Assembly (NCBI GenBank): GCA_023245895.1
Contig: JAHFJJ010000008.1
Coordinates: forward strand, 7,594-45,900
Source of the DNA: Candidatus Doudnabacteria bacterium
GTDB taxonomy: Bacteria > Patescibacteriota > Doudnabacteria > UBA920
DNA: 38,307 nucleotides
Reading direction: 5' to 3'
Program-made: the position numbers and the translations under genes
Part shown: piece after piece, positions 1 through 38,307 of the stretch
Numbering within the stretch: position 1 is the first letter of the stretch
Layout of the letters: the number at the start of each line of letters is the position of its first letter
The notes under the pieces: generated by a model
Seen by the model: the letters and a program-made list of their open reading frames with translations, nothing else
Told to the model about the DNA's origin: nothing
The model's database searches: none

Positions 1-61
1 ACAGCGGCCTTTCCGAAACTTCGATTGTCGACCTAACCAAAACCCAAAATTAACCCAAACT

Positions 62-99
62 TACTCTTGGTACTATTCGCGCGAATAGTACCAAGAGTA
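62..99. promoter_or_regulatory. Perfect 38-bp palindrome with ACTATTCGCGCGAATAGT core (copy 1)
   Basis: A perfect inverted repeat centred on TTCGCGCGAA lies just beyond the stop codon of the ArsR-type gene. The same core recurs at 386-413 and 3796-3833. It may be an operator for the adjacent regulator, a 3' hairpin of that gene, or a dispersed palindromic repeat. The flanking arms differ between copies but remain self-complementary, which suggests selection for the palindrome. Confidence 0.6.
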
Positions 100-105
100 G
101 CATAA

Positions 106-369
106 CTAAGAAATAAGTTTTAAAAAATGACTTACTGTCGCCCTTGGTTTTTCCGACAAATAATACAACACCAAAAGGCTCTGTTTTGTTTTTTCTACGG
201 CTTCCACAGAGGAAAGTACTCCCAAATGTTTAGAAGTTGCCTTCAAGGTAAGTTTTATTTCCTTTGCTATATCGCCTACCGAAGCTCTGTTTGCCTTATT
301 TAGATATTTTAGTATGGCCAAACGTTTGCCGTTGGCCAAGGCCTTATATTCCCTCTCTAACTCTTTCAT
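106..369 (-). CDS. ArsR-family winged-helix transcriptional regulator
   Basis: An 87-residue protein built as a single winged helix-turn-helix. The N-terminal stretch 'ALANGKRLAILKYL' is the typical ArsR helix 1-2, and 'SVGDIAKEIKLTLKATSKHLGVL' (about residues 30-52) is the recognition HTH. A short wing follows, ending in 'LLVLYYL'. There are no cysteines, so it is not a classical metal sensor of the family; the inducer cannot be predicted. The length suits a minimal ArsR protein. It reads away from the lipase gene, whose stop is 79 bases upstream. A perfect palindrome (386-413) lies 16 bases upstream of the ATG, an obvious place for autoregulation, and a second copy follows the stop codon. 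No Shine-Dalgarno is seen. Confidence 0.85.
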   Translation of the reverse strand: MKELEREYKALANGKRLAILKYLNKANRASVGDIAKEIKLTLKATSKHLGVLSSVEAVEKTKQSLLVLYYLSEKPRATVSHFLKLIS

Positions 370-385
370 AATTTTTTGTTTTCCG

Positions 386-413
386 TAGGAACTATTCGCG
401 CGAATAGTTCCTA
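386..413. promoter_or_regulatory. Perfect 28-bp palindrome upstream of the ArsR-type gene (copy 2)
   Basis: The palindrome, core ACTATTCGCGCGAATAGT, sits between the lipase stop codon and the ArsR-type start codon. It overlaps the region where the regulator's -10 element and transcription start should lie. This position is typical of an autoregulatory ArsR operator; binding is inferred. Confidence 0.6.
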
Positions 414-447
414 GATATAATTAACTGAACCAACGGGGTGTTTTATT

Positions 448-3357
448 TTAATAGCTCCAATCAACATCGCCTTTGTTAGTAGTTATTTTAACCAAGGCCA
501 AGCCGTTTAGTGTTTTCTTTATTTTACCGTTTTGGTCTTTGCCTTCCAGTTTGGTATTTCCGTCTTTATAAACTGCCTCCAAGATAAAATCTTTTTTAGA
601 CTGAATTCTTTGTCCCAGACTTTTGAGCTGGCCGGATTTGTCGTACTCCCAGCTAAATTTAAAGGAAACTTTCGAAATATCCGCGTATTTGCCGTTGTAG
701 AACAAACTCGCGATTTCCGCTTTCATTTTATTTTTCCTTTGCTTCTCTTTAAGCTTTATGACGGTGGCGTTGCCCGCTTGGTCTGTTAAGCTAATGGCAT
801 CATCCTGGTCTAAAATACTTACAGCTGATGATGTGGAGAGGTTATCATTGCCTATAAAGTCCAAATCTTTAGTATTGGGGTTAAACTGGATAACCGCTTC
901 CGGCGCGGTTCTGTCTATTGCAAAGCTAACTGTTTGTTCCTGCTCGTTATTACCGGCTTTGTCAGTAGAAAAGATTTTAATACTGTGCTGACCTTCTGCA
1001 TTAACTTCCATTCTACATTCGGGAATAACAATTCTCCCTTCCTTTGTTACAGGAACCGGACAAGCCTTATATGCCTGATTGTCCAAACTATACTGGGTTT
1101 TTAGCAATCCCGACGTTTGGCTTTCATGTCCTGGAATAACCGGGTCTGTGGCCGACAATTTAATTCCTACTTCCCCCCGGTAAAACCCCGGCTGACCTAT
1201 AGGTCCGATTAAAGTGGATGTTGAGACTGGAGAAATTACATCTTGGGATTGGTTAGTATTTAAAATACTCGTGGGGCTTACAATAACAGGCGTACTGGTC
1301 GGCGTGGCCTGCAAAGATAAAGTTGTAGTACTGGCTAAATTCACTTGACCAACTAAACTAGTGGTCACAGGCAAATTGCTAAAGACTTGGGTTTGGGTTA
1401 CTTGGTTGTCATTTATAGTTTCATCTTTAAAAGTAAAAGTTCCGTTGCTAGTACCTTTTAGATTTATTTTATAAACTTGACCCTCATCCGTGGGTAAATA
1501 AACGAATTTATGCTCTCCCATAATTTGAAAATCGGCGTTGGGAATATCATTTTGGATTCCACCATTAACTAAGCCAGAAATATTACCATATTGATCAATT
1601 ATGTTTATATCTACAGGACTGTATACAGAAAAAGCCTTACCTTTCAGTTTACATCTACTTATCTCTTGGATTATATTATTGCCTACTGCTAAACTACTGC
1701 CCGCTATAATATTTACAATTTGTTCACGAATTCCATCTTGACTTGGCATCTTGCCATGATCGGCGTCAAGTGAATAGTAAATATGATTTTGATCAATCGG
1801 TAAGTTGGTTGCACTTTCTAAAGGAACTGTTCCATCACCGGGAACTTCTTCAGGTTTGTTAAAAGTAACATTTACTGAGCCCAAAATATTTGTTACCCTC
1901 CTCTCAATTACCTTGCCTATTGTTCCTGTTTTACATCCAGCCACACTATACAAATCAACACCCGCAGCTCTTAGATCAAAATTATCAAATTGAGGCACAT
2001 GTAGATTATGCGCATTTACTAATGCTTGAGAATTTGCATTATGGTCTGTGACTAAAAAATTATTTGCTTCATTAAAATCTAAATCTTGCCCAGAGGAACC
2101 AAAAACTCCTTCGTTAATAACTTTTAAATAACTACCTTTTGTTGAATAATACTTTTGGCTTGGTGAGAGGTCGTAAATTACAGGCAAATTTTGTGATATT
2201 TTTTTCATCTCACCATCCGCAAGCCAAGGAATACTAAAACTATCCCCTTCCAATAAAACTTTAATTGCCTTTGGAGCGCCTGTACTAGGGACACCCACGA
2301 ATACCGCTTTGCCTATATAATGGCTGGCTGAGTTATCCATTACATACTTTTTTACTAAAAGACCACCTGTACTATGAGCAATAACATCAACTTTACCGCT
2401 TCCAGTTTGATTTACAATCTCCTGTATTTTATCCTTAAGCAAATCCACATTTGTTTTACCTCCGAAACTTCCGGTTACCCCATATCTCCAGTCATAAGGA
2501 AAGGTAAATAGATCTTTACCCTCTGTGTAGCCTTGATTTTGGAATTCTTGAATCAACCCAGCAATATAATCAAATACTGTTATACGACCTACCCCAAGAT
2601 TCACAGTTTGTTTAGTTATGACGCTACCAACTACCAAACTTTTATCAATAGGCAAAGAGCTACTGTCAAACTGTAAAGGGTCCATAAACTGATCTCCTAT
2701 ATCAGTAAAATTATGTCCTAAATCTAGCCATAATTTTTGATTATCTTTTTCCATATCAGTCCCTAAAACCCCTGGCACTATAAGAACTGGCGTATTAATG
2801 GAATCTTGACCAAAAGTTAATGAAGTATAAGCAGTAAAATTATAGTCACTATATCCAAACAAGTGACTTTCGTAATTACTGCTTACGGAATTACTGCCGT
2901 ATACTTTCATACCAAAATCATTTATAGTACATCCTCCCCAATTCCCATTTTGCCTATACGAACCAAAAGAAATATAGGTATTAATAAAATCATTCCCTGT
3001 AAAGGGCGAGGAAGACAAGTCCAAAGTTAAATTTCCGTTAGATGGTATAGACATCCACTGTCCGTATACATGGTTTCCGCCAACAGAATGTATGGCGACT
3101 TCAACCTGAAAATCCGCGTTTGGACACAAAGTTTTATTTGTAAGCTCCTGGACCTTTAAAGAAATTTTTGTAAGAGACAGGTTTTGGGGAATATTACTTA
3201 AATAAAAAAAGGCCGGGTTATACCAACCCAAAGTTAGATTATCAGTCGCAATACTTTGGTCATAGAGACTGTTTGCAAGGACTGTTTTTCCAAAAAACAA
3301 AAAAGTAGAACATACCAACACAAAGCCCACTAACAAAGCTTTTAATACTTTTTTCAT
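448..3357 (-). CDS. Secreted LCAT-like lipase/acyltransferase with C-terminal Ig-like domain
   Basis: A 969-residue exported protein. Residues 1-29 form a signal peptide (KK start, hydrophobic core, LANS cleavage site). After an N-terminal beta-rich region, an alpha/beta-hydrolase of the lecithin:cholesterol acyltransferase type spans about 190-545: oxyanion segment 'VPGVLGTDM' near 195, 'FPYDWR' near 286, nucleophile elbow 'AHSTGG' with Ser329, acid Asp508 in 'PGDGTVP', and His534 in 'DADHGK'. The C-terminal third carries a Ser/Thr-rich linker and an OmpL47-like Ig fold ('QYSLDNQAYKA ... STDKAGN', about 750-830). It probably acts outside the membrane on ester lipids; the substrate is unknown. 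A small membrane-protein gene starts 8 bases before it and is likely cotranscribed. Confidence 0.82.
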   Translation of the reverse strand: MKKVLKALLVGFVLVCSTFLFFGKTVLANSLYDQSIATDNLTLGWYNPAFFYLSNIPQNLSLTKISLKVQELTNKTLCPNADFQVEVAIHSVGGNHVYGQWMSIPSNGNLTLDLSSSPFTGNDFINTYISFGSYRQNGNWGGCTINDFGMKVYGSNSVSSNYESHLFGYSDYNFTAYTSLTFGQDSINTPVLIVPGVLGTDMEKDNQKLWLDLGHNFTDIGDQFMDPLQFDSSSLPIDKSLVVGSVITKQTVNLGVGRITVFDYIAGLIQEFQNQGYTEGKDLFTFPYDWRYGVTGSFGGKTNVDLLKDKIQEIVNQTGSGKVDVIAHSTGGLLVKKYVMDNSASHYIGKAVFVGVPSTGAPKAIKVLLEGDSFSIPWLADGEMKKISQNLPVIYDLSPSQKYYSTKGSYLKVINEGVFGSSGQDLDFNEANNFLVTDHNANSQALVNAHNLHVPQFDNFDLRAAGVDLYSVAGCKTGTIGKVIERRVTNILGSVNVTFNKPEEVPGDGTVPLESATNLPIDQNHIYYSLDADHGKMPSQDGIREQIVNIIAGSSLAVGNNIIQEISRCKLKGKAFSVYSPVDINIIDQYGNISGLVNGGIQNDIPNADFQIMGEHKFVYLPTDEGQVYKINLKGTSNGTFTFKDETINDNQVTQTQVFSNLPVTTSLVGQVNLASTTTLSLQATPTSTPVIVSPTSILNTNQSQDVISPVSTSTLIGPIGQPGFYRGEVGIKLSATDPVIPGHESQTSGLLKTQYSLDNQAYKACPVPVTKEGRIVIPECRMEVNAEGQHSIKIFSTDKAGNNEQEQTVSFAIDRTAPEAVIQFNPNTKDLDFIGNDNLSTSSAVSILDQDDAISLTDQAGNATVIKLKEKQRKNKMKAEIASLFYNGKYADISKVSFKFSWEYDKSGQLKSLGQRIQSKKDFILEAVYKDGNTKLEGKDQNGKIKKTLNGLALVKITTNKGDVDWSY

Positions 3358-3365
3358 AACTTTTT

Positions 3366-3665
3366 CTAAAAACCGATTCCTTTTCTAAATGCGAATATTA
3401 AATATAAAGCAGTTACTGAATAAATAATACCTAAAACTCCCAGTATCTGTAAGGATACCCATAATGTCTTAAATTTTTCAACTTGTACTTGATTTTTGTG
3501 ATTTAAATAAGTAATTAATGTCGAGCCAAAAAACAAAATCACAAATACCCATTTTTGAATTGAGTCTATATGTAAGTAATCATCTTGATATTTGCTAAAT
3601 ATATATAACGGAAGCACATAAGTAAATATTAGAAGGGTAGTATTTATTATTATTTTATTTTTCAT
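3366..3665 (-). CDS. Small three-helix membrane protein, function unknown
   Basis: A 99-residue protein with three predicted membrane segments: about residues 7-24, 38-54 and 68-92. Short hydrophilic turns separate them, and the C-terminus is basic (FRKGIGF). No family is recognised. It is the first gene of a two-gene unit with the LCAT-like lipase, whose ATG lies 8 bases after this stop, so it may assist or anchor the lipase; this is inferred from position only. Base composition is very AT-rich. A promoter, TTGACA-16-TATGCT, is visible about 80-110 bases upstream, with a CGCGCG-core palindrome further upstream. Confidence 0.65.
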   Translation of the reverse strand: MKNKIIINTTLLIFTYVLPLYIFSKYQDDYLHIDSIQKWVFVILFFGSTLITYLNHKNQVQVEKFKTLWVSLQILGVLGIIYSVTALYLIFAFRKGIGF

Positions 3666-3745
3666 ATTATTTTTCCTTGATTCTTAACTTTGAATATTAA
3701 AATATTTTAAGATACTCAAAATTAAAACTTTTTAATTATATTTTA

Positions 3746-3773
3746 AGCATAACATTTATAAAACCATTGTCAA
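3746..3773 (-). promoter_or_regulatory. Promoter of the membrane-protein/lipase unit
   Basis: Read on the minus strand, TTGACA (3768-3773) is followed by a 16-base spacer and TATGCT (3746-3751). The palindrome 3796-3833 begins 22 bases upstream of the -35 box. The 5' leader would be about 75 bases and very AT-rich. Confidence 0.5.
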
Positions 3774-3795
3774 TAAGCGGCTTTCACAGGCGGGG

Positions 3796-3833
3796 TGTCT
3801 AAGGAACTATTCGCGCGAATAGTTCCTTAGACA
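3796..3833. promoter_or_regulatory. Perfect 38-bp palindrome with ACTATTCGCGCGAATAGT core (copy 3)
   Basis: The third copy of the CGCGCG-centred palindrome lies between the S15 terminator and the promoter of the lipase unit. The outer arms (TGTCTAAGG / CCTTAGACA) differ from the other copies but are perfectly paired. It is a candidate distal operator for the ArsR-type regulator, or a repeat. Confidence 0.6.
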
Positions 3834-3837
3834 GGCA

Positions 3838-3866
3838 AAAAAACCTCCCTTTGCGGGAGGTTTTTA
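3838..3866 (-). terminator. Intrinsic terminator of rpsO
   Basis: AACCTCCC / GGGAGGTT stem with a four-base loop and a run of T on the minus strand, about 50 bases past the S15 stop codon. A-rich flanks on both sides could make it bidirectional. Confidence 0.85.
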
Positions 3867-3917
3867 AATTTTATTATAGCTCCTTCTCCGCCTAAGGTGG
3901 ATTGGGAGGAACGACAA

Positions 3918-4193
3918 TTAATTATCGTTCACTTTAAGCTTCAATTTTTCCACTATTTTCTCAAAGCGCTTTTGGTCTTCGTTCTTTAGGAAGCGGAGCA
4001 GGCGGCGGCGGTTGCCGACCATTTTTAGGAGGCCGCGTCGGGAGTGGTTGTCTTTGCGGTGGATTTTAAGGTGTTCGCTGACCTGTTCAATTTCTTTGGT
4101 CAAAATGGCAATTTGGACTTCCGGACTGCCGGTGTCGTCCTTGTGCGTCTGAAACTTTTTAATTATGGCGTTCTTCTCTTTGGGGGTAAGCAT
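3918..4193 (-). CDS. rpsO: 30S ribosomal protein S15
   Basis: A 91-residue protein matching the whole S15 family (usual length 88-90). Conserved blocks are '[16 protein letters not shown]' (residues 17-32), '[17 protein letters not shown]' (about 40-56) and '[11 protein letters not shown]'. S15 binds 16S rRNA helices 20-22 and nucleates the platform of the small subunit. The start is fixed by AAGGAG at 4199-4204, five bases before ATG. A hairpin directly upstream of that site may be a translational autoregulatory element, as known for rpsO in several bacterial groups. A terminator follows. Confidence 0.97.
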
Positions 4194-4210
4194 TTATGCT
4201 CCTTCGTCAC

Positions 4211-4247
4211 GTAATGAATTGCGGCGCCATTTCGTTTGCCGCATTAC
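4211..4247 (-). promoter_or_regulatory. Leader hairpin before rpsO, possible S15 autoregulatory site
   Basis: GTAATGCGGC and a partner ending GCCGCAATTCATTAC form an interrupted stem-loop that ends seven bases before the Shine-Dalgarno. S15 represses its own mRNA through several unrelated leader structures in different phyla, so a role here is plausible but unproven. Confidence 0.4.
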
Positions 4248-4302
4248 AGATTCATCCGTGGGTTAATTAATGAATGAATTATAGCTGATAAATATAAAAT
4301 AC

Positions 4303-4344
4303 GCAATAGCACGATTTGAACGGCCGCTCAAATCGTGCTATTGC
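4303..4344. terminator. Long 17-bp hairpin overlapping the ATP-grasp stop codon
   Basis: Arms 4303-4319 and 4328-4344 are perfectly complementary around an 8-base loop, ACGGCCGC. The hairpin includes the stop codon of the ATP-grasp gene and is followed on the minus strand by a T-rich stretch, so it probably terminates that gene. Confidence 0.65.
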
Positions 4345-5183
4345 AAATAGCTTATAAAATCCTTAACTACATTATATTTAGTCAACTGCTCAAAAGAATC
4401 CAGGCCCGGGAAGCGGTTGACTTCGAGGATGTAAAATTTTCCGTGATATTCCAATATGTCCACTTTTGCCAACTCACGGCCAAGGGTTTTGGAGGCTTTT
4501 TGGGCAAGTGCTATCATCCGCCTTAACTTCTTGTTGACCCTCACCCCGCCCCTCTCCCATGGGGAGAGGGTGGTATGTTGCTTAAAATCCGGCCTACGCG
4601 TAACCGGATGGATTGCAAACCTCAAAACCACGGGCAAGGCTTTATAGCCCACGGTAATTATTTTGTATTCATATTCCGCAGGGATAAATTCCTGGACTAA
4701 CAATTCCCCTTTTGGGTATTGTTTAAAAACCTCGTTAAAATGTTTTTGGTCCCGGATTAAAAATACATTCTTGCCTTTAATGCCAAATGTCCACTTTAAA
4801 ATAAACGGCCAATACTTGGGAATTGTCCGGCGGGAGAGGACAACAGTTTTTGGGATGGGCAAATTGGCTTTTACCAGCCGCCTGTAATCCACCCATTTAC
4901 CTTCGCCCAAACGGCCGCGGGCAATGGAAACATCCACAACCTTTTTACCGGCGGCTTTAAACTTTTTCGCCAGACTGACAATATTTGGAATATAACGGGG
5001 AGAACCCTTTATATAAGGGCTTCTAACATATAAACAGTCATAAACTCCCACATCAACCTTAAACTTTAAACGGGCCAAACTGGCCACGTCCATAATTTTT
5101 AATTCCAAATTCTTAATTTTGGCTTCTGCTATAAGCCTTTTGGCTACGTAAGTCTTTTTAGAAGATATTACTAGGATTTTCAT
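4338..5183 (-). CDS. RimK-like ATP-grasp ligase
   Basis: A 281-residue ATP-grasp protein. The N-terminal pre-ATP-grasp domain starts 'MKILVISSKKTYVAKRL'. The ATP-binding portion includes 'FILKWTFGIKGKNVFLI' (about 126-142, a lysine and a glycine-rich loop) and 'LLVQEFIPAEYEYKI' (near 161-175). The metal-binding end is 'KVDILEYHGKFYILEVNRFPGLDSFE' (about 240-265), where Asp, Glu and Asn match the RimK/LysX pattern. Relatives add amino acids to peptides or proteins; the substrate cannot be told. An in-frame palindromic repeat encodes 'TLSPWERGGVRVN' near residues 205-217, between two conserved blocks. The gene stands alone, divergent from the Xer gene. Confidence 0.8.
   Translation of the reverse strand: MKILVISSKKTYVAKRLIAEAKIKNLELKIMDVASLARLKFKVDVGVYDCLYVRSPYIKGSPRYIPNIVSLAKKFKAAGKKVVDVSIARGRLGEGKWVDYRRLVKANLPIPKTVVLSRRTIPKYWPFILKWTFGIKGKNVFLIRDQKHFNEVFKQYPKGELLVQEFIPAEYEYKIITVGYKALPVVLRFAIHPVTRRPDFKQHTTLSPWERGGVRVNKKLRRMIALAQKASKTLGRELAKVDILEYHGKFYILEVNRFPGLDSFEQLTKYNVVKDFISYLQ
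4538..4575. repeat. In-frame CTCACCCCGCCCCTCTCCC-type palindromic repeat
   Basis: CCCTCTCCC and GGGAGAGGG flank a 3-base centre, preceded by CTCACCCCGC. This is the familiar dispersed 'CTCACCC...CTCTCCC' repeat, usually seen between genes. Here it lies within the ATP-grasp coding region without breaking the frame. Confidence 0.7.
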
Positions 5184-5193
5184 AATTATTACT

Positions 5194-5274
5194 TGTCATT
5201 GCGAGGAGTGCAGCCGACGCGGCAATCTCTCTTAGCTAAATGATAGATTGCTTCGGATGCACTCGCAATGACAA
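5194..5274. repeat. Dispersed inverted repeat, TTGTCATTGCGAG type (copy A)
   Basis: TTGTCATTGCGAG (5194-5206) is repeated inverted as CTCGCAATGACAA (5262-5274), with nested pairs such as CAATCT/AGATTG. A diverged copy is at 10836-10966. Such 'GTCATTGCGA...GCAATCTC' units are widespread non-coding repeats. It fills most of the gap upstream of the ATP-grasp gene. Confidence 0.7.
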
Positions 5275-5414
5275 AGCAAATTTCTATTATCTTAGCCTAA
5301 AATTTATGATATTGCTAACCTGCCCGACATACCTTTTTTACAAAATTCGACAAAATTTCAGGACTAACCTACTTTTTACCCCATAACTAAGTAATTCTAG
5401 GCTGTGGCAGGCGG

Positions 5415-5517
5415 GTGTCGCATAACGTTAACCCAAGGTAACCAAATTAACGTTGTCGTAATAACCCCTGTGGGTATTGTGGATAACCCACATGTCGCAT
5501 AATGTTATAATTAAACT
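5415..5517 (+). promoter_or_regulatory. Xer promoter region with paired TGTCGCATAAYGTTA repeats
   Basis: TGTCGCATAACGTTA (5416-5430) and TGTCGCATAATGTTA (5494-5508) are direct repeats differing by one base. The second overlaps a perfect -10 box, TATAAT (5506-5511), six bases before ATG, so the mRNA is probably leaderless. GCATAATGT resembles the left arm and centre of proteobacterial dif sites; the site may bind the recombinase itself. Confidence 0.45.
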
Positions 5518-6600
5518 ATGGCAGAACAAAAAAATAATAAAATAGACTCCCCTCTTTACCGCTACATTAACGACTTTTTGGAATACTGTGAGCTGGCAAA
5601 GAACCAAAGCCAGAATACAATAAAAGCTTATTACAGGTATTTGCATAAATTCCTGCGCTTTGCGCTGACCGAAGGCGTAGACGACCCAAAAAAAATAGAC
5701 CTAAAAACTGTTAACAGGTACCGCTTGTATTTAAACAGGCTGGCCGATGACAAGGGTGGCCAATTAAAGCTAATTACCCAAAATTACCACCTTATAGCTT
5801 TGCGCGCCTTTTTAAAGTATTTAATAAAACAGGATGTACAAACCCTGTCCCCGGAAAAAATTGAACTGCCAAAAAATCCCCAACGCCAGGTGGAGTTTTT
5901 GGAAAAAGATGAACTCGACAGGCTGTTTTTTGCAACCCAACAGGAAAAAGACGAAACCACAAGGCTTAGGGATTACGCAATACTCCAAACTTTATTTTCC
6001 ACCGGCCTGCGCGTTTCCGAAGCCGCCAGTCTACGCTTAGATTCCATAAACCTGGACAGGCGGGAATTTACAATTAGAGGCAAAGGCAGTAAATTAAGGC
6101 TGGTATTTTTAAGCGACGACGCGGCGGAAGCCATAAAAAAATATTTAGCCAAAAGAAAAGATAACAGCAAAGCCTTGTTTGTGGCGCATTCAAATGTTGG
6201 CAAGCCCGGCGCGGGCTCACCAAAAAAATTTGATAAAAAATCTGTAGAAGCCCAGCAGAAAAAAATGGAAAAAGAAATGCAAAGCCAGGGTTTTAAATCC
6301 GCCCAAGGCCGATCCGCCTCCGGCGGAAAGAACCGCGACGACAGAAAAATTAGCGGACTTACGCCCCGCAGCATACAGAGGGTTATTAAAAAATACTGCC
6401 GCCTGGCAGGAATTGTAAAAGACGTTACACCGCATACTTTGCGCCACAGCTTTGCGACTGACTTACTGCAAAACGGCGCTGACATCCGCAGTGTGCAAAC
6501 CCTGCTAGGCCACTCCAGCATTACCACAACGCAAATTTACACGCACGTGACTAACCAAGGCCTGCGGGACATCCATAAAAAGTTCCATAATAGGAAGTAG
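5518..6600 (+). CDS. Tyrosine recombinase, XerC/XerD family, with lysine-rich insert
   Basis: A 360-residue tyrosine recombinase. The N-terminal SAM-like DNA-binding domain covers about 10-105 ('NTIKAYYRYLHKFLRF'). The catalytic domain has Arg165 ('STGLRVSE'), the beta-hairpin lysine (K189/K192 in 'RGKGSK'), His306 and Arg309 ('HTLRH'), His332 ('LLGHSS') and the nucleophile Tyr341 ('QIYTH'). It is longer than the usual 300 residues because of a charged insert at about 225-280, part of which is encoded by a small palindromic repeat. A single chromosome-like Xer with no companion suggests dimer resolution at dif, but other site-specific roles are possible. No Shine-Dalgarno is present; -10 TATAAT ends six bases before ATG. 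Confidence 0.9.
   Translation: MAEQKNNKIDSPLYRYINDFLEYCELAKNQSQNTIKAYYRYLHKFLRFALTEGVDDPKKIDLKTVNRYRLYLNRLADDKGGQLKLITQNYHLIALRAFLKYLIKQDVQTLSPEKIELPKNPQRQVEFLEKDELDRLFFATQQEKDETTRLRDYAILQTLFSTGLRVSEAASLRLDSINLDRREFTIRGKGSKLRLVFLSDDAAEAIKKYLAKRKDNSKALFVAHSNVGKPGAGSPKKFDKKSVEAQQKKMEKEMQSQGFKSAQGRSASGGKNRDDRKISGLTPRSIQRVIKKYCRLAGIVKDVTPHTLRHSFATDLLQNGADIRSVQTLLGHSSITTTQIYTHVTNQGLRDIHKKFHNRK
6309..6328. repeat. Short in-frame palindrome GATCCGCCTCCGGCGGA
   Basis: TCCGCC / GGCGGA arms lie in the linker insert of the Xer gene, encoding part of 'GRSASGGK'. The same type of palindrome, with TA instead of TC at the centre, forms the apex of the hairpin at 12401-12456. Confidence 0.5.
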
Positions 6601-6603
6601 TAT

Positions 6604-6697
6604 TTAGTAGATAGCAGCCAGCATATAGCAACACATCTTTAAAAAGACGCGGGCATTCGGTTCTTGCCCCGATATGCTAAATGCTAACTACTATCTG
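6604..6697. repeat. Imperfect inverted repeat between convergent genes
   Basis: AGTAGATAGCAG and AGCATAT on the left are mirrored by ATATGCT and CTATCTGCTACT on the right. The structure fills the gap between the convergent Xer and zinc-ribbon genes and could act as a bidirectional 3' end. Confidence 0.45.
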
Positions 6698-6702
6698 CTA
6701 CT

Positions 6703-6897
6703 TTACGCGTACCACTTATAGCTGTTTATGAGCCCTTTAGGACGATGCTCTACTATTTGGTCAGCAGTTTGGTATTCACGCTGGATTTCTGCTTCTTTAG
6801 CGTAAGATGTCAGCGGAACCTGGCAGAACATGCAAACCCCGGGCTTTTCGTGCGAACGGCCGCAACTGTCGCACATATACATATGAAAATTTTGCAT
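6703..6897 (-). CDS. Small zinc-ribbon protein, function unknown
   Basis: A 64-residue protein with two CxxC knuckles, C9/C12 ('CDSC') and C22/C25 ('CMFC'), separated by nine residues. This fits a zinc ribbon or rubredoxin-like metal site. The C-terminal half ('AEIQREYQTADQIVEHRP') is helical and charged. No specific family is recognised. The start is supported by AGGAGGT seven bases before ATG. The gene is alone, convergent with xer and upstream of nothing else on its strand. Confidence 0.6.
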   Translation of the reverse strand: MQNFHMYMCDSCGRSHEKPGVCMFCQVPLTSYAKEAEIQREYQTADQIVEHRPKGLINSYKWYA

Positions 6898-7019
6898 ATC
6901 TATAACCTCCTGCTTTAAATACCTTTTATTTAAGATACCTAAAGTTTAATGCCTTCAATAAATAAATCGGCAGTTACAATAAATTGTTTCTTTTTTCGAC
7001 ACGCTAAAAAACCGAAAAC

Positions 7020-7048
7020 TTGAAAAATAAAGGCGTTTATGATATAGT
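7020..7048 (+). promoter_or_regulatory. Promoter of the tRNA-Arg pair
   Basis: TTGAAA (7020-7025), a 17-base spacer and TATAGT (7043-7048) lie about 46 bases before the first tRNA. No other promoter is evident before the second tRNA, so the two are probably cotranscribed. Confidence 0.65.
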
Positions 7049-7094
7049 GCATCAAGTTTGGAAAGTAAACATTCCCGCAACAGCGGGACACCAT

Positions 7095-7171
7095 GATCGT
7101 GTAGCTCAGCTGGATAGAGCGCAAGCTTGCGGAGCTTGAGGTCGCAGGTTCAACTCCTGCCACGATCACCA
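7095..7171 (+). tRNA. tRNA-Arg (anticodon GCG)
   Basis: Complete cloverleaf: acceptor GATCGTG / CACGATC, D-arm GCTC...GAGC, anticodon stem CAAGC / GCTTG with loop TTGCGGA, T-arm GCAGG-TTCAACT-CCTGC, discriminator A and encoded CCA. The anticodon GCG reads CGC. Most bacteria read this box with an ACG (inosine) anticodon, so GCG at position 34 is a notable choice. Confidence 0.95.
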
Positions 7172-7436
7172 CGGGTCAATCATCCCTCACGTCGTTCAGT
7201 ATAAAATTACTCGGCTTTGCTGTTGGAATTTTATACTTCACTTTGTTCGGAATGTTGCCCCTCTCCCCAAATTTTCCTTGTGAAAACCAAGGATGAAAAT
7301 TTGGGGGCCCCCGAGGGCTCCCAAAAATTCCAATAAGCAATATCTAAGGAATTTTTGGGAAAAAGGAGCACTTTGCGCAGGGCGTGAGATTTTGATCCTT
7401 AAATCAAAATTGAACGCCCGGAGAAAAGTGCGACGT
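7172..7436 (+). other. Array of consecutive hairpins between two tRNA-Arg genes
   Basis: The 265-base spacer holds no convincing gene. It contains four successive inverted repeats: AGTATAAAATT/AATTTTATACT (7198-7208 with 7227-7237), CCCCAAATTTT.../...AAAATTTGGGG (7265-7306), TCCCAAAAATTCC/GGAATTTTTGGGA (7319-7331 with 7348-7360), and ATTTTGAT/ATCAAAAT inside GGGCGT/ACGCCC (7380-7419). Outer partial pairing extends several stems. It may be a processed spacer RNA or a decayed repeat element. Confidence 0.6.
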
Positions 7437-7511
7437 GGTTCCGTAGCTCAATGGATAGAGCAGTGCTCTTCTAAGGCATTGATGTTGGTTCGATTCCAAC
7501 CGGGACCACCA
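7437..7511 (+). tRNA. tRNA-Arg (anticodon TCT)
   Basis: Acceptor GGTTCCG / CGGGACC (one G-U pair), D-arm GCTC...GAGC, anticodon loop CTTCTAA with anticodon TCT (reads AGA/AGG), T-arm GTTGG-TTCGATT-CCAAC, discriminator A and encoded CCA. The 14-base sequence CACCACGGGTCAAT at its end also follows the upstream tRNA-Arg, pointing to a shared origin of the two 3' flanks. Confidence 0.95.
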
Positions 7512-7534
7512 CGGGTCAATTACAATCCAATTTT

Positions 7535-7561
7535 AAAAACCCCTCGTAAGAGGGGTTTTAT
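7535..7561. terminator. Terminator after the tRNA-Arg pair
   Basis: AAAACCCCT / AGGGGTTTT stem with a six-base loop; A and T runs on both sides make it suitable for the tRNA transcript on the plus strand and for the convergent membrane-protein gene. Confidence 0.8.
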
Positions 7562-7575
7562 AATATTATTGTAAA

Positions 7576-8571
7576 TTAAGCGGCAGAAGCCAAATATTTC
7601 CTGTTTATCCTCACCGCGTAATAGCCTACCGCCATAATGGCCAAGCCGGCCAAAACCAGGGCCAAAGGCCAGCCAAGTCCTTCGCTAAAGTACTCCGAAG
7701 TAAGTTTTAAAATATAACCCACCAAAAAAAGGGAACCAAAAACCAAAAAAGATTTGCTTTTTACATACACGCTCAGGAAAATTATGCCAAAGACAAGCAA
7801 AGGGTAAATTAATTCCCAAAAAGCGTTTTGGTCCGGGCTCCATCCGCCCAAAGACATTGCCGCGCCCAAAAAGAAAACACTGCCAAAAGCGTATAAAATC
7901 CCGCTTAAGGCTTTCTGGAAAGTTGAGCTTAAGTAATATCCCACTAGCATATAAGCAAGGCCCATTGTAAGTATGCGGTACTCCCAAATTTTGGAAGAAT
8001 TTTGGTAAGTAAGGTTGTCGCCGACCAAAATGTTGATGATAAAATGGAAAAATCCGGTGGCAAAAATAATGCCAAAAAACAAAAGGATGGTCTGGCGGAA
8101 AAAATAAAACGCGCCCAAATAAACTGCCGTCAGCAGGAAGAAGATAAAAAGCTGGGTGGAGTTGGAACCTAAATCCACGGACATTTCCCTAAAAGTTACT
8201 TCCAAAGCCATAGGCGCCAGCATACCGGAAATAAGGAAAAACGCCTGGGAAATTTTTTGGAAGTTTTCGTATTTATGCAAAAGCGCGGCCGTAACAAAAC
8301 AGGCAACCATACTGCCCAGCGTAACCAGCACCCTTAAAGGCGAAGAAAAACTTTCCCAATTTTGATAGCACAAAACCACAATGCCCAAAAATACAATTGC
8401 CCCGCCAATGTAGTACATTATCTCCGAAAGGCTAAAAGCAGGAGCAGACGGCGGTTCTGGAACAGTAACCGCGGACGGCGGAAAAGCCGCCAAAACTTCG
8501 GCCTGGGACAGCTGTCCCTGCCGCGCCATTAAACTTATTTCGTTAAGCAATTGTTGTTTATCCATGGTCAA
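7576..8571 (-). CDS. Polytopic membrane protein, DUF2157-like, function unknown
   Basis: A 331-residue protein. A cytosolic N-terminus of about 45 residues contains a short helical motif ('LLNEISLMARQGQLSQAEVLAAF') of the type seen before DUF2157-like membrane regions. It is followed by roughly ten hydrophobic segments from 'IMYYIGGAIVFLGIVVL' to the C-terminal 'LALVLAGLAIMAVGYYAV'. No catalytic motif is visible. The upstream gene for a membrane-anchored protein ends 17 bases before its start, so the two form an operon. An alternative start two codons downstream (MDKQ) is equally possible. Confidence 0.65.
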   Translation of the reverse strand: MTMDKQQLLNEISLMARQGQLSQAEVLAAFPPSAVTVPEPPSAPAFSLSEIMYYIGGAIVFLGIVVLCYQNWESFSSPLRVLVTLGSMVACFVTAALLHKYENFQKISQAFFLISGMLAPMALEVTFREMSVDLGSNSTQLFIFFLLTAVYLGAFYFFRQTILLFFGIIFATGFFHFIINILVGDNLTYQNSSKIWEYRILTMGLAYMLVGYYLSSTFQKALSGILYAFGSVFFLGAAMSLGGWSPDQNAFWELIYPLLVFGIIFLSVYVKSKSFLVFGSLFLVGYILKLTSEYFSEGLGWPLALVLAGLAIMAVGYYAVRINRKYLASAA

Positions 8572-8588
8572 TTGTTAATTGTTGTTGC

Positions 8589-9125
8589 CTACTCTATCCA
8601 ACCTAAAAACTGGATATCATAATAATTATTGCCGGTTATTTTTAAGTTAAGCTTGTGGCTGCGGTTGTGGCCTTTTATAAACCAGCTGTTGTAGTCGCGG
8701 CCACCGCCTGCAAACAGAAAGTCTCCCCCGCCGTAGTTGCCGCGTTCTACTGTGTAGCCGTCAGGCGATACGGAAGAAGCGTCTAGCTTATAGCTTTGCG
8801 CCTGGGCAAAACTTATTTCCGTAGATTCGTCCCTTGCGGAATCATACAGGTAAAAATGCGGCAGATTGGCATCGGGCTTATAGACAGGCGGGATGCCTGG
8901 GGCCGGCGACGGCACTTCGTTGTAGACCAAATGCCCTCCGCTAACCACATATTCGCGCCTGCCTGAAGCTGAATCGTAATAATAACTGTTACTGCCCGTC
9001 ATATAGACAAAATTATACTGGGGCTTCTTGCCCCATGACGGCAAATAAATAAACGCCGCGACCAGGATAATCATTACCACCGGAATGCAAAGCGCAATAA
9101 TTAAAGGTAAATTCTTTTTATTCAT
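8589..9125 (-). CDS. Membrane-anchored extracytoplasmic protein, function unknown
   Basis: A 178-residue protein with one N-terminal transmembrane helix (about residues 7-28, after MNKKN). The outer domain is rich in Tyr, Ser, Gly and Asn. It has a proline segment ('PSPAPGIPPVYKP') and a beta-rich tail ending 'YYDIQFLGWIE'. No family is recognised. It is the first gene of the operon with the DUF2157-like protein. On its strand TATAAT (9135-9140) lies nine bases before ATG, giving a very short leader; the promoter is divergent from that of rluB. Confidence 0.6.
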   Translation of the reverse strand: MNKKNLPLIIALCIPVVMIILVAAFIYLPSWGKKPQYNFVYMTGSNSYYYDSASGRREYVVSGGHLVYNEVPSPAPGIPPVYKPDANLPHFYLYDSARDESTEISFAQAQSYKLDASSVSPDGYTVERGNYGGGDFLFAGGGRDYNSWFIKGHNRSHKLNLKITGNNYYDIQFLGWIE

Positions 9126-9134
9126 AATGCTGTC

Positions 9135-9165
9135 ATTATACCATATTTAGCAAGAATGATATACT
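9135..9165. promoter_or_regulatory. Divergent -10 elements for the membrane operon and rluB
   Basis: Minus strand: TATAAT at 9135-9140. Plus strand: extended TGATATACT, -10 TATACT at 9160-9165, seven bases before the rluB ATG. The 47-base gap between the two start codons therefore holds both cores, and at least the rluB mRNA is predicted leaderless. Confidence 0.55.
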
Positions 9166-9172
9166 GTAATGT

Positions 9173-9859
9173 ATGGAAGAACGCGTGCAAAAATTTATTA
9201 GTTCGGCCGGTGTGGCCAGCCGCAGGAAGGCCGAGGAATTTATAAAATCCGGCCAGGTTATTATTAATGGCAAAAAAGCCAAACTCGGCGACAAGGTTGA
9301 CCCTGAAAAAGACACCGTAAAAGTTTACGGCAAAGTTGTTAAGCCGGCTGAAGAAAAAATTTATGTGATGATGAACAAGCCTGTTGGCTATGTGGTAAGC
9401 AAAAGCGACCCCAAAGGCAAAAAAACTGTGTTTGATATTCTGCCCGAAGACTTAAGGACTAAAGTCTGGAACGTGGGCCGTTTGGATTTTGACACAGAAG
9501 GATTGCTGATTATGACCAACGACGGCGAGTTGACGCAACAACTCGCGCACCCCAGTTTTGAGCACGAAAAAGAATACGAAGTCAGCACCCAGGAAGAGCC
9601 GACAGACGGCCAGCTGGAACACTTAAGGACCGGCGTGGAAATTTCCACGGGCACAACTTACCCGGCGCAGGTGAAACAGCGGGACGGTAAAGTGCGAATT
9701 ACTATACACGAGGGCAAAAAACGCCAGGTAAGAAGGATGTTCTCTGCCGTGGGGCTTACCGTTACCGCGCTAAAAAGAATAAGGCTTAATAAACTGACTT
9801 TACCAAATAATTTACCAGTCGGGCAATTCATAAAAATTAAAAAGGAAGATATTATTTAA
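9173..9859 (+). CDS. rluB: rRNA pseudouridine synthase, RsuA/RluB family
   Basis: A 228-residue enzyme that isomerises a uridine in rRNA. The N-terminal S4 RNA-binding domain covers residues 3-60 ('RVQKFISSAGVASRRKAEEFI'). The catalytic domain has 'VMMNKPVGYVVS' (65-76) and the active-site motif 'GRLDFDTEGLLIMTNDG' with Asp105. 'HEGKKRQVRRMFSAVG' near 190-205 is the conserved C-terminal motif. RluB modifies 23S and RsuA 16S rRNA; the RluB-type assignment is by general resemblance. The next gene's ATG follows this stop codon directly, so the two are translationally coupled. No Shine-Dalgarno is visible; the -10 box lies seven bases before ATG. Confidence 0.9.
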   Translation: MEERVQKFISSAGVASRRKAEEFIKSGQVIINGKKAKLGDKVDPEKDTVKVYGKVVKPAEEKIYVMMNKPVGYVVSKSDPKGKKTVFDILPEDLRTKVWNVGRLDFDTEGLLIMTNDGELTQQLAHPSFEHEKEYEVSTQEEPTDGQLEHLRTGVEISTGTTYPAQVKQRDGKVRITIHEGKKRQVRRMFSAVGLTVTALKRIRLNKLTLPNNLPVGQFIKIKKEDII

Positions 9860-10672
9860 ATGTTACAACCACACCACCATAGAATAGTAGCCTATGTTTT
9901 AGCCGGAGCAATACTGTGCGCTCTGGCTGTTAATTATATTAACAGGCATTACCAGCCGGCCAAAGATTTTGAACAAATAACCGCAGAAGCCCCAAGAGTA
10001 CCCTCGCCCAATCCCCCGCCAACCCCAAAGCCCGCGCAGCCAACCCCAAACCCTGGACAGCCCAGCCCCGCACCCTCCCCAACTCCTGCGCCGCCAAAAA
10101 CTTTTTTACTCAAAGTCCCCTTTACTTCCCAGGCGCCCACAGCCAACTGGGACGAACTCCATAACGAATCCTGCGAGGAAGCCAGCGCCATTATGGCTTA
10201 CAGCTATTACCAGGGAGAAACCAAACCTACCCTGCCGCCTGCGTTTGTGGAACAGGAAATTACCAAACTCACCCAGTGGGAAGAAAACCACTTTGGCTAC
10301 CATTTGGACATCAACTCCCAGGAAACCGCGCAAATGGTAAGGGAAGTTTACGGGCTAAACGCGAAAATCCTAACCAACTTTTCGGAAGATGATATAAAAA
10401 CCGAACTTAACCAAAACCATTTAGTGCTCTTCCCCAGCAACGGCAAACTTTTGGGCAACCCCAACTTTAGGAGCCCCGGGCCGCCTTACCACATGATAGT
10501 TATAAAAGGCTACTCCTCCAGCCAGTTTATTACCAACGACCCGGGCACGCGCAAAGGCATGAACTACCCCTACTCCTACACAACTTTGTACAACGCCAAC
10601 GGCAACTTCGATCATGCGTCACATGTGGTGGATTTAAAAGACAAGAATGTTATAGTGGTTTGGCCGCGCTAA
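9860..10672 (+). CDS. Membrane-anchored C39-like cysteine peptidase
   Basis: A 270-residue protein. A single N-terminal membrane segment (about residues 9-26) is followed by a proline-rich spacer (about 44-80) and a C39_2-type papain-fold domain. The catalytic pair is Cys105 in 'HNESCEEASAIMA' and His211 in 'PPYHMIVIKGY'. 'FITNDPGTRKG' (near 223-233) supplies the Asn/Asp of the triad, and 'LKVPFTSQAP' is the typical domain entry. It should act outside the membrane on peptides or cell-wall proteins. Its ATG abuts the rluB stop codon, so it is expressed from the same transcript although no functional link is evident. Confidence 0.82.
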   Translation: MLQPHHHRIVAYVLAGAILCALAVNYINRHYQPAKDFEQITAEAPRVPSPNPPPTPKPAQPTPNPGQPSPAPSPTPAPPKTFLLKVPFTSQAPTANWDELHNESCEEASAIMAYSYYQGETKPTLPPAFVEQEITKLTQWEENHFGYHLDINSQETAQMVREVYGLNAKILTNFSEDDIKTELNQNHLVLFPSNGKLLGNPNFRSPGPPYHMIVIKGYSSSQFITNDPGTRKGMNYPYSYTTLYNANGNFDHASHVVDLKDKNVIVVWPR

Positions 10673-10691
10673 CCACGCTAAGCGTGGTTAG
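10669..10691. repeat. 23-base palindrome over the peptidase stop codon
   Basis: CTAACCACGCT and AGCGTGGTTAG flank a single A. It includes the stop codon. No T-run follows, so termination is more likely at 10755-10800. Confidence 0.55.
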
Positions 10692-10754
10692 CCATGCGAC
10701 GAGCGGACTAAGCGTAACTGGACTTCCGCTGAGTGCAAATAAAATTTTTATCAG

Positions 10755-10800
10755 TTAGTCTAAAAAAGCTACATTTGTATAATTTTTAGACTAATTTTTT
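10755..10800 (+). terminator. Terminator of the rluB/peptidase unit
   Basis: TTAGTCTAAAAA (10755-10766) pairs with TTTTTAGACTAA (10783-10794), followed by TTTTTT. Although AT-rich, it has the form of an intrinsic terminator. Confidence 0.6.
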
Positions 10801-10835
10801 GAACAAAAAATATTGCCATAGTCTAGAAATAAATT

Positions 10836-10966
10836 TTGTCGTTGCGAATGCAAACGGAGAAATCTTATTCCAACGAAGAGATTGCTTCGTCGCCCATTCG
10901 GCCACGCTCAGGGCGCCTTGAGCCCAGTCGAAAGGCGGATGCACTCCTAGCAATGACACAATGACA
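10836..10966. repeat. Dispersed inverted repeat, TTGTCATTGCGAG type (copy B)
   Basis: TTGTCGTTGCGAA begins and AGCAATGACA ends this unit, with GAGATTGCTTCGTCG inside, as in copy A (5194-5274). A second well-known repeat word, GGGCGCCTTGAGCCCAGTCGA (10913-10933), is nested in it. The 500-base gap 10673-11195 otherwise holds the terminator above and the folded region 11043-11125; no gene is seen. Confidence 0.6.
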
Positions 10967-11042
10967 GATTACACACATACTCATACAAACAAATCGCTCC
11001 TCATATTGGGGCGGCTTTTTGTTGTATGGATGCGAAGTGTCC

Positions 11043-11125
11043 TGTAGTTAGCCCATTTATGGGCTGTTTTATATTAACAGCTGATAAGCTTGCCCCGCAC
11101 CCCGACGCGGGATCAGCTAACTACA
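11043..11125 (+). ncRNA. Folded leader RNA candidate with three-way junction
   Basis: Outer stem TGTAGTTAG (11043-11051) with CTAACTACA (11117-11125) encloses a hairpin GCCCATTTATGGGC (11051-11064). A second arm pairs AGCTGAT (11079-11085) with ATCAGCT (11112-11118) and continues as CCCGC/GCGGG (11094-11098 with 11107-11111). Two bases are shared between stems, so they compete at the junction. It ends 70 bases before the next gene and may be its leader or a repeat. Confidence 0.4.
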
Positions 11126-11195
11126 TGGGATACGAAGCCTTGCTAATTTAAGCCTTTTATGCTAAAAATAACTATCTTGTCCGCAGGAGGAACAA

Positions 11196-11648
11196 ATGTC
11201 CACTTCAAAATTCAAAAAAATCGGGATTGCGATTTGGGTATTTTTTACTCCATTCGTAATTTATCCCATAGTCAGGTACTTCCCCATACTCGGCGTCATC
11301 TCCAAGCTTCTGGCGGTATTGTGCCTCGTCTCTCTTATTGGGGCTCTTATCGGGCTCTGCTTCCCTGAAGCAGTTGATGCGGTTTTATATAGAGTAGGAA
11401 AACCAATGGACAAACTTGGCCTCTGCACGCCGGGTTTCGGGATTTTCGCTTCCCTTATAATTTTTGCCACAAAAACATACGGGCCATTAATTGCCCTACC
11501 TTCCTGCGTAGCAGTAGCAACAATAGGTGTTGTAATTTTTTGGTTTACTGCCGTGGTAATGCGCCTATTATACAATATTGCAGCAAGAGGTAACAAAACG
11601 CATGACATAATAGGCGAAGGGATGAAGAATTACCGTTCAAGTGGATAA
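11196..11648 (+). CDS. Four-helix membrane protein, function unknown
   Basis: A 150-residue protein with four predicted membrane segments (about residues 8-28, 31-54, 80-97 and 100-126) and a polar C-terminal tail ('NIAARGNKTHDIIGEGMKNYRSSG'). No family is recognised. The start is fixed by CAGGAGG five bases before ATG. The gene is monocistronic, with a folded region upstream and a strong terminator directly after. It belongs to the set of uncharacterised genes in this window that have near-perfect ribosome binding sites. Confidence 0.65.
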   Translation: MSTSKFKKIGIAIWVFFTPFVIYPIVRYFPILGVISKLLAVLCLVSLIGALIGLCFPEAVDAVLYRVGKPMDKLGLCTPGFGIFASLIIFATKTYGPLIALPSCVAVATIGVVIFWFTAVVMRLLYNIAARGNKTHDIIGEGMKNYRSSG

Positions 11649-11657
11649 AAAAGTTTT

Positions 11658-11701
11658 CAGGGTTCTTTGCGCAGCACGCGCCGAGAACCCTGTTTTTTTT
11701 A
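11658..11701 (+). terminator. Strong intrinsic terminator
   Basis: CAGGGTTCT / AGAACCCTG stem followed by eight T residues, ten bases after the membrane-protein stop codon. Confidence 0.9.
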
Positions 11702-11765
11702 TGCAAAATAAAAAAGCGGGCGGACAGTGTTATTCACACCGCCGCCGCGCTAAACAAAAATGCAC

Positions 11766-12254
11766 CTAGATCGCCCACGGAACCGGATCGCCATGGATCT
11801 CAAGAATCCGCTGCAGGCTAAAGTCCTGCACTATTCCATTATGGTTATGGATTGTTATGATTCGGGTATCCGGCCGGGCTTCGGGCAAACCTGACAAGAA
11901 AGGCCTGCAATCTTCGCATGGATGCAAAGTGTCAGACTTAATGCCGCTCCCGCCATCGGGCTGTGGTAAACCGGCTACCGCAAGCGCGATAATCAGTTCA
12001 TAGCCGTTTGAGCGAGCGTAGCACGACGTGGTCATTTCACCGCAAAATTTACTTTTGCCTTCCAAAGGCTTGGCGTTTGCGGCTCTGAAGATCCTGTAGC
12101 GCTCAGTCAAACCAATGCCTTTGGGGCGATAAAAGAATCCGGCGCACCCTACCTTAAAACCGCGGTAGGAGAACCCTCTTTCAGCGGTTGACCGAGCAAT
12201 ACGAATCAAATCAGGTCTGACGCGCTGAAGCGCTTCTAAATGTCTACTTTCCAT
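11766..12254 (-). CDS. Cytidine deaminase-like zinc hydrolase
   Basis: A 162-residue protein with the cytidine/deoxycytidylate deaminase pattern. Substrate-side motif 'FSYRGFKVGCAGF' lies at residues 28-40, the first zinc ligand and catalytic glutamate at C71-G72-E73 ('FCGEMTTSCYA'), and the second zinc pair at P112-C113-E-D-C116 ('HPCEDCRPFL'). The usual first motif is C/H-A-E; here it is C-G-E. Length is a little above tetrameric CDAs (about 130). Family members deaminate cytidine, deoxycytidine, blasticidin or guanine-related bases; the substrate is not determined. AAGGAG lies eight bases before ATG. A strong promoter and a foldable 90-base leader precede it. Confidence 0.78.
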   Translation of the reverse strand: MESRHLEALQRVRPDLIRIARSTAERGFSYRGFKVGCAGFFYRPKGIGLTERYRIFRAANAKPLEGKSKFCGEMTTSCYARSNGYELIIALAVAGLPQPDGGSGIKSDTLHPCEDCRPFLSGLPEARPDTRIITIHNHNGIVQDFSLQRILEIHGDPVPWAI

Positions 12255-12348
12255 TCCTCCTGCTCCTTTTCAGTCTTGAAATTTTAATCCGCTATCGTGG
12301 TAAAAGTGCCCAAAAGACACTGCTAACACCATAGTAGATTAGCCTTAT

Positions 12349-12378
12349 ATTATAGCACAAAATGGCTTATCTTGTCAA
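12349..12378 (-). promoter_or_regulatory. Strong promoter of the deaminase-like gene
   Basis: Minus strand TTGACA (12373-12378), 18-base spacer, TATAAT (12349-12354) with TG extension. The leader down to ATG is about 90 bases and can fold: GTGTC/GGCAC hairpin inside GGT/ACC and CTAT/ATAG pairings. Confidence 0.75.
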
Positions 12379-12400
12379 CACCAAAAAACACACTTTTAAG

Positions 12401-12456
12401 TGTAGTTGCTCGATTTATCGATCCGCCTAGGCGGACTGATAAATCAGGCAACTACA
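12401..12456. terminator. Long hairpin downstream of the ABC transporter gene
   Basis: TGTAGTTGC...CGATTTATCG pairs imperfectly with TGATAAATCAG...GCAACTACA around the apex CCGCCTAGGCGG (12423-12434). It lies 18 bases past the ABC transporter stop codon and could end that operon or be a dispersed palindrome. Confidence 0.55.
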
Positions 12457-12473
12457 ATCGAACACGTTAAACG

Positions 12474-14231
12474 TCAATTGTTAATCGTACTTTCACTTTC
12501 CCCTATTTGCTGTCTCCACATAGCATAGTACAAACCTTTTTGGTCAATTAATTCCTGGTGCGGGCCTTGCTCAACTATTTTACCTTTTTCCAAAACGTAA
12601 ATCCTGTCAGCATGTAAAATTGTAGAAAGGCGGTGGGCAATTAAAACAGTAATCTGCTCCATGTTTTTGCTAAGGCTCCGGATGGTGGCGGTAATTTGTT
12701 CTTCGGTTAAAGAATCAAGCGAAGATGTGGCTTCATCAAAAACCAAAAGCTTAGGCTTGCGCAATAAAGCGCGGGCAATGGAAAGCCTTTGCTTTTCGCC
12801 GCCGGAAACTTTTACGCCGCCTTCGCCAATTACGGTATCTAACCCTTTGACAGCCCTTTGCATTAGGCTGTCGGCCGCGGATCTTTTTAATGCCTGATGC
12901 AGCTCTTCGTCCGTTGCGTTAGGGCTCACAAATTTTAAGTTGTCCCGAATACTGCCGGCAAAAAGCTGAGTGTCCTGGGTCACAAGGCCAATTTGCGCGC
13001 GCAGTTCTTCCAGGTCAGACTCTGCCATGTCCGTAGTGTTGTAAAAAATCTTGCCGTGGCCCGGACGGTAAAGCCCGACTAAAAGTTTTACCAATGTAGT
13101 TTTACCGCTGCCCGATGGCCCAACAAAAGCTATGGTCTCCCCTTTTCCCGCACTAAAACTAATCCCGTCCAAAGCATTACGATTTGCCGTTAAATGCTTA
13201 AAACTCACAGTGTCAAGGGTGACCCTTGACACTAGGCCTATACTTTTTGGATTTTGGGCCAGGGGCTCTTTGGGGCTGTCCATAATACTTTTAAAGTTGT
13301 TCAAACTGGCCTGCGCTTCGCGGTAGGACTGGATAACATTGCCCAGCTCTTGCAGAGGATTAAACAAAAAGAAAGAGTAAATCCACAAAGAAAAGAACTG
13401 GCCCAAAGAAAGCGCGCGGGTAAAGACCAGGTACATCATTACAAAAAGTATTACGGTACGCAAAAAATTTATGGCCGTGCCCTGCACAAAGCTTAAAGAA
13501 CGGATATATTTTACCTTTTGCAGTTCCAGCTTTAAAATTTCGCCTGTGGTGTCGTTGAGCCTTTTTACTTCCTGGCCGGAAAGCCCCATGGATTTTACCA
13601 GTTCAATGTTGCGAAGTGATTCCGTGGTGGAGCCGGCCAAAGCCGTAGTTTGGGCGACAATTTTAATTTGTACGCTTTTTATTTTTTTGCTCAGGACAGA
13701 GCTTAAGATTGCCAGCAAAGGCACCATGCCCAAATACACGGCCGCAATGACCCAGTTAACCGCGAAAGCGTAAACTATTACAAAAATAAACCCAACCAGC
13801 GTGGTAAACAAAACATTAATAAAAGCGGTTATGAGTTTTTCAATGTCCAACCTGACTTTTTGCAATTTTTCCAAAGTCTCCCCGCTCCTTTGGTCCTCAA
13901 ACACCTGGTAAGGCAATTGCAAAGAATGGGCCAGGCCGTCGGTGTACATTTTTGCCCCTAAGCGCTGGGTGATGGTATTTACGTAAAAATCCTGGAAATT
14001 TTTAGCCACCCTGGAAACAAAGTTGGTGCCCATGGACAAAAGCAAAAGTATTCCCACCCCGCGAAAAAAATCCGACCGCGTAAGCGCTTCAAACTTGGTA
14101 ACGTAATTGTCCAAAATCAGCCGGAACAAATACGGGTCCAGCAGGGAAAAAACCTGGTTTATGCCGGCCAAAACCAAAGCCAGCACAATTAGCTTCCAGT
14201 AGCGCTTCAGGTATTTTAGGAGTATTTGCAT
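12474..14231 (-). CDS. ABC exporter, fused permease and ATPase (MsbA-like)
   Basis: A 585-residue half-transporter. Six membrane helices lie in residues 10-300. The nucleotide-binding domain (about 335-575) has Walker A 'GPSGSGKTT' (371-379), Q-loop 'LVTQDTQ', signature 'VSGGEKQR' (475-482), Walker B 'LLVFDEATSSLD' (495-506) and H-loop His533. It should work as a homodimer exporting lipids, peptides or drugs; the substrate is unknown. It starts three bases after the NRAMP-like gene and is the last gene of that operon. A perfect 25-base palindrome (13209-13233) lies in the linker between membrane and ATPase domains and encodes 'LVSRVTLDT' without disturbing the frame. Confidence 0.92.
   Translation of the reverse strand: MQILLKYLKRYWKLIVLALVLAGINQVFSLLDPYLFRLILDNYVTKFEALTRSDFFRGVGILLLLSMGTNFVSRVAKNFQDFYVNTITQRLGAKMYTDGLAHSLQLPYQVFEDQRSGETLEKLQKVRLDIEKLITAFINVLFTTLVGFIFVIVYAFAVNWVIAAVYLGMVPLLAILSSVLSKKIKSVQIKIVAQTTALAGSTTESLRNIELVKSMGLSGQEVKRLNDTTGEILKLELQKVKYIRSLSFVQGTAINFLRTVILFVMMYLVFTRALSLGQFFSLWIYSFFLFNPLQELGNVIQSYREAQASLNNFKSIMDSPKEPLAQNPKSIGLVSRVTLDTVSFKHLTANRNALDGISFSAGKGETIAFVGPSGSGKTTLVKLLVGLYRPGHGKIFYNTTDMAESDLEELRAQIGLVTQDTQLFAGSIRDNLKFVSPNATDEELHQALKRSAADSLMQRAVKGLDTVIGEGGVKVSGGEKQRLSIARALLRKPKLLVFDEATSSLDSLTEEQITATIRSLSKNMEQITVLIAHRLSTILHADRIYVLEKGKIVEQGPHQELIDQKGLYYAMWRQQIGESESTINN
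13209..13233. repeat. In-frame perfect 25-base palindrome in the ABC transporter linker
   Basis: AGTGTCAAGGGT and ACCCTTGACACT flank a single G. The insert sits between the transmembrane and ATPase domains, where additions are tolerated. It resembles intergenic palindromic repeats that have become translated. Confidence 0.7.
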
Positions 14232-14234
14232 AAT

Positions 14235-15494
14235 TTATTTGATGAATATTTTACCAAAGAAGGTGGCCACCACCGCGACGCTTATTATAACAGCAAATAT
14301 CTTTAAAAACCACATGGAAAAACCCCTTGATACATATTTCTCGCCCATAATGGCCTTGTCGCCGGAAAACTTAATTAGGAAATAAAAAATTACCGGCAGC
14401 ATGGCCCCGTTTAGGTAGTCGGCGTAAAGCGTAATGCCAAATAAGTTGATGCGCGGGAACAGGGCAATAACCAGGGCCAGGGCAATTTGCGAAATAAAAA
14501 AAGTGTAAAAAACTTTGCCCTTGCCAAAGCTGGCGTTGAGCGTCCGTTCGTAGCCGAAAAATTCCGTAAACACGTAAGCCGTGGCGAGGGGCACAATCGT
14601 AAGGCCTAAGAAAGACGCGGCCAAAAGCCCTGCGGCAAAAAGGCTTGCTGACAAAGCTCCGGCAATCGGCCCAATGGCCAAAGCCGCGTGCGCGGCATCG
14701 GAAACAAGCGTGTGGTTAATAAAAAGCGTGTAAGTCACGGCCACGGCTATCATCCAGGAAAAAAAGTTGGTTAAAAAAGAGCCGGCGTAGACTTCGGCCT
14801 GCTCGGCCTTTAAGTCCTGGGTTTTAAGGCCCTTGTCGGCCACGTAGCTGTTTACAAAAAATTGCCCCCAGGCGGTTACGGTTGTGCCCAGCACGGCTAT
14901 TAAAGTAAACCAATATTTGATGTCCGTAACGTAAGCCCTGTTGGGTAAAATCAAGCTTTCTTTTATAGCATGCCCCCAGTCGGGATGCGAAAGCACGGCG
15001 GAAAAAATATAGGTGGCGTAAAAAACTATGGTTACCAAAAAAATCCGCTGGAGATTTTTGTAGTTGAGGAAAACCACCAGCAGTACCAACAACGCGCAGA
15101 AAATAACTAAAACCGGCTGCCACGGCAGGCCAAAGAGCTGGATGGCGGACTTAAGGCCGGTAACATTCTGCAAAACCACGCCCTGGTTTACAAAAAAATA
15201 AAAGAAAAATAAAATTACAGCCACTTTGGCGCCATAATTTTCCCTTATTAAATCCCCCAAGCCCTTGCCGGTAACAATGGCAATGCGCGCGCCTATTTCC
15301 TGGGTAACGGCCAAGAGCAGTGTGCTGAAAATAATAAAATACTGCGAGCTCATGCCATAAAGCGATGCCGCCACGGTATAGGTGGCCACTCCCCCCGCGT
15401 CGTTGTCGGCCACGGCGGTAATAAGCCCCGGGCCGACAACGGCCATAAAGAGCAATATTTTCCTGCGTAAGGTTTTCCAGTTTAAGTTCATCAT
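14235..15494 (-). CDS. NRAMP-family divalent metal transporter with non-canonical metal site
   Basis: A 419-residue protein with about 11 membrane helices and clear NRAMP architecture ('VVGPGLITAVADNDAGGVAT', residues 19-38). The canonical TM1 metal motif DPGN reads DAGG (32-35), and the TM6 motif MPH is replaced by 'TAW' (about 207-209). The methionine that selects manganese or iron over magnesium and calcium is therefore missing. Relatives lacking it (NRAMP-related magnesium transporters) carry Mg2+, so a magnesium or other hard-metal substrate is inferred. The upstream gene encodes an MgtE-N/CBS protein, which strengthens that idea. The ABC exporter follows after three bases. Confidence 0.82.
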   Translation of the reverse strand: MMNLNWKTLRRKILLFMAVVGPGLITAVADNDAGGVATYTVAASLYGMSSQYFIIFSTLLLAVTQEIGARIAIVTGKGLGDLIRENYGAKVAVILFFFYFFVNQGVVLQNVTGLKSAIQLFGLPWQPVLVIFCALLVLLVVFLNYKNLQRIFLVTIVFYATYIFSAVLSHPDWGHAIKESLILPNRAYVTDIKYWFTLIAVLGTTVTAWGQFFVNSYVADKGLKTQDLKAEQAEVYAGSFLTNFFSWMIAVAVTYTLFINHTLVSDAAHAALAIGPIAGALSASLFAAGLLAASFLGLTIVPLATAYVFTEFFGYERTLNASFGKGKVFYTFFISQIALALVIALFPRINLFGITLYADYLNGAMLPVIFYFLIKFSGDKAIMGEKYVSRGFSMWFLKIFAVIISVAVVATFFGKIFIK

Positions 15495-15498
15495 TAAA

Positions 15499-15628
15499 TA
15501 GTAATCGCGAATATACGAATCTTTAAATTAATATACAAAACCGTGACCGGTAACGCGTTAAAAAATTTAAATGGATTACGACTTTTAGTTTCGTATATTA
15601 CTGTAAATTTGCATATTCGCGATTACTA
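15499..15628. promoter_or_regulatory. Nested inverted repeats between MgtE-like and NRAMP-like genes
   Basis: TAGTAATCGCGAATAT (15499-15514) pairs with its inverse at 15613-15628. Inside, ATATACGAA (15511-15519) pairs with TTCGTATAT (15590-15598), and TTTAAATT-type stretches pair further in. The outer arm begins four bases before the NRAMP-like ATG and abuts the MgtE-like stop codon, so the mRNA between the two genes could fold into one long hairpin that hides the start region. Confidence 0.55.
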
Positions 15629-16846
15629 CTAAGCCTTTGGAGCCAATAATCTCATTACATCATCTATAGTCACCACGCCCAGGAGCTTTTTTTCCTTGTC
15701 CAAAACCGCGGCTGTGTATAAATTGTATTTGGTCATAAGGTGGATGACTTTTTGCACGCGGTCGTGCGGCTTGAGCGTGGAGCGGGCCGGGAAATCTTTG
15801 GCCAGCATGGAAATTTTGTCATCCCTGTTTGCTAAAATTAGCCTTCTCATGGATATCGCCCCCATAAACTTGCCATTGTCCTGGGTTATGTAAACATGGG
15901 CAATGGAGCGCATATTTTCGGAAATTTTTTTAAGCTCCTCAATGGTCTCGCTAACCGACCACTGCGGCCGGGCGCTAAAAAAATCCAGGGTCATAAGGCC
16001 GCCGGCCGTGTTGTTCGGGTAAGAAATTAATTTTTGCAGGCTCTGGGCGCGGGAAGCGCTTACGTTAGACAGGAAGTCCTTGGTTTCCTCGCTGGACAAA
16101 GTTTTGACCAGGTCGGCGAACTCGTCGCTGGACATTTGGGAAAGTATTTTTCCGGCCCTTTCCGGGCCCAAATGCTTGACCAAAATAGTTTGGAGCTGGG
16201 GGTCAACTTCTTCCAAAACGCGCGCCGCTTCCACGGAGTCCAAAGAAGCCAGCAGGTTAGAGCCGAATTTTACGTCCAAATCCTCTACTATATTAGCCAG
16301 GTCGGCCGGGTGGAGCTCGCTTAGCTCTTCAATGGCCGTGTTAAGCTGGAGCGGCGCGCTGCCTGCCAAAAGCTTGGCCTGGCGCCAGTCTATAAGCTTA
16401 ACTTCAAACGGGCGGGTTATGAAAGAATCGCCAAAACCCAAACGGCGGAGCAGCCCCCTAAAGCTTGGGTCAATGCCCAGCACGCACATTTTATTTTCCA
16501 CCGTGCCAATGCGCAAATCGATTACCCGCACCACGCGCGTGCCGGCAATGTCTACAATCTGCTTGTCCAGCACGTCTTTTTTTAAATAAATATAATCTTC
16601 GCCGGGCAATTTTGAAATAGCGATGCCGGTAAAAAGGTTTTTAAGCGATATTTCGCTGCTGGTAAAATTTTCCACAAACTCATAAGGCACGAATTTAATT
16701 CCGTCCTTTAAGTCTTTAATTACCAAAAACTCCAGCGGCTGGAAGGCCCCTTCCTTGGGCGAGATTAAAATATCCTGGAGCTTGCCGACGGTGGCGTCGG
16801 AGCTGTCAAAAATTTTATTGTTCAAAAGTTCGCTAATGTAGGGCAT
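15629..16846 (-). CDS. PRC-barrel / MgtE-N / CBS protein, likely transporter regulator
   Basis: A 405-residue soluble protein. The N-terminal region (about 1-165) looks like PRC-barrel domains ('VGKLQDILISPKEGAFQPLEFLVI'). The middle, about 170-280, is an MgtE N-domain ('ELHPADLANIVEDLD', 'KILSQMSSDEFADLV'). Residues about 285-400 are a CBS pair ('YPNNTAGGLMTLDFFSA', 'LLGVVTIDDVMRLL'). It has the magnesium-sensing halves of an MgtE channel but no membrane domain. The next gene encodes an NRAMP-like transporter, so it is plausibly that transporter's cytosolic Mg2+ or nucleotide sensor. It is the first gene of the operon; a dispersed repeat lies in its leader. Confidence 0.82.
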   Translation of the reverse strand: MPYISELLNNKIFDSSDATVGKLQDILISPKEGAFQPLEFLVIKDLKDGIKFVPYEFVENFTSSEISLKNLFTGIAISKLPGEDYIYLKKDVLDKQIVDIAGTRVVRVIDLRIGTVENKMCVLGIDPSFRGLLRRLGFGDSFITRPFEVKLIDWRQAKLLAGSAPLQLNTAIEELSELHPADLANIVEDLDVKFGSNLLASLDSVEAARVLEEVDPQLQTILVKHLGPERAGKILSQMSSDEFADLVKTLSSEETKDFLSNVSASRAQSLQKLISYPNNTAGGLMTLDFFSARPQWSVSETIEELKKISENMRSIAHVYITQDNGKFMGAISMRRLILANRDDKISMLAKDFPARSTLKPHDRVQKVIHLMTKYNLYTAAVLDKEKKLLGVVTIDDVMRLLAPKA

Positions 16847-16856
16847 AAGGGGTTAA

Positions 16857-16960
16857 ATTCCAAGACCCAAGATGCCAAGATCCAAACAAATCACAAATTT
16901 TAAAATTTAAAACTTGAGACTTATTTGGTTCTTGTAATTTGCTTCTTGGTTCTTATGACA
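16857..16960. repeat. Dispersed long imperfect palindrome, CCAAGA/TCTTGG type
   Basis: CCAAGACCCAAGATGCCAAG at the left is mirrored by TTGTAATTTGCTTCTTGGTT at the right around AAATTTTAAAATTTAAAA. This kind of 'CCAAGATCCAAA' repeat is scattered in many uncultured-bacterium genomes. A TATAAT for the MgtE-like gene (minus strand) lies just beyond it at about 16963-16968. Confidence 0.6.
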
Positions 16961-17004
16961 TTATACCATTTTTTTAAAATTTTTGCTAAAAAAATACAAT
17001 TTTA

Positions 17005-17043
17005 AAGGTCCGCGTTTTGGCGTTTATCCAAAACGCGGACCTT
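17005..17043 (-). terminator. Terminator of the 229-residue protein gene
   Basis: A perfect 16-bp stem, AAGGTCCGCGTTTTGG (17005-17020) with its inverse at 17028-17043, loop CGTTTAT. A T-rich tract follows on the minus strand. Confidence 0.75.
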
Positions 17044-17054
17044 GGCTTTATGCT

Positions 17055-17744
17055 TTACTGTTCGGTGACCACAAAGCGGGTGAAGCTGCTCCAGGAGTTC
17101 CCAATTGCAACCCTGTAAAACTGCGCTATCCGCGCCAACCTTCTTTTGACAAGTCCCGGATTATCAGGGCCTGGCACTTTAAGCTTCGCGTACATAGAGA
17201 GGCAATAAGGGTTGCCTTCGTGCTCAAAAATCACAACCAGCGAGCGGTCGCCTAGCCAACCGGTAGTAACACCTGCGGCGTATTTCGCGGCTATGAGCGG
17301 ATCTGTGAATTTCTTGTTTCCGAAGATAAGTGAGTGGGGCCAAAGGGAAGCCAGGTAAATTCCGTTAGGCCAGCTTTTATGGAGACTAACTGGTCTGGTG
17401 ACCTTGCGATGCTCCTGGAATTTGATTTCCCCCAAGTCCAGGCCGGCGGCATTCATAACTTCAAACCCACCGGTCTCAAGGGCCTTGGCCAGCGCGCCGG
17501 GTTTACTGTAATCAACCTCAACCGCTTCCGGCGGGAGATACTCTATAAGGTCATCTTCCAGTTCCCGAAATAACTTCTCAAACTGACTTCTGACATACAT
17601 TTCTTTCTCTAACTCAATTAGCTTCTGCAATCTTTCTGGACTCATTCCGGAGTACTTAAGGGCCGGCACTACAACCTGTTCGTAAAACTTCCTGATTTTA
17701 CCGTCAGGAATGGCGGTGGCTACGGTCAATGGGTTTTTTGCCAT
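17055..17744 (-). CDS. Uncharacterised 229-residue cytosolic protein
   Basis: No family is recognised. The N-terminal half is helical and acidic ('LEKEMYVRSQFEKLFRELEDDLIEYLPPEAVEVDY', written here in part). The C-terminal half looks like a compact alpha/beta domain with 'TGWLGDRSLVVIFEHEGNPY' and ends 'SWSSFTRFVVTEQ'. There is no signal peptide or membrane segment. The start is fixed by AAGGAGG (17754-17760), nine bases before ATG. It is monocistronic, with its own promoter, a leader that contains a terminator-like hairpin, and a strong 3' terminator. Confidence 0.65.
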   Translation of the reverse strand: MAKNPLTVATAIPDGKIRKFYEQVVVPALKYSGMSPERLQKLIELEKEMYVRSQFEKLFRELEDDLIEYLPPEAVEVDYSKPGALAKALETGGFEVMNAAGLDLGEIKFQEHRKVTRPVSLHKSWPNGIYLASLWPHSLIFGNKKFTDPLIAAKYAAGVTTGWLGDRSLVVIFEHEGNPYCLSMYAKLKVPGPDNPGLVKRRLARIAQFYRVAIGNSWSSFTRFVVTEQ

Positions 17745-17766
17745 CGGCGTAATCCTCCTTGTTGTG

Positions 17767-17898
17767 AAAAATCAGTCCCGCCCAGGCGGGACTGGCCTAA
17801 GCTTTCGCTATAGCTTTATGCTTAAAATTATTTTTAAACCAAAAGCACTAGCCAAGTTGGCTGTCCTATATTTAACTCCATTTTAAGCTTTTAGTCAA
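17767..17898 (-). promoter_or_regulatory. Promoter and attenuator-like leader of the 229-residue protein gene
   Basis: Minus strand TTGACT (17893-17898), 17-base spacer, TTAAAT (17870-17875). The leader holds AGCCAACTTGGCT, an AAGCT/AGCTT stem and then CAGTCCCGCC/GGCGGGACTG (17773-17794) followed by ATTTTT, a complete intrinsic terminator seven bases before the Shine-Dalgarno. Expression would require readthrough or refolding. Confidence 0.6.
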
Positions 17899-17928
17899 TA
17901 AGGTTCTTTTTATGATACTACGCTTGTA

Positions 17929-17972
17929 AAAATAAAAATCGGGTCAAACAGAGTGATAAACCTGTTTGACCC
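17929..17972 (-). terminator. Terminator of the 387-residue protein gene
   Basis: GGGTCAAACAG (17941-17951) pairs with CTGTTTGACCC (17962-17972). On the minus strand the stem is followed by a T-rich tract (GATTTTTATTTTT). Confidence 0.85.
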
Positions 17973-17992
17973 GCTACTACCCCACTAACGCT

Positions 17993-19156
17993 TTAGCGGC
18001 TGAATGGCCGGCAGACACTGGCCTTCAGGGCTTGATAACGAAGATGGAGGGTTGGGTGCGGAATCGCCTTAAGCGTAGGCGTCTTCGGCCGGGAATCGCA
18101 ACCTAGATAACTAAGCTGTTTCCGCTGTTCGGCAAGTAGTGCAAGCATTCTAGCCTGCTCCCTCTCACCTGGCGCCGCCAGCCAATTTTGGAACCGCGAC
18201 CCTTGCTGTAGAATCCTGGAAAGGATAAAGGAGCCTACAAGGCCAACGCCCGCTACCCAAAGGAAGATTTGCAGGAGTAGCCATAGCAGTACAGCCAAAT
18301 TGGTCTCTGCATACGCAAACGCTATGAGCAAACACCCGAACAGCGAAAGGTAAGGCCAGAGCGGAACTAAAAACCAACGGAGTTTGCTATCGTCCCGGCC
18401 CGTAAGGAAGACCGAATCCCAAGGATCAAAGCTGCGAAGCACCTTCAATTTTTTGTCTGGCCGGGCTACGGCCAACCAGTTGACTTTCCTGTACCCGCCA
18501 ATAGTCAGGAGCAAAGCCTTAAGCAAGCGGGTCAAAAAAACCAACAGCCATCCAAGCGCCAACAGCAGCGGCTGCGCGCTATAAGCGAATATACGCTGCT
18601 GGCCGAACTGGCATTGGTCCTTAGCCGGGCCCAACCAGCGGCCGACCCAGCGTTTTTCCCATTCGGCCGGTTCGTGGGCGAAAAATTCCGCGCCGACTTC
18701 AACGTCAATAACCGCGCGCTGGAGGGAAAGGTTGGGACTGCTTATATCCCCGTTCCTTTCAACATATCTTTCCTTGCCTTCCCCCAAATATTTGTAGCGC
18801 AGGTCTTCTATCTCCGAGTCCCTGTCGCCCACAATGGTGGCGAACAGGCGGTACTTGCCCGGCCTGCTTATTTCAATATACTCCATTCCCTGTTTTAGAG
18901 GCAGCAACAGACGCTGTTCCTCATAAAAAGAATAGATGGTTTTGGCCGCCGGCTCCGTACTGTTTGAGTAATTTGGATCCGGTAACATGCCGATGAGCAG
19001 AATCAGCAAATGCGGGTTAATGATTTTTTGCCTCTCGATAGTTTCCAGAGTCTTTGGCGTAATGCACCAACCAAGGGGCAAAACCGCGTCGGCGCTTCCC
19101 GGGTTCTCTATTAGCAGGCTTAAACCGACATTTTCATTCCTAACCTTATTCTTCAT
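17993..19156 (-). CDS. Uncharacterised 387-residue membrane protein
   Basis: The N-terminal 190 residues are soluble and beta-rich ('YIEISRPGKYRLFATIVGDRDSEIEDL'), partly resembling an immunoglobulin-like or sensory fold. Hydrophobic segments follow at about 195-220, 265-285 and 287-315, then a polar, arginine-rich tail ('AAPGEREQARMLALLAEQRKQL') that is probably cytosolic. No family is recognised. There is no signal peptide at the N-terminus. The start is supported by GAAGGAGG eight bases upstream. The gene is monocistronic and base composition is GC-richer than the nearby core genes. Confidence 0.65.
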   Translation of the reverse strand: MKNKVRNENVGLSLLIENPGSADAVLPLGWCITPKTLETIERQKIINPHLLILLIGMLPDPNYSNSTEPAAKTIYSFYEEQRLLLPLKQGMEYIEISRPGKYRLFATIVGDRDSEIEDLRYKYLGEGKERYVERNGDISSPNLSLQRAVIDVEVGAEFFAHEPAEWEKRWVGRWLGPAKDQCQFGQQRIFAYSAQPLLLALGWLLVFLTRLLKALLLTIGGYRKVNWLAVARPDKKLKVLRSFDPWDSVFLTGRDDSKLRWFLVPLWPYLSLFGCLLIAFAYAETNLAVLLWLLLQIFLWVAGVGLVGSFILSRILQQGSRFQNWLAAPGEREQARMLALLAEQRKQLSYLGCDSRPKTPTLKAIPHPTLHLRYQALKASVCRPFSR

Positions 19157-19165
19157 TTGTCCAGT

Positions 19166-19261
19166 CCTCCTTCAGGGACTTTCGGAACCTGCGCTCATGC
19201 AAGTTCTGGTTTTGCGGACAGCAAAACATAATAATTTACCATGAATATAGGTTTTAGTCAA
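19166..19261 (-). promoter_or_regulatory. Promoter and folded leader of the 387-residue protein gene
   Basis: Minus strand TTGACT (19256-19261), 17-base spacer, TAAATT (19233-19238). The leader contains GTTTTGC-TGTCC-GCAAAAC and GAAC...GTTC hairpins before the Shine-Dalgarno. The TTGACTAAAA start is shared with the promoter of the 229-residue protein gene. Confidence 0.5.
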
Positions 19262-19288
19262 AAAGATAAAAATTCCCAGCCTTAACTA

Positions 19289-19338
19289 GATGGGCACCTT
19301 CTCGGTATTTGTTATGGACTTACGAGAAGGTGCCCATC
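19289..19338. repeat. 16-bp perfect hairpin upstream of the DEAD-box gene
   Basis: GATGGGCACCTTCTCG (19289-19304) pairs with CGAGAAGGTGCCCATC (19323-19338), 18-base loop. It ends 15 bases before the -35 box of the helicase promoter. No T-run follows on either strand, so it is not a typical terminator; it may be an operator-like site or a repeat. Confidence 0.6.
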
Positions 19339-19353
19339 AAACCTAAAAAACAT

Positions 19354-19382
19354 TTGACAAAATTCTTATTTTATGCTAAAAT
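19354..19382 (+). promoter_or_regulatory. Consensus promoter of the DEAD-box helicase gene
   Basis: TTGACA (19354-19359), 17-base spacer ending TGC, TAAAAT (19377-19382). Six bases separate the -10 box from ATG, so transcription should start at the ATG itself. Confidence 0.8.
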
Positions 19383-19388
19383 CATCAA

Positions 19389-20720
19389 ATGACTACACCT
19401 CCAATAACTGACACGACTTTTAACAACTTAGGCATTGCCCCTAAGCTTTTGGAAATCCTGCATCAGAACAAGTTCACCACGCCAACGCCAATCCAGCACA
19501 AATCCATTAACCCTGCCATTGAAGGCAAGGATATTATGGGTATTGCCCAAACCGGCACGGGTAAGACCCTGGCTTTTGGCATTCCAATGATACAAAGGCT
19601 GGCACAGGCAGGCAACAAAACCAAAGGCCTGGTAATTTTGCCTACCCGCGAACTGGCCCTGCAAGTTAACGAAACTTTACAAAAAATTGGCAAGCCCATT
19701 GGCCTTAAAACTGCAATTTTAATTGGCGGCGAAAATATGGGCAAACAAATAAAAATGCTGCGATTAAACCCGCACATCATTATCGCCACTCCCGGCAGGC
19801 TTATTGACCATTTGGAACAAAAAACTATCCAGCTTAATACTGTTTCCATTTTAGTTTTAGATGAAGCCGACAGGATGTTAGACATGGGCTTTGCACCGCA
19901 GATTAAAAAAATTATGATGACGGTGCCGAAGCAACGGCAGACGCTTTTGTTCTCCGCCACCATGCCTAACGAAATTGTGGATATTGCCAAATCTTTTATG
20001 TCCCTGCCCTTGCGCATAGAAGTCGCGCCGGCCGGAACCGCGGTTGAACTGGTTGAACAGGAATTATTTTTCGTCAACAAAGAAGACAAAGCGGCTTTAC
20101 TGCAGAACCTTTTAAAAGAATACGCCGGCAGTATTTTGGTTTTTGCCCGCACCAAGTTCGGCGCCAAAAAAATTGCCCAGACTATTAGGAACCACGGGCA
20201 CACCGCTTCGGAAATCCACTCCAACCGCTCGCTTAACCAGCGAATAGAAGCTTTGGAAGGTTTTAAGATTGGCCGCTACCGCGTTTTGGTGGCGACTGAT
20301 ATTGCCGCCAGAGGTATTGATGTTACCGGCATTCAGCTGGTTATTAATTACGACTTGCCTACGGCTTCCGAAGACTATGTGCACAGGATTGGCCGTACCG
20401 GACGCGCCGGACGCGTTGGCAAGGCCGTTTCTTTTGCCACACCCGACCAGCGCTACGAAGTTAAAAGCATTGAACGCTTAATTAGGAAAAATTTGCGCGT
20501 AACCCAAACCCCGACGCTTGCCCGCTTGCCTAAAGCTCCCGATACCGAACGGCCGAACCGCTATGCCGGCCCCAGGCCTTCCAGAAAACCAAACCCATAC
20601 AGCAACCCAAGCTTTGGAGGCGCATCACGCCCGCCTTTTTCCGGCCGTCCGAGATTTAACAACAGGCGCAAACCCGCGGGAACATCCGGCAGCCGGGGCT
20701 TCGGCAACAGGTGGAGATAA
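19389..20720 (+). CDS. DEAD-box RNA helicase, RhlE-like
   Basis: A 443-residue ATP-dependent RNA helicase. Q motif 'TTFNNLGIAPKLLEIL...PTPIQ' (9-37), motif I 'AQTGTGKT' (53-60), Ia 'PTRELA', Ib 'TPGRL', II 'DEAD' (158-161), III 'SAT', IV 'LVFARTK', V 'ATDIAARGID' and VI 'HRIGRTGRAGR' are all intact. The last 60 residues are basic, Pro/Arg/Gly/Asn-rich and probably flexible RNA-binding. The RhlE assignment rests on length and tail; CsdA-like roles in ribosome assembly or cold adaptation are also possible. It has its own consensus promoter, is predicted leaderless and is followed by a terminator. Confidence 0.93.
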   Translation: MTTPPITDTTFNNLGIAPKLLEILHQNKFTTPTPIQHKSINPAIEGKDIMGIAQTGTGKTLAFGIPMIQRLAQAGNKTKGLVILPTRELALQVNETLQKIGKPIGLKTAILIGGENMGKQIKMLRLNPHIIIATPGRLIDHLEQKTIQLNTVSILVLDEADRMLDMGFAPQIKKIMMTVPKQRQTLLFSATMPNEIVDIAKSFMSLPLRIEVAPAGTAVELVEQELFFVNKEDKAALLQNLLKEYAGSILVFARTKFGAKKIAQTIRNHGHTASEIHSNRSLNQRIEALEGFKIGRYRVLVATDIAARGIDVTGIQLVINYDLPTASEDYVHRIGRTGRAGRVGKAVSFATPDQRYEVKSIERLIRKNLRVTQTPTLARLPKAPDTERPNRYAGPRPSRKPNPYSNPSFGGASRPPFSGRPRFNNRRKPAGTSGSRGFGNRWR

Positions 20721-20745
20721 ATTAACCTTAAATTTTATAGATTGT

Positions 20746-20778
20746 AAAATCATCCCCCATTAGGCGGGATGATTTTTT
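20746..20778 (+). terminator. Terminator of the helicase gene
   Basis: AAAATCATCCC / GGGATGATTTT stem with a short loop and six T residues, about 25 bases past the stop codon. Confidence 0.9.
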
Positions 20779-20910
20779 ATTTGCCATAAATAAAACGGTT
20801 TTACCAAAAAATAGCAAACATATACCTGGCGGTATCGTTATATACAGCGTAGGAGAAATTAACTCTTTGGGTTACAAAATTTAACCCCAAGCAAAAAGAA
20901 AGGAGTATAT

Positions 20911-21546
20911 ATGAAGAAGCTAACTAAAATAGCCGCCGCGTTTGCCGTTGTCCTACTCTTGCCTACAATGGCCCTGGCGCATAATAACGGGGAAGATAAA
21001 AATAATGGGAATGGAATAAATATAAAAAATTTATTCCATCAGGACAATAAAGACAAGACTGAATTCCGGATTAATGATAAGTTCAAAAGCGGAACGGTAA
21101 CCGCCATAAGTTCTACGGGCTTTAACTTTACCACTAGCGAAGGTGTAAGTTTTAGCGTTAATACCGAAGGCGCCAAAATAACGCGGGCGTTTGACGGTAA
21201 GATAGAGTTATCCGGCATCCATGTGAACGATAAAGTCCGGGTAGTCGGCAGTCTAGATGGCAGCAACATTACGGCCAAGGTAGTCGTAGTTACTCCGGCC
21301 AATACCCATGTCGCCAAAGGCGGCGGCAAGGTAACCGCGGTTAATGGCAACGTTGTAACCGTGCAAACAAATAACCACGGCATTCCCAGCACCTTTACTG
21401 TAACTACGGACAGCAGCACCGTAATAAAACAAAACGGCTCCACCACAACCTTAGCTTCGGTCCAGGTTGGATCCAAAATAAGCGTAAAAGGCTTGTGGGA
21501 TGAATTAGTAAACACTCTTAAAGCCATAAAAATTAAAATTTGGTAA
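20911..21546 (+). CDS. Secreted DUF5666-type protein
   Basis: A 211-residue exported protein. The signal peptide covers about 1-23 ('KIAAAFAVVLLLPTMALAHN'). After an Asn/Lys-rich linker come two similar beta-rich repeats of about 75 residues, each with a 'SGTVTAIS...GFNFTT...VNDKVRVVGSLDGSNITA' or 'GGGKVTAVNGNVVTVQT...VGSKISVKG' pattern, typical of DUF5666 OB-like domains. Function of the family is unknown; binding outside the cell is likely. AAAGGAG lies five bases before ATG. The preceding 190-base gap contains a GGGTTACAAAATTTAACCC inverted repeat. Confidence 0.75.
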   Translation: MKKLTKIAAAFAVVLLLPTMALAHNNGEDKNNGNGINIKNLFHQDNKDKTEFRINDKFKSGTVTAISSTGFNFTTSEGVSFSVNTEGAKITRAFDGKIELSGIHVNDKVRVVGSLDGSNITAKVVVVTPANTHVAKGGGKVTAVNGNVVTVQTNNHGIPSTFTVTTDSSTVIKQNGSTTTLASVQVGSKISVKGLWDELVNTLKAIKIKIW

Positions 21547-21561
21547 CCAGCAATATATAGG

Positions 21562-21598
21562 AAAACCCACCCCGCCAATTTGGCGGGGTGGGTTTTTA
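21562..21598 (+). terminator. Very strong terminator of the DUF5666 gene
   Basis: A 16-bp stem AAAACCCACCCCGCCA with its inverse (21581-21596) and a three-base loop, then T residues. Confidence 0.92.
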
Positions 21599-21640
21599 TT
21601 TTGGAAAAGATAGTCTATAATGAGCCAATAAGGGGGAACT

Positions 21641-22072
21641 ATGTTGAATAACAAGTCCATTCGCAGATTCGAAATCGCGGTTTTGTTCGTACTTTCTCTA
21701 CTGCCTTTCGCCTGGCTATTCATTGGCTATCAGGTCCAAAATATAAGGCTACTCTGGCCGTTTATTCCAATTTGGCTTTCTTGCATTGCCTTAATTTCAG
21801 TATTGGGCAGAAAGAGGCGCAAAAATGTACGCGCCGAGCTCGAACTTATAACTGTCTCGGGCCTTATGGGAGAAGCTGTTGGCGCCACTGCTTTATGGTA
21901 TGGAAAATTCGCATCAACCCAACTGAAAACTGATTTGCTTATGACTTGCCTGGTGGGATTGATGGCCTTGTCAGGACTCATCACCTATTTCGTTTTGGCC
22001 AAAAGATGGCTGAATAGCGTTCCGTCTGAAAAGAAAAACGCCTCCTCTGTCGCCTCTGAGCCCGCGTCTTGA
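21641..22072 (+). CDS. Small membrane protein, function unknown
   Basis: A 143-residue protein with four hydrophobic segments: about residues 10-27, 35-54, 66-84 and 98-121. A basic loop ('GRKRRKNVRAE') separates the second and third, and the polar tail is Ser/Lys-rich. No family is recognised; the pattern resembles small integral membrane proteins of unknown role. AAGGGGGA lies five bases before ATG, and TATAAT (21616-21621) lies 20 bases upstream, so the leader is short. It is monocistronic with its own terminator. Confidence 0.62.
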   Translation: MLNNKSIRRFEIAVLFVLSLLPFAWLFIGYQVQNIRLLWPFIPIWLSCIALISVLGRKRRKNVRAELELITVSGLMGEAVGATALWYGKFASTQLKTDLLMTCLVGLMALSGLITYFVLAKRWLNSVPSEKKNASSVASEPAS

Positions 22073-22102
22073 GGCTCAACAAATGAACGGACTTTGTTCG
22101 CA

Positions 22103-22139
22103 AAAAAATAGAAGGCTGTTGTTTTTGCCTTCTATTTTT
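22103..22139 (+). terminator. Terminator
   Basis: AAAAATAGAAGGC (22103-22115) pairs with GCCTTCTATTTTT (22127-22139). Confidence 0.88.
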
Positions 22140-22195
22140 GTTATTTAAGCCAATTGACCGCTGAAACTTTTTAATCTATAATATATCCAAGATGT

Positions 22196-22224
22196 TTGAC
22201 ACAGCAGATGTCTTAAAGTATAGC
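22196..22224 (+). promoter_or_regulatory. Promoter of tRNA-His
   Basis: TTGACA (22196-22201), 17-base spacer, TATAGC (22219-22224). A leader of about 70 bases precedes the tRNA and includes a CACAAATCTGTG hairpin followed by a run of seven T, which could pause or terminate some transcripts. Confidence 0.7.
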
Positions 22225-22300
22225 TCTTCACAAATCTGTGCAAGGGTTTTTTTGTTCCTGGATTTTTATTTGGAACTTTATAACTTTCGACTAACTGTAT

Positions 22301-22375
22301 GGTGCCCGTAGCTCAATGGTAGAGCACCGCTCTGTGGCAGCGGCTACGAGGGTCCGATTCCCTTCGGGCACCCCA
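22301..22375 (+). tRNA. tRNA-His (anticodon GTG)
   Basis: The extra G at position -1 (22301), acceptor GTGCCCG / CGGGCAC, D-arm, anticodon stem CCGCT / AGCGG with loop CTGTGGC, T-arm GAGGG-TCCGATT-CCCTT, discriminator C and encoded CCA. G-1 opposite C73 is the standard identity pair of bacterial tRNA-His. Confidence 0.96.
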
Positions 22376-22378
22376 AAA

Positions 22379-22403
22379 AAACACCCTTTAGGGGTGTTTT
22401 TTA
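22379..22403 (+). terminator. Terminator of tRNA-His
   Basis: AAACACCC / GGGGTGTTT stem and six T residues immediately after CCA. Confidence 0.9.
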
Positions 22404-22463
22404 CTTCTAAAATAGTGTAATTATAGAAGTAACGAATTATTAGTCCTAGCGGAAAAGATAAGT

Positions 22464-22469
22464 TATAAT
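22464..22469 (+). promoter_or_regulatory. -10 box of the 314-residue protein gene
   Basis: TATAAT lies six bases before ATG, with no Shine-Dalgarno, so a leaderless mRNA is predicted. No good -35 is evident. Confidence 0.6.
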
Positions 22470-22475
22470 TATTTT

Positions 22476-23420
22476 ATGTCTGAGCACAAAAAACCACATC
22501 ACCAATCCCCTGCCGAACAAGCGGCGGATGCAAGGCGGGAATTTGAAAAGTATGAAAAATTTATCCCGCTGGACAAATCCTGGATTAACCGCATGGGCGT
22601 ATTGGACCTGGTTTATGGACATGCGGATGATATAAAAAAATTCTTGTCCGGAAGGACTGGCTTGGGAAGCGATTTATTGGCTTTAAAAGCAGCGGCAGAA
22701 GCCTGGGACAAAAGCCAAGAAATTGATGTTGGCGAGTCGGGCACGCTTTACAGGATGCTAAGATTTGCAAGTTGGAAACTAGGCATTAAAAAAACTTTTA
22801 TTACCCATGGTACCCTTACGGGAAGGGTTAAGGACATGCCTAACGACCCTGGCATTGTAAACTTAAGCCAGAAGGAACTTCAAAACTTGCCGGACAAAAC
22901 TACCCAATGGGCGTCGGCTGCCGTGCTCATGGGCGACCCCGAACGCCTGCCGGACGCGGATGTTAAACTGCAACTTTCATACAAAGCCGTAGAACACTGG
23001 AACCGGCAAAGGCAGCAGGGAAAAACTTGGGAAACTAAATACGACGCGACAATTCAAAACCAGGCAAAGGCATTTTTAGAAATGCTAAAAGGCCACAAGC
23101 CGGATTTTATTCCGGAGCAAGCGGAAGACTATTGCTTTGCGCGGGTGTTCGGCTATATGAACATGGAAGAAGGAGAAAAATTGTGGGAAAAACTGCACCA
23201 CCACGAAAGCGACAGACTGGCTGAAATGGAAAAAATAATCCCTCGCATAGAGGCTGGCGAAGAAATAGAGCCCGCTGACCACCGCGTAATCCAGGCGGCG
23301 GTAATGTGGGGATTTGTCAACAACAAAGAAGTTAAAACAAAGTACCCCCAAGCGGTAAATAAAAGCTGGCCCCAATTTTGGGAATTTATTCGCGAAGCAA
23401 AAAATTTAAAAACCGCCTAA
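22476..23420 (+). CDS. Uncharacterised 314-residue protein with EPSP-synthase-like motifs
   Basis: A soluble protein. Segments 'GESGTLYRMLRFASWKLG', 'THGTLTGRVKDMP' and 'DKTTQWASAAVLMGDPERLP' recall the phosphate- and substrate-binding loops of the EPSP synthase/MurA fold, in the same order. The length of 314 is below the 430 of AroA, and most catalytic residues of AroA cannot be identified. This is resemblance by eye only. An N-terminal His/Pro/Gln-rich tail precedes the domain. No shikimate-pathway neighbour is present. The gene is monocistronic between tRNA-His and a convergent hydrolase gene, with a terminator shared with the latter. Confidence 0.6.
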   Translation: MSEHKKPHHQSPAEQAADARREFEKYEKFIPLDKSWINRMGVLDLVYGHADDIKKFLSGRTGLGSDLLALKAAAEAWDKSQEIDVGESGTLYRMLRFASWKLGIKKTFITHGTLTGRVKDMPNDPGIVNLSQKELQNLPDKTTQWASAAVLMGDPERLPDADVKLQLSYKAVEHWNRQRQQGKTWETKYDATIQNQAKAFLEMLKGHKPDFIPEQAEDYCFARVFGYMNMEEGEKLWEKLHHHESDRLAEMEKIIPRIEAGEEIEPADHRVIQAAVMWGFVNNKEVKTKYPQAVNKSWPQFWEFIREAKNLKTA

Positions 23421-23432
23421 AAAGCGGTTTTT
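23408..23432. terminator. Bidirectional terminator between convergent genes
   Basis: AAAAACCGC / GCGGTTTTT stem overlaps the stop codon of the 314-residue protein gene and also faces the hydrolase gene. Confidence 0.85.
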
Positions 23433-23462
23433 TGTTTTATTATTTTTAAACTTGCGGGTACT

Positions 23463-24215
23463 TTATTTTAAGCGCTTATTTAAAAAAGCAATAATCGCCT
23501 CGTTAACCTCCGGGTGGTTTAAAAGGAACCCGCCATGGCCAAAACCGGGATAAATTTTTTGCTCTTTAAAATTATTGGCCAACAGGTAAAAAGTTTCCGC
23601 TTTATTAAAATCCTGTTGGTCCGACAGAATTAAAATATTTTGGATGTTAAAACCCGGCAAATTTTCAGGCAACGGCTGGCCCAAAAAGCCAAACTTTGCC
23701 GGGGAAAGCAAAACCGTGGCCAAAATTTCCGGAGACGCGCCGGAACCAACAAAAGCAATATTGGCTCCTGCCGAAGCCCCAATAATTCCAATTTTTTTGC
23801 CGGGGGCCGCTTTTTTTAAAAATTCAACCGCGCCCAAAACATCTTTGTAGGAGTCGGCCGAACTGGCTGACACAGACTGGTTGTCCCCGTGGCCGCGGAT
23901 ATCGTAAGCCAAAACCTCATAGCCGCTGTGCAATAACTTATCCCTCAAGGAAGTATAGTGGGCCGGGTTAGAGCCAAAATGGTTAATAAGTATTACTGCC
24001 GCCGAACTGGCAGTTCCATCGTTGGAATAGAACTGCCCGGTTAATTTAAAGCCGTCGGAAGCCGGAAATTCCACTCTGTTAGGGCCAAGGCCGCTTTGCC
24101 CGGGCTGATAATTGGCTTGTATTAAAAATTCATGGGGACGGTAAAAACACCCGGCTATGGCGGCAATAAACAGAAGCCCAAAAATAAGCCTATTTACTTT
24201 GTGTATTTTTAGCAT
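23463..24215 (-). CDS. Alpha/beta-hydrolase lipoprotein
   Basis: A 250-residue alpha/beta hydrolase. The N-terminus is a lipoprotein signal with lipobox 'IAGC' (Cys23), so it is probably tethered outside the membrane. The fold shows 'AVILINHFGSNPAHY' (oxyanion region, about 73-87), 'YDIRGHGDN', nucleophile elbow 'GASAG' with Ser148, an acid at Asp199 or Asp202 ('LSDQQDF') and His227 ('GFGHGG'). It resembles dienelactone-hydrolase/esterase-type enzymes; the substrate is unknown. On the minus strand TATAAT (24223-24228) lies seven bases before ATG, so it is predicted leaderless. Confidence 0.82.
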   Translation of the reverse strand: MLKIHKVNRLIFGLLFIAAIAGCFYRPHEFLIQANYQPGQSGLGPNRVEFPASDGFKLTGQFYSNDGTASSAAVILINHFGSNPAHYTSLRDKLLHSGYEVLAYDIRGHGDNQSVSASSADSYKDVLGAVEFLKKAAPGKKIGIIGASAGANIAFVGSGASPEILATVLLSPAKFGFLGQPLPENLPGFNIQNILILSDQQDFNKAETFYLLANNFKEQKIYPGFGHGGFLLNHPEVNEAIIAFLNKRLK

Positions 24216-24334
24216 CAGTTGTATTATAAAACATCCAATAAACTGGCTTTATTATAACACGGGCCGCCCTGGAAACGGCCGCTGTTTAGTTATTTGCCAA
24301 TATTTGCTATAATAGGAGTATTATAGATATAAAT

Positions 24335-24718
24335 ATGGAAAATAAAAAGAAAATTTTAATAGTGGAAGACGACAGCGACATGAGAAACCTTTTGTCCGAC
24401 CATTTAAGCCGCTCTTACGAGATTGTCCAGGCCGCGGACGGAGAGCAGGGCTATAATTTTATTTTAGAATTCCGGCCGGACCTGGTGCTTTTGGATTTGC
24501 TTATGCCAAAACTCCCGGGCCTGGAAATGCTGGAGCGGCTAAGAAAAAATCCGGACAAGGCTTTGGCCAATACCAAAGTAATAATTTTCAGCAACTTCGG
24601 CGACCCGGAATATATGCTGAAAGCTAAAGAGCTTAAAGCCGACGAATACCTGGTGAAGGCCAACACCGACCTGGAAGAAGTGGCAAAAAAAATAGAAAAA
24701 ATACTTAGCGAAGCTTAG
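24335..24718 (+). CDS. Single-domain response regulator (CheY-like receiver)
   Basis: A 127-residue receiver domain with no output domain. The acidic pocket is D12/D13 ('VEDDSD'), the phosphoacceptor is Asp54 ('LVLLDLLMPK'), the switch Ser is in 'IIFSNFGD' and the conserved Lys in 'EYLVKANTD' (near 108). It should be phosphorylated by a histidine kinase and act by protein contact. No kinase gene lies in the window, so its partner is elsewhere. A -10 box with TG extension (TGCTATAAT, 24306-24313) lies upstream; a weak GGAG follows it. Confidence 0.9.
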   Translation: MENKKKILIVEDDSDMRNLLSDHLSRSYEIVQAADGEQGYNFILEFRPDLVLLDLLMPKLPGLEMLERLRKNPDKALANTKVIIFSNFGDPEYMLKAKELKADEYLVKANTDLEEVAKKIEKILSEA

Positions 24719-24722
24719 GAAT

Positions 24723-24763
24723 AAAAAAAAGGGGTAGCGCCGAATACACCGGCTGACTACCCC
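24723..24763 (-). terminator. Terminator of the 188-residue protein gene
   Basis: GGGGTAG (24731-24737) pairs with CTACCCC (24757-24763), with a GC-rich inner part. Eight A residues at 24723-24730 give a T-run on the minus strand. A further palindrome, CCATCGCT/AGCGATGG, overlaps the stop codon. Confidence 0.85.
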
Positions 24764-24777
24764 GCGGCCCCATCGCT

Positions 24778-25344
24778 CTAGCGATGGCTTTTTTTAATGC
24801 TCGCGAGCATGGCGGCAAACTCGTTGTCCAGTTGCACGCGCTTTTCGGGAAAGGGAAAGAGAATCTGGTCAACTGTTTCTTTGGCAATCTCTCTGTCCCT
24901 CCCGGACAATCGCCTGTGCGGAGAGGGAACCGGCCCGTCAAAAATCTTTTTGGCGGCTTCCCGAGAAAAAGCCAGCTGCAGGCCGTGCCGCCCTCCCCGG
25001 ACAAAAAAGCACAAGGCCACTCTGGGGTACATTTCCTTGGGCAGGACTTGGTCGGACCTTTTTAGCAGCTGCTCTTCGGTCATGCGCAGGCCTTCGGCCA
25101 TTGAGACAGTGTAAGAATACCAGCCGTCAGCCGCGGTCTTTTCCTTGGGAAGTTTTGCGGACTTGACCACTTTTTCGGCCGCCGCAACTTCACGCCTGGT
25201 CTTTGCGCCGCCGTCTGCGTCGTCCTTGGCATACTCCTTAGTAACAGCCAAGATAAAATTAACCACTTGCTCGGAAAAACAAATATCGGTAACTTTTCCG
25301 TCGTCGTCCTTGAGAACGACAGCCGTAACCATCTCTGCTTTCAT
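24778..25344 (-). CDS. Uncharacterised 188-residue protein
   Basis: A soluble, charged protein with no recognised family. The N-terminus has a beta-rich start ('MVTAVVLKDDDGKVTDICFS'), the middle is helical and Lys/Ala-rich, and the end ('LFPFPEKRVQLDNEFAAMLASIKKSHR', in part) is helical. Two overlapping open frames exist on the opposite strand but have no ribosome binding site. The start is fixed by AGGAGG eight bases before ATG. A TATATT -10 box (minus strand, around 25366-25371) gives a short leader. It is one of the strong-ribosome-site uncharacterised genes. Confidence 0.65.
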   Translation of the reverse strand: MKAEMVTAVVLKDDDGKVTDICFSEQVVNFILAVTKEYAKDDADGGAKTRREVAAAEKVVKSAKLPKEKTAADGWYSYTVSMAEGLRMTEEQLLKRSDQVLPKEMYPRVALCFFVRGGRHGLQLAFSREAAKKIFDGPVPSPHRRLSGRDREIAKETVDQILFPFPEKRVQLDNEFAAMLASIKKSHR

Positions 25345-25401
25345 ATGTACTTCCTCCTGTTATTTCAGATTAGTAAATATAGCATAACTGAAAGAAAAAA
25401 C

Positions 25402-25530
25402 AATAGGAACCTGGAAGGGGCCTTCACAGGGAACGTCCACTTTAACAAAGAGCACCGGCTCGCGGCCCAATTCGTGTTCGGAATGGTTGAACTTATGCAT
25501 GCCAAGCGCCTGACTACTTCTTCGGAGTAG
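25402..25530 (+). pseudogene. 3' gene fragment, protein-like but without a start
   Basis: On the plus strand the frame reads 'NRNLEGAFTGNVHFNKEHRL' and then 'AAQFVFGMVELMHAKRLTTSSE' to a TAG stop, with natural codon use. There is no start codon or ribosome site before it; the upstream bases are the promoter of the oppositely directed gene. A strong terminator follows 25 bases after the stop. It looks like the end of a gene whose 5' part has been lost. Confidence 0.4.
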
Positions 25531-25554
25531 CCCGCCGGCATACAAAAACAATGC

Positions 25555-25588
25555 GCGGAGCGTTTCCCCAAAACGCTCCGCAAATTTT
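25555..25588 (+). terminator. Terminator after the gene fragment
   Basis: GCGGAGCGTTT / AAACGCTCCGC stem, five-base loop, then AAATTTT. A second AT-rich inverted repeat AATTTTCCA/TGGAAAATT follows. Confidence 0.65.
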
Positions 25589-25692
25589 CCATTTTGGAAA
25601 ATTGTTAATCAACACTAAATCCATTCAAAATAAAACCGCCCGCAAGGTTTTATAAAATCATAATTTTTTTTGTAATAAAGAAATATTACTGC

Positions 25693-25863
25693 TTACTTTT
25701 CCTTTGTCTCTCCGGAAACAGGGCTAAGTGTTGCCAGTAGCGCCCTTTGGTCTTTTTCCGCCCGAGATGCTTGCGAAAGTGTCTTTAAAAAACTTTCGGA
25801 ACTGGAAGCATCCACAAAATCTCCGGCTCCAATATCTTGTTTATCTGCTATAAATTCGCTCAT
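25693..25863 (-). CDS. Small acidic protein of 56 residues, function unknown
   Basis: The reading frame opens ten codons further upstream, but the ATG at 25861-25863 is preferred: TGCTATAAT (TATAAT at 25873-25878) lies nine bases before it, as for other short-leader genes here, and this -10 box would fall inside the longer version. The product starts 'MSEFIADKQDIGAGDF' and is rich in Ser, Ala and Lys. No family is recognised. It could be a spurious frame. Confidence 0.4.
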   Translation of the reverse strand: MSEFIADKQDIGAGDFVDASSSESFLKTLSQASRAEKDQRALLATLSPVSGETKEK

Positions 25864-26042
25864 GATAAAATAATTATAGCATTTTTGCTGCATATTGTTA
25901 CTTAGGTAGCATATTTTGACTAAAACTTTAAAAGATGCGACAATATATTTAAGCTTAAAAGAAACTAAAAATATAAAGACCTGTCGGGATGGACAATATT
26001 CTAAAACCAGTTATAACATAAAACCAATTCAGAGCAGAATAT

Positions 26043-26321
26043 ATGGGCCAAGACCTTCTAAAACAAGCAGACATCCAAAAAATTGCCGCGGAGGGTTCTC
26101 AAATTTATCAAGAAATTAAAGATAAATATGAGCCTCAAGACAACGGCAAGTTTTTGGCTATTAACATAGAAACCAAAGACATCTACCCAGGCAGCACCAG
26201 CGCCGAGGCGGTGGAGAAAGCGACTGCCGCCCATCCGGACAAAGTTTTTTATGTAGTCAAAATTGGATTTGAGTCCGTAGAAACTATGGCCCACGCCATT
26301 ATCCGCTCCGAAATAAAATAG
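26043..26321 (+). CDS. DUF5678-like small protein, partner of a retropepsin-like protein
   Basis: A 92-residue protein. The C-terminal 60 residues ('GKFLAINIETKDIYPGSTSAEAVEKATAAHPDKVFYVVKIG', in part) match the general pattern of DUF5678-like proteins: a beta-hairpin, an 'EAVEKA' helix and 'VFYVVKIGFES'. The N-terminus is helical. The downstream aspartic-protease-like gene starts two bases after this stop. The pair is compact and accessory-looking, so a toxin-antitoxin or regulatory role is conceivable but unsupported. A TTGACTAAAA promoter-like box lies at 25917. No Shine-Dalgarno is obvious. Confidence 0.7.
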   Translation: MGQDLLKQADIQKIAAEGSQIYQEIKDKYEPQDNGKFLAINIETKDIYPGSTSAEAVEKATAAHPDKVFYVVKIGFESVETMAHAIIRSEIK

Positions 26322-26323
26322 CC

Positions 26324-26692
26324 ATGCTACAAGGAATTTTTGTTCAAAATGTCCCATTCGTAAGCGTGACCGTGGGCTGGGGCAAGTCAGTACAAAATCC
26401 CGCGTTTATTTTGGATACGGGCTTTACCGGTGACTTACAGATTACTTCAAAAATGGCCGAAGAACTTGGACTAGTTATCAGCGGAGTGGTTAAGACTACT
26501 ATTGCCAATGGGCAAACCGTACCCATGCCGACAGCTCTGGCAATAGCGGCAATGGAAGGAGCAACAAGTTTTGTAACAGTAATAATTTCTGACAGTATGC
26601 CGCTAGCCGGGATTGGATTATTGACTAAGTTTAGTTATAAATCCGTTGTTGACTGTAAATATAGGACAGTAGTATTGGAAAGAGTCAATTAA
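26324..26692 (+). CDS. Clan AA retropepsin-like aspartic protease
   Basis: A 122-residue single-lobe aspartic-protease fold. The catalytic motif is 'FILDTGFTGDLQIT' with Asp31, matching 'DTGFTG' of bacterial retropepsin-like proteins. 'MAEELGLV' and 'GIGLLTKFSYKSVVDCKYRTV' are the typical following flap and C-terminal Gly motifs. Such proteins act as homodimers; the substrate is unknown. It shares a transcript with the preceding DUF5678-like gene, a pairing also seen in other bacterial genomes to my recollection. Confidence 0.78.
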   Translation: MLQGIFVQNVPFVSVTVGWGKSVQNPAFILDTGFTGDLQITSKMAEELGLVISGVVKTTIANGQTVPMPTALAIAAMEGATSFVTVIISDSMPLAGIGLLTKFSYKSVVDCKYRTVVLERVN

Positions 26693-26715
26693 AAACCGCG
26701 TAATGCGGTTTTTTT
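26691..26715 (+). terminator. Terminator of the retropepsin pair
   Basis: AAAACCGC / GCGGTTTT stem and seven T residues, overlapping the stop codon region. Confidence 0.88.
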
Positions 26716-26729
26716 GCGCATACAAAAAA

Positions 26730-26780
26730 CCAAAAAGAAAACGCCGCACAACAGCCAAAATTTGGGTATTGTGCGGCGTT
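26730..26780 (-). terminator. Terminator of the 118-residue protein gene
   Basis: AACGCCGCACAA (26740-26751) pairs with TTGTGCGGCGTT (26769-26780); a T-rich tract follows on the minus strand. Confidence 0.85.
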
Positions 26781-26810
26781 CGTTGAGTGTGGAATTATAA
26801 AGGCGGCAAT

Positions 26811-27167
26811 TCAACAGTCAAGAGGCTCGCGGCTGCCGTCGGCCGCTTCCAGAAAAAATCGCCCCTGCGGCCAGTTAGCTAAAGCCTGTTTGAGGCGAGG
26901 CGCAATTTGTAACAAAACCGCGCGGCATTCTTCAATCTCGGGCTTGTCCCAGACTCCCAGGGTCACAAGGCCGGTTATGTACAGCCATGTGTGCTCTTTG
27001 TTTCTTGAAATTTGGACACCCTCCAGCCGGCCTGCAAAATAAGCAGCGTCCACAACCGCTTTTCCAAATGCGGCGCCAATTGCGCGTTCTGACCTATCTC
27101 GACCTTCTTTATTTGCCCCCCGTAAAATATCTCCTACCTCCACCCGAATCGCGAGCTTGTTTTTCAT
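26811..27167 (-). CDS. Uncharacterised 118-residue protein
   Basis: A soluble alpha/beta protein of unknown family. It has 'AIRVEVGDILRGANKEGRDRSERAIGAAFG' near the N-terminus, a helical region 'AVVDAAYFAGRLEGV', and a beta strand 'HTWLYITGLVTLGVWDKPEI'. The start is fixed by AGGAGG (eight bases before ATG). It is monocistronic with a good promoter whose spacer contains AGTTA-CA-TAACT, and a strong terminator. It is one of the uncharacterised strong-ribosome-site genes. Confidence 0.63.
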   Translation of the reverse strand: MKNKLAIRVEVGDILRGANKEGRDRSERAIGAAFGKAVVDAAYFAGRLEGVQISRNKEHTWLYITGLVTLGVWDKPEIEECRAVLLQIAPRLKQALANWPQGRFFLEAADGSREPLDC

Positions 27168-27209
27168 GCCTTCTGCCTCCTTTTTCTTGTACTGTTATGC
27201 TGACTAAAT

Positions 27210-27238
27210 ATAATGCCTAATAGTTATGTAACTGTCAA
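27210..27238 (-). promoter_or_regulatory. Promoter with palindromic spacer
   Basis: Minus strand TTGACA (27233-27238), 17-base spacer, CATTAT (27210-27215). The spacer begins with the inverted repeat AGTTA-CA-TAACT, a layout like the ATACC...GGTAT promoters at 28817, 35722 and 37588 but with another sequence. Confidence 0.6.
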
Positions 27239-27324
27239 TGCTTGGTTGTCATCGTCAATAGCGAAGCCTGTACAGGGCCTCAGCTTTTTGCTATTATACA
27301 TTACCAATACTTAATGGAGGAAGG

Positions 27325-27885
27325 ATGAAAGATCTCACAGTCACCTTGCCTGGAAGCGCTGATGTTTCCCGCTTTGGCATTTACAGTCTTGTATTAGCCG
27401 ATGACGTACTGTTTGTTCTTGGCGTTAAAGGAACCGGTCTTGTTGGTGCCAATGGACTACAAATTGCGTTGTATGACGACCTCTATGAAAAGACCCGTAA
27501 CGGAGACCAGCTCACGGTCCGGTCTGAAGGAAGTATTTGTGAACCACGGGCGAAAGACCCGGATGGACACTTCTGGCAAAACCGTAATTGGCACCTGGAC
27601 AAGAAAGGCCAAGACGAGAACTATAGCGGTTGTTTCGTTGTCCGAGACAAAAAAATGGACGGACGACGGATATTCCGCGGAAGTATTGTGATGAGGAGAG
27701 GGCTTTTCGCTTTCTCTTTCATTGCAGACCTACCGGAAGAATTGCGCGGCCATGGCAATGAGGCATGCTTCAGACCAACACCGCACAAACCATGGTTTAA
27801 TATTCATTGGGAAATCAGACCGGCAAGCCCGGAGAGCGCCATCATAGCTGTTGAGCGTTTGTTCAGCGAGGTAATCAATCGTTAG
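27325..27885 (+). CDS. Uncharacterised 186-residue protein
   Basis: A soluble, beta-rich protein with no recognised family. It starts 'MKDLTVTLPGSADVSRFGIY' and includes 'LFVLGVKGTGLVGANGLQIALYDDL' and a late 'FAFSFIADLPEELRGHGNEA' segment. The C-terminus ends in a helix ('SAIIAVERLFSEVINR'). GGAGG lies four bases before ATG. A -10 box with TG extension (TGCTATTAT; TATTAT at 27292-27297) and a poor -35 (TGTACA) give a short leader. Terminators follow. The composition is richer in GC than the integrated element to the right. Confidence 0.63.
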   Translation: MKDLTVTLPGSADVSRFGIYSLVLADDVLFVLGVKGTGLVGANGLQIALYDDLYEKTRNGDQLTVRSEGSICEPRAKDPDGHFWQNRNWHLDKKGQDENYSGCFVVRDKKMDGRRIFRGSIVMRRGLFAFSFIADLPEELRGHGNEACFRPTPHKPWFNIHWEIRPASPESAIIAVERLFSEVINR

Positions 27886-27912
27886 CGTTAGTTAGTGCTG
27901 AGCACGGAATCA

Positions 27913-27950
27913 ATTGGCCTTCAACTTACCCGGTTGCAGGCCAATTTTTT
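27913..27950 (+). terminator. Terminator of the 186-residue protein gene
   Basis: TTGGCCT / AGGCCAA stem with an inner CAAC/GTTG pairing, then six T residues. Confidence 0.88.
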
Positions 27951-27972
27951 TAAGCCTAGAATAGGGGTGGAA

Positions 27973-28020
27973 ATGAATAGCCTACAAAGACAGAACCAAA
28001 GAGAGTTAGAAAGATTGTAG
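27973..28020 (+). CDS. 15-codon micro-ORF with ribosome site
   Basis: ATG preceded by GGGGTGG two bases away; the frame encodes MNSLQRQNQRELERL then TAG. A terminator (28063-28085) follows. It may be a decayed gene start or a tiny peptide. The 330 bases from 27886 to 28219 hold only this and three hairpins. Confidence 0.25.
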   Translation: MNSLQRQNQRELERL

Positions 28021-28062
28021 GATGAACGGTAAATCGGGACATGGCCCATTTAGTTTAAAAAT

Positions 28063-28085
28063 AAAACCGCCTGCTGGCGGTTTTT
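28063..28085 (+). terminator. Terminator after the micro-ORF
   Basis: AAAACCGCC / GGCGGTTTT stem, then T residues. Confidence 0.8.
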
Positions 28086-28164
28086 GGTGGAGCTAGTCGA
28101 GCGCAGGGTAAAACTTTTCTGGCTTTGGTAAAGGATGTTTATGTTGCAATAGTGGGAGCATAAG

Positions 28165-28205
28165 CAAATAAAAGGCCGCCTAAACCCGGAGGTTGTTGGC
28201 GGCTT
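28165..28205 (-). terminator. Terminator of the 169-residue protein gene
   Basis: GCCGCC (28175-28180) pairs with GGCGGC (28198-28203); T-rich on the minus strand. Confidence 0.75.
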
Positions 28206-28219
28206 CAAGACGGCCTGTT

Positions 28220-28729
28220 CTATGCGAGTTCAAGGGATTGGGACGCTTCCTCTAAGTCGGCTACGCCCACAAATATCATTTCCCCGACTTCGACACGGAC
28301 GTGAACCTGGGCAGCCTGTGCCAGCTCCTTGGGACGGTAGCTGACTGCAACACTTCGGACTTCTTTGGCTGCAATCAGTTGAATCAAGTTTCCCAACCAG
28401 CAGTTGTCGTATTCTTCCTTTGTCGGCGGATACATAAAACTGTAAAGGTCAATCGCTTTCCCTTGGAGGAACGGGCCAGGAGTAAAATCCTTCTGTCCGT
28501 TTTCCAAAGCCAGCTCAATCCAAGTACTCGATTCGACTTCGCTGGTGCGATGACAGAGAATGAGAGTAAATGACACTCTCGTGTCCTCAACCCCTTCCGA
28601 GCTAAAGGTGTCGGCCGTGAGCCACACACCATAATTTTCCTTAAGCCTCACGCCTTCGTAAGTTACTCCTGTGAGTTCCGTGAGCTGACTGAACTCATCA
28701 GCATCCTTAGGGAACATCCAAGTTTCCAC
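28220..28729 (-). CDS. Uncharacterised 169-residue protein, GTG start
   Basis: An acidic soluble protein with no recognised family. It starts 'METWMFPKDADEFSQLTELTG' (in part) and ends 'VGEMIFVGVADLEEASQSLELA'; the middle has 'LALENGQKDFTPGPFLQGKAIDLY'. The start is a GTG at 28727-28729, chosen because the full consensus AAGGAGGT (28736-28743) lies six bases before it. A long perfect hairpin and a promoter with an inverted-repeat spacer lie upstream. The same promoter drives genes at 35791 and 37650. Confidence 0.65.
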   Translation of the reverse strand: METWMFPKDADEFSQLTELTGVTYEGVRLKENYGVWLTADTFSSEGVEDTRVSFTLILCHRTSEVESSTWIELALENGQKDFTPGPFLQGKAIDLYSFMYPPTKEEYDNCWLGNLIQLIAAKEVRSVAVSYRPKELAQAAQVHVRVEVGEMIFVGVADLEEASQSLELA

Positions 28730-28752
28730 TGAACTACCTCCTTCGTATTTGA

Positions 28753-28808
28753 AATTTTGAAAAGTTATTTAGCTAGCAGTTATGGTAGCTAAATAACTTT
28801 TCAAAATT
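28753..28808 (-). promoter_or_regulatory. 22-bp perfect hairpin at the 5' end of the 169-residue protein mRNA
   Basis: Arms 28753-28774 and 28787-28808 are perfectly complementary with a 12-base loop. Transcription from the promoter at 28817-28845 would begin next to the outer arm, so the mRNA starts with this stem, which ends nine bases before the Shine-Dalgarno. It could protect the 5' end or control ribosome access. Confidence 0.65.
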
Positions 28809-28816
28809 AACATATA

Positions 28817-28845
28817 AAAATACCACATTTCTGTGGTATTGTCAA
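28817..28845 (-). promoter_or_regulatory. Promoter with operator-like spacer ATACCAC-N6-GTGGTAT (copy 1)
   Basis: Minus strand TTGACA (28840-28845), 17-base spacer and TATTTT (28817-28822). The inverted repeat ATACCACA-GAAA-TGTGGTAT fills the spacer and enters the -10 box. Same design at 35722-35750 and 37588-37616. Confidence 0.75.
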
Positions 28846-28878
28846 CAGCTTTTATATATGTTAAAATATCAACCTAAT

Positions 28879-29273
28879 GGGGATGACGGATTTTGACAGG
28901 ACTTTGACATCTTCTAATACGCAAGACGAGCAACGCATTTGGTAACTCGTAAAACTGCCTAAGTGTACTCTAAATGCTAACGCATTTTCTAAGGTAAAAG
29001 AAGCTTTGGCTAACGCCTTTGCTCCTGTACCTGTTCTCGCTTAATTTTAAGCTAGAGCCCCGCCTCCCGATGTGCCTCCATCGGGAACCAGCAGGTTCAT
29101 TAGAGGCTGCTGTTAATGGATTTGATTTGCACCCACTAACCTAAGACCCGTAAATCGCCCTTGATGATTATTTGTCAGTTGATTCCATCAAGGCATTCCA
29201 ACTGACTAATCTTGTGAACAATTAGAAGCTGAACAAGTTTTGGACCCGGGTTTAACTCCCGGCATCTCCACCA
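28879..29273 (+). ncRNA. ssrA: tmRNA
   Basis: A one-piece tmRNA of 395 bases that rescues stalled ribosomes. The 5' end GGGGATG pairs with CATCTCC before ACCA; the third pair is G-U, the alanine identity element. 'GACGGATTTTGACAGG' is the typical D-like start. The tag frame probably runs from GCT at 28976 to TAA at 29042-29044, 22 codons, beginning ANAFSKVKEA and ending APVPVLA; the exact resume codon is a guess. The T-arm is CCGGG-TTTAACT-CCCGG, with T where C56 is normally found. The 3' 68 bases are also antisense coding sequence of a serine recombinase. Confidence 0.95.
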
Positions 29274-30795
29274 GATTGTTTTTTGAATTGTCTAACTCCT
29301 CAATTAGCGCAAAAATATCAGGTAATTCTGGTGTTTGAAACCCTGCTTCTGGTTCATACACCAATTTTTTAGGGAAATACATATTAATTAGCAATGTTTT
29401 ATTGCCCAATTCAGGGTTTTCCCATTCTTTGACAGGGTTCTGAATAAAGTTTAACACTTCTCTCAAGGCCGTTAAAAAGTCGTCTTGGGAGTATTTTATT
29501 TTAGCCAGTTCCTGCTTTAAGCCTTCAATCTTAACCAAGTTACCGGCCATAGCGTTTTCGTATTGCCCCACTAGGGAGGGATTTGTAGCATTGGGGATTC
29601 GGGCCAAGTAGCCAGAGTTGGTGTGTTCTAAGTCCAAAATTTGCTTTCTTAGGCCGTTTTGATATTCTCCTTGGGCTTGCTTCCGCTTATTCCACAAATC
29701 GCTAAGCACAATTTCGGCCCCTTTAACTGCCTCTTTCAAGGGTTCAGTTTCTTTTAACAATTTTATAAAATCTACATCCATCTTATCCTTTGCGACTGAA
29801 CCGATACATCCTTTCGTTTTGCAAATGTAGTATGGGTACTTAACTCCGCGTTTATTTTTGAAATGCGCGGCTGTTAGATTGTGCTGGTTTAGACAAACCA
29901 CAAATCCACGCAACGGAAAATCATTACTGTAATCTTTCCGGGTTCGGGGTTTGGCAGAAGCATTTAAATGTTCCTGTACCGCAAGGTAGGTTTCGTAAGA
30001 AATAAAACCCTCATGTTGGGCTTTCATTCTCTCAACTCCCCACGGCGCATACTCTAAATATCCGCAATACAAAAGTTCAGTTAAAATTTCTTTTACCCCA
30101 TGCAACGCCAAAGGCCGATTGATGTTATTCTCCGCGTACTTAGATAAAACAAATTGTCGCACTTCTTCAAGCGTGCTTAATTCATAGTCGCGATATTTTT
30201 CTATAGCCGATTTGTAAATGTCTGCAAAGGGTTCAACTGGCTTGAGAATTTTTCCCTTAATTGAATCCTTAAAATTTTTTAGCCCAGGCGGCGGACAAAA
30301 AGTCCAATAGCCTGCTTCAAGACGGGCCTTCATTTTATTTTTTACTTGTTCGGCCCCTTGTTCTCTCTCTAACTGGGCAGTCGCACTCATAATAGTTTCA
30401 ATCGCCCTGCCAATAGGAGTATTCTCAAACTTAAAATTTAAACATTCTAATTTCGCACCCCGCAACTTTACCAAAGCCGTTTTAAGCATAATATGCACTT
30501 CGGTACCTCTAGCAAGTCGTTTTAAATCATCAAATATTATTACGAACTTTTCGTTAGGGTGTTCATCCAAATAAGAAATCAAATTATTCATTGCGGGCCT
30601 TTCAAATAAGCCCCCGGACACACCGCCGTCAGGAAATACTTTCGCCACTTCTAACCCTAACTCACGGGCGCGATGAACACACCTTGCCTCTTGGCTGTCC
30701 AGCCCATGTCCTTCATTTACTTGGCGTTCGGAAGAAACACGGCAATAAATTAAGGCGCGTTTGTATTCAATAACACAGGGTTTGGTTTTGGCCAT
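29206..30795 (-). CDS. Large serine recombinase (integrase) ending inside ssrA
   Basis: A 529-residue site-specific recombinase. The resolvase domain (1-150) has the nucleophile Ser21 in 'IYCRVSSERQ', 'DGGVSGGLFERP' and 'IIFDDLKRLARG'. The recombinase domain follows (about 155-270, 'LEAGYWTFCPPPGL'). The zinc-ribbon region has 'FVVCLNQHNLTAAHF...YYICKTKGC' (about 295-335), where the first knuckle is C...H instead of CxxC. A coiled coil spans about 345-445. The last 23 residues or so ('PGVKPGSKTCSASNCSQD') are encoded antisense to the tmRNA 3' end, showing that the element lies in ssrA. It should integrate and, with a directionality factor, excise the element. Confidence 0.92.
   Translation of the reverse strand: MAKTKPCVIEYKRALIYCRVSSERQVNEGHGLDSQEARCVHRARELGLEVAKVFPDGGVSGGLFERPAMNNLISYLDEHPNEKFVIIFDDLKRLARGTEVHIMLKTALVKLRGAKLECLNFKFENTPIGRAIETIMSATAQLEREQGAEQVKNKMKARLEAGYWTFCPPPGLKNFKDSIKGKILKPVEPFADIYKSAIEKYRDYELSTLEEVRQFVLSKYAENNINRPLALHGVKEILTELLYCGYLEYAPWGVERMKAQHEGFISYETYLAVQEHLNASAKPRTRKDYSNDFPLRGFVVCLNQHNLTAAHFKNKRGVKYPYYICKTKGCIGSVAKDKMDVDFIKLLKETEPLKEAVKGAEIVLSDLWNKRKQAQGEYQNGLRKQILDLEHTNSGYLARIPNATNPSLVGQYENAMAGNLVKIEGLKQELAKIKYSQDDFLTALREVLNFIQNPVKEWENPELGNKTLLINMYFPKKLVYEPEAGFQTPELPDIFALIEELDNSKNNLVEMPGVKPGSKTCSASNCSQD
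29250..29264. other. Candidate attachment site in the tmRNA T-arm (recombinase-proximal)
   Basis: GTTTAACTCCCGGCA in the tmRNA matches GTTTAACTCCCCGCA at 35705-35719 with one difference. Serine integrases cut in a 2-base core of such sites. The distal copy does not restore a proper tmRNA 3' end, so the crossover point remains uncertain. Confidence 0.45.
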
Positions 30796-30925
30796 CGTTT
30801 TTGTTTATAAATTTATCTAAAAATTTACCGATAAAAGCGTATAAAGATTGTTTTAATCTTTCAAGCTGTTTATCGTTTAAAGTTGTTGGGCCTAACTTCT
30901 CTCTAAATTCCTCTACTGATAACAT
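30767..30925 (-). CDS. Small partner ORF of the serine recombinase
   Basis: A 52-residue protein, 'MLSVEEFREKLGPTTLNDKQ' followed by 'LERLKQSLYAFIGKFLDKFINK' and an 11-residue tail. Its last 29 bases overlap the start of the recombinase gene in another frame, so translation is coupled. Small 'SVEEFRKxLG...' proteins in exactly this position accompany large serine recombinases of many integrative elements. They might be accessory or directionality factors; the function is not known. Confidence 0.6.
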   Translation of the reverse strand: MLSVEEFREKLGPTTLNDKQLERLKQSLYAFIGKFLDKFINKNDGQNQTLCY

Positions 30926-31120
30926 TGCTATTTAATTTTTTTGTGGCTTTTGATTTTAGTTTCTAAAAAATGAAAAAATTTATTGAACGATTGTACACAT
31001 TTTAGCATATTTCGCGTTTTGTGGCAAGAGTTTACTCAACATTTCAAGGCATTATAGCAGATTTTGTCGTTTGTAGCAATAGTATAATGACAACTTTTGG
31101 CTTAAGTGGTAAAATACTCA

Positions 31121-31264
31121 TACAATTTAATTGCCTAAACCCACAGCCCTAAGGCGCGGGCATGGCAGAAAAACCATTCGCATGTAGAGACGGCTGTCGT
31201 CTTGTCTTAACCATGCGAATGGTCACTACCCGAAAGGGTTGTGGGGCAAGCGGCAGCCCTTTTT
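31121..31264 (+). ncRNA. Folded leader RNA with possible terminator switch
   Basis: A -10 box TACAAT lies at 31121-31126 (with TTGGCT 18 bases before). The RNA then contains CCCACAGCCCT (31140-31150), which can pair with AGGGTTGTGGG (31235-31245). It also has a perfect 12-bp stem ACCATTCGCATG/CATGCGAATGGT (31173-31184 with 31212-31223) with an inner AGACG/CGTCT hairpin, a GAAA-capped ACCC/GGGT hairpin (31228-31239), and GGGTTG...CAGCCC-TTTTT (31236-31264), an intrinsic terminator. The last two compete with the first pairing. The 198-residue protein gene starts 26 bases later. Confidence 0.5.
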
Positions 31265-31289
31265 GATTGTCCGCAGAAAGTGATTAGTT

Positions 31290-31886
31290 ATGGAAGTCAA
31301 TGATAAATTAGAAAATATTGTGGCCAAGAATCAGTCAAGCATTGATTATTATTTAGCCATAATGGCCCAAAATTTTGAACGGGGGCCTGAGTTTGTAAAA
31401 GAAGGCGATTCTTACACAATGAAAAACTCAAAATACAACAAGTCTTTGGCTTGGGATTGTTTTGAAATTATTATGGAAAATAACGGTTTTGATACAAAAC
31501 ATCCTATGTTTTTTGCTGCCGTTAATTTCGCTAATACCGACTCCTCCAAAGTGTGGCAGGACTTTAAAAAGTATTTGGATGAACTGTTTGAAAAAAAACT
31601 TACTTCTTTGCGCGAAGAACAAAAAGAGAAAGCATTAAATACATGTAGTGATTTAATTGAAAAATTTTTGATTATAGCGGAAAAGAAAGTTTCAAATCTT
31701 GATGAATATAGCGAGGAGGCTTGGGAGGCTTTACCTGTGGAAGTGGAAGTATGTACAAAAAAGATTATCAATAAAAATACTGGATTAACCCAACTTGATA
31801 AAGAATGGATTGTAAATAAACTTACAGAACGTTTCAAATTATTCCATAAAAATCATTCCGATTTAAAAACACTTCTAAACAATTAG
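31290..31886 (+). CDS. Uncharacterised 198-residue helical protein of the element
   Basis: A soluble, almost entirely helical and strongly charged protein. It contains 'SIDYYLAIMAQNFERGPEFV' near the N-terminus and a long helix 'FEKKLTSLREEQKEKALNTCSDLIEKFLIIAEKK' (in part). No family is recognised. It is preceded by the folded leader and followed after 11 bases by the zinc-ribbon gene, which is probably on the same transcript. Ribosome site weak or absent. AT-rich and Lys/Glu-rich, like the other element genes. Confidence 0.6.
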   Translation: MEVNDKLENIVAKNQSSIDYYLAIMAQNFERGPEFVKEGDSYTMKNSKYNKSLAWDCFEIIMENNGFDTKHPMFFAAVNFANTDSSKVWQDFKKYLDELFEKKLTSLREEQKEKALNTCSDLIEKFLIIAEKKVSNLDEYSEEAWEALPVEVEVCTKKIINKNTGLTQLDKEWIVNKLTERFKLFHKNHSDLKTLLNN

Positions 31887-31897
31887 CTTTACCAAAT

Positions 31898-32074
31898 ATG
31901 GCAAAAAGAGTTTGTGTCCACTGCGGCAAAGAACTAGAGGAGGTTCCTATTCAAGCCAATAAACCTTATACTACCTACAGATGTATAAATCAAAAGTGTC
32001 CACGCATGATGGCTGAAACTAGCCAATTCAATTGGGCTAATGATTTAGGTATAATCATAAAGAAAAAGAAATAG
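31898..32074 (+). CDS. 58-residue zinc-ribbon protein of the element
   Basis: The sequence begins MAKRVCVHCGKELEEV and has metal ligands C6/C9 and C29/C34 (C-x2-C...C-x4-C), ending in a lysine tail. This pattern fits a small zinc-binding domain. No specific family can be named. It follows the 198-residue protein gene by 11 bases and is followed by a clear terminator, so it is the last gene of that transcript. It may be a DNA- or RNA-binding accessory protein of the element. Confidence 0.55.
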   Translation: MAKRVCVHCGKELEEVPIQANKPYTTYRCINQKCPRMMAETSQFNWANDLGIIIKKKK

Positions 32075-32084
32075 GATTCATGAC

Positions 32085-32113
32085 AAAGGCCCGGCGTTAG
32101 TCAGGGCCTTTTT
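32085..32113 (+). terminator. Terminator after the zinc-ribbon gene
   Basis: AAAGGCCC / GGGCCTTT stem with an 11-base loop, then T residues. Confidence 0.88.
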
Positions 32114-32177
32114 CTTTTTTAAAAATTTTCCAACTACCGATAGGTACCCTAAGCTACTTTACGTGACTCCGGTTTCC

Positions 32178-32199
32178 GGGGTGTGGGTTGGGTAGGGGG
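32178..32199 (+). other. G-quadruplex motif in a 310-base gene-free stretch
   Basis: Four G tracts with short loops: GGGG-TGT-GGG-TT-GGG-TA-GGGGG, a canonical intramolecular G4 pattern on the plus strand in otherwise AT-rich DNA. The gap 32114-32428 has no gene. It also contains GTTTAAACCC and TTTAAACCC repeats and a CCGGTTTCCGG palindrome just upstream of the G4. Confidence 0.75.
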
Positions 32200-32428
32200 T
32201 TCCGGCCACCTTCTACCCCGCCCAATTCTCTTTTTTATAGGGCGGTGTATTGAATTTACCCAATAAAATCAAGCTTTTAGCTCTAACAACTAAGCTTATC
32301 ATGCGTTTAAACCCGGTTTTATACCCTATTTATCCCCTTTTATTGCCGTTTATTGGGCCTATTTGGCTTTGATTTAAACCCAAAACGGGAGTAAAATTAA
32401 CTACACATTAAAAGAAAAAGACAAATAT

Positions 32429-33223
32429 ATGCCAATGCGCGCTTGTGAAAAATGTTTTGAAAACAACTGGAAATATAAAACAATTGAAGATATTATCCGT
32501 GCTACCTGCAATCTTTGCGGACACGAGGTTGAGTTCGCCTCAAGGAAAAAAGCAGGTAAAGCAAAGCAAGAAACAGAACTAAAAGAAGGTTCGCCATGTA
32601 GAAAATGTGGCGCAAAAATTATTCTTAAAGAACCCAAGAAGCACAAAACCAATACTGCTTACTATTTTTCCGCATACTATTTTTGCCCCAAATGCAAAAC
32701 AATGTATATGGCTGAAAAATTTAAAGTTTGGAATGAAGCAGGCGAAGAAAAAACTAAAACAACTAAAGGCAATCAGGGTGGAATTTTGGATATGATTAAA
32801 GCAACATCCGAAGCACGGCCTATCGCCTTAGAGGATGACAATGCACCTAAACAAACATTTTATTGTGACGCTGGTACTCAAAATAATGGCCAATTTGGCA
32901 ACCAAAAAACTGTTGTGGTTGTCACTGATGTGACTGGAAAAGTTTTAGTGGAAGAACATATCGGGGACAAAACTAATAACGAAGGAGAGTTAATTGGTAT
33001 TCTAAAGGCGACTAGTCTTGCGCCAAGTCACTCTGTCATTCTTTCGGATTCTCAATTGGCAGTGAATTGGGCAAAAGGCCGTTATAAAACAAGAATTGAT
33101 AGATTAAAGCCTTTAGTCACAGAAGTAAAAAATGCCGTTAAAGAAAAGGGTGTGGAAGTAAAATGGATTCCGAGAGAAGAGAACCAAGCGGGAATATATA
33201 TTGAAAATACCCATTCTCTCTAG
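32429..33223 (+). CDS. RNase H-like protein with N-terminal zinc ribbons
   Basis: A 264-residue protein. The N-terminus holds at least two zinc knuckle pairs: 'CEKC' (6-9) with 'CNLCG' (27-31), and 'CRKCG' (57-61) with 'CPKC' (86-89). The C-terminal half is an RNase H fold: Asp147 in 'FYCDAGTQNNG', Glu187 in 'TNNEGELIGI', Asp207 in 'ILSDSQLAVNW'. The usual last acid in 'N..AD' is 'NQAGIYIE', so Asp is replaced by Gly255, with Glu259 as a possible substitute. It would cut RNA in RNA-DNA hybrids if active. In the element it may act on replication intermediates or on invading nucleic acid. Confidence 0.78.
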   Translation: MPMRACEKCFENNWKYKTIEDIIRATCNLCGHEVEFASRKKAGKAKQETELKEGSPCRKCGAKIILKEPKKHKTNTAYYFSAYYFCPKCKTMYMAEKFKVWNEAGEEKTKTTKGNQGGILDMIKATSEARPIALEDDNAPKQTFYCDAGTQNNGQFGNQKTVVVVTDVTGKVLVEEHIGDKTNNEGELIGILKATSLAPSHSVILSDSQLAVNWAKGRYKTRIDRLKPLVTEVKNAVKEKGVEVKWIPREENQAGIYIENTHSL

Positions 33224-33251
33224 TCTTTAATTTAAATTAATTTAAACCTTT

Positions 33252-34115
33252 ATGGACGAAAATAATGCGCTAAGCGAAAGTTTATCTCCGGATGACATCG
33301 CCAAGCCCACACCTTTACAGGTACCTACAAACGAAAGAGATATTATAAGGGCTTTTGGTGGTAGTAAATCAGATAAGTACGGACGCTTTGTCCTTGCGGC
33401 ATTAAGCAGTATTCCTTGGGTGGGAATTTTAAGCGCAGTTGCCAGTTTAAAGGGAGAAAGCGAACAAGACAAAGTAAATAATTTAGTGGGGCTTTGGCTT
33501 CAGGAACACCGCGAAAAAATGGTAGAACTTGGGGCAACGATAGACGAAATACTTACCCGACTTGATACATTTGGCGAGGAGATTAAAAAAAGAATTGAGT
33601 CCCCAGAATATTTAGCCATTGTAAGAAAAGCTTTTAAAGTATGGGACGATGCAGACACTAAAGACAAGCGCGATAAAATAAAAAAGCTTTTGATGAACGC
33701 TGGCGGTACAGCCCTTTGTCCGGATGACTTAATTCGTCTTTTTATTGACTGGATAGATAGATACCATGACGCGCACTTTATGGTAATTGCCCAAATTTAT
33801 CAGAACAAAGGCATAACCCGCGCCGGAATTTGGGAAAATATTCATGGTGCAGAATTCCCGCGTGAAGACTCGGCAGAAGCTAGTTTATTTAAATATTTAA
33901 TTGGGGAATTAAGCTTAGGAAGAATCATTCACATTGAACGAGAAGTAAATTCTGAAGGCCAATATATGCGCCATTCTACGCGTGGACGAAGCCGAAGTTC
34001 GACAAGTAGTACAATGGAATCAGCCTTTGAAGACACAAAGGGTTACGAATTATCCGAACTGGGTTCCCAATTTGTACAATATGTGATGAATGAGCTAGTG
34101 CCCCGTATTGCTTAA
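33252..34115 (+). CDS. Uncharacterised 287-residue cargo protein of the element
   Basis: A protein with a hydrophobic segment 'FVLAALSSIPWVGILSAVASL' (about residues 45-65) after a polar N-terminus, then a long helical region ('LWLQEHREKMVELGATIDEI', 'FGEEIKKRIESPEYLAIVRKAF') and a C-terminal part with 'LIRLFIDWIDRYHDAHFMVIAQIY', looking like a winged-helix domain near 185-240. From memory, similar proteins are widespread, uncharacterised and found on mobile DNA; this is unverified. A hydrophobic helix plus regulatory domain would suit a membrane-acting effector, which is speculation. The pair of genes following starts 32 bases downstream. Confidence 0.6.
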   Translation: MDENNALSESLSPDDIAKPTPLQVPTNERDIIRAFGGSKSDKYGRFVLAALSSIPWVGILSAVASLKGESEQDKVNNLVGLWLQEHREKMVELGATIDEILTRLDTFGEEIKKRIESPEYLAIVRKAFKVWDDADTKDKRDKIKKLLMNAGGTALCPDDLIRLFIDWIDRYHDAHFMVIAQIYQNKGITRAGIWENIHGAEFPREDSAEASLFKYLIGELSLGRIIHIEREVNSEGQYMRHSTRGRSRSSTSSTMESAFEDTKGYELSELGSQFVQYVMNELVPRIA

Positions 34116-34147
34116 AAATAACATAATTAATTTAATACAATAAATTT

Positions 34148-34759
34148 ATGCGTCACAACCACCAAAGTCCTCTTTTTAGCGAAGCTAGCCTAGATAGTTA
34201 TTTAAGAGATAAAATTGAAACATTAGATACTGACATACAAAGTCTAAGCGGACAAAAATTGATGAATACAGACGAAGCTACTTTAGTTAAAGAATTCGTT
34301 GATAGATATACTTTAAACGCCCCAAAATTAATAGAAGATAAAAAAATTATTGACGCACAAGAGGCAGATGTTACAGTTAGGGGAAATTTTGATTTTGATG
34401 AAGGCCCCTTTAACATTAAAGGTTTAGCAATTACTATAAAAATTCCAATTACCGGAGATGCTGAATTACTTCATTTAAGGCCAACGTCTTATACATATTC
34501 TATGGGCCATCAAGGCGATGTATTAGTACAAAAAGAACTATTGGTTTTAACTTATGAAACAGCAGAAAAACAACCTGAGAAAATTAAACAAATGTGGCAA
34601 CAGGATTTGGAAATAATAAATAAAAATTTGATTAATATTGAACGCGATTTAGCAAACTATAACAGTTCCCTTCAAAGTAACGTTAATTCTATGTTGTCAA
34701 AGCGAAAGAAAGAATCCGGTAACAACCAGTCATTAATTGATGCTATAAAACTAGGCTAA
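34148..34759 (+). CDS. Uncharacterised 203-residue cargo protein (first gene of a tight pair)
   Basis: A soluble protein. An N-terminal helical part ('SEASLDSYLRDKIETLDTDIQSL') is followed by a beta-rich middle ('FNIKGLAITIKIPITGDAELLHLRPTSYTYS') and a C-terminal helix bundle ending 'MLSKRKKESGNNQSLIDAIKLG'. This plan resembles the N-terminal module that in other bacteria, as I recall, is fused to an effector domain; here the second domain would be the next gene, whose ATG lies one base after this stop. That link is an inference from memory. AT-rich, no clear ribosome site. Confidence 0.55.
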   Translation: MRHNHQSPLFSEASLDSYLRDKIETLDTDIQSLSGQKLMNTDEATLVKEFVDRYTLNAPKLIEDKKIIDAQEADVTVRGNFDFDEGPFNIKGLAITIKIPITGDAELLHLRPTSYTYSMGHQGDVLVQKELLVLTYETAEKQPEKIKQMWQQDLEIINKNLINIERDLANYNSSLQSNVNSMLSKRKKESGNNQSLIDAIKLG

Positions 34760-34760
34760 T

Positions 34761-35456
34761 ATGCGAGAGTTGTCAGAAAAATATTTATCATGGGAAGAAG
34801 TTTATAGGTTTAAAGACTTAACTACTTTAGGTTTGGAGGACTATTTTAAACTTATAGAAAAATTCCAACCTATGTTTAAAAATTCTGATTTTTCTAATGT
34901 AACTCCTGCATTTTACATAAATTATATAAAGGATGACGCTGATGACAATTTTGGTTCCTTGAGAATCCGGTATTATTCCACTAAGCCAATCAAAACTAAA
35001 GAAATTATACAAAATTTTTTAGCTAACCATGCCAAAGATATTGTGGAATTCAAACGTAAGTCCCACGTTGAACCAGACTTTACAAAACCTTTGACAAGCC
35101 TGAACAGTAGTTTAGCTTTCGTAAGTTTTTTAAATATAAATACCAAAATAATACTGGATTTATTAAAAAATTATGGAGTCCTGCCCCTTCAAAAACTTGT
35201 TTTAGAATATAGATTTGTTCATTTTCCATCAAGAGTTGCACCGGAAAATATCTTAGAACCGATATTTTTTGAACACAGTGAGGTTTATAGGGAGTTAAAA
35301 GAAGCGTCCTTAGATAAACTATATTGGGAAGATTTAACACGCCGTTTTGGCACTTATGATTTTGGGTTACATTTTCTTGCGAATCCTCTGAACCCCTTCC
35401 ACGAAAACTTAGGCTATCCTCCAAATAGTCTTGAAGAAGGATGGATTACTAGATAA
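34761..35456 (+). CDS. Uncharacterised 231-residue cargo protein (second gene of a tight pair)
   Basis: A soluble protein with no recognised family. The N-terminal part is helical and charged ('LSEKYLSWEEVYRFKDLTTL'), the middle has 'SLRIRYYSTKPIKTKEIIQNFLANH', and the C-terminus has several conserved-looking aromatic and proline positions ('WEDLTRRFGTYDFGLHFLAN', 'YPPNSLEEGWITR'). Translation is coupled to the preceding gene (one base between stop and start). Tight two-gene units of unknown proteins at the distal end of small integrative elements are often defence or addiction cargo; nothing in the sequence proves this. It is the last gene before the presumed right end. Confidence 0.55.
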   Translation: MRELSEKYLSWEEVYRFKDLTTLGLEDYFKLIEKFQPMFKNSDFSNVTPAFYINYIKDDADDNFGSLRIRYYSTKPIKTKEIIQNFLANHAKDIVEFKRKSHVEPDFTKPLTSLNSSLAFVSFLNINTKIILDLLKNYGVLPLQKLVLEYRFVHFPSRVAPENILEPIFFEHSEVYRELKEASLDKLYWEDLTRRFGTYDFGLHFLANPLNPFHENLGYPPNSLEEGWITR

Positions 35457-35704
35457 ATGTCACTAAAGGTGGCCGCCGTCCTAACATTGCGGTTACTTCT
35501 TTCCTGTCTTTATCGTGTTTAATTCCAAGAATGTGCTAAAGAGGTTAGGGGTTTTGGCTTTCTTTATTAGCTAAACCTAAATCTTTTACCCACGGATACC
35601 ACCGCCAGACATATGCGTGTATTGAGTTTAACAATTTTCCGGCTTTGTCCACCATAGATACTGGTTAAACACCATAAAAGTTTATCTTATCTAAATCAGT
35701 TTGT
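35457..35704. other. Right-end intergenic stretch of the element
   Basis: No confident gene. On the minus strand a 36-codon frame (35545-35655) encodes 'MVDKAGKLLNSIHAYVWRWY' plus a further 'PWVKDLGLANKESQNP'; it looks protein-like (Trp-rich) but has no ribosome site. It may be a small protein or a remnant. Confidence 0.35.
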
Positions 35705-35719
35705 GTTTAACTCCCCGCA
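35705..35719. other. Candidate distal attachment site
   Basis: GTTTAACTCCCCGCA differs at one position from the tmRNA T-arm sequence at 29250-29264. It is followed by GATTG, as is the tmRNA CCA end. It directly precedes the promoter at 35722. Confidence 0.45.
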
Positions 35720-35721
35720 GA

Positions 35722-35750
35722 TTGACAATACCACCCAAGTGTGGTATTTT
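35722..35750 (+). promoter_or_regulatory. Promoter with operator-like spacer ATACCAC-N6-GTGGTAT (copy 2)
   Basis: TTGACA (35722-35727), 17-base spacer, TATTTT (35745-35750). ATACCAC-CCAAGT-GTGGTAT occupies spacer and -10. Almost identical in design to 28817-28845 on the other side of the element. Confidence 0.78.
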
Positions 35751-35790
35751 TATATGTTTAGTGCAACAGACCAAACAAAAAGGGGGCTTT

Positions 35791-36195
35791 ATGGCCGTTA
35801 GCGAAGAGTCCGATTTTTTCAAGCGCTGTGTAGGTTTTCTGGAGTCACTCAACCGAGTATTGGCCGAGGGATTCTTGGAGATGTTCGAGGCCGGAATGAC
35901 TGCAGACCAAAAGTCTACTTCAATCAGAATACGTGCTATGGGGAAAATCCCCCACAGCCGGGAAAGTTTAGGTGTGGGGATTAAGCCGTACCTAGACGTT
36001 GCCCAAGTGATTGAAACAATAAGGACCCAATTTAATAGCGAGGACGTGGCGCTTGAGCTCGTGACCTGCAAAGTTCAAACACAAGATTGGAACAAGTGGG
36101 ACGAAACGGGCAACATTTGTCTGGGAAAATTGGGCGTGGTGGTTACTCTTGAACTTGTCATTATGGTAAGCCAAAATTCGCCCAAGTCGAGCTAA
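35791..36195 (+). CDS. Uncharacterised 134-residue protein
   Basis: The frame stays open upstream to 35701, but the ATG at 35791 is chosen: it lies after the promoter (transcription start near 35757) and follows AGGGGG by four bases. The protein starts 'MAVSEESDFFKRCVGFLESL' and includes 'EGFLEMFEAGMTADQKSTSI' and a beta-rich end 'GKLGVVVTLELVIMVSQ'. No family is recognised. It is followed after 38 bases by the 128-residue protein gene, with its own AAGGAGG, in what appears to be a two-gene operon. Confidence 0.62.
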   Translation: MAVSEESDFFKRCVGFLESLNRVLAEGFLEMFEAGMTADQKSTSIRIRAMGKIPHSRESLGVGIKPYLDVAQVIETIRTQFNSEDVALELVTCKVQTQDWNKWDETGNICLGKLGVVVTLELVIMVSQNSPKSS

Positions 36196-36233
36196 CCAAT
36201 TGCAAGCAAATAGAGCAATTAAGGAGGCTCACA

Positions 36234-36620
36234 ATGAAGGAAATGGTCGCCAAGACCAAAGAACCGCAACGCAGACTCAAAGAAACGGAAATTGGCAAGT
36301 ACTGGCCGCTGGCGAAAACCGACAAGGGGCTTCAGGAATTTTGCGACTTCCTGTCCACACGGTTTGGAAGCGACAGACTTACCCCCATGGGATTCATCCA
36401 GCTCGTCGCGAATACCACGACGGATTTGCAACGGGGTAAAGACGGGCGGAACAACAACGCGCCGATTGACCACCCCGCCGCGGGATACGACACCATGTTC
36501 TATGGCCTTTTCTTGGGGTTCATCCCGAGCCTCGCAGAAGCCATCTTCGAACCCAAATTCGCCGCCCAAGTCCTAAGGGACTGGGAGCGGGTTCAGGCCA
36601 GACGGCGCCAGCAAAAATGA
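36234..36620 (+). CDS. Uncharacterised 128-residue protein
   Basis: A soluble basic protein with no recognised family: 'KYWPLAKTDKGLQEFCDFLSTRFGSDRLTP' (in part) and 'FYGLFLGFIPSLAEAIFEPKFAAQVLRDWERVQARRRQQ' (in part) suggest a helical fold. The N-terminus 'MKEMVAKTKEPQRRL' is charged. AAGGAGG lies six bases before ATG. It is the second gene of the operon with the 134-residue protein and ends in a TGA stop followed by a terminator. A competing frame on the plus strand overlaps it but lacks a ribosome site. Confidence 0.62.
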   Translation: MKEMVAKTKEPQRRLKETEIGKYWPLAKTDKGLQEFCDFLSTRFGSDRLTPMGFIQLVANTTTDLQRGKDGRNNNAPIDHPAAGYDTMFYGLFLGFIPSLAEAIFEPKFAAQVLRDWERVQARRRQQK

Positions 36621-36646
36621 ACGGCGCAGACCATTCAAACAAACAA

Positions 36647-36680
36647 GGGCTCCCGCATAACAGCCGGAGCTCTTTTATTT
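36647..36680 (+). terminator. Terminator of the 35791-36620 operon
   Basis: GGGCTCC (36647-36653) pairs with GGAGCTC (36666-36672); T-rich tract follows. Confidence 0.8.
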
Positions 36681-36755
36681 TTTTATTACTCAAAAACTGC
36701 TTGTTTTATTAAACTAAAATAAATCTTTCTTACTAAAACCATCCAAATTTTAACC

Positions 36756-36776
36756 CGAGTCCGGTTGGCTCCACCA
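36756..36776 (+). pseudogene. 3' fragment of a tRNA gene (T-loop to CCA)
   Basis: CGAGT-CCGGT-TGGCTCC-A-CCA has the form of half a T-loop, 3' T-stem, 3' acceptor strand, discriminator and CCA. The matching 5' parts (ACCGG, GGAGCCA) are absent upstream. A terminator follows at once, as after tRNA genes. This is what an integrated element leaves at its far end after recombining in a tRNA T-loop. Confidence 0.6.
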
Positions 36777-36790
36777 TAAAGAAATTTACA

Positions 36791-36815
36791 AAAATACCCT
36801 AATGGGTGTTTTTAG
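36791..36815. terminator. Terminator after the tRNA fragment and the HicA-type gene
   Basis: AAAATACCC / GGGTGTTTT stem with TAAT loop. It overlaps the HicA-type stop codon and serves both directions. Confidence 0.75.
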
Positions 36816-37051
36816 TAATTGTTCATTATTTTAGACGCGTCGTAACCAAGCTCTTCGGCTTGTTTGAGTTTGTCTTTTAAAACCTGTTTCCAAATTTTAG
36901 ACTGCAGAGTAATAAATTTCTTGGTTTTAGGACAAATAAGTTTGTAATGTCCGCCCTTGCCGCCGGAAACATCCAAAACAAAACCTGCCTTTTCAAAAGC
37001 TCTGGCAAGCCGCTTTTGGGAAATATCCGAAGGCAGGTTAGGTGGTAGCAT
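36812..37051 (-). CDS. hicA: HicA-type mRNA interferase toxin
   Basis: A 79-residue protein with the HicA double-stranded RNA-binding-like fold: 'SDISQKRLARAFEKAGFVLDVSGGKGGHYKL' (in part) including the catalytic His35 after Gly-Gly. 'KFITLQSKIWKQVLKDKLKQAEEL' matches the C-terminal helix region where HicA usually reads 'vPxHxgkelkxgtLrxIlKqagl'. The toxin cleaves mRNA and is neutralised by its HicB partner. It is slightly longer than typical HicA (about 60). It overlaps the upstream antitoxin gene by 14 bases. Confidence 0.75.
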   Translation of the reverse strand: MLPPNLPSDISQKRLARAFEKAGFVLDVSGGKGGHYKLICPKTKKFITLQSKIWKQVLKDKLKQAEELGYDASKIMNNY

Positions 37052-37391
37052 AAATCTTTTTGCTGGCGTTGGCTGTTTGTGTTTCTAGAAGCGGCGGATT
37101 AAAAACAATTAAATCCGCATTGCAGTATCTTGGAGGAACGCCAAAAGCCGTAAAAATCGCGTCTTTTAACTCCCTTTCCAGTTCATCCATTGTGTGGCCG
37201 GTCGCGGAAATATTGCCGCGGGGATAATCCACCGACTGGGCGTAAAAATATTTTTCACCATCTTCGTCAATAAAACTAATATCAAAATTCAAGCCGCGAT
37301 GACGAAGCTCTATTAACAAGTCGCTAATTTTCTCCTGGGCATATGCCGGAGTAGCTAAATAAGACTGTATTCTTTGGATTAAATGGTTCAT
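37038..37391 (-). CDS. hicB: HicB-like antitoxin
   Basis: A 117-residue protein. The middle ('GEKYFYAQSVDYPRGNISATGHTMDELERELKDAIFTAFGVP', in part) has the HicB partial RNase H-like fold: beta strands with 'D.P.....G.T..E....l..ai'. An N-terminal helical extension precedes it and the C-terminal tail lacks an obvious helix-turn-helix. It sits upstream of hicA, the reverse of the most common order, and the two overlap. An inverted repeat covers its -10 box, consistent with autoregulation. Confidence 0.68.
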   Translation of the reverse strand: MNHLIQRIQSYLATPAYAQEKISDLLIELRHRGLNFDISFIDEDGEKYFYAQSVDYPRGNISATGHTMDELERELKDAIFTAFGVPPRYCNADLIVFNPPLLETQTANASKKIYATT

Positions 37392-37410
37392 ATGCTTAAA
37401 TTATAGCATA
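37391..37410 (-). promoter_or_regulatory. Operator-like inverted repeat over the hicB -10 box
   Basis: TATGCT (37391-37396) and AGCATA (37405-37410) flank AAATT..., enclosing TATAAT on the minus strand (37400-37405), eight bases before ATG. Suited to repression by the HicA-HicB complex. Confidence 0.6.
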
Positions 37411-37540
37411 CCTATAATATTAAACGAAAGGGCGGCTATTATGTTTAATTTTTTATAATCATTCTTTCCTTTTTTGCTATTTTTTAAAGCCTGCTATAAA
37501 ATACCTTAAAGTTGCAAAATAAATCTGCGCGGGAGGAAAT

Positions 37541-37576
37541 ATGAACGCTGCTGATCTGCCTGCTCTTATTATTTAA
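37541..37576 (+). CDS. 11-codon micro-ORF with ribosome site
   Basis: GGGAGG lies four bases before an ATG that opens MNAADLPALII and then TAA. A TATAAA -10 box with TG extension is about 50 bases upstream. It ends 11 bases before the promoter at 37588. It may be a leader peptide or a truncated gene start. Confidence 0.3.
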   Translation: MNAADLPALII

Positions 37577-37587
37577 AAAACAAACCG

Positions 37588-37616
37588 TTGACAATACCGT
37601 TGTAAGATGGTATTTT
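37588..37616 (+). promoter_or_regulatory. Promoter with operator-like spacer ATACC...GGTAT (copy 3)
   Basis: TTGACA (37588-37593), 17-base spacer, TATTTT (37611-37616). Only the outer five bases of the inverted repeat (ATACC/GGTAT) are kept, so repression may be weaker than in copies 1 and 2. Confidence 0.7.
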
Positions 37617-37649
37617 TGTATATCGTCTCTCAAACAAGGAGGACAGGCT

Positions 37650-38012
37650 TTGCAAATTAAAATTACGCTGGTCCAGCTAAAGGACGGGTCGGCTTATGTT
37701 TTGCGCGGCGCGCCAGAAGACGTTGACAACCTCTTCGCGCATGGATGCACACAAGCAGGCGGAGGAGAAGTCCTCTGTAGCGCCGAGGCTAACCCGCGGT
37801 CTATGGCGGAAGAAGTGCCACTGTGGATGCGAATAATCTCGCAATCTGAACGAGTCGGCAAAAAAGCTATGGCCGAAGACAAATGGGAAATTTGGACAAG
37901 GGAAGCCGCGAACATTTGGGCTTTAAATGCCCCCCACCACAGAGGCATCTGCATTTTTCCGGAAAAAGACAATGACATGTTCCTGCAGATTCCCGGGAAC
38001 CAAAAAGACTAG
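37650..38012 (+). CDS. Uncharacterised 120-residue protein, TTG start
   Basis: The start is TTG at 37650-37652, chosen because AAGGAGG (37636-37642) lies seven bases before it. The N-terminus is a beta-rich segment 'MQIKITLVQLKDGSAYVLRG'; a Trp-rich region 'DKWEIWTREAANIWAL' follows. No family is recognised. It is the first gene of an operon with the incomplete gene starting at 38042, and its promoter belongs to the ATACC/GGTAT group. Confidence 0.6.
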   Translation: MQIKITLVQLKDGSAYVLRGAPEDVDNLFAHGCTQAGGGEVLCSAEANPRSMAEEVPLWMRIISQSERVGKKAMAEDKWEIWTREAANIWALNAPHHRGICIFPEKDNDMFLQIPGNQKD

Positions 38013-38041
38013 TATTTGCCAAAACCCCTAGGAGGAAACAA

Positions 38042-38307
38042 TTGGAAGCAAACTCATTAGCGGACCTTCTTGCCCAAACAAATCCCGGCAGTCGTTTAAG
38101 GCTAACCTTTAAACAAGCCAATGGAGAAATTAGACCCGACAGCTCGCCCGAAAATCCCAAATACTTCATTGACTGGCAAATGGTGGAGACGCTTAGGAAC
38201 TTTCAGAACATGCTGGGAGAAGCGCTCCTCATTCGGGTCAGTGAGGCGCTAACCATTACCATAACCCTGCACGAAAGGTACTGGAAGGAAGATGCTTCCA
38301 GGGTCTT
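38042..38307 (+). CDS. Uncharacterised protein, TTG start, incomplete at the window end
   Basis: A TTG at 38042-38044 follows AGGAGG (38030-38035) by six bases, 29 bases after the previous stop. The frame stays open for 88 codons to the window edge. It begins 'MEANSLADLLAQTNPGSRLR' and continues with 'YFIDWQMVETLRNFQNML' and 'RVSEALTITITLHERYW'. The pattern 'GSRLRLTFKQANGEI' resembles the start of the preceding protein in having a beta strand with a charged turn, but no family can be named. Confidence 0.55.
   Translation, partial: MEANSLADLLAQTNPGSRLRLTFKQANGEIRPDSSPENPKYFIDWQMVETLRNFQNMLGEALLIRVSEALTITITLHERYWKEDASRV

Follow-up and report, generated by a model that had tools for sequence, protein, structure and literature searches.

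The window (the whole 38,307-nucleotide stretch of DNA that was analysed) carries at 31132-31259, on the forward strand, a structured RNA which, by its match to the curated Rfam model, is a copy of LOOT (RF03000), a bacterial RNA family already catalogued. The apical segment of its long stem P3 (31185-31207) can pair along some 20 bp with a tail (31244-31266) situated just before and including a U-run. Strong covariation across 129 sequences supports this loop-tail helix, which is no part of the Rfam model. We give an even chance to the proposal that LOOT may be a bistable 5' leader attenuating the cargo genes of mobile elements, by a mechanism that we infer. An Rfam family without a function thereby gains a testable role from the covariation of the loop-tail helix, from the placement of LOOT ahead of cargo genes and from the copies of P3 found at start codons, and the results show how mobile elements of Patescibacteria may control such genes as those for methylases and exclusion proteins.

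Identity and architecture of the window copy

The cmscan match is full length (model positions 1-121) and scores 72.2 bits against a gathering cut-off of 46.4 (E 7.7e-12). The predicted fold of the stretch has an energy of -57.9 kcal/mol, compared with -42.0 kcal/mol for dinucleotide shuffles (z -3.9), and is better than all 200 of them. A sequence-only reading had placed a structured RNA here, and both results bear it out; the same reading had recognised no known class and had named a match to one as the refutation of that view, and comparison with Rfam returned LOOT. The family is presented as metagenome-based in the Rfam 14 paper (PMC7779021), two covarying pairs were added to it in Rfam 15 (PMC11701678), and 28 cross-covariations were remarked in it in the CaCoFold paper (PMC7657543); the passages on LOOT in these three papers give no function for it. 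Rfam types it as an sRNA gene and not as a cis-regulatory element.

Aligned to the model, the window copy has P1 with its CCUAA and AUGG strands, the long stem P3 and the P4 hairpin with its GAAA loop. The two arms of P3 (31173-31184 and 31212-31223) form in the predicted fold the perfect 12-bp stem with an inner hairpin that had been noticed from the letters, and the GNRA-capped hairpin noticed beside it is P4 (31224-31243), whose GAAA tetraloop occupies 31232-31235 and is kept in 129 of 132 homologues; both proved to be features of the family. The 5' and 3' strands of P1, GCCTAAAC (31133-31140) and GGCATGGC (31159-31166), resemble the two strands of the 11-nt GAAA-tetraloop receptor: CCTAA(A/C) is found in nearly all homologues and (C/T)ATGG in 123 of 133, so that the RNA consensus, CCUAA(A/C)/(C/U)AUGG, comes close to the canonical CCUAAG/UAUGG (PMC11381326). 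Docking of the P4 loop into this receptor-like motif of P1 is predicted. Several pairs of the P5 hairpin, which forms the 3' end of the Rfam model, are broken in the window copy; there the tail fills the P5 slot, as it does in related copies.

Upstream lies a sigma-70-like promoter (31087-31115, +), a consensus match of the form ATGACA-17-TAAAAT with TG before the second hexamer. It is followed by the conserved ACAATTTAAT (31122-31131, +), near which the RNA would be expected to start; of 132 homologues, 96 have CAAYT no further than 30 nt upstream. A general enrichment of promoters was suggestive only, a best -10 hexamer with at least 5 of 6 positions being present in 100 of 132 loci as against 65 in shuffles. 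Beyond the tail, GCAGAAAG (31273-31280, +) is by its position a possible weak ribosome-binding site, and it precedes the first cargo gene 3' of LOOT (31290-31886, +), which encodes a protein of 198 aa with no accepted family match and no PDB relative found by sequence. A further hairpin downstream of the tail (P6) was weakly supported, with 72 loci at -9 kcal/mol or better when 42.5 were expected, and was set aside.

The loop-tail helix and two predicted, competing folds

In the family the tail comes after P5, or after P4 in the subtype of the window. The covariation was scored at 18 chosen pairs in a MAFFT alignment of the 129 sequences that was built without structure information. Paired cells make up 86.4% of the total, against at most 49.0% when the pairing is slid; 17 of the 18 pairs vary on both sides; covariation scores 0.572, whereas the slid pairings reach 0.146 at most and the shuffled ones 0.279, and double-change cells number 351 against 112, some excess over the slides being expected in that the columns were picked from one member's duplex. 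A tail-swap test, which is independent of the alignment, gave a mean duplex energy of -26.5 kcal/mol for each sequence with its own tail and -16.3 kcal/mol with swapped tails, the own duplex ranking in the best 5% for 103 of 126 sequences. In the window copy the duplex of 31185-31207 with 31244-31266 reaches -27.5 kcal/mol, better than nearly all swapped tails. The mean length of the helix is 19.6 bp, and it encloses an interior of 60-70 nt.

An antiterminator and a terminator had been proposed from the window alone, with other partners. The former, pairing CCCACAGCCCT (31140-31150) with AGGGTTGTGGG (31235-31245), can indeed form here as 11 bp with one G-U (-22.2 kcal/mol), but is not conserved: 44% of cells are paired, against 38-45% when slid, and in the homologues the own duplex averages -5.7 kcal/mol against -5.5 kcal/mol when swapped. 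The latter, GGGTTG with CAGCCC just before TTTTT, can likewise pair in the window, but with 49% of cells paired it behaves in the family like the slid controls. Judged by these comparisons, the switch pair and terminator stem so drawn belong to the window copy alone, and the real alternative pairing is that of the P3 apical loop with the tail. The idea of mutually exclusive structures ending in a U-run is kept in the family, with different segments from those first named.

P3 and the full loop-tail helix should exclude each other, because the helix is too long to form fully within the P3-closed loop without a linker; this is steric reasoning and not a calculation. The predicted energies of the two states are near-equal, differing by 2.7 +/- 4.3 kcal/mol over 126 sequences, and in the window they are -57.7 and -55.2 kcal/mol; the unconstrained ensemble of the window copy strongly favours P3 (0.99, with 0.005 for the loop-tail helix). 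In the proposed leader, the first state would have P3 formed and the tail free, so that RNA polymerase would continue and the cargo gene would be expressed. In the second, P3 would be open and the apical segment and tail would pair over some 20 bp, setting a GC-rich helix against the U-run at which transcription would stop. Regulation would presumably use these two states through a shift in their balance, whatever might bring that shift about. The tails end U-rich (a mean of 6.2 of 9 nt), and many of them read CUUUGUGUU, a weaker U-run than that of a classical terminator. This weakness, the 60-70 nt interior of the helix, the ensemble's preference for P3 and the typing of LOOT as an sRNA gene all weigh against the leader.

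A shorter kissing contact between loop and tail would be compatible with P3 and could then be no more than tertiary structure. Extended to the whole complementarity, this notion would make LOOT a static RNA with a tertiary or dimer (kissing) contact and no switch, which might bind a protein or serve in processive antitermination. Phages are known to have put-like RNAs with an antitermination role, P3 is very stable, and the conserved GAAA hairpin together with the tetraloop-receptor-like P1 suggests a compact fold. Set against this, a complementarity of about 20 bp that takes in the U-run is far longer than a kissing loop, and no conserved partner protein was found beside LOOT across the homologous loci; we regard a static RNA as distinctly unlikely.

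Cargo genes, mobile elements and copies of the P3 arm

The homologue set comprises 133 LOOT copies from 90 genomes. LOOT is present in 35 of 145 relatives and in 84 of 381 genomes of the phylum, with up to seven copies per genome, and named records that carry it include Parcubacteria, Levybacteria, Uhrbacteria, Saccharibacteria and one other bacterium, as well as one contig labelled Bathyarchaeota, which may be a binning error. It occurs on two IMG/VR viral contigs; a stricter pattern scan returned three contigs, two of them confirmed as LOOT, and matches from short pattern scans of viral contigs and genomes were mostly noise. In genome G139, identical copies sit exactly at the ends of contigs C25, C40 and C88, which suggests that the repeated RNA breaks the assembly.

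Each copy appears to own a promoter and to precede a cargo gene. A same-strand ORF begins 10-260 nt after LOOT in 123 of the 133 loci, at 40-80 nt in 93 of them, a conserved position as for a cis-acting leader; four of the ten remaining loci sit at contig ends. The downstream genes are unrelated to one another. A strongly hydrophobic segment is encoded by 92 of the 123, and library matches include zinc-ribbon proteins, DNA methylases, staphylococcal nuclease homologues, DUF4352 and superinfection exclusion proteins, so that membrane proteins, methylases, secreted nucleases and exclusion functions stand beside many genes without assignment. Conserved core nucleotides, a compact fold and a second possible pairing ahead of a U-run are what would be expected of a riboswitch in the strict sense, and the sequence-only reading had named a cofactor, besides host state and infection, among the signals that might be sensed. 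The controlled genes, among them those for zinc-ribbon membrane proteins, share no pathway, and this heterogeneity argues against a sensor of metabolites or ions, which we consider most improbable.

The first reading had the RNA leading the cargo operon of a mobile element, a position that the neighbourhood supports. In the window a large serine recombinase (29206-30795, -; Pfam Resolvase 3.8e-22, Recombinase 0.0017) is divergent from LOOT, a layout, upstream and divergent, that recurs in 48 of 64 placements. Of the 133 loci, 59 have a serine recombinase no more than 6 kb away, against a background of about two Recombinase matches per genome; terminase or replication genes are near in 29 loci and a tyrosine integrase in 11, and at least one of these kinds of gene accompanies LOOT in 82 of the 133. 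The window recombinase ORF stops within the 3' portion of a tmRNA gene on the opposite strand (28879-29273, +), as if the element had integrated at the tmRNA gene with the integrase reading frame running into it. A search for an att repeat of the tmRNA end gave only an 11-bp repeat (29250 and 35705), at chance level. Other genes of the window include one for a cargo protein in which an RNase H-like domain is combined with an N terminus resembling a zinc ribbon (32429-33223, +; Pfam RNase_H 2e-07), one for a cargo protein matching half the profile of the candidate defence model PDC-S54 (34148-34759, +; PADLOC, E 1.6e-37), and two small adjoining genes at 36812-37391 (-), one weakly HicA-like, that are possibly a toxin-antitoxin pair.

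Among 129 loci, 26 have a second occurrence of the P3 5' arm (score at least 9) at the start codon of the gene that follows, where swapped arms predict 0.16. These loci are spread over about 20 genomes, and the copies come with a preceding A-rich linker and lie mostly within 10 nt of the start codon; several precede DNA methylase- or restriction-like genes. The arms differ among five loci of genome G364, and every one of them has its own corresponding copy. Such copies resemble addresses, and together with the Rfam type and the promoter-like site and U-run that flank the element they fit a free-standing, trans-acting sRNA with its 3' end at the tail; the following gene would then be only a neighbour or be reached by read-through, and the arm copies would be antisense target sites. 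This explanation, which we think unlikely, is opposed by the fixed gap to a same-strand gene in most loci and by the occurrence of arm copies only behind their own LOOT, matches elsewhere in the LOOT flanks being at chance level; moreover, a search of the genome for a second site of the window arm gave nothing convincing.

The bistable leader accommodates the copies otherwise. At these loci the P3 3' arm, freed in the second state, could also cover the start codon, and LOOT might then be a self-addressed two-layer switch in which a single refolding of P3 both creates a long-range terminator and releases an arm that covers its own start codon through the matching copy. We put this forward tentatively and with more doubt than belief; if it is true, every cargo gene has an orthogonal control RNA to itself. 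Two further points weigh against the leader: in the window the arm is not repeated at the start codon of the next gene, and full loop-tail pairing and pairing of the 3' arm with its copy would, at once, be a strained pseudoknot.

Comparison with known regulatory RNAs

With RF03000 as curated, the window copy shares P1/P2, the long P3 and the GAAA-capped P4, and differs in a P5 hairpin that appears degenerate in its subtype. The model stops short of the tail, and the loop-tail helix, the fixed distance to the cargo gene and the arm copies are absent from it; it could grow by about 20 bp through the helix. Transcription attenuators and riboswitch expression platforms offer a likeness in being 5' leaders with two competing structures, one of which sets a GC-rich helix against a U-run. 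In LOOT, by contrast, the helix that resembles a terminator joins distant segments, the 5' one of which lies in an apical loop, and the genes have no common pathway and the RNA no known ligand. Self-targeting antisense RNAs, such as those of type I toxin-antitoxin systems, are similar in having an arm complementary to the translation start of one gene, with addresses that differ between copies; LOOT differs from them in lying on the same strand as the gene, apparently in the same transcript, and the copy repeats a stem arm in direct orientation instead of coming from a convergent antisense gene.
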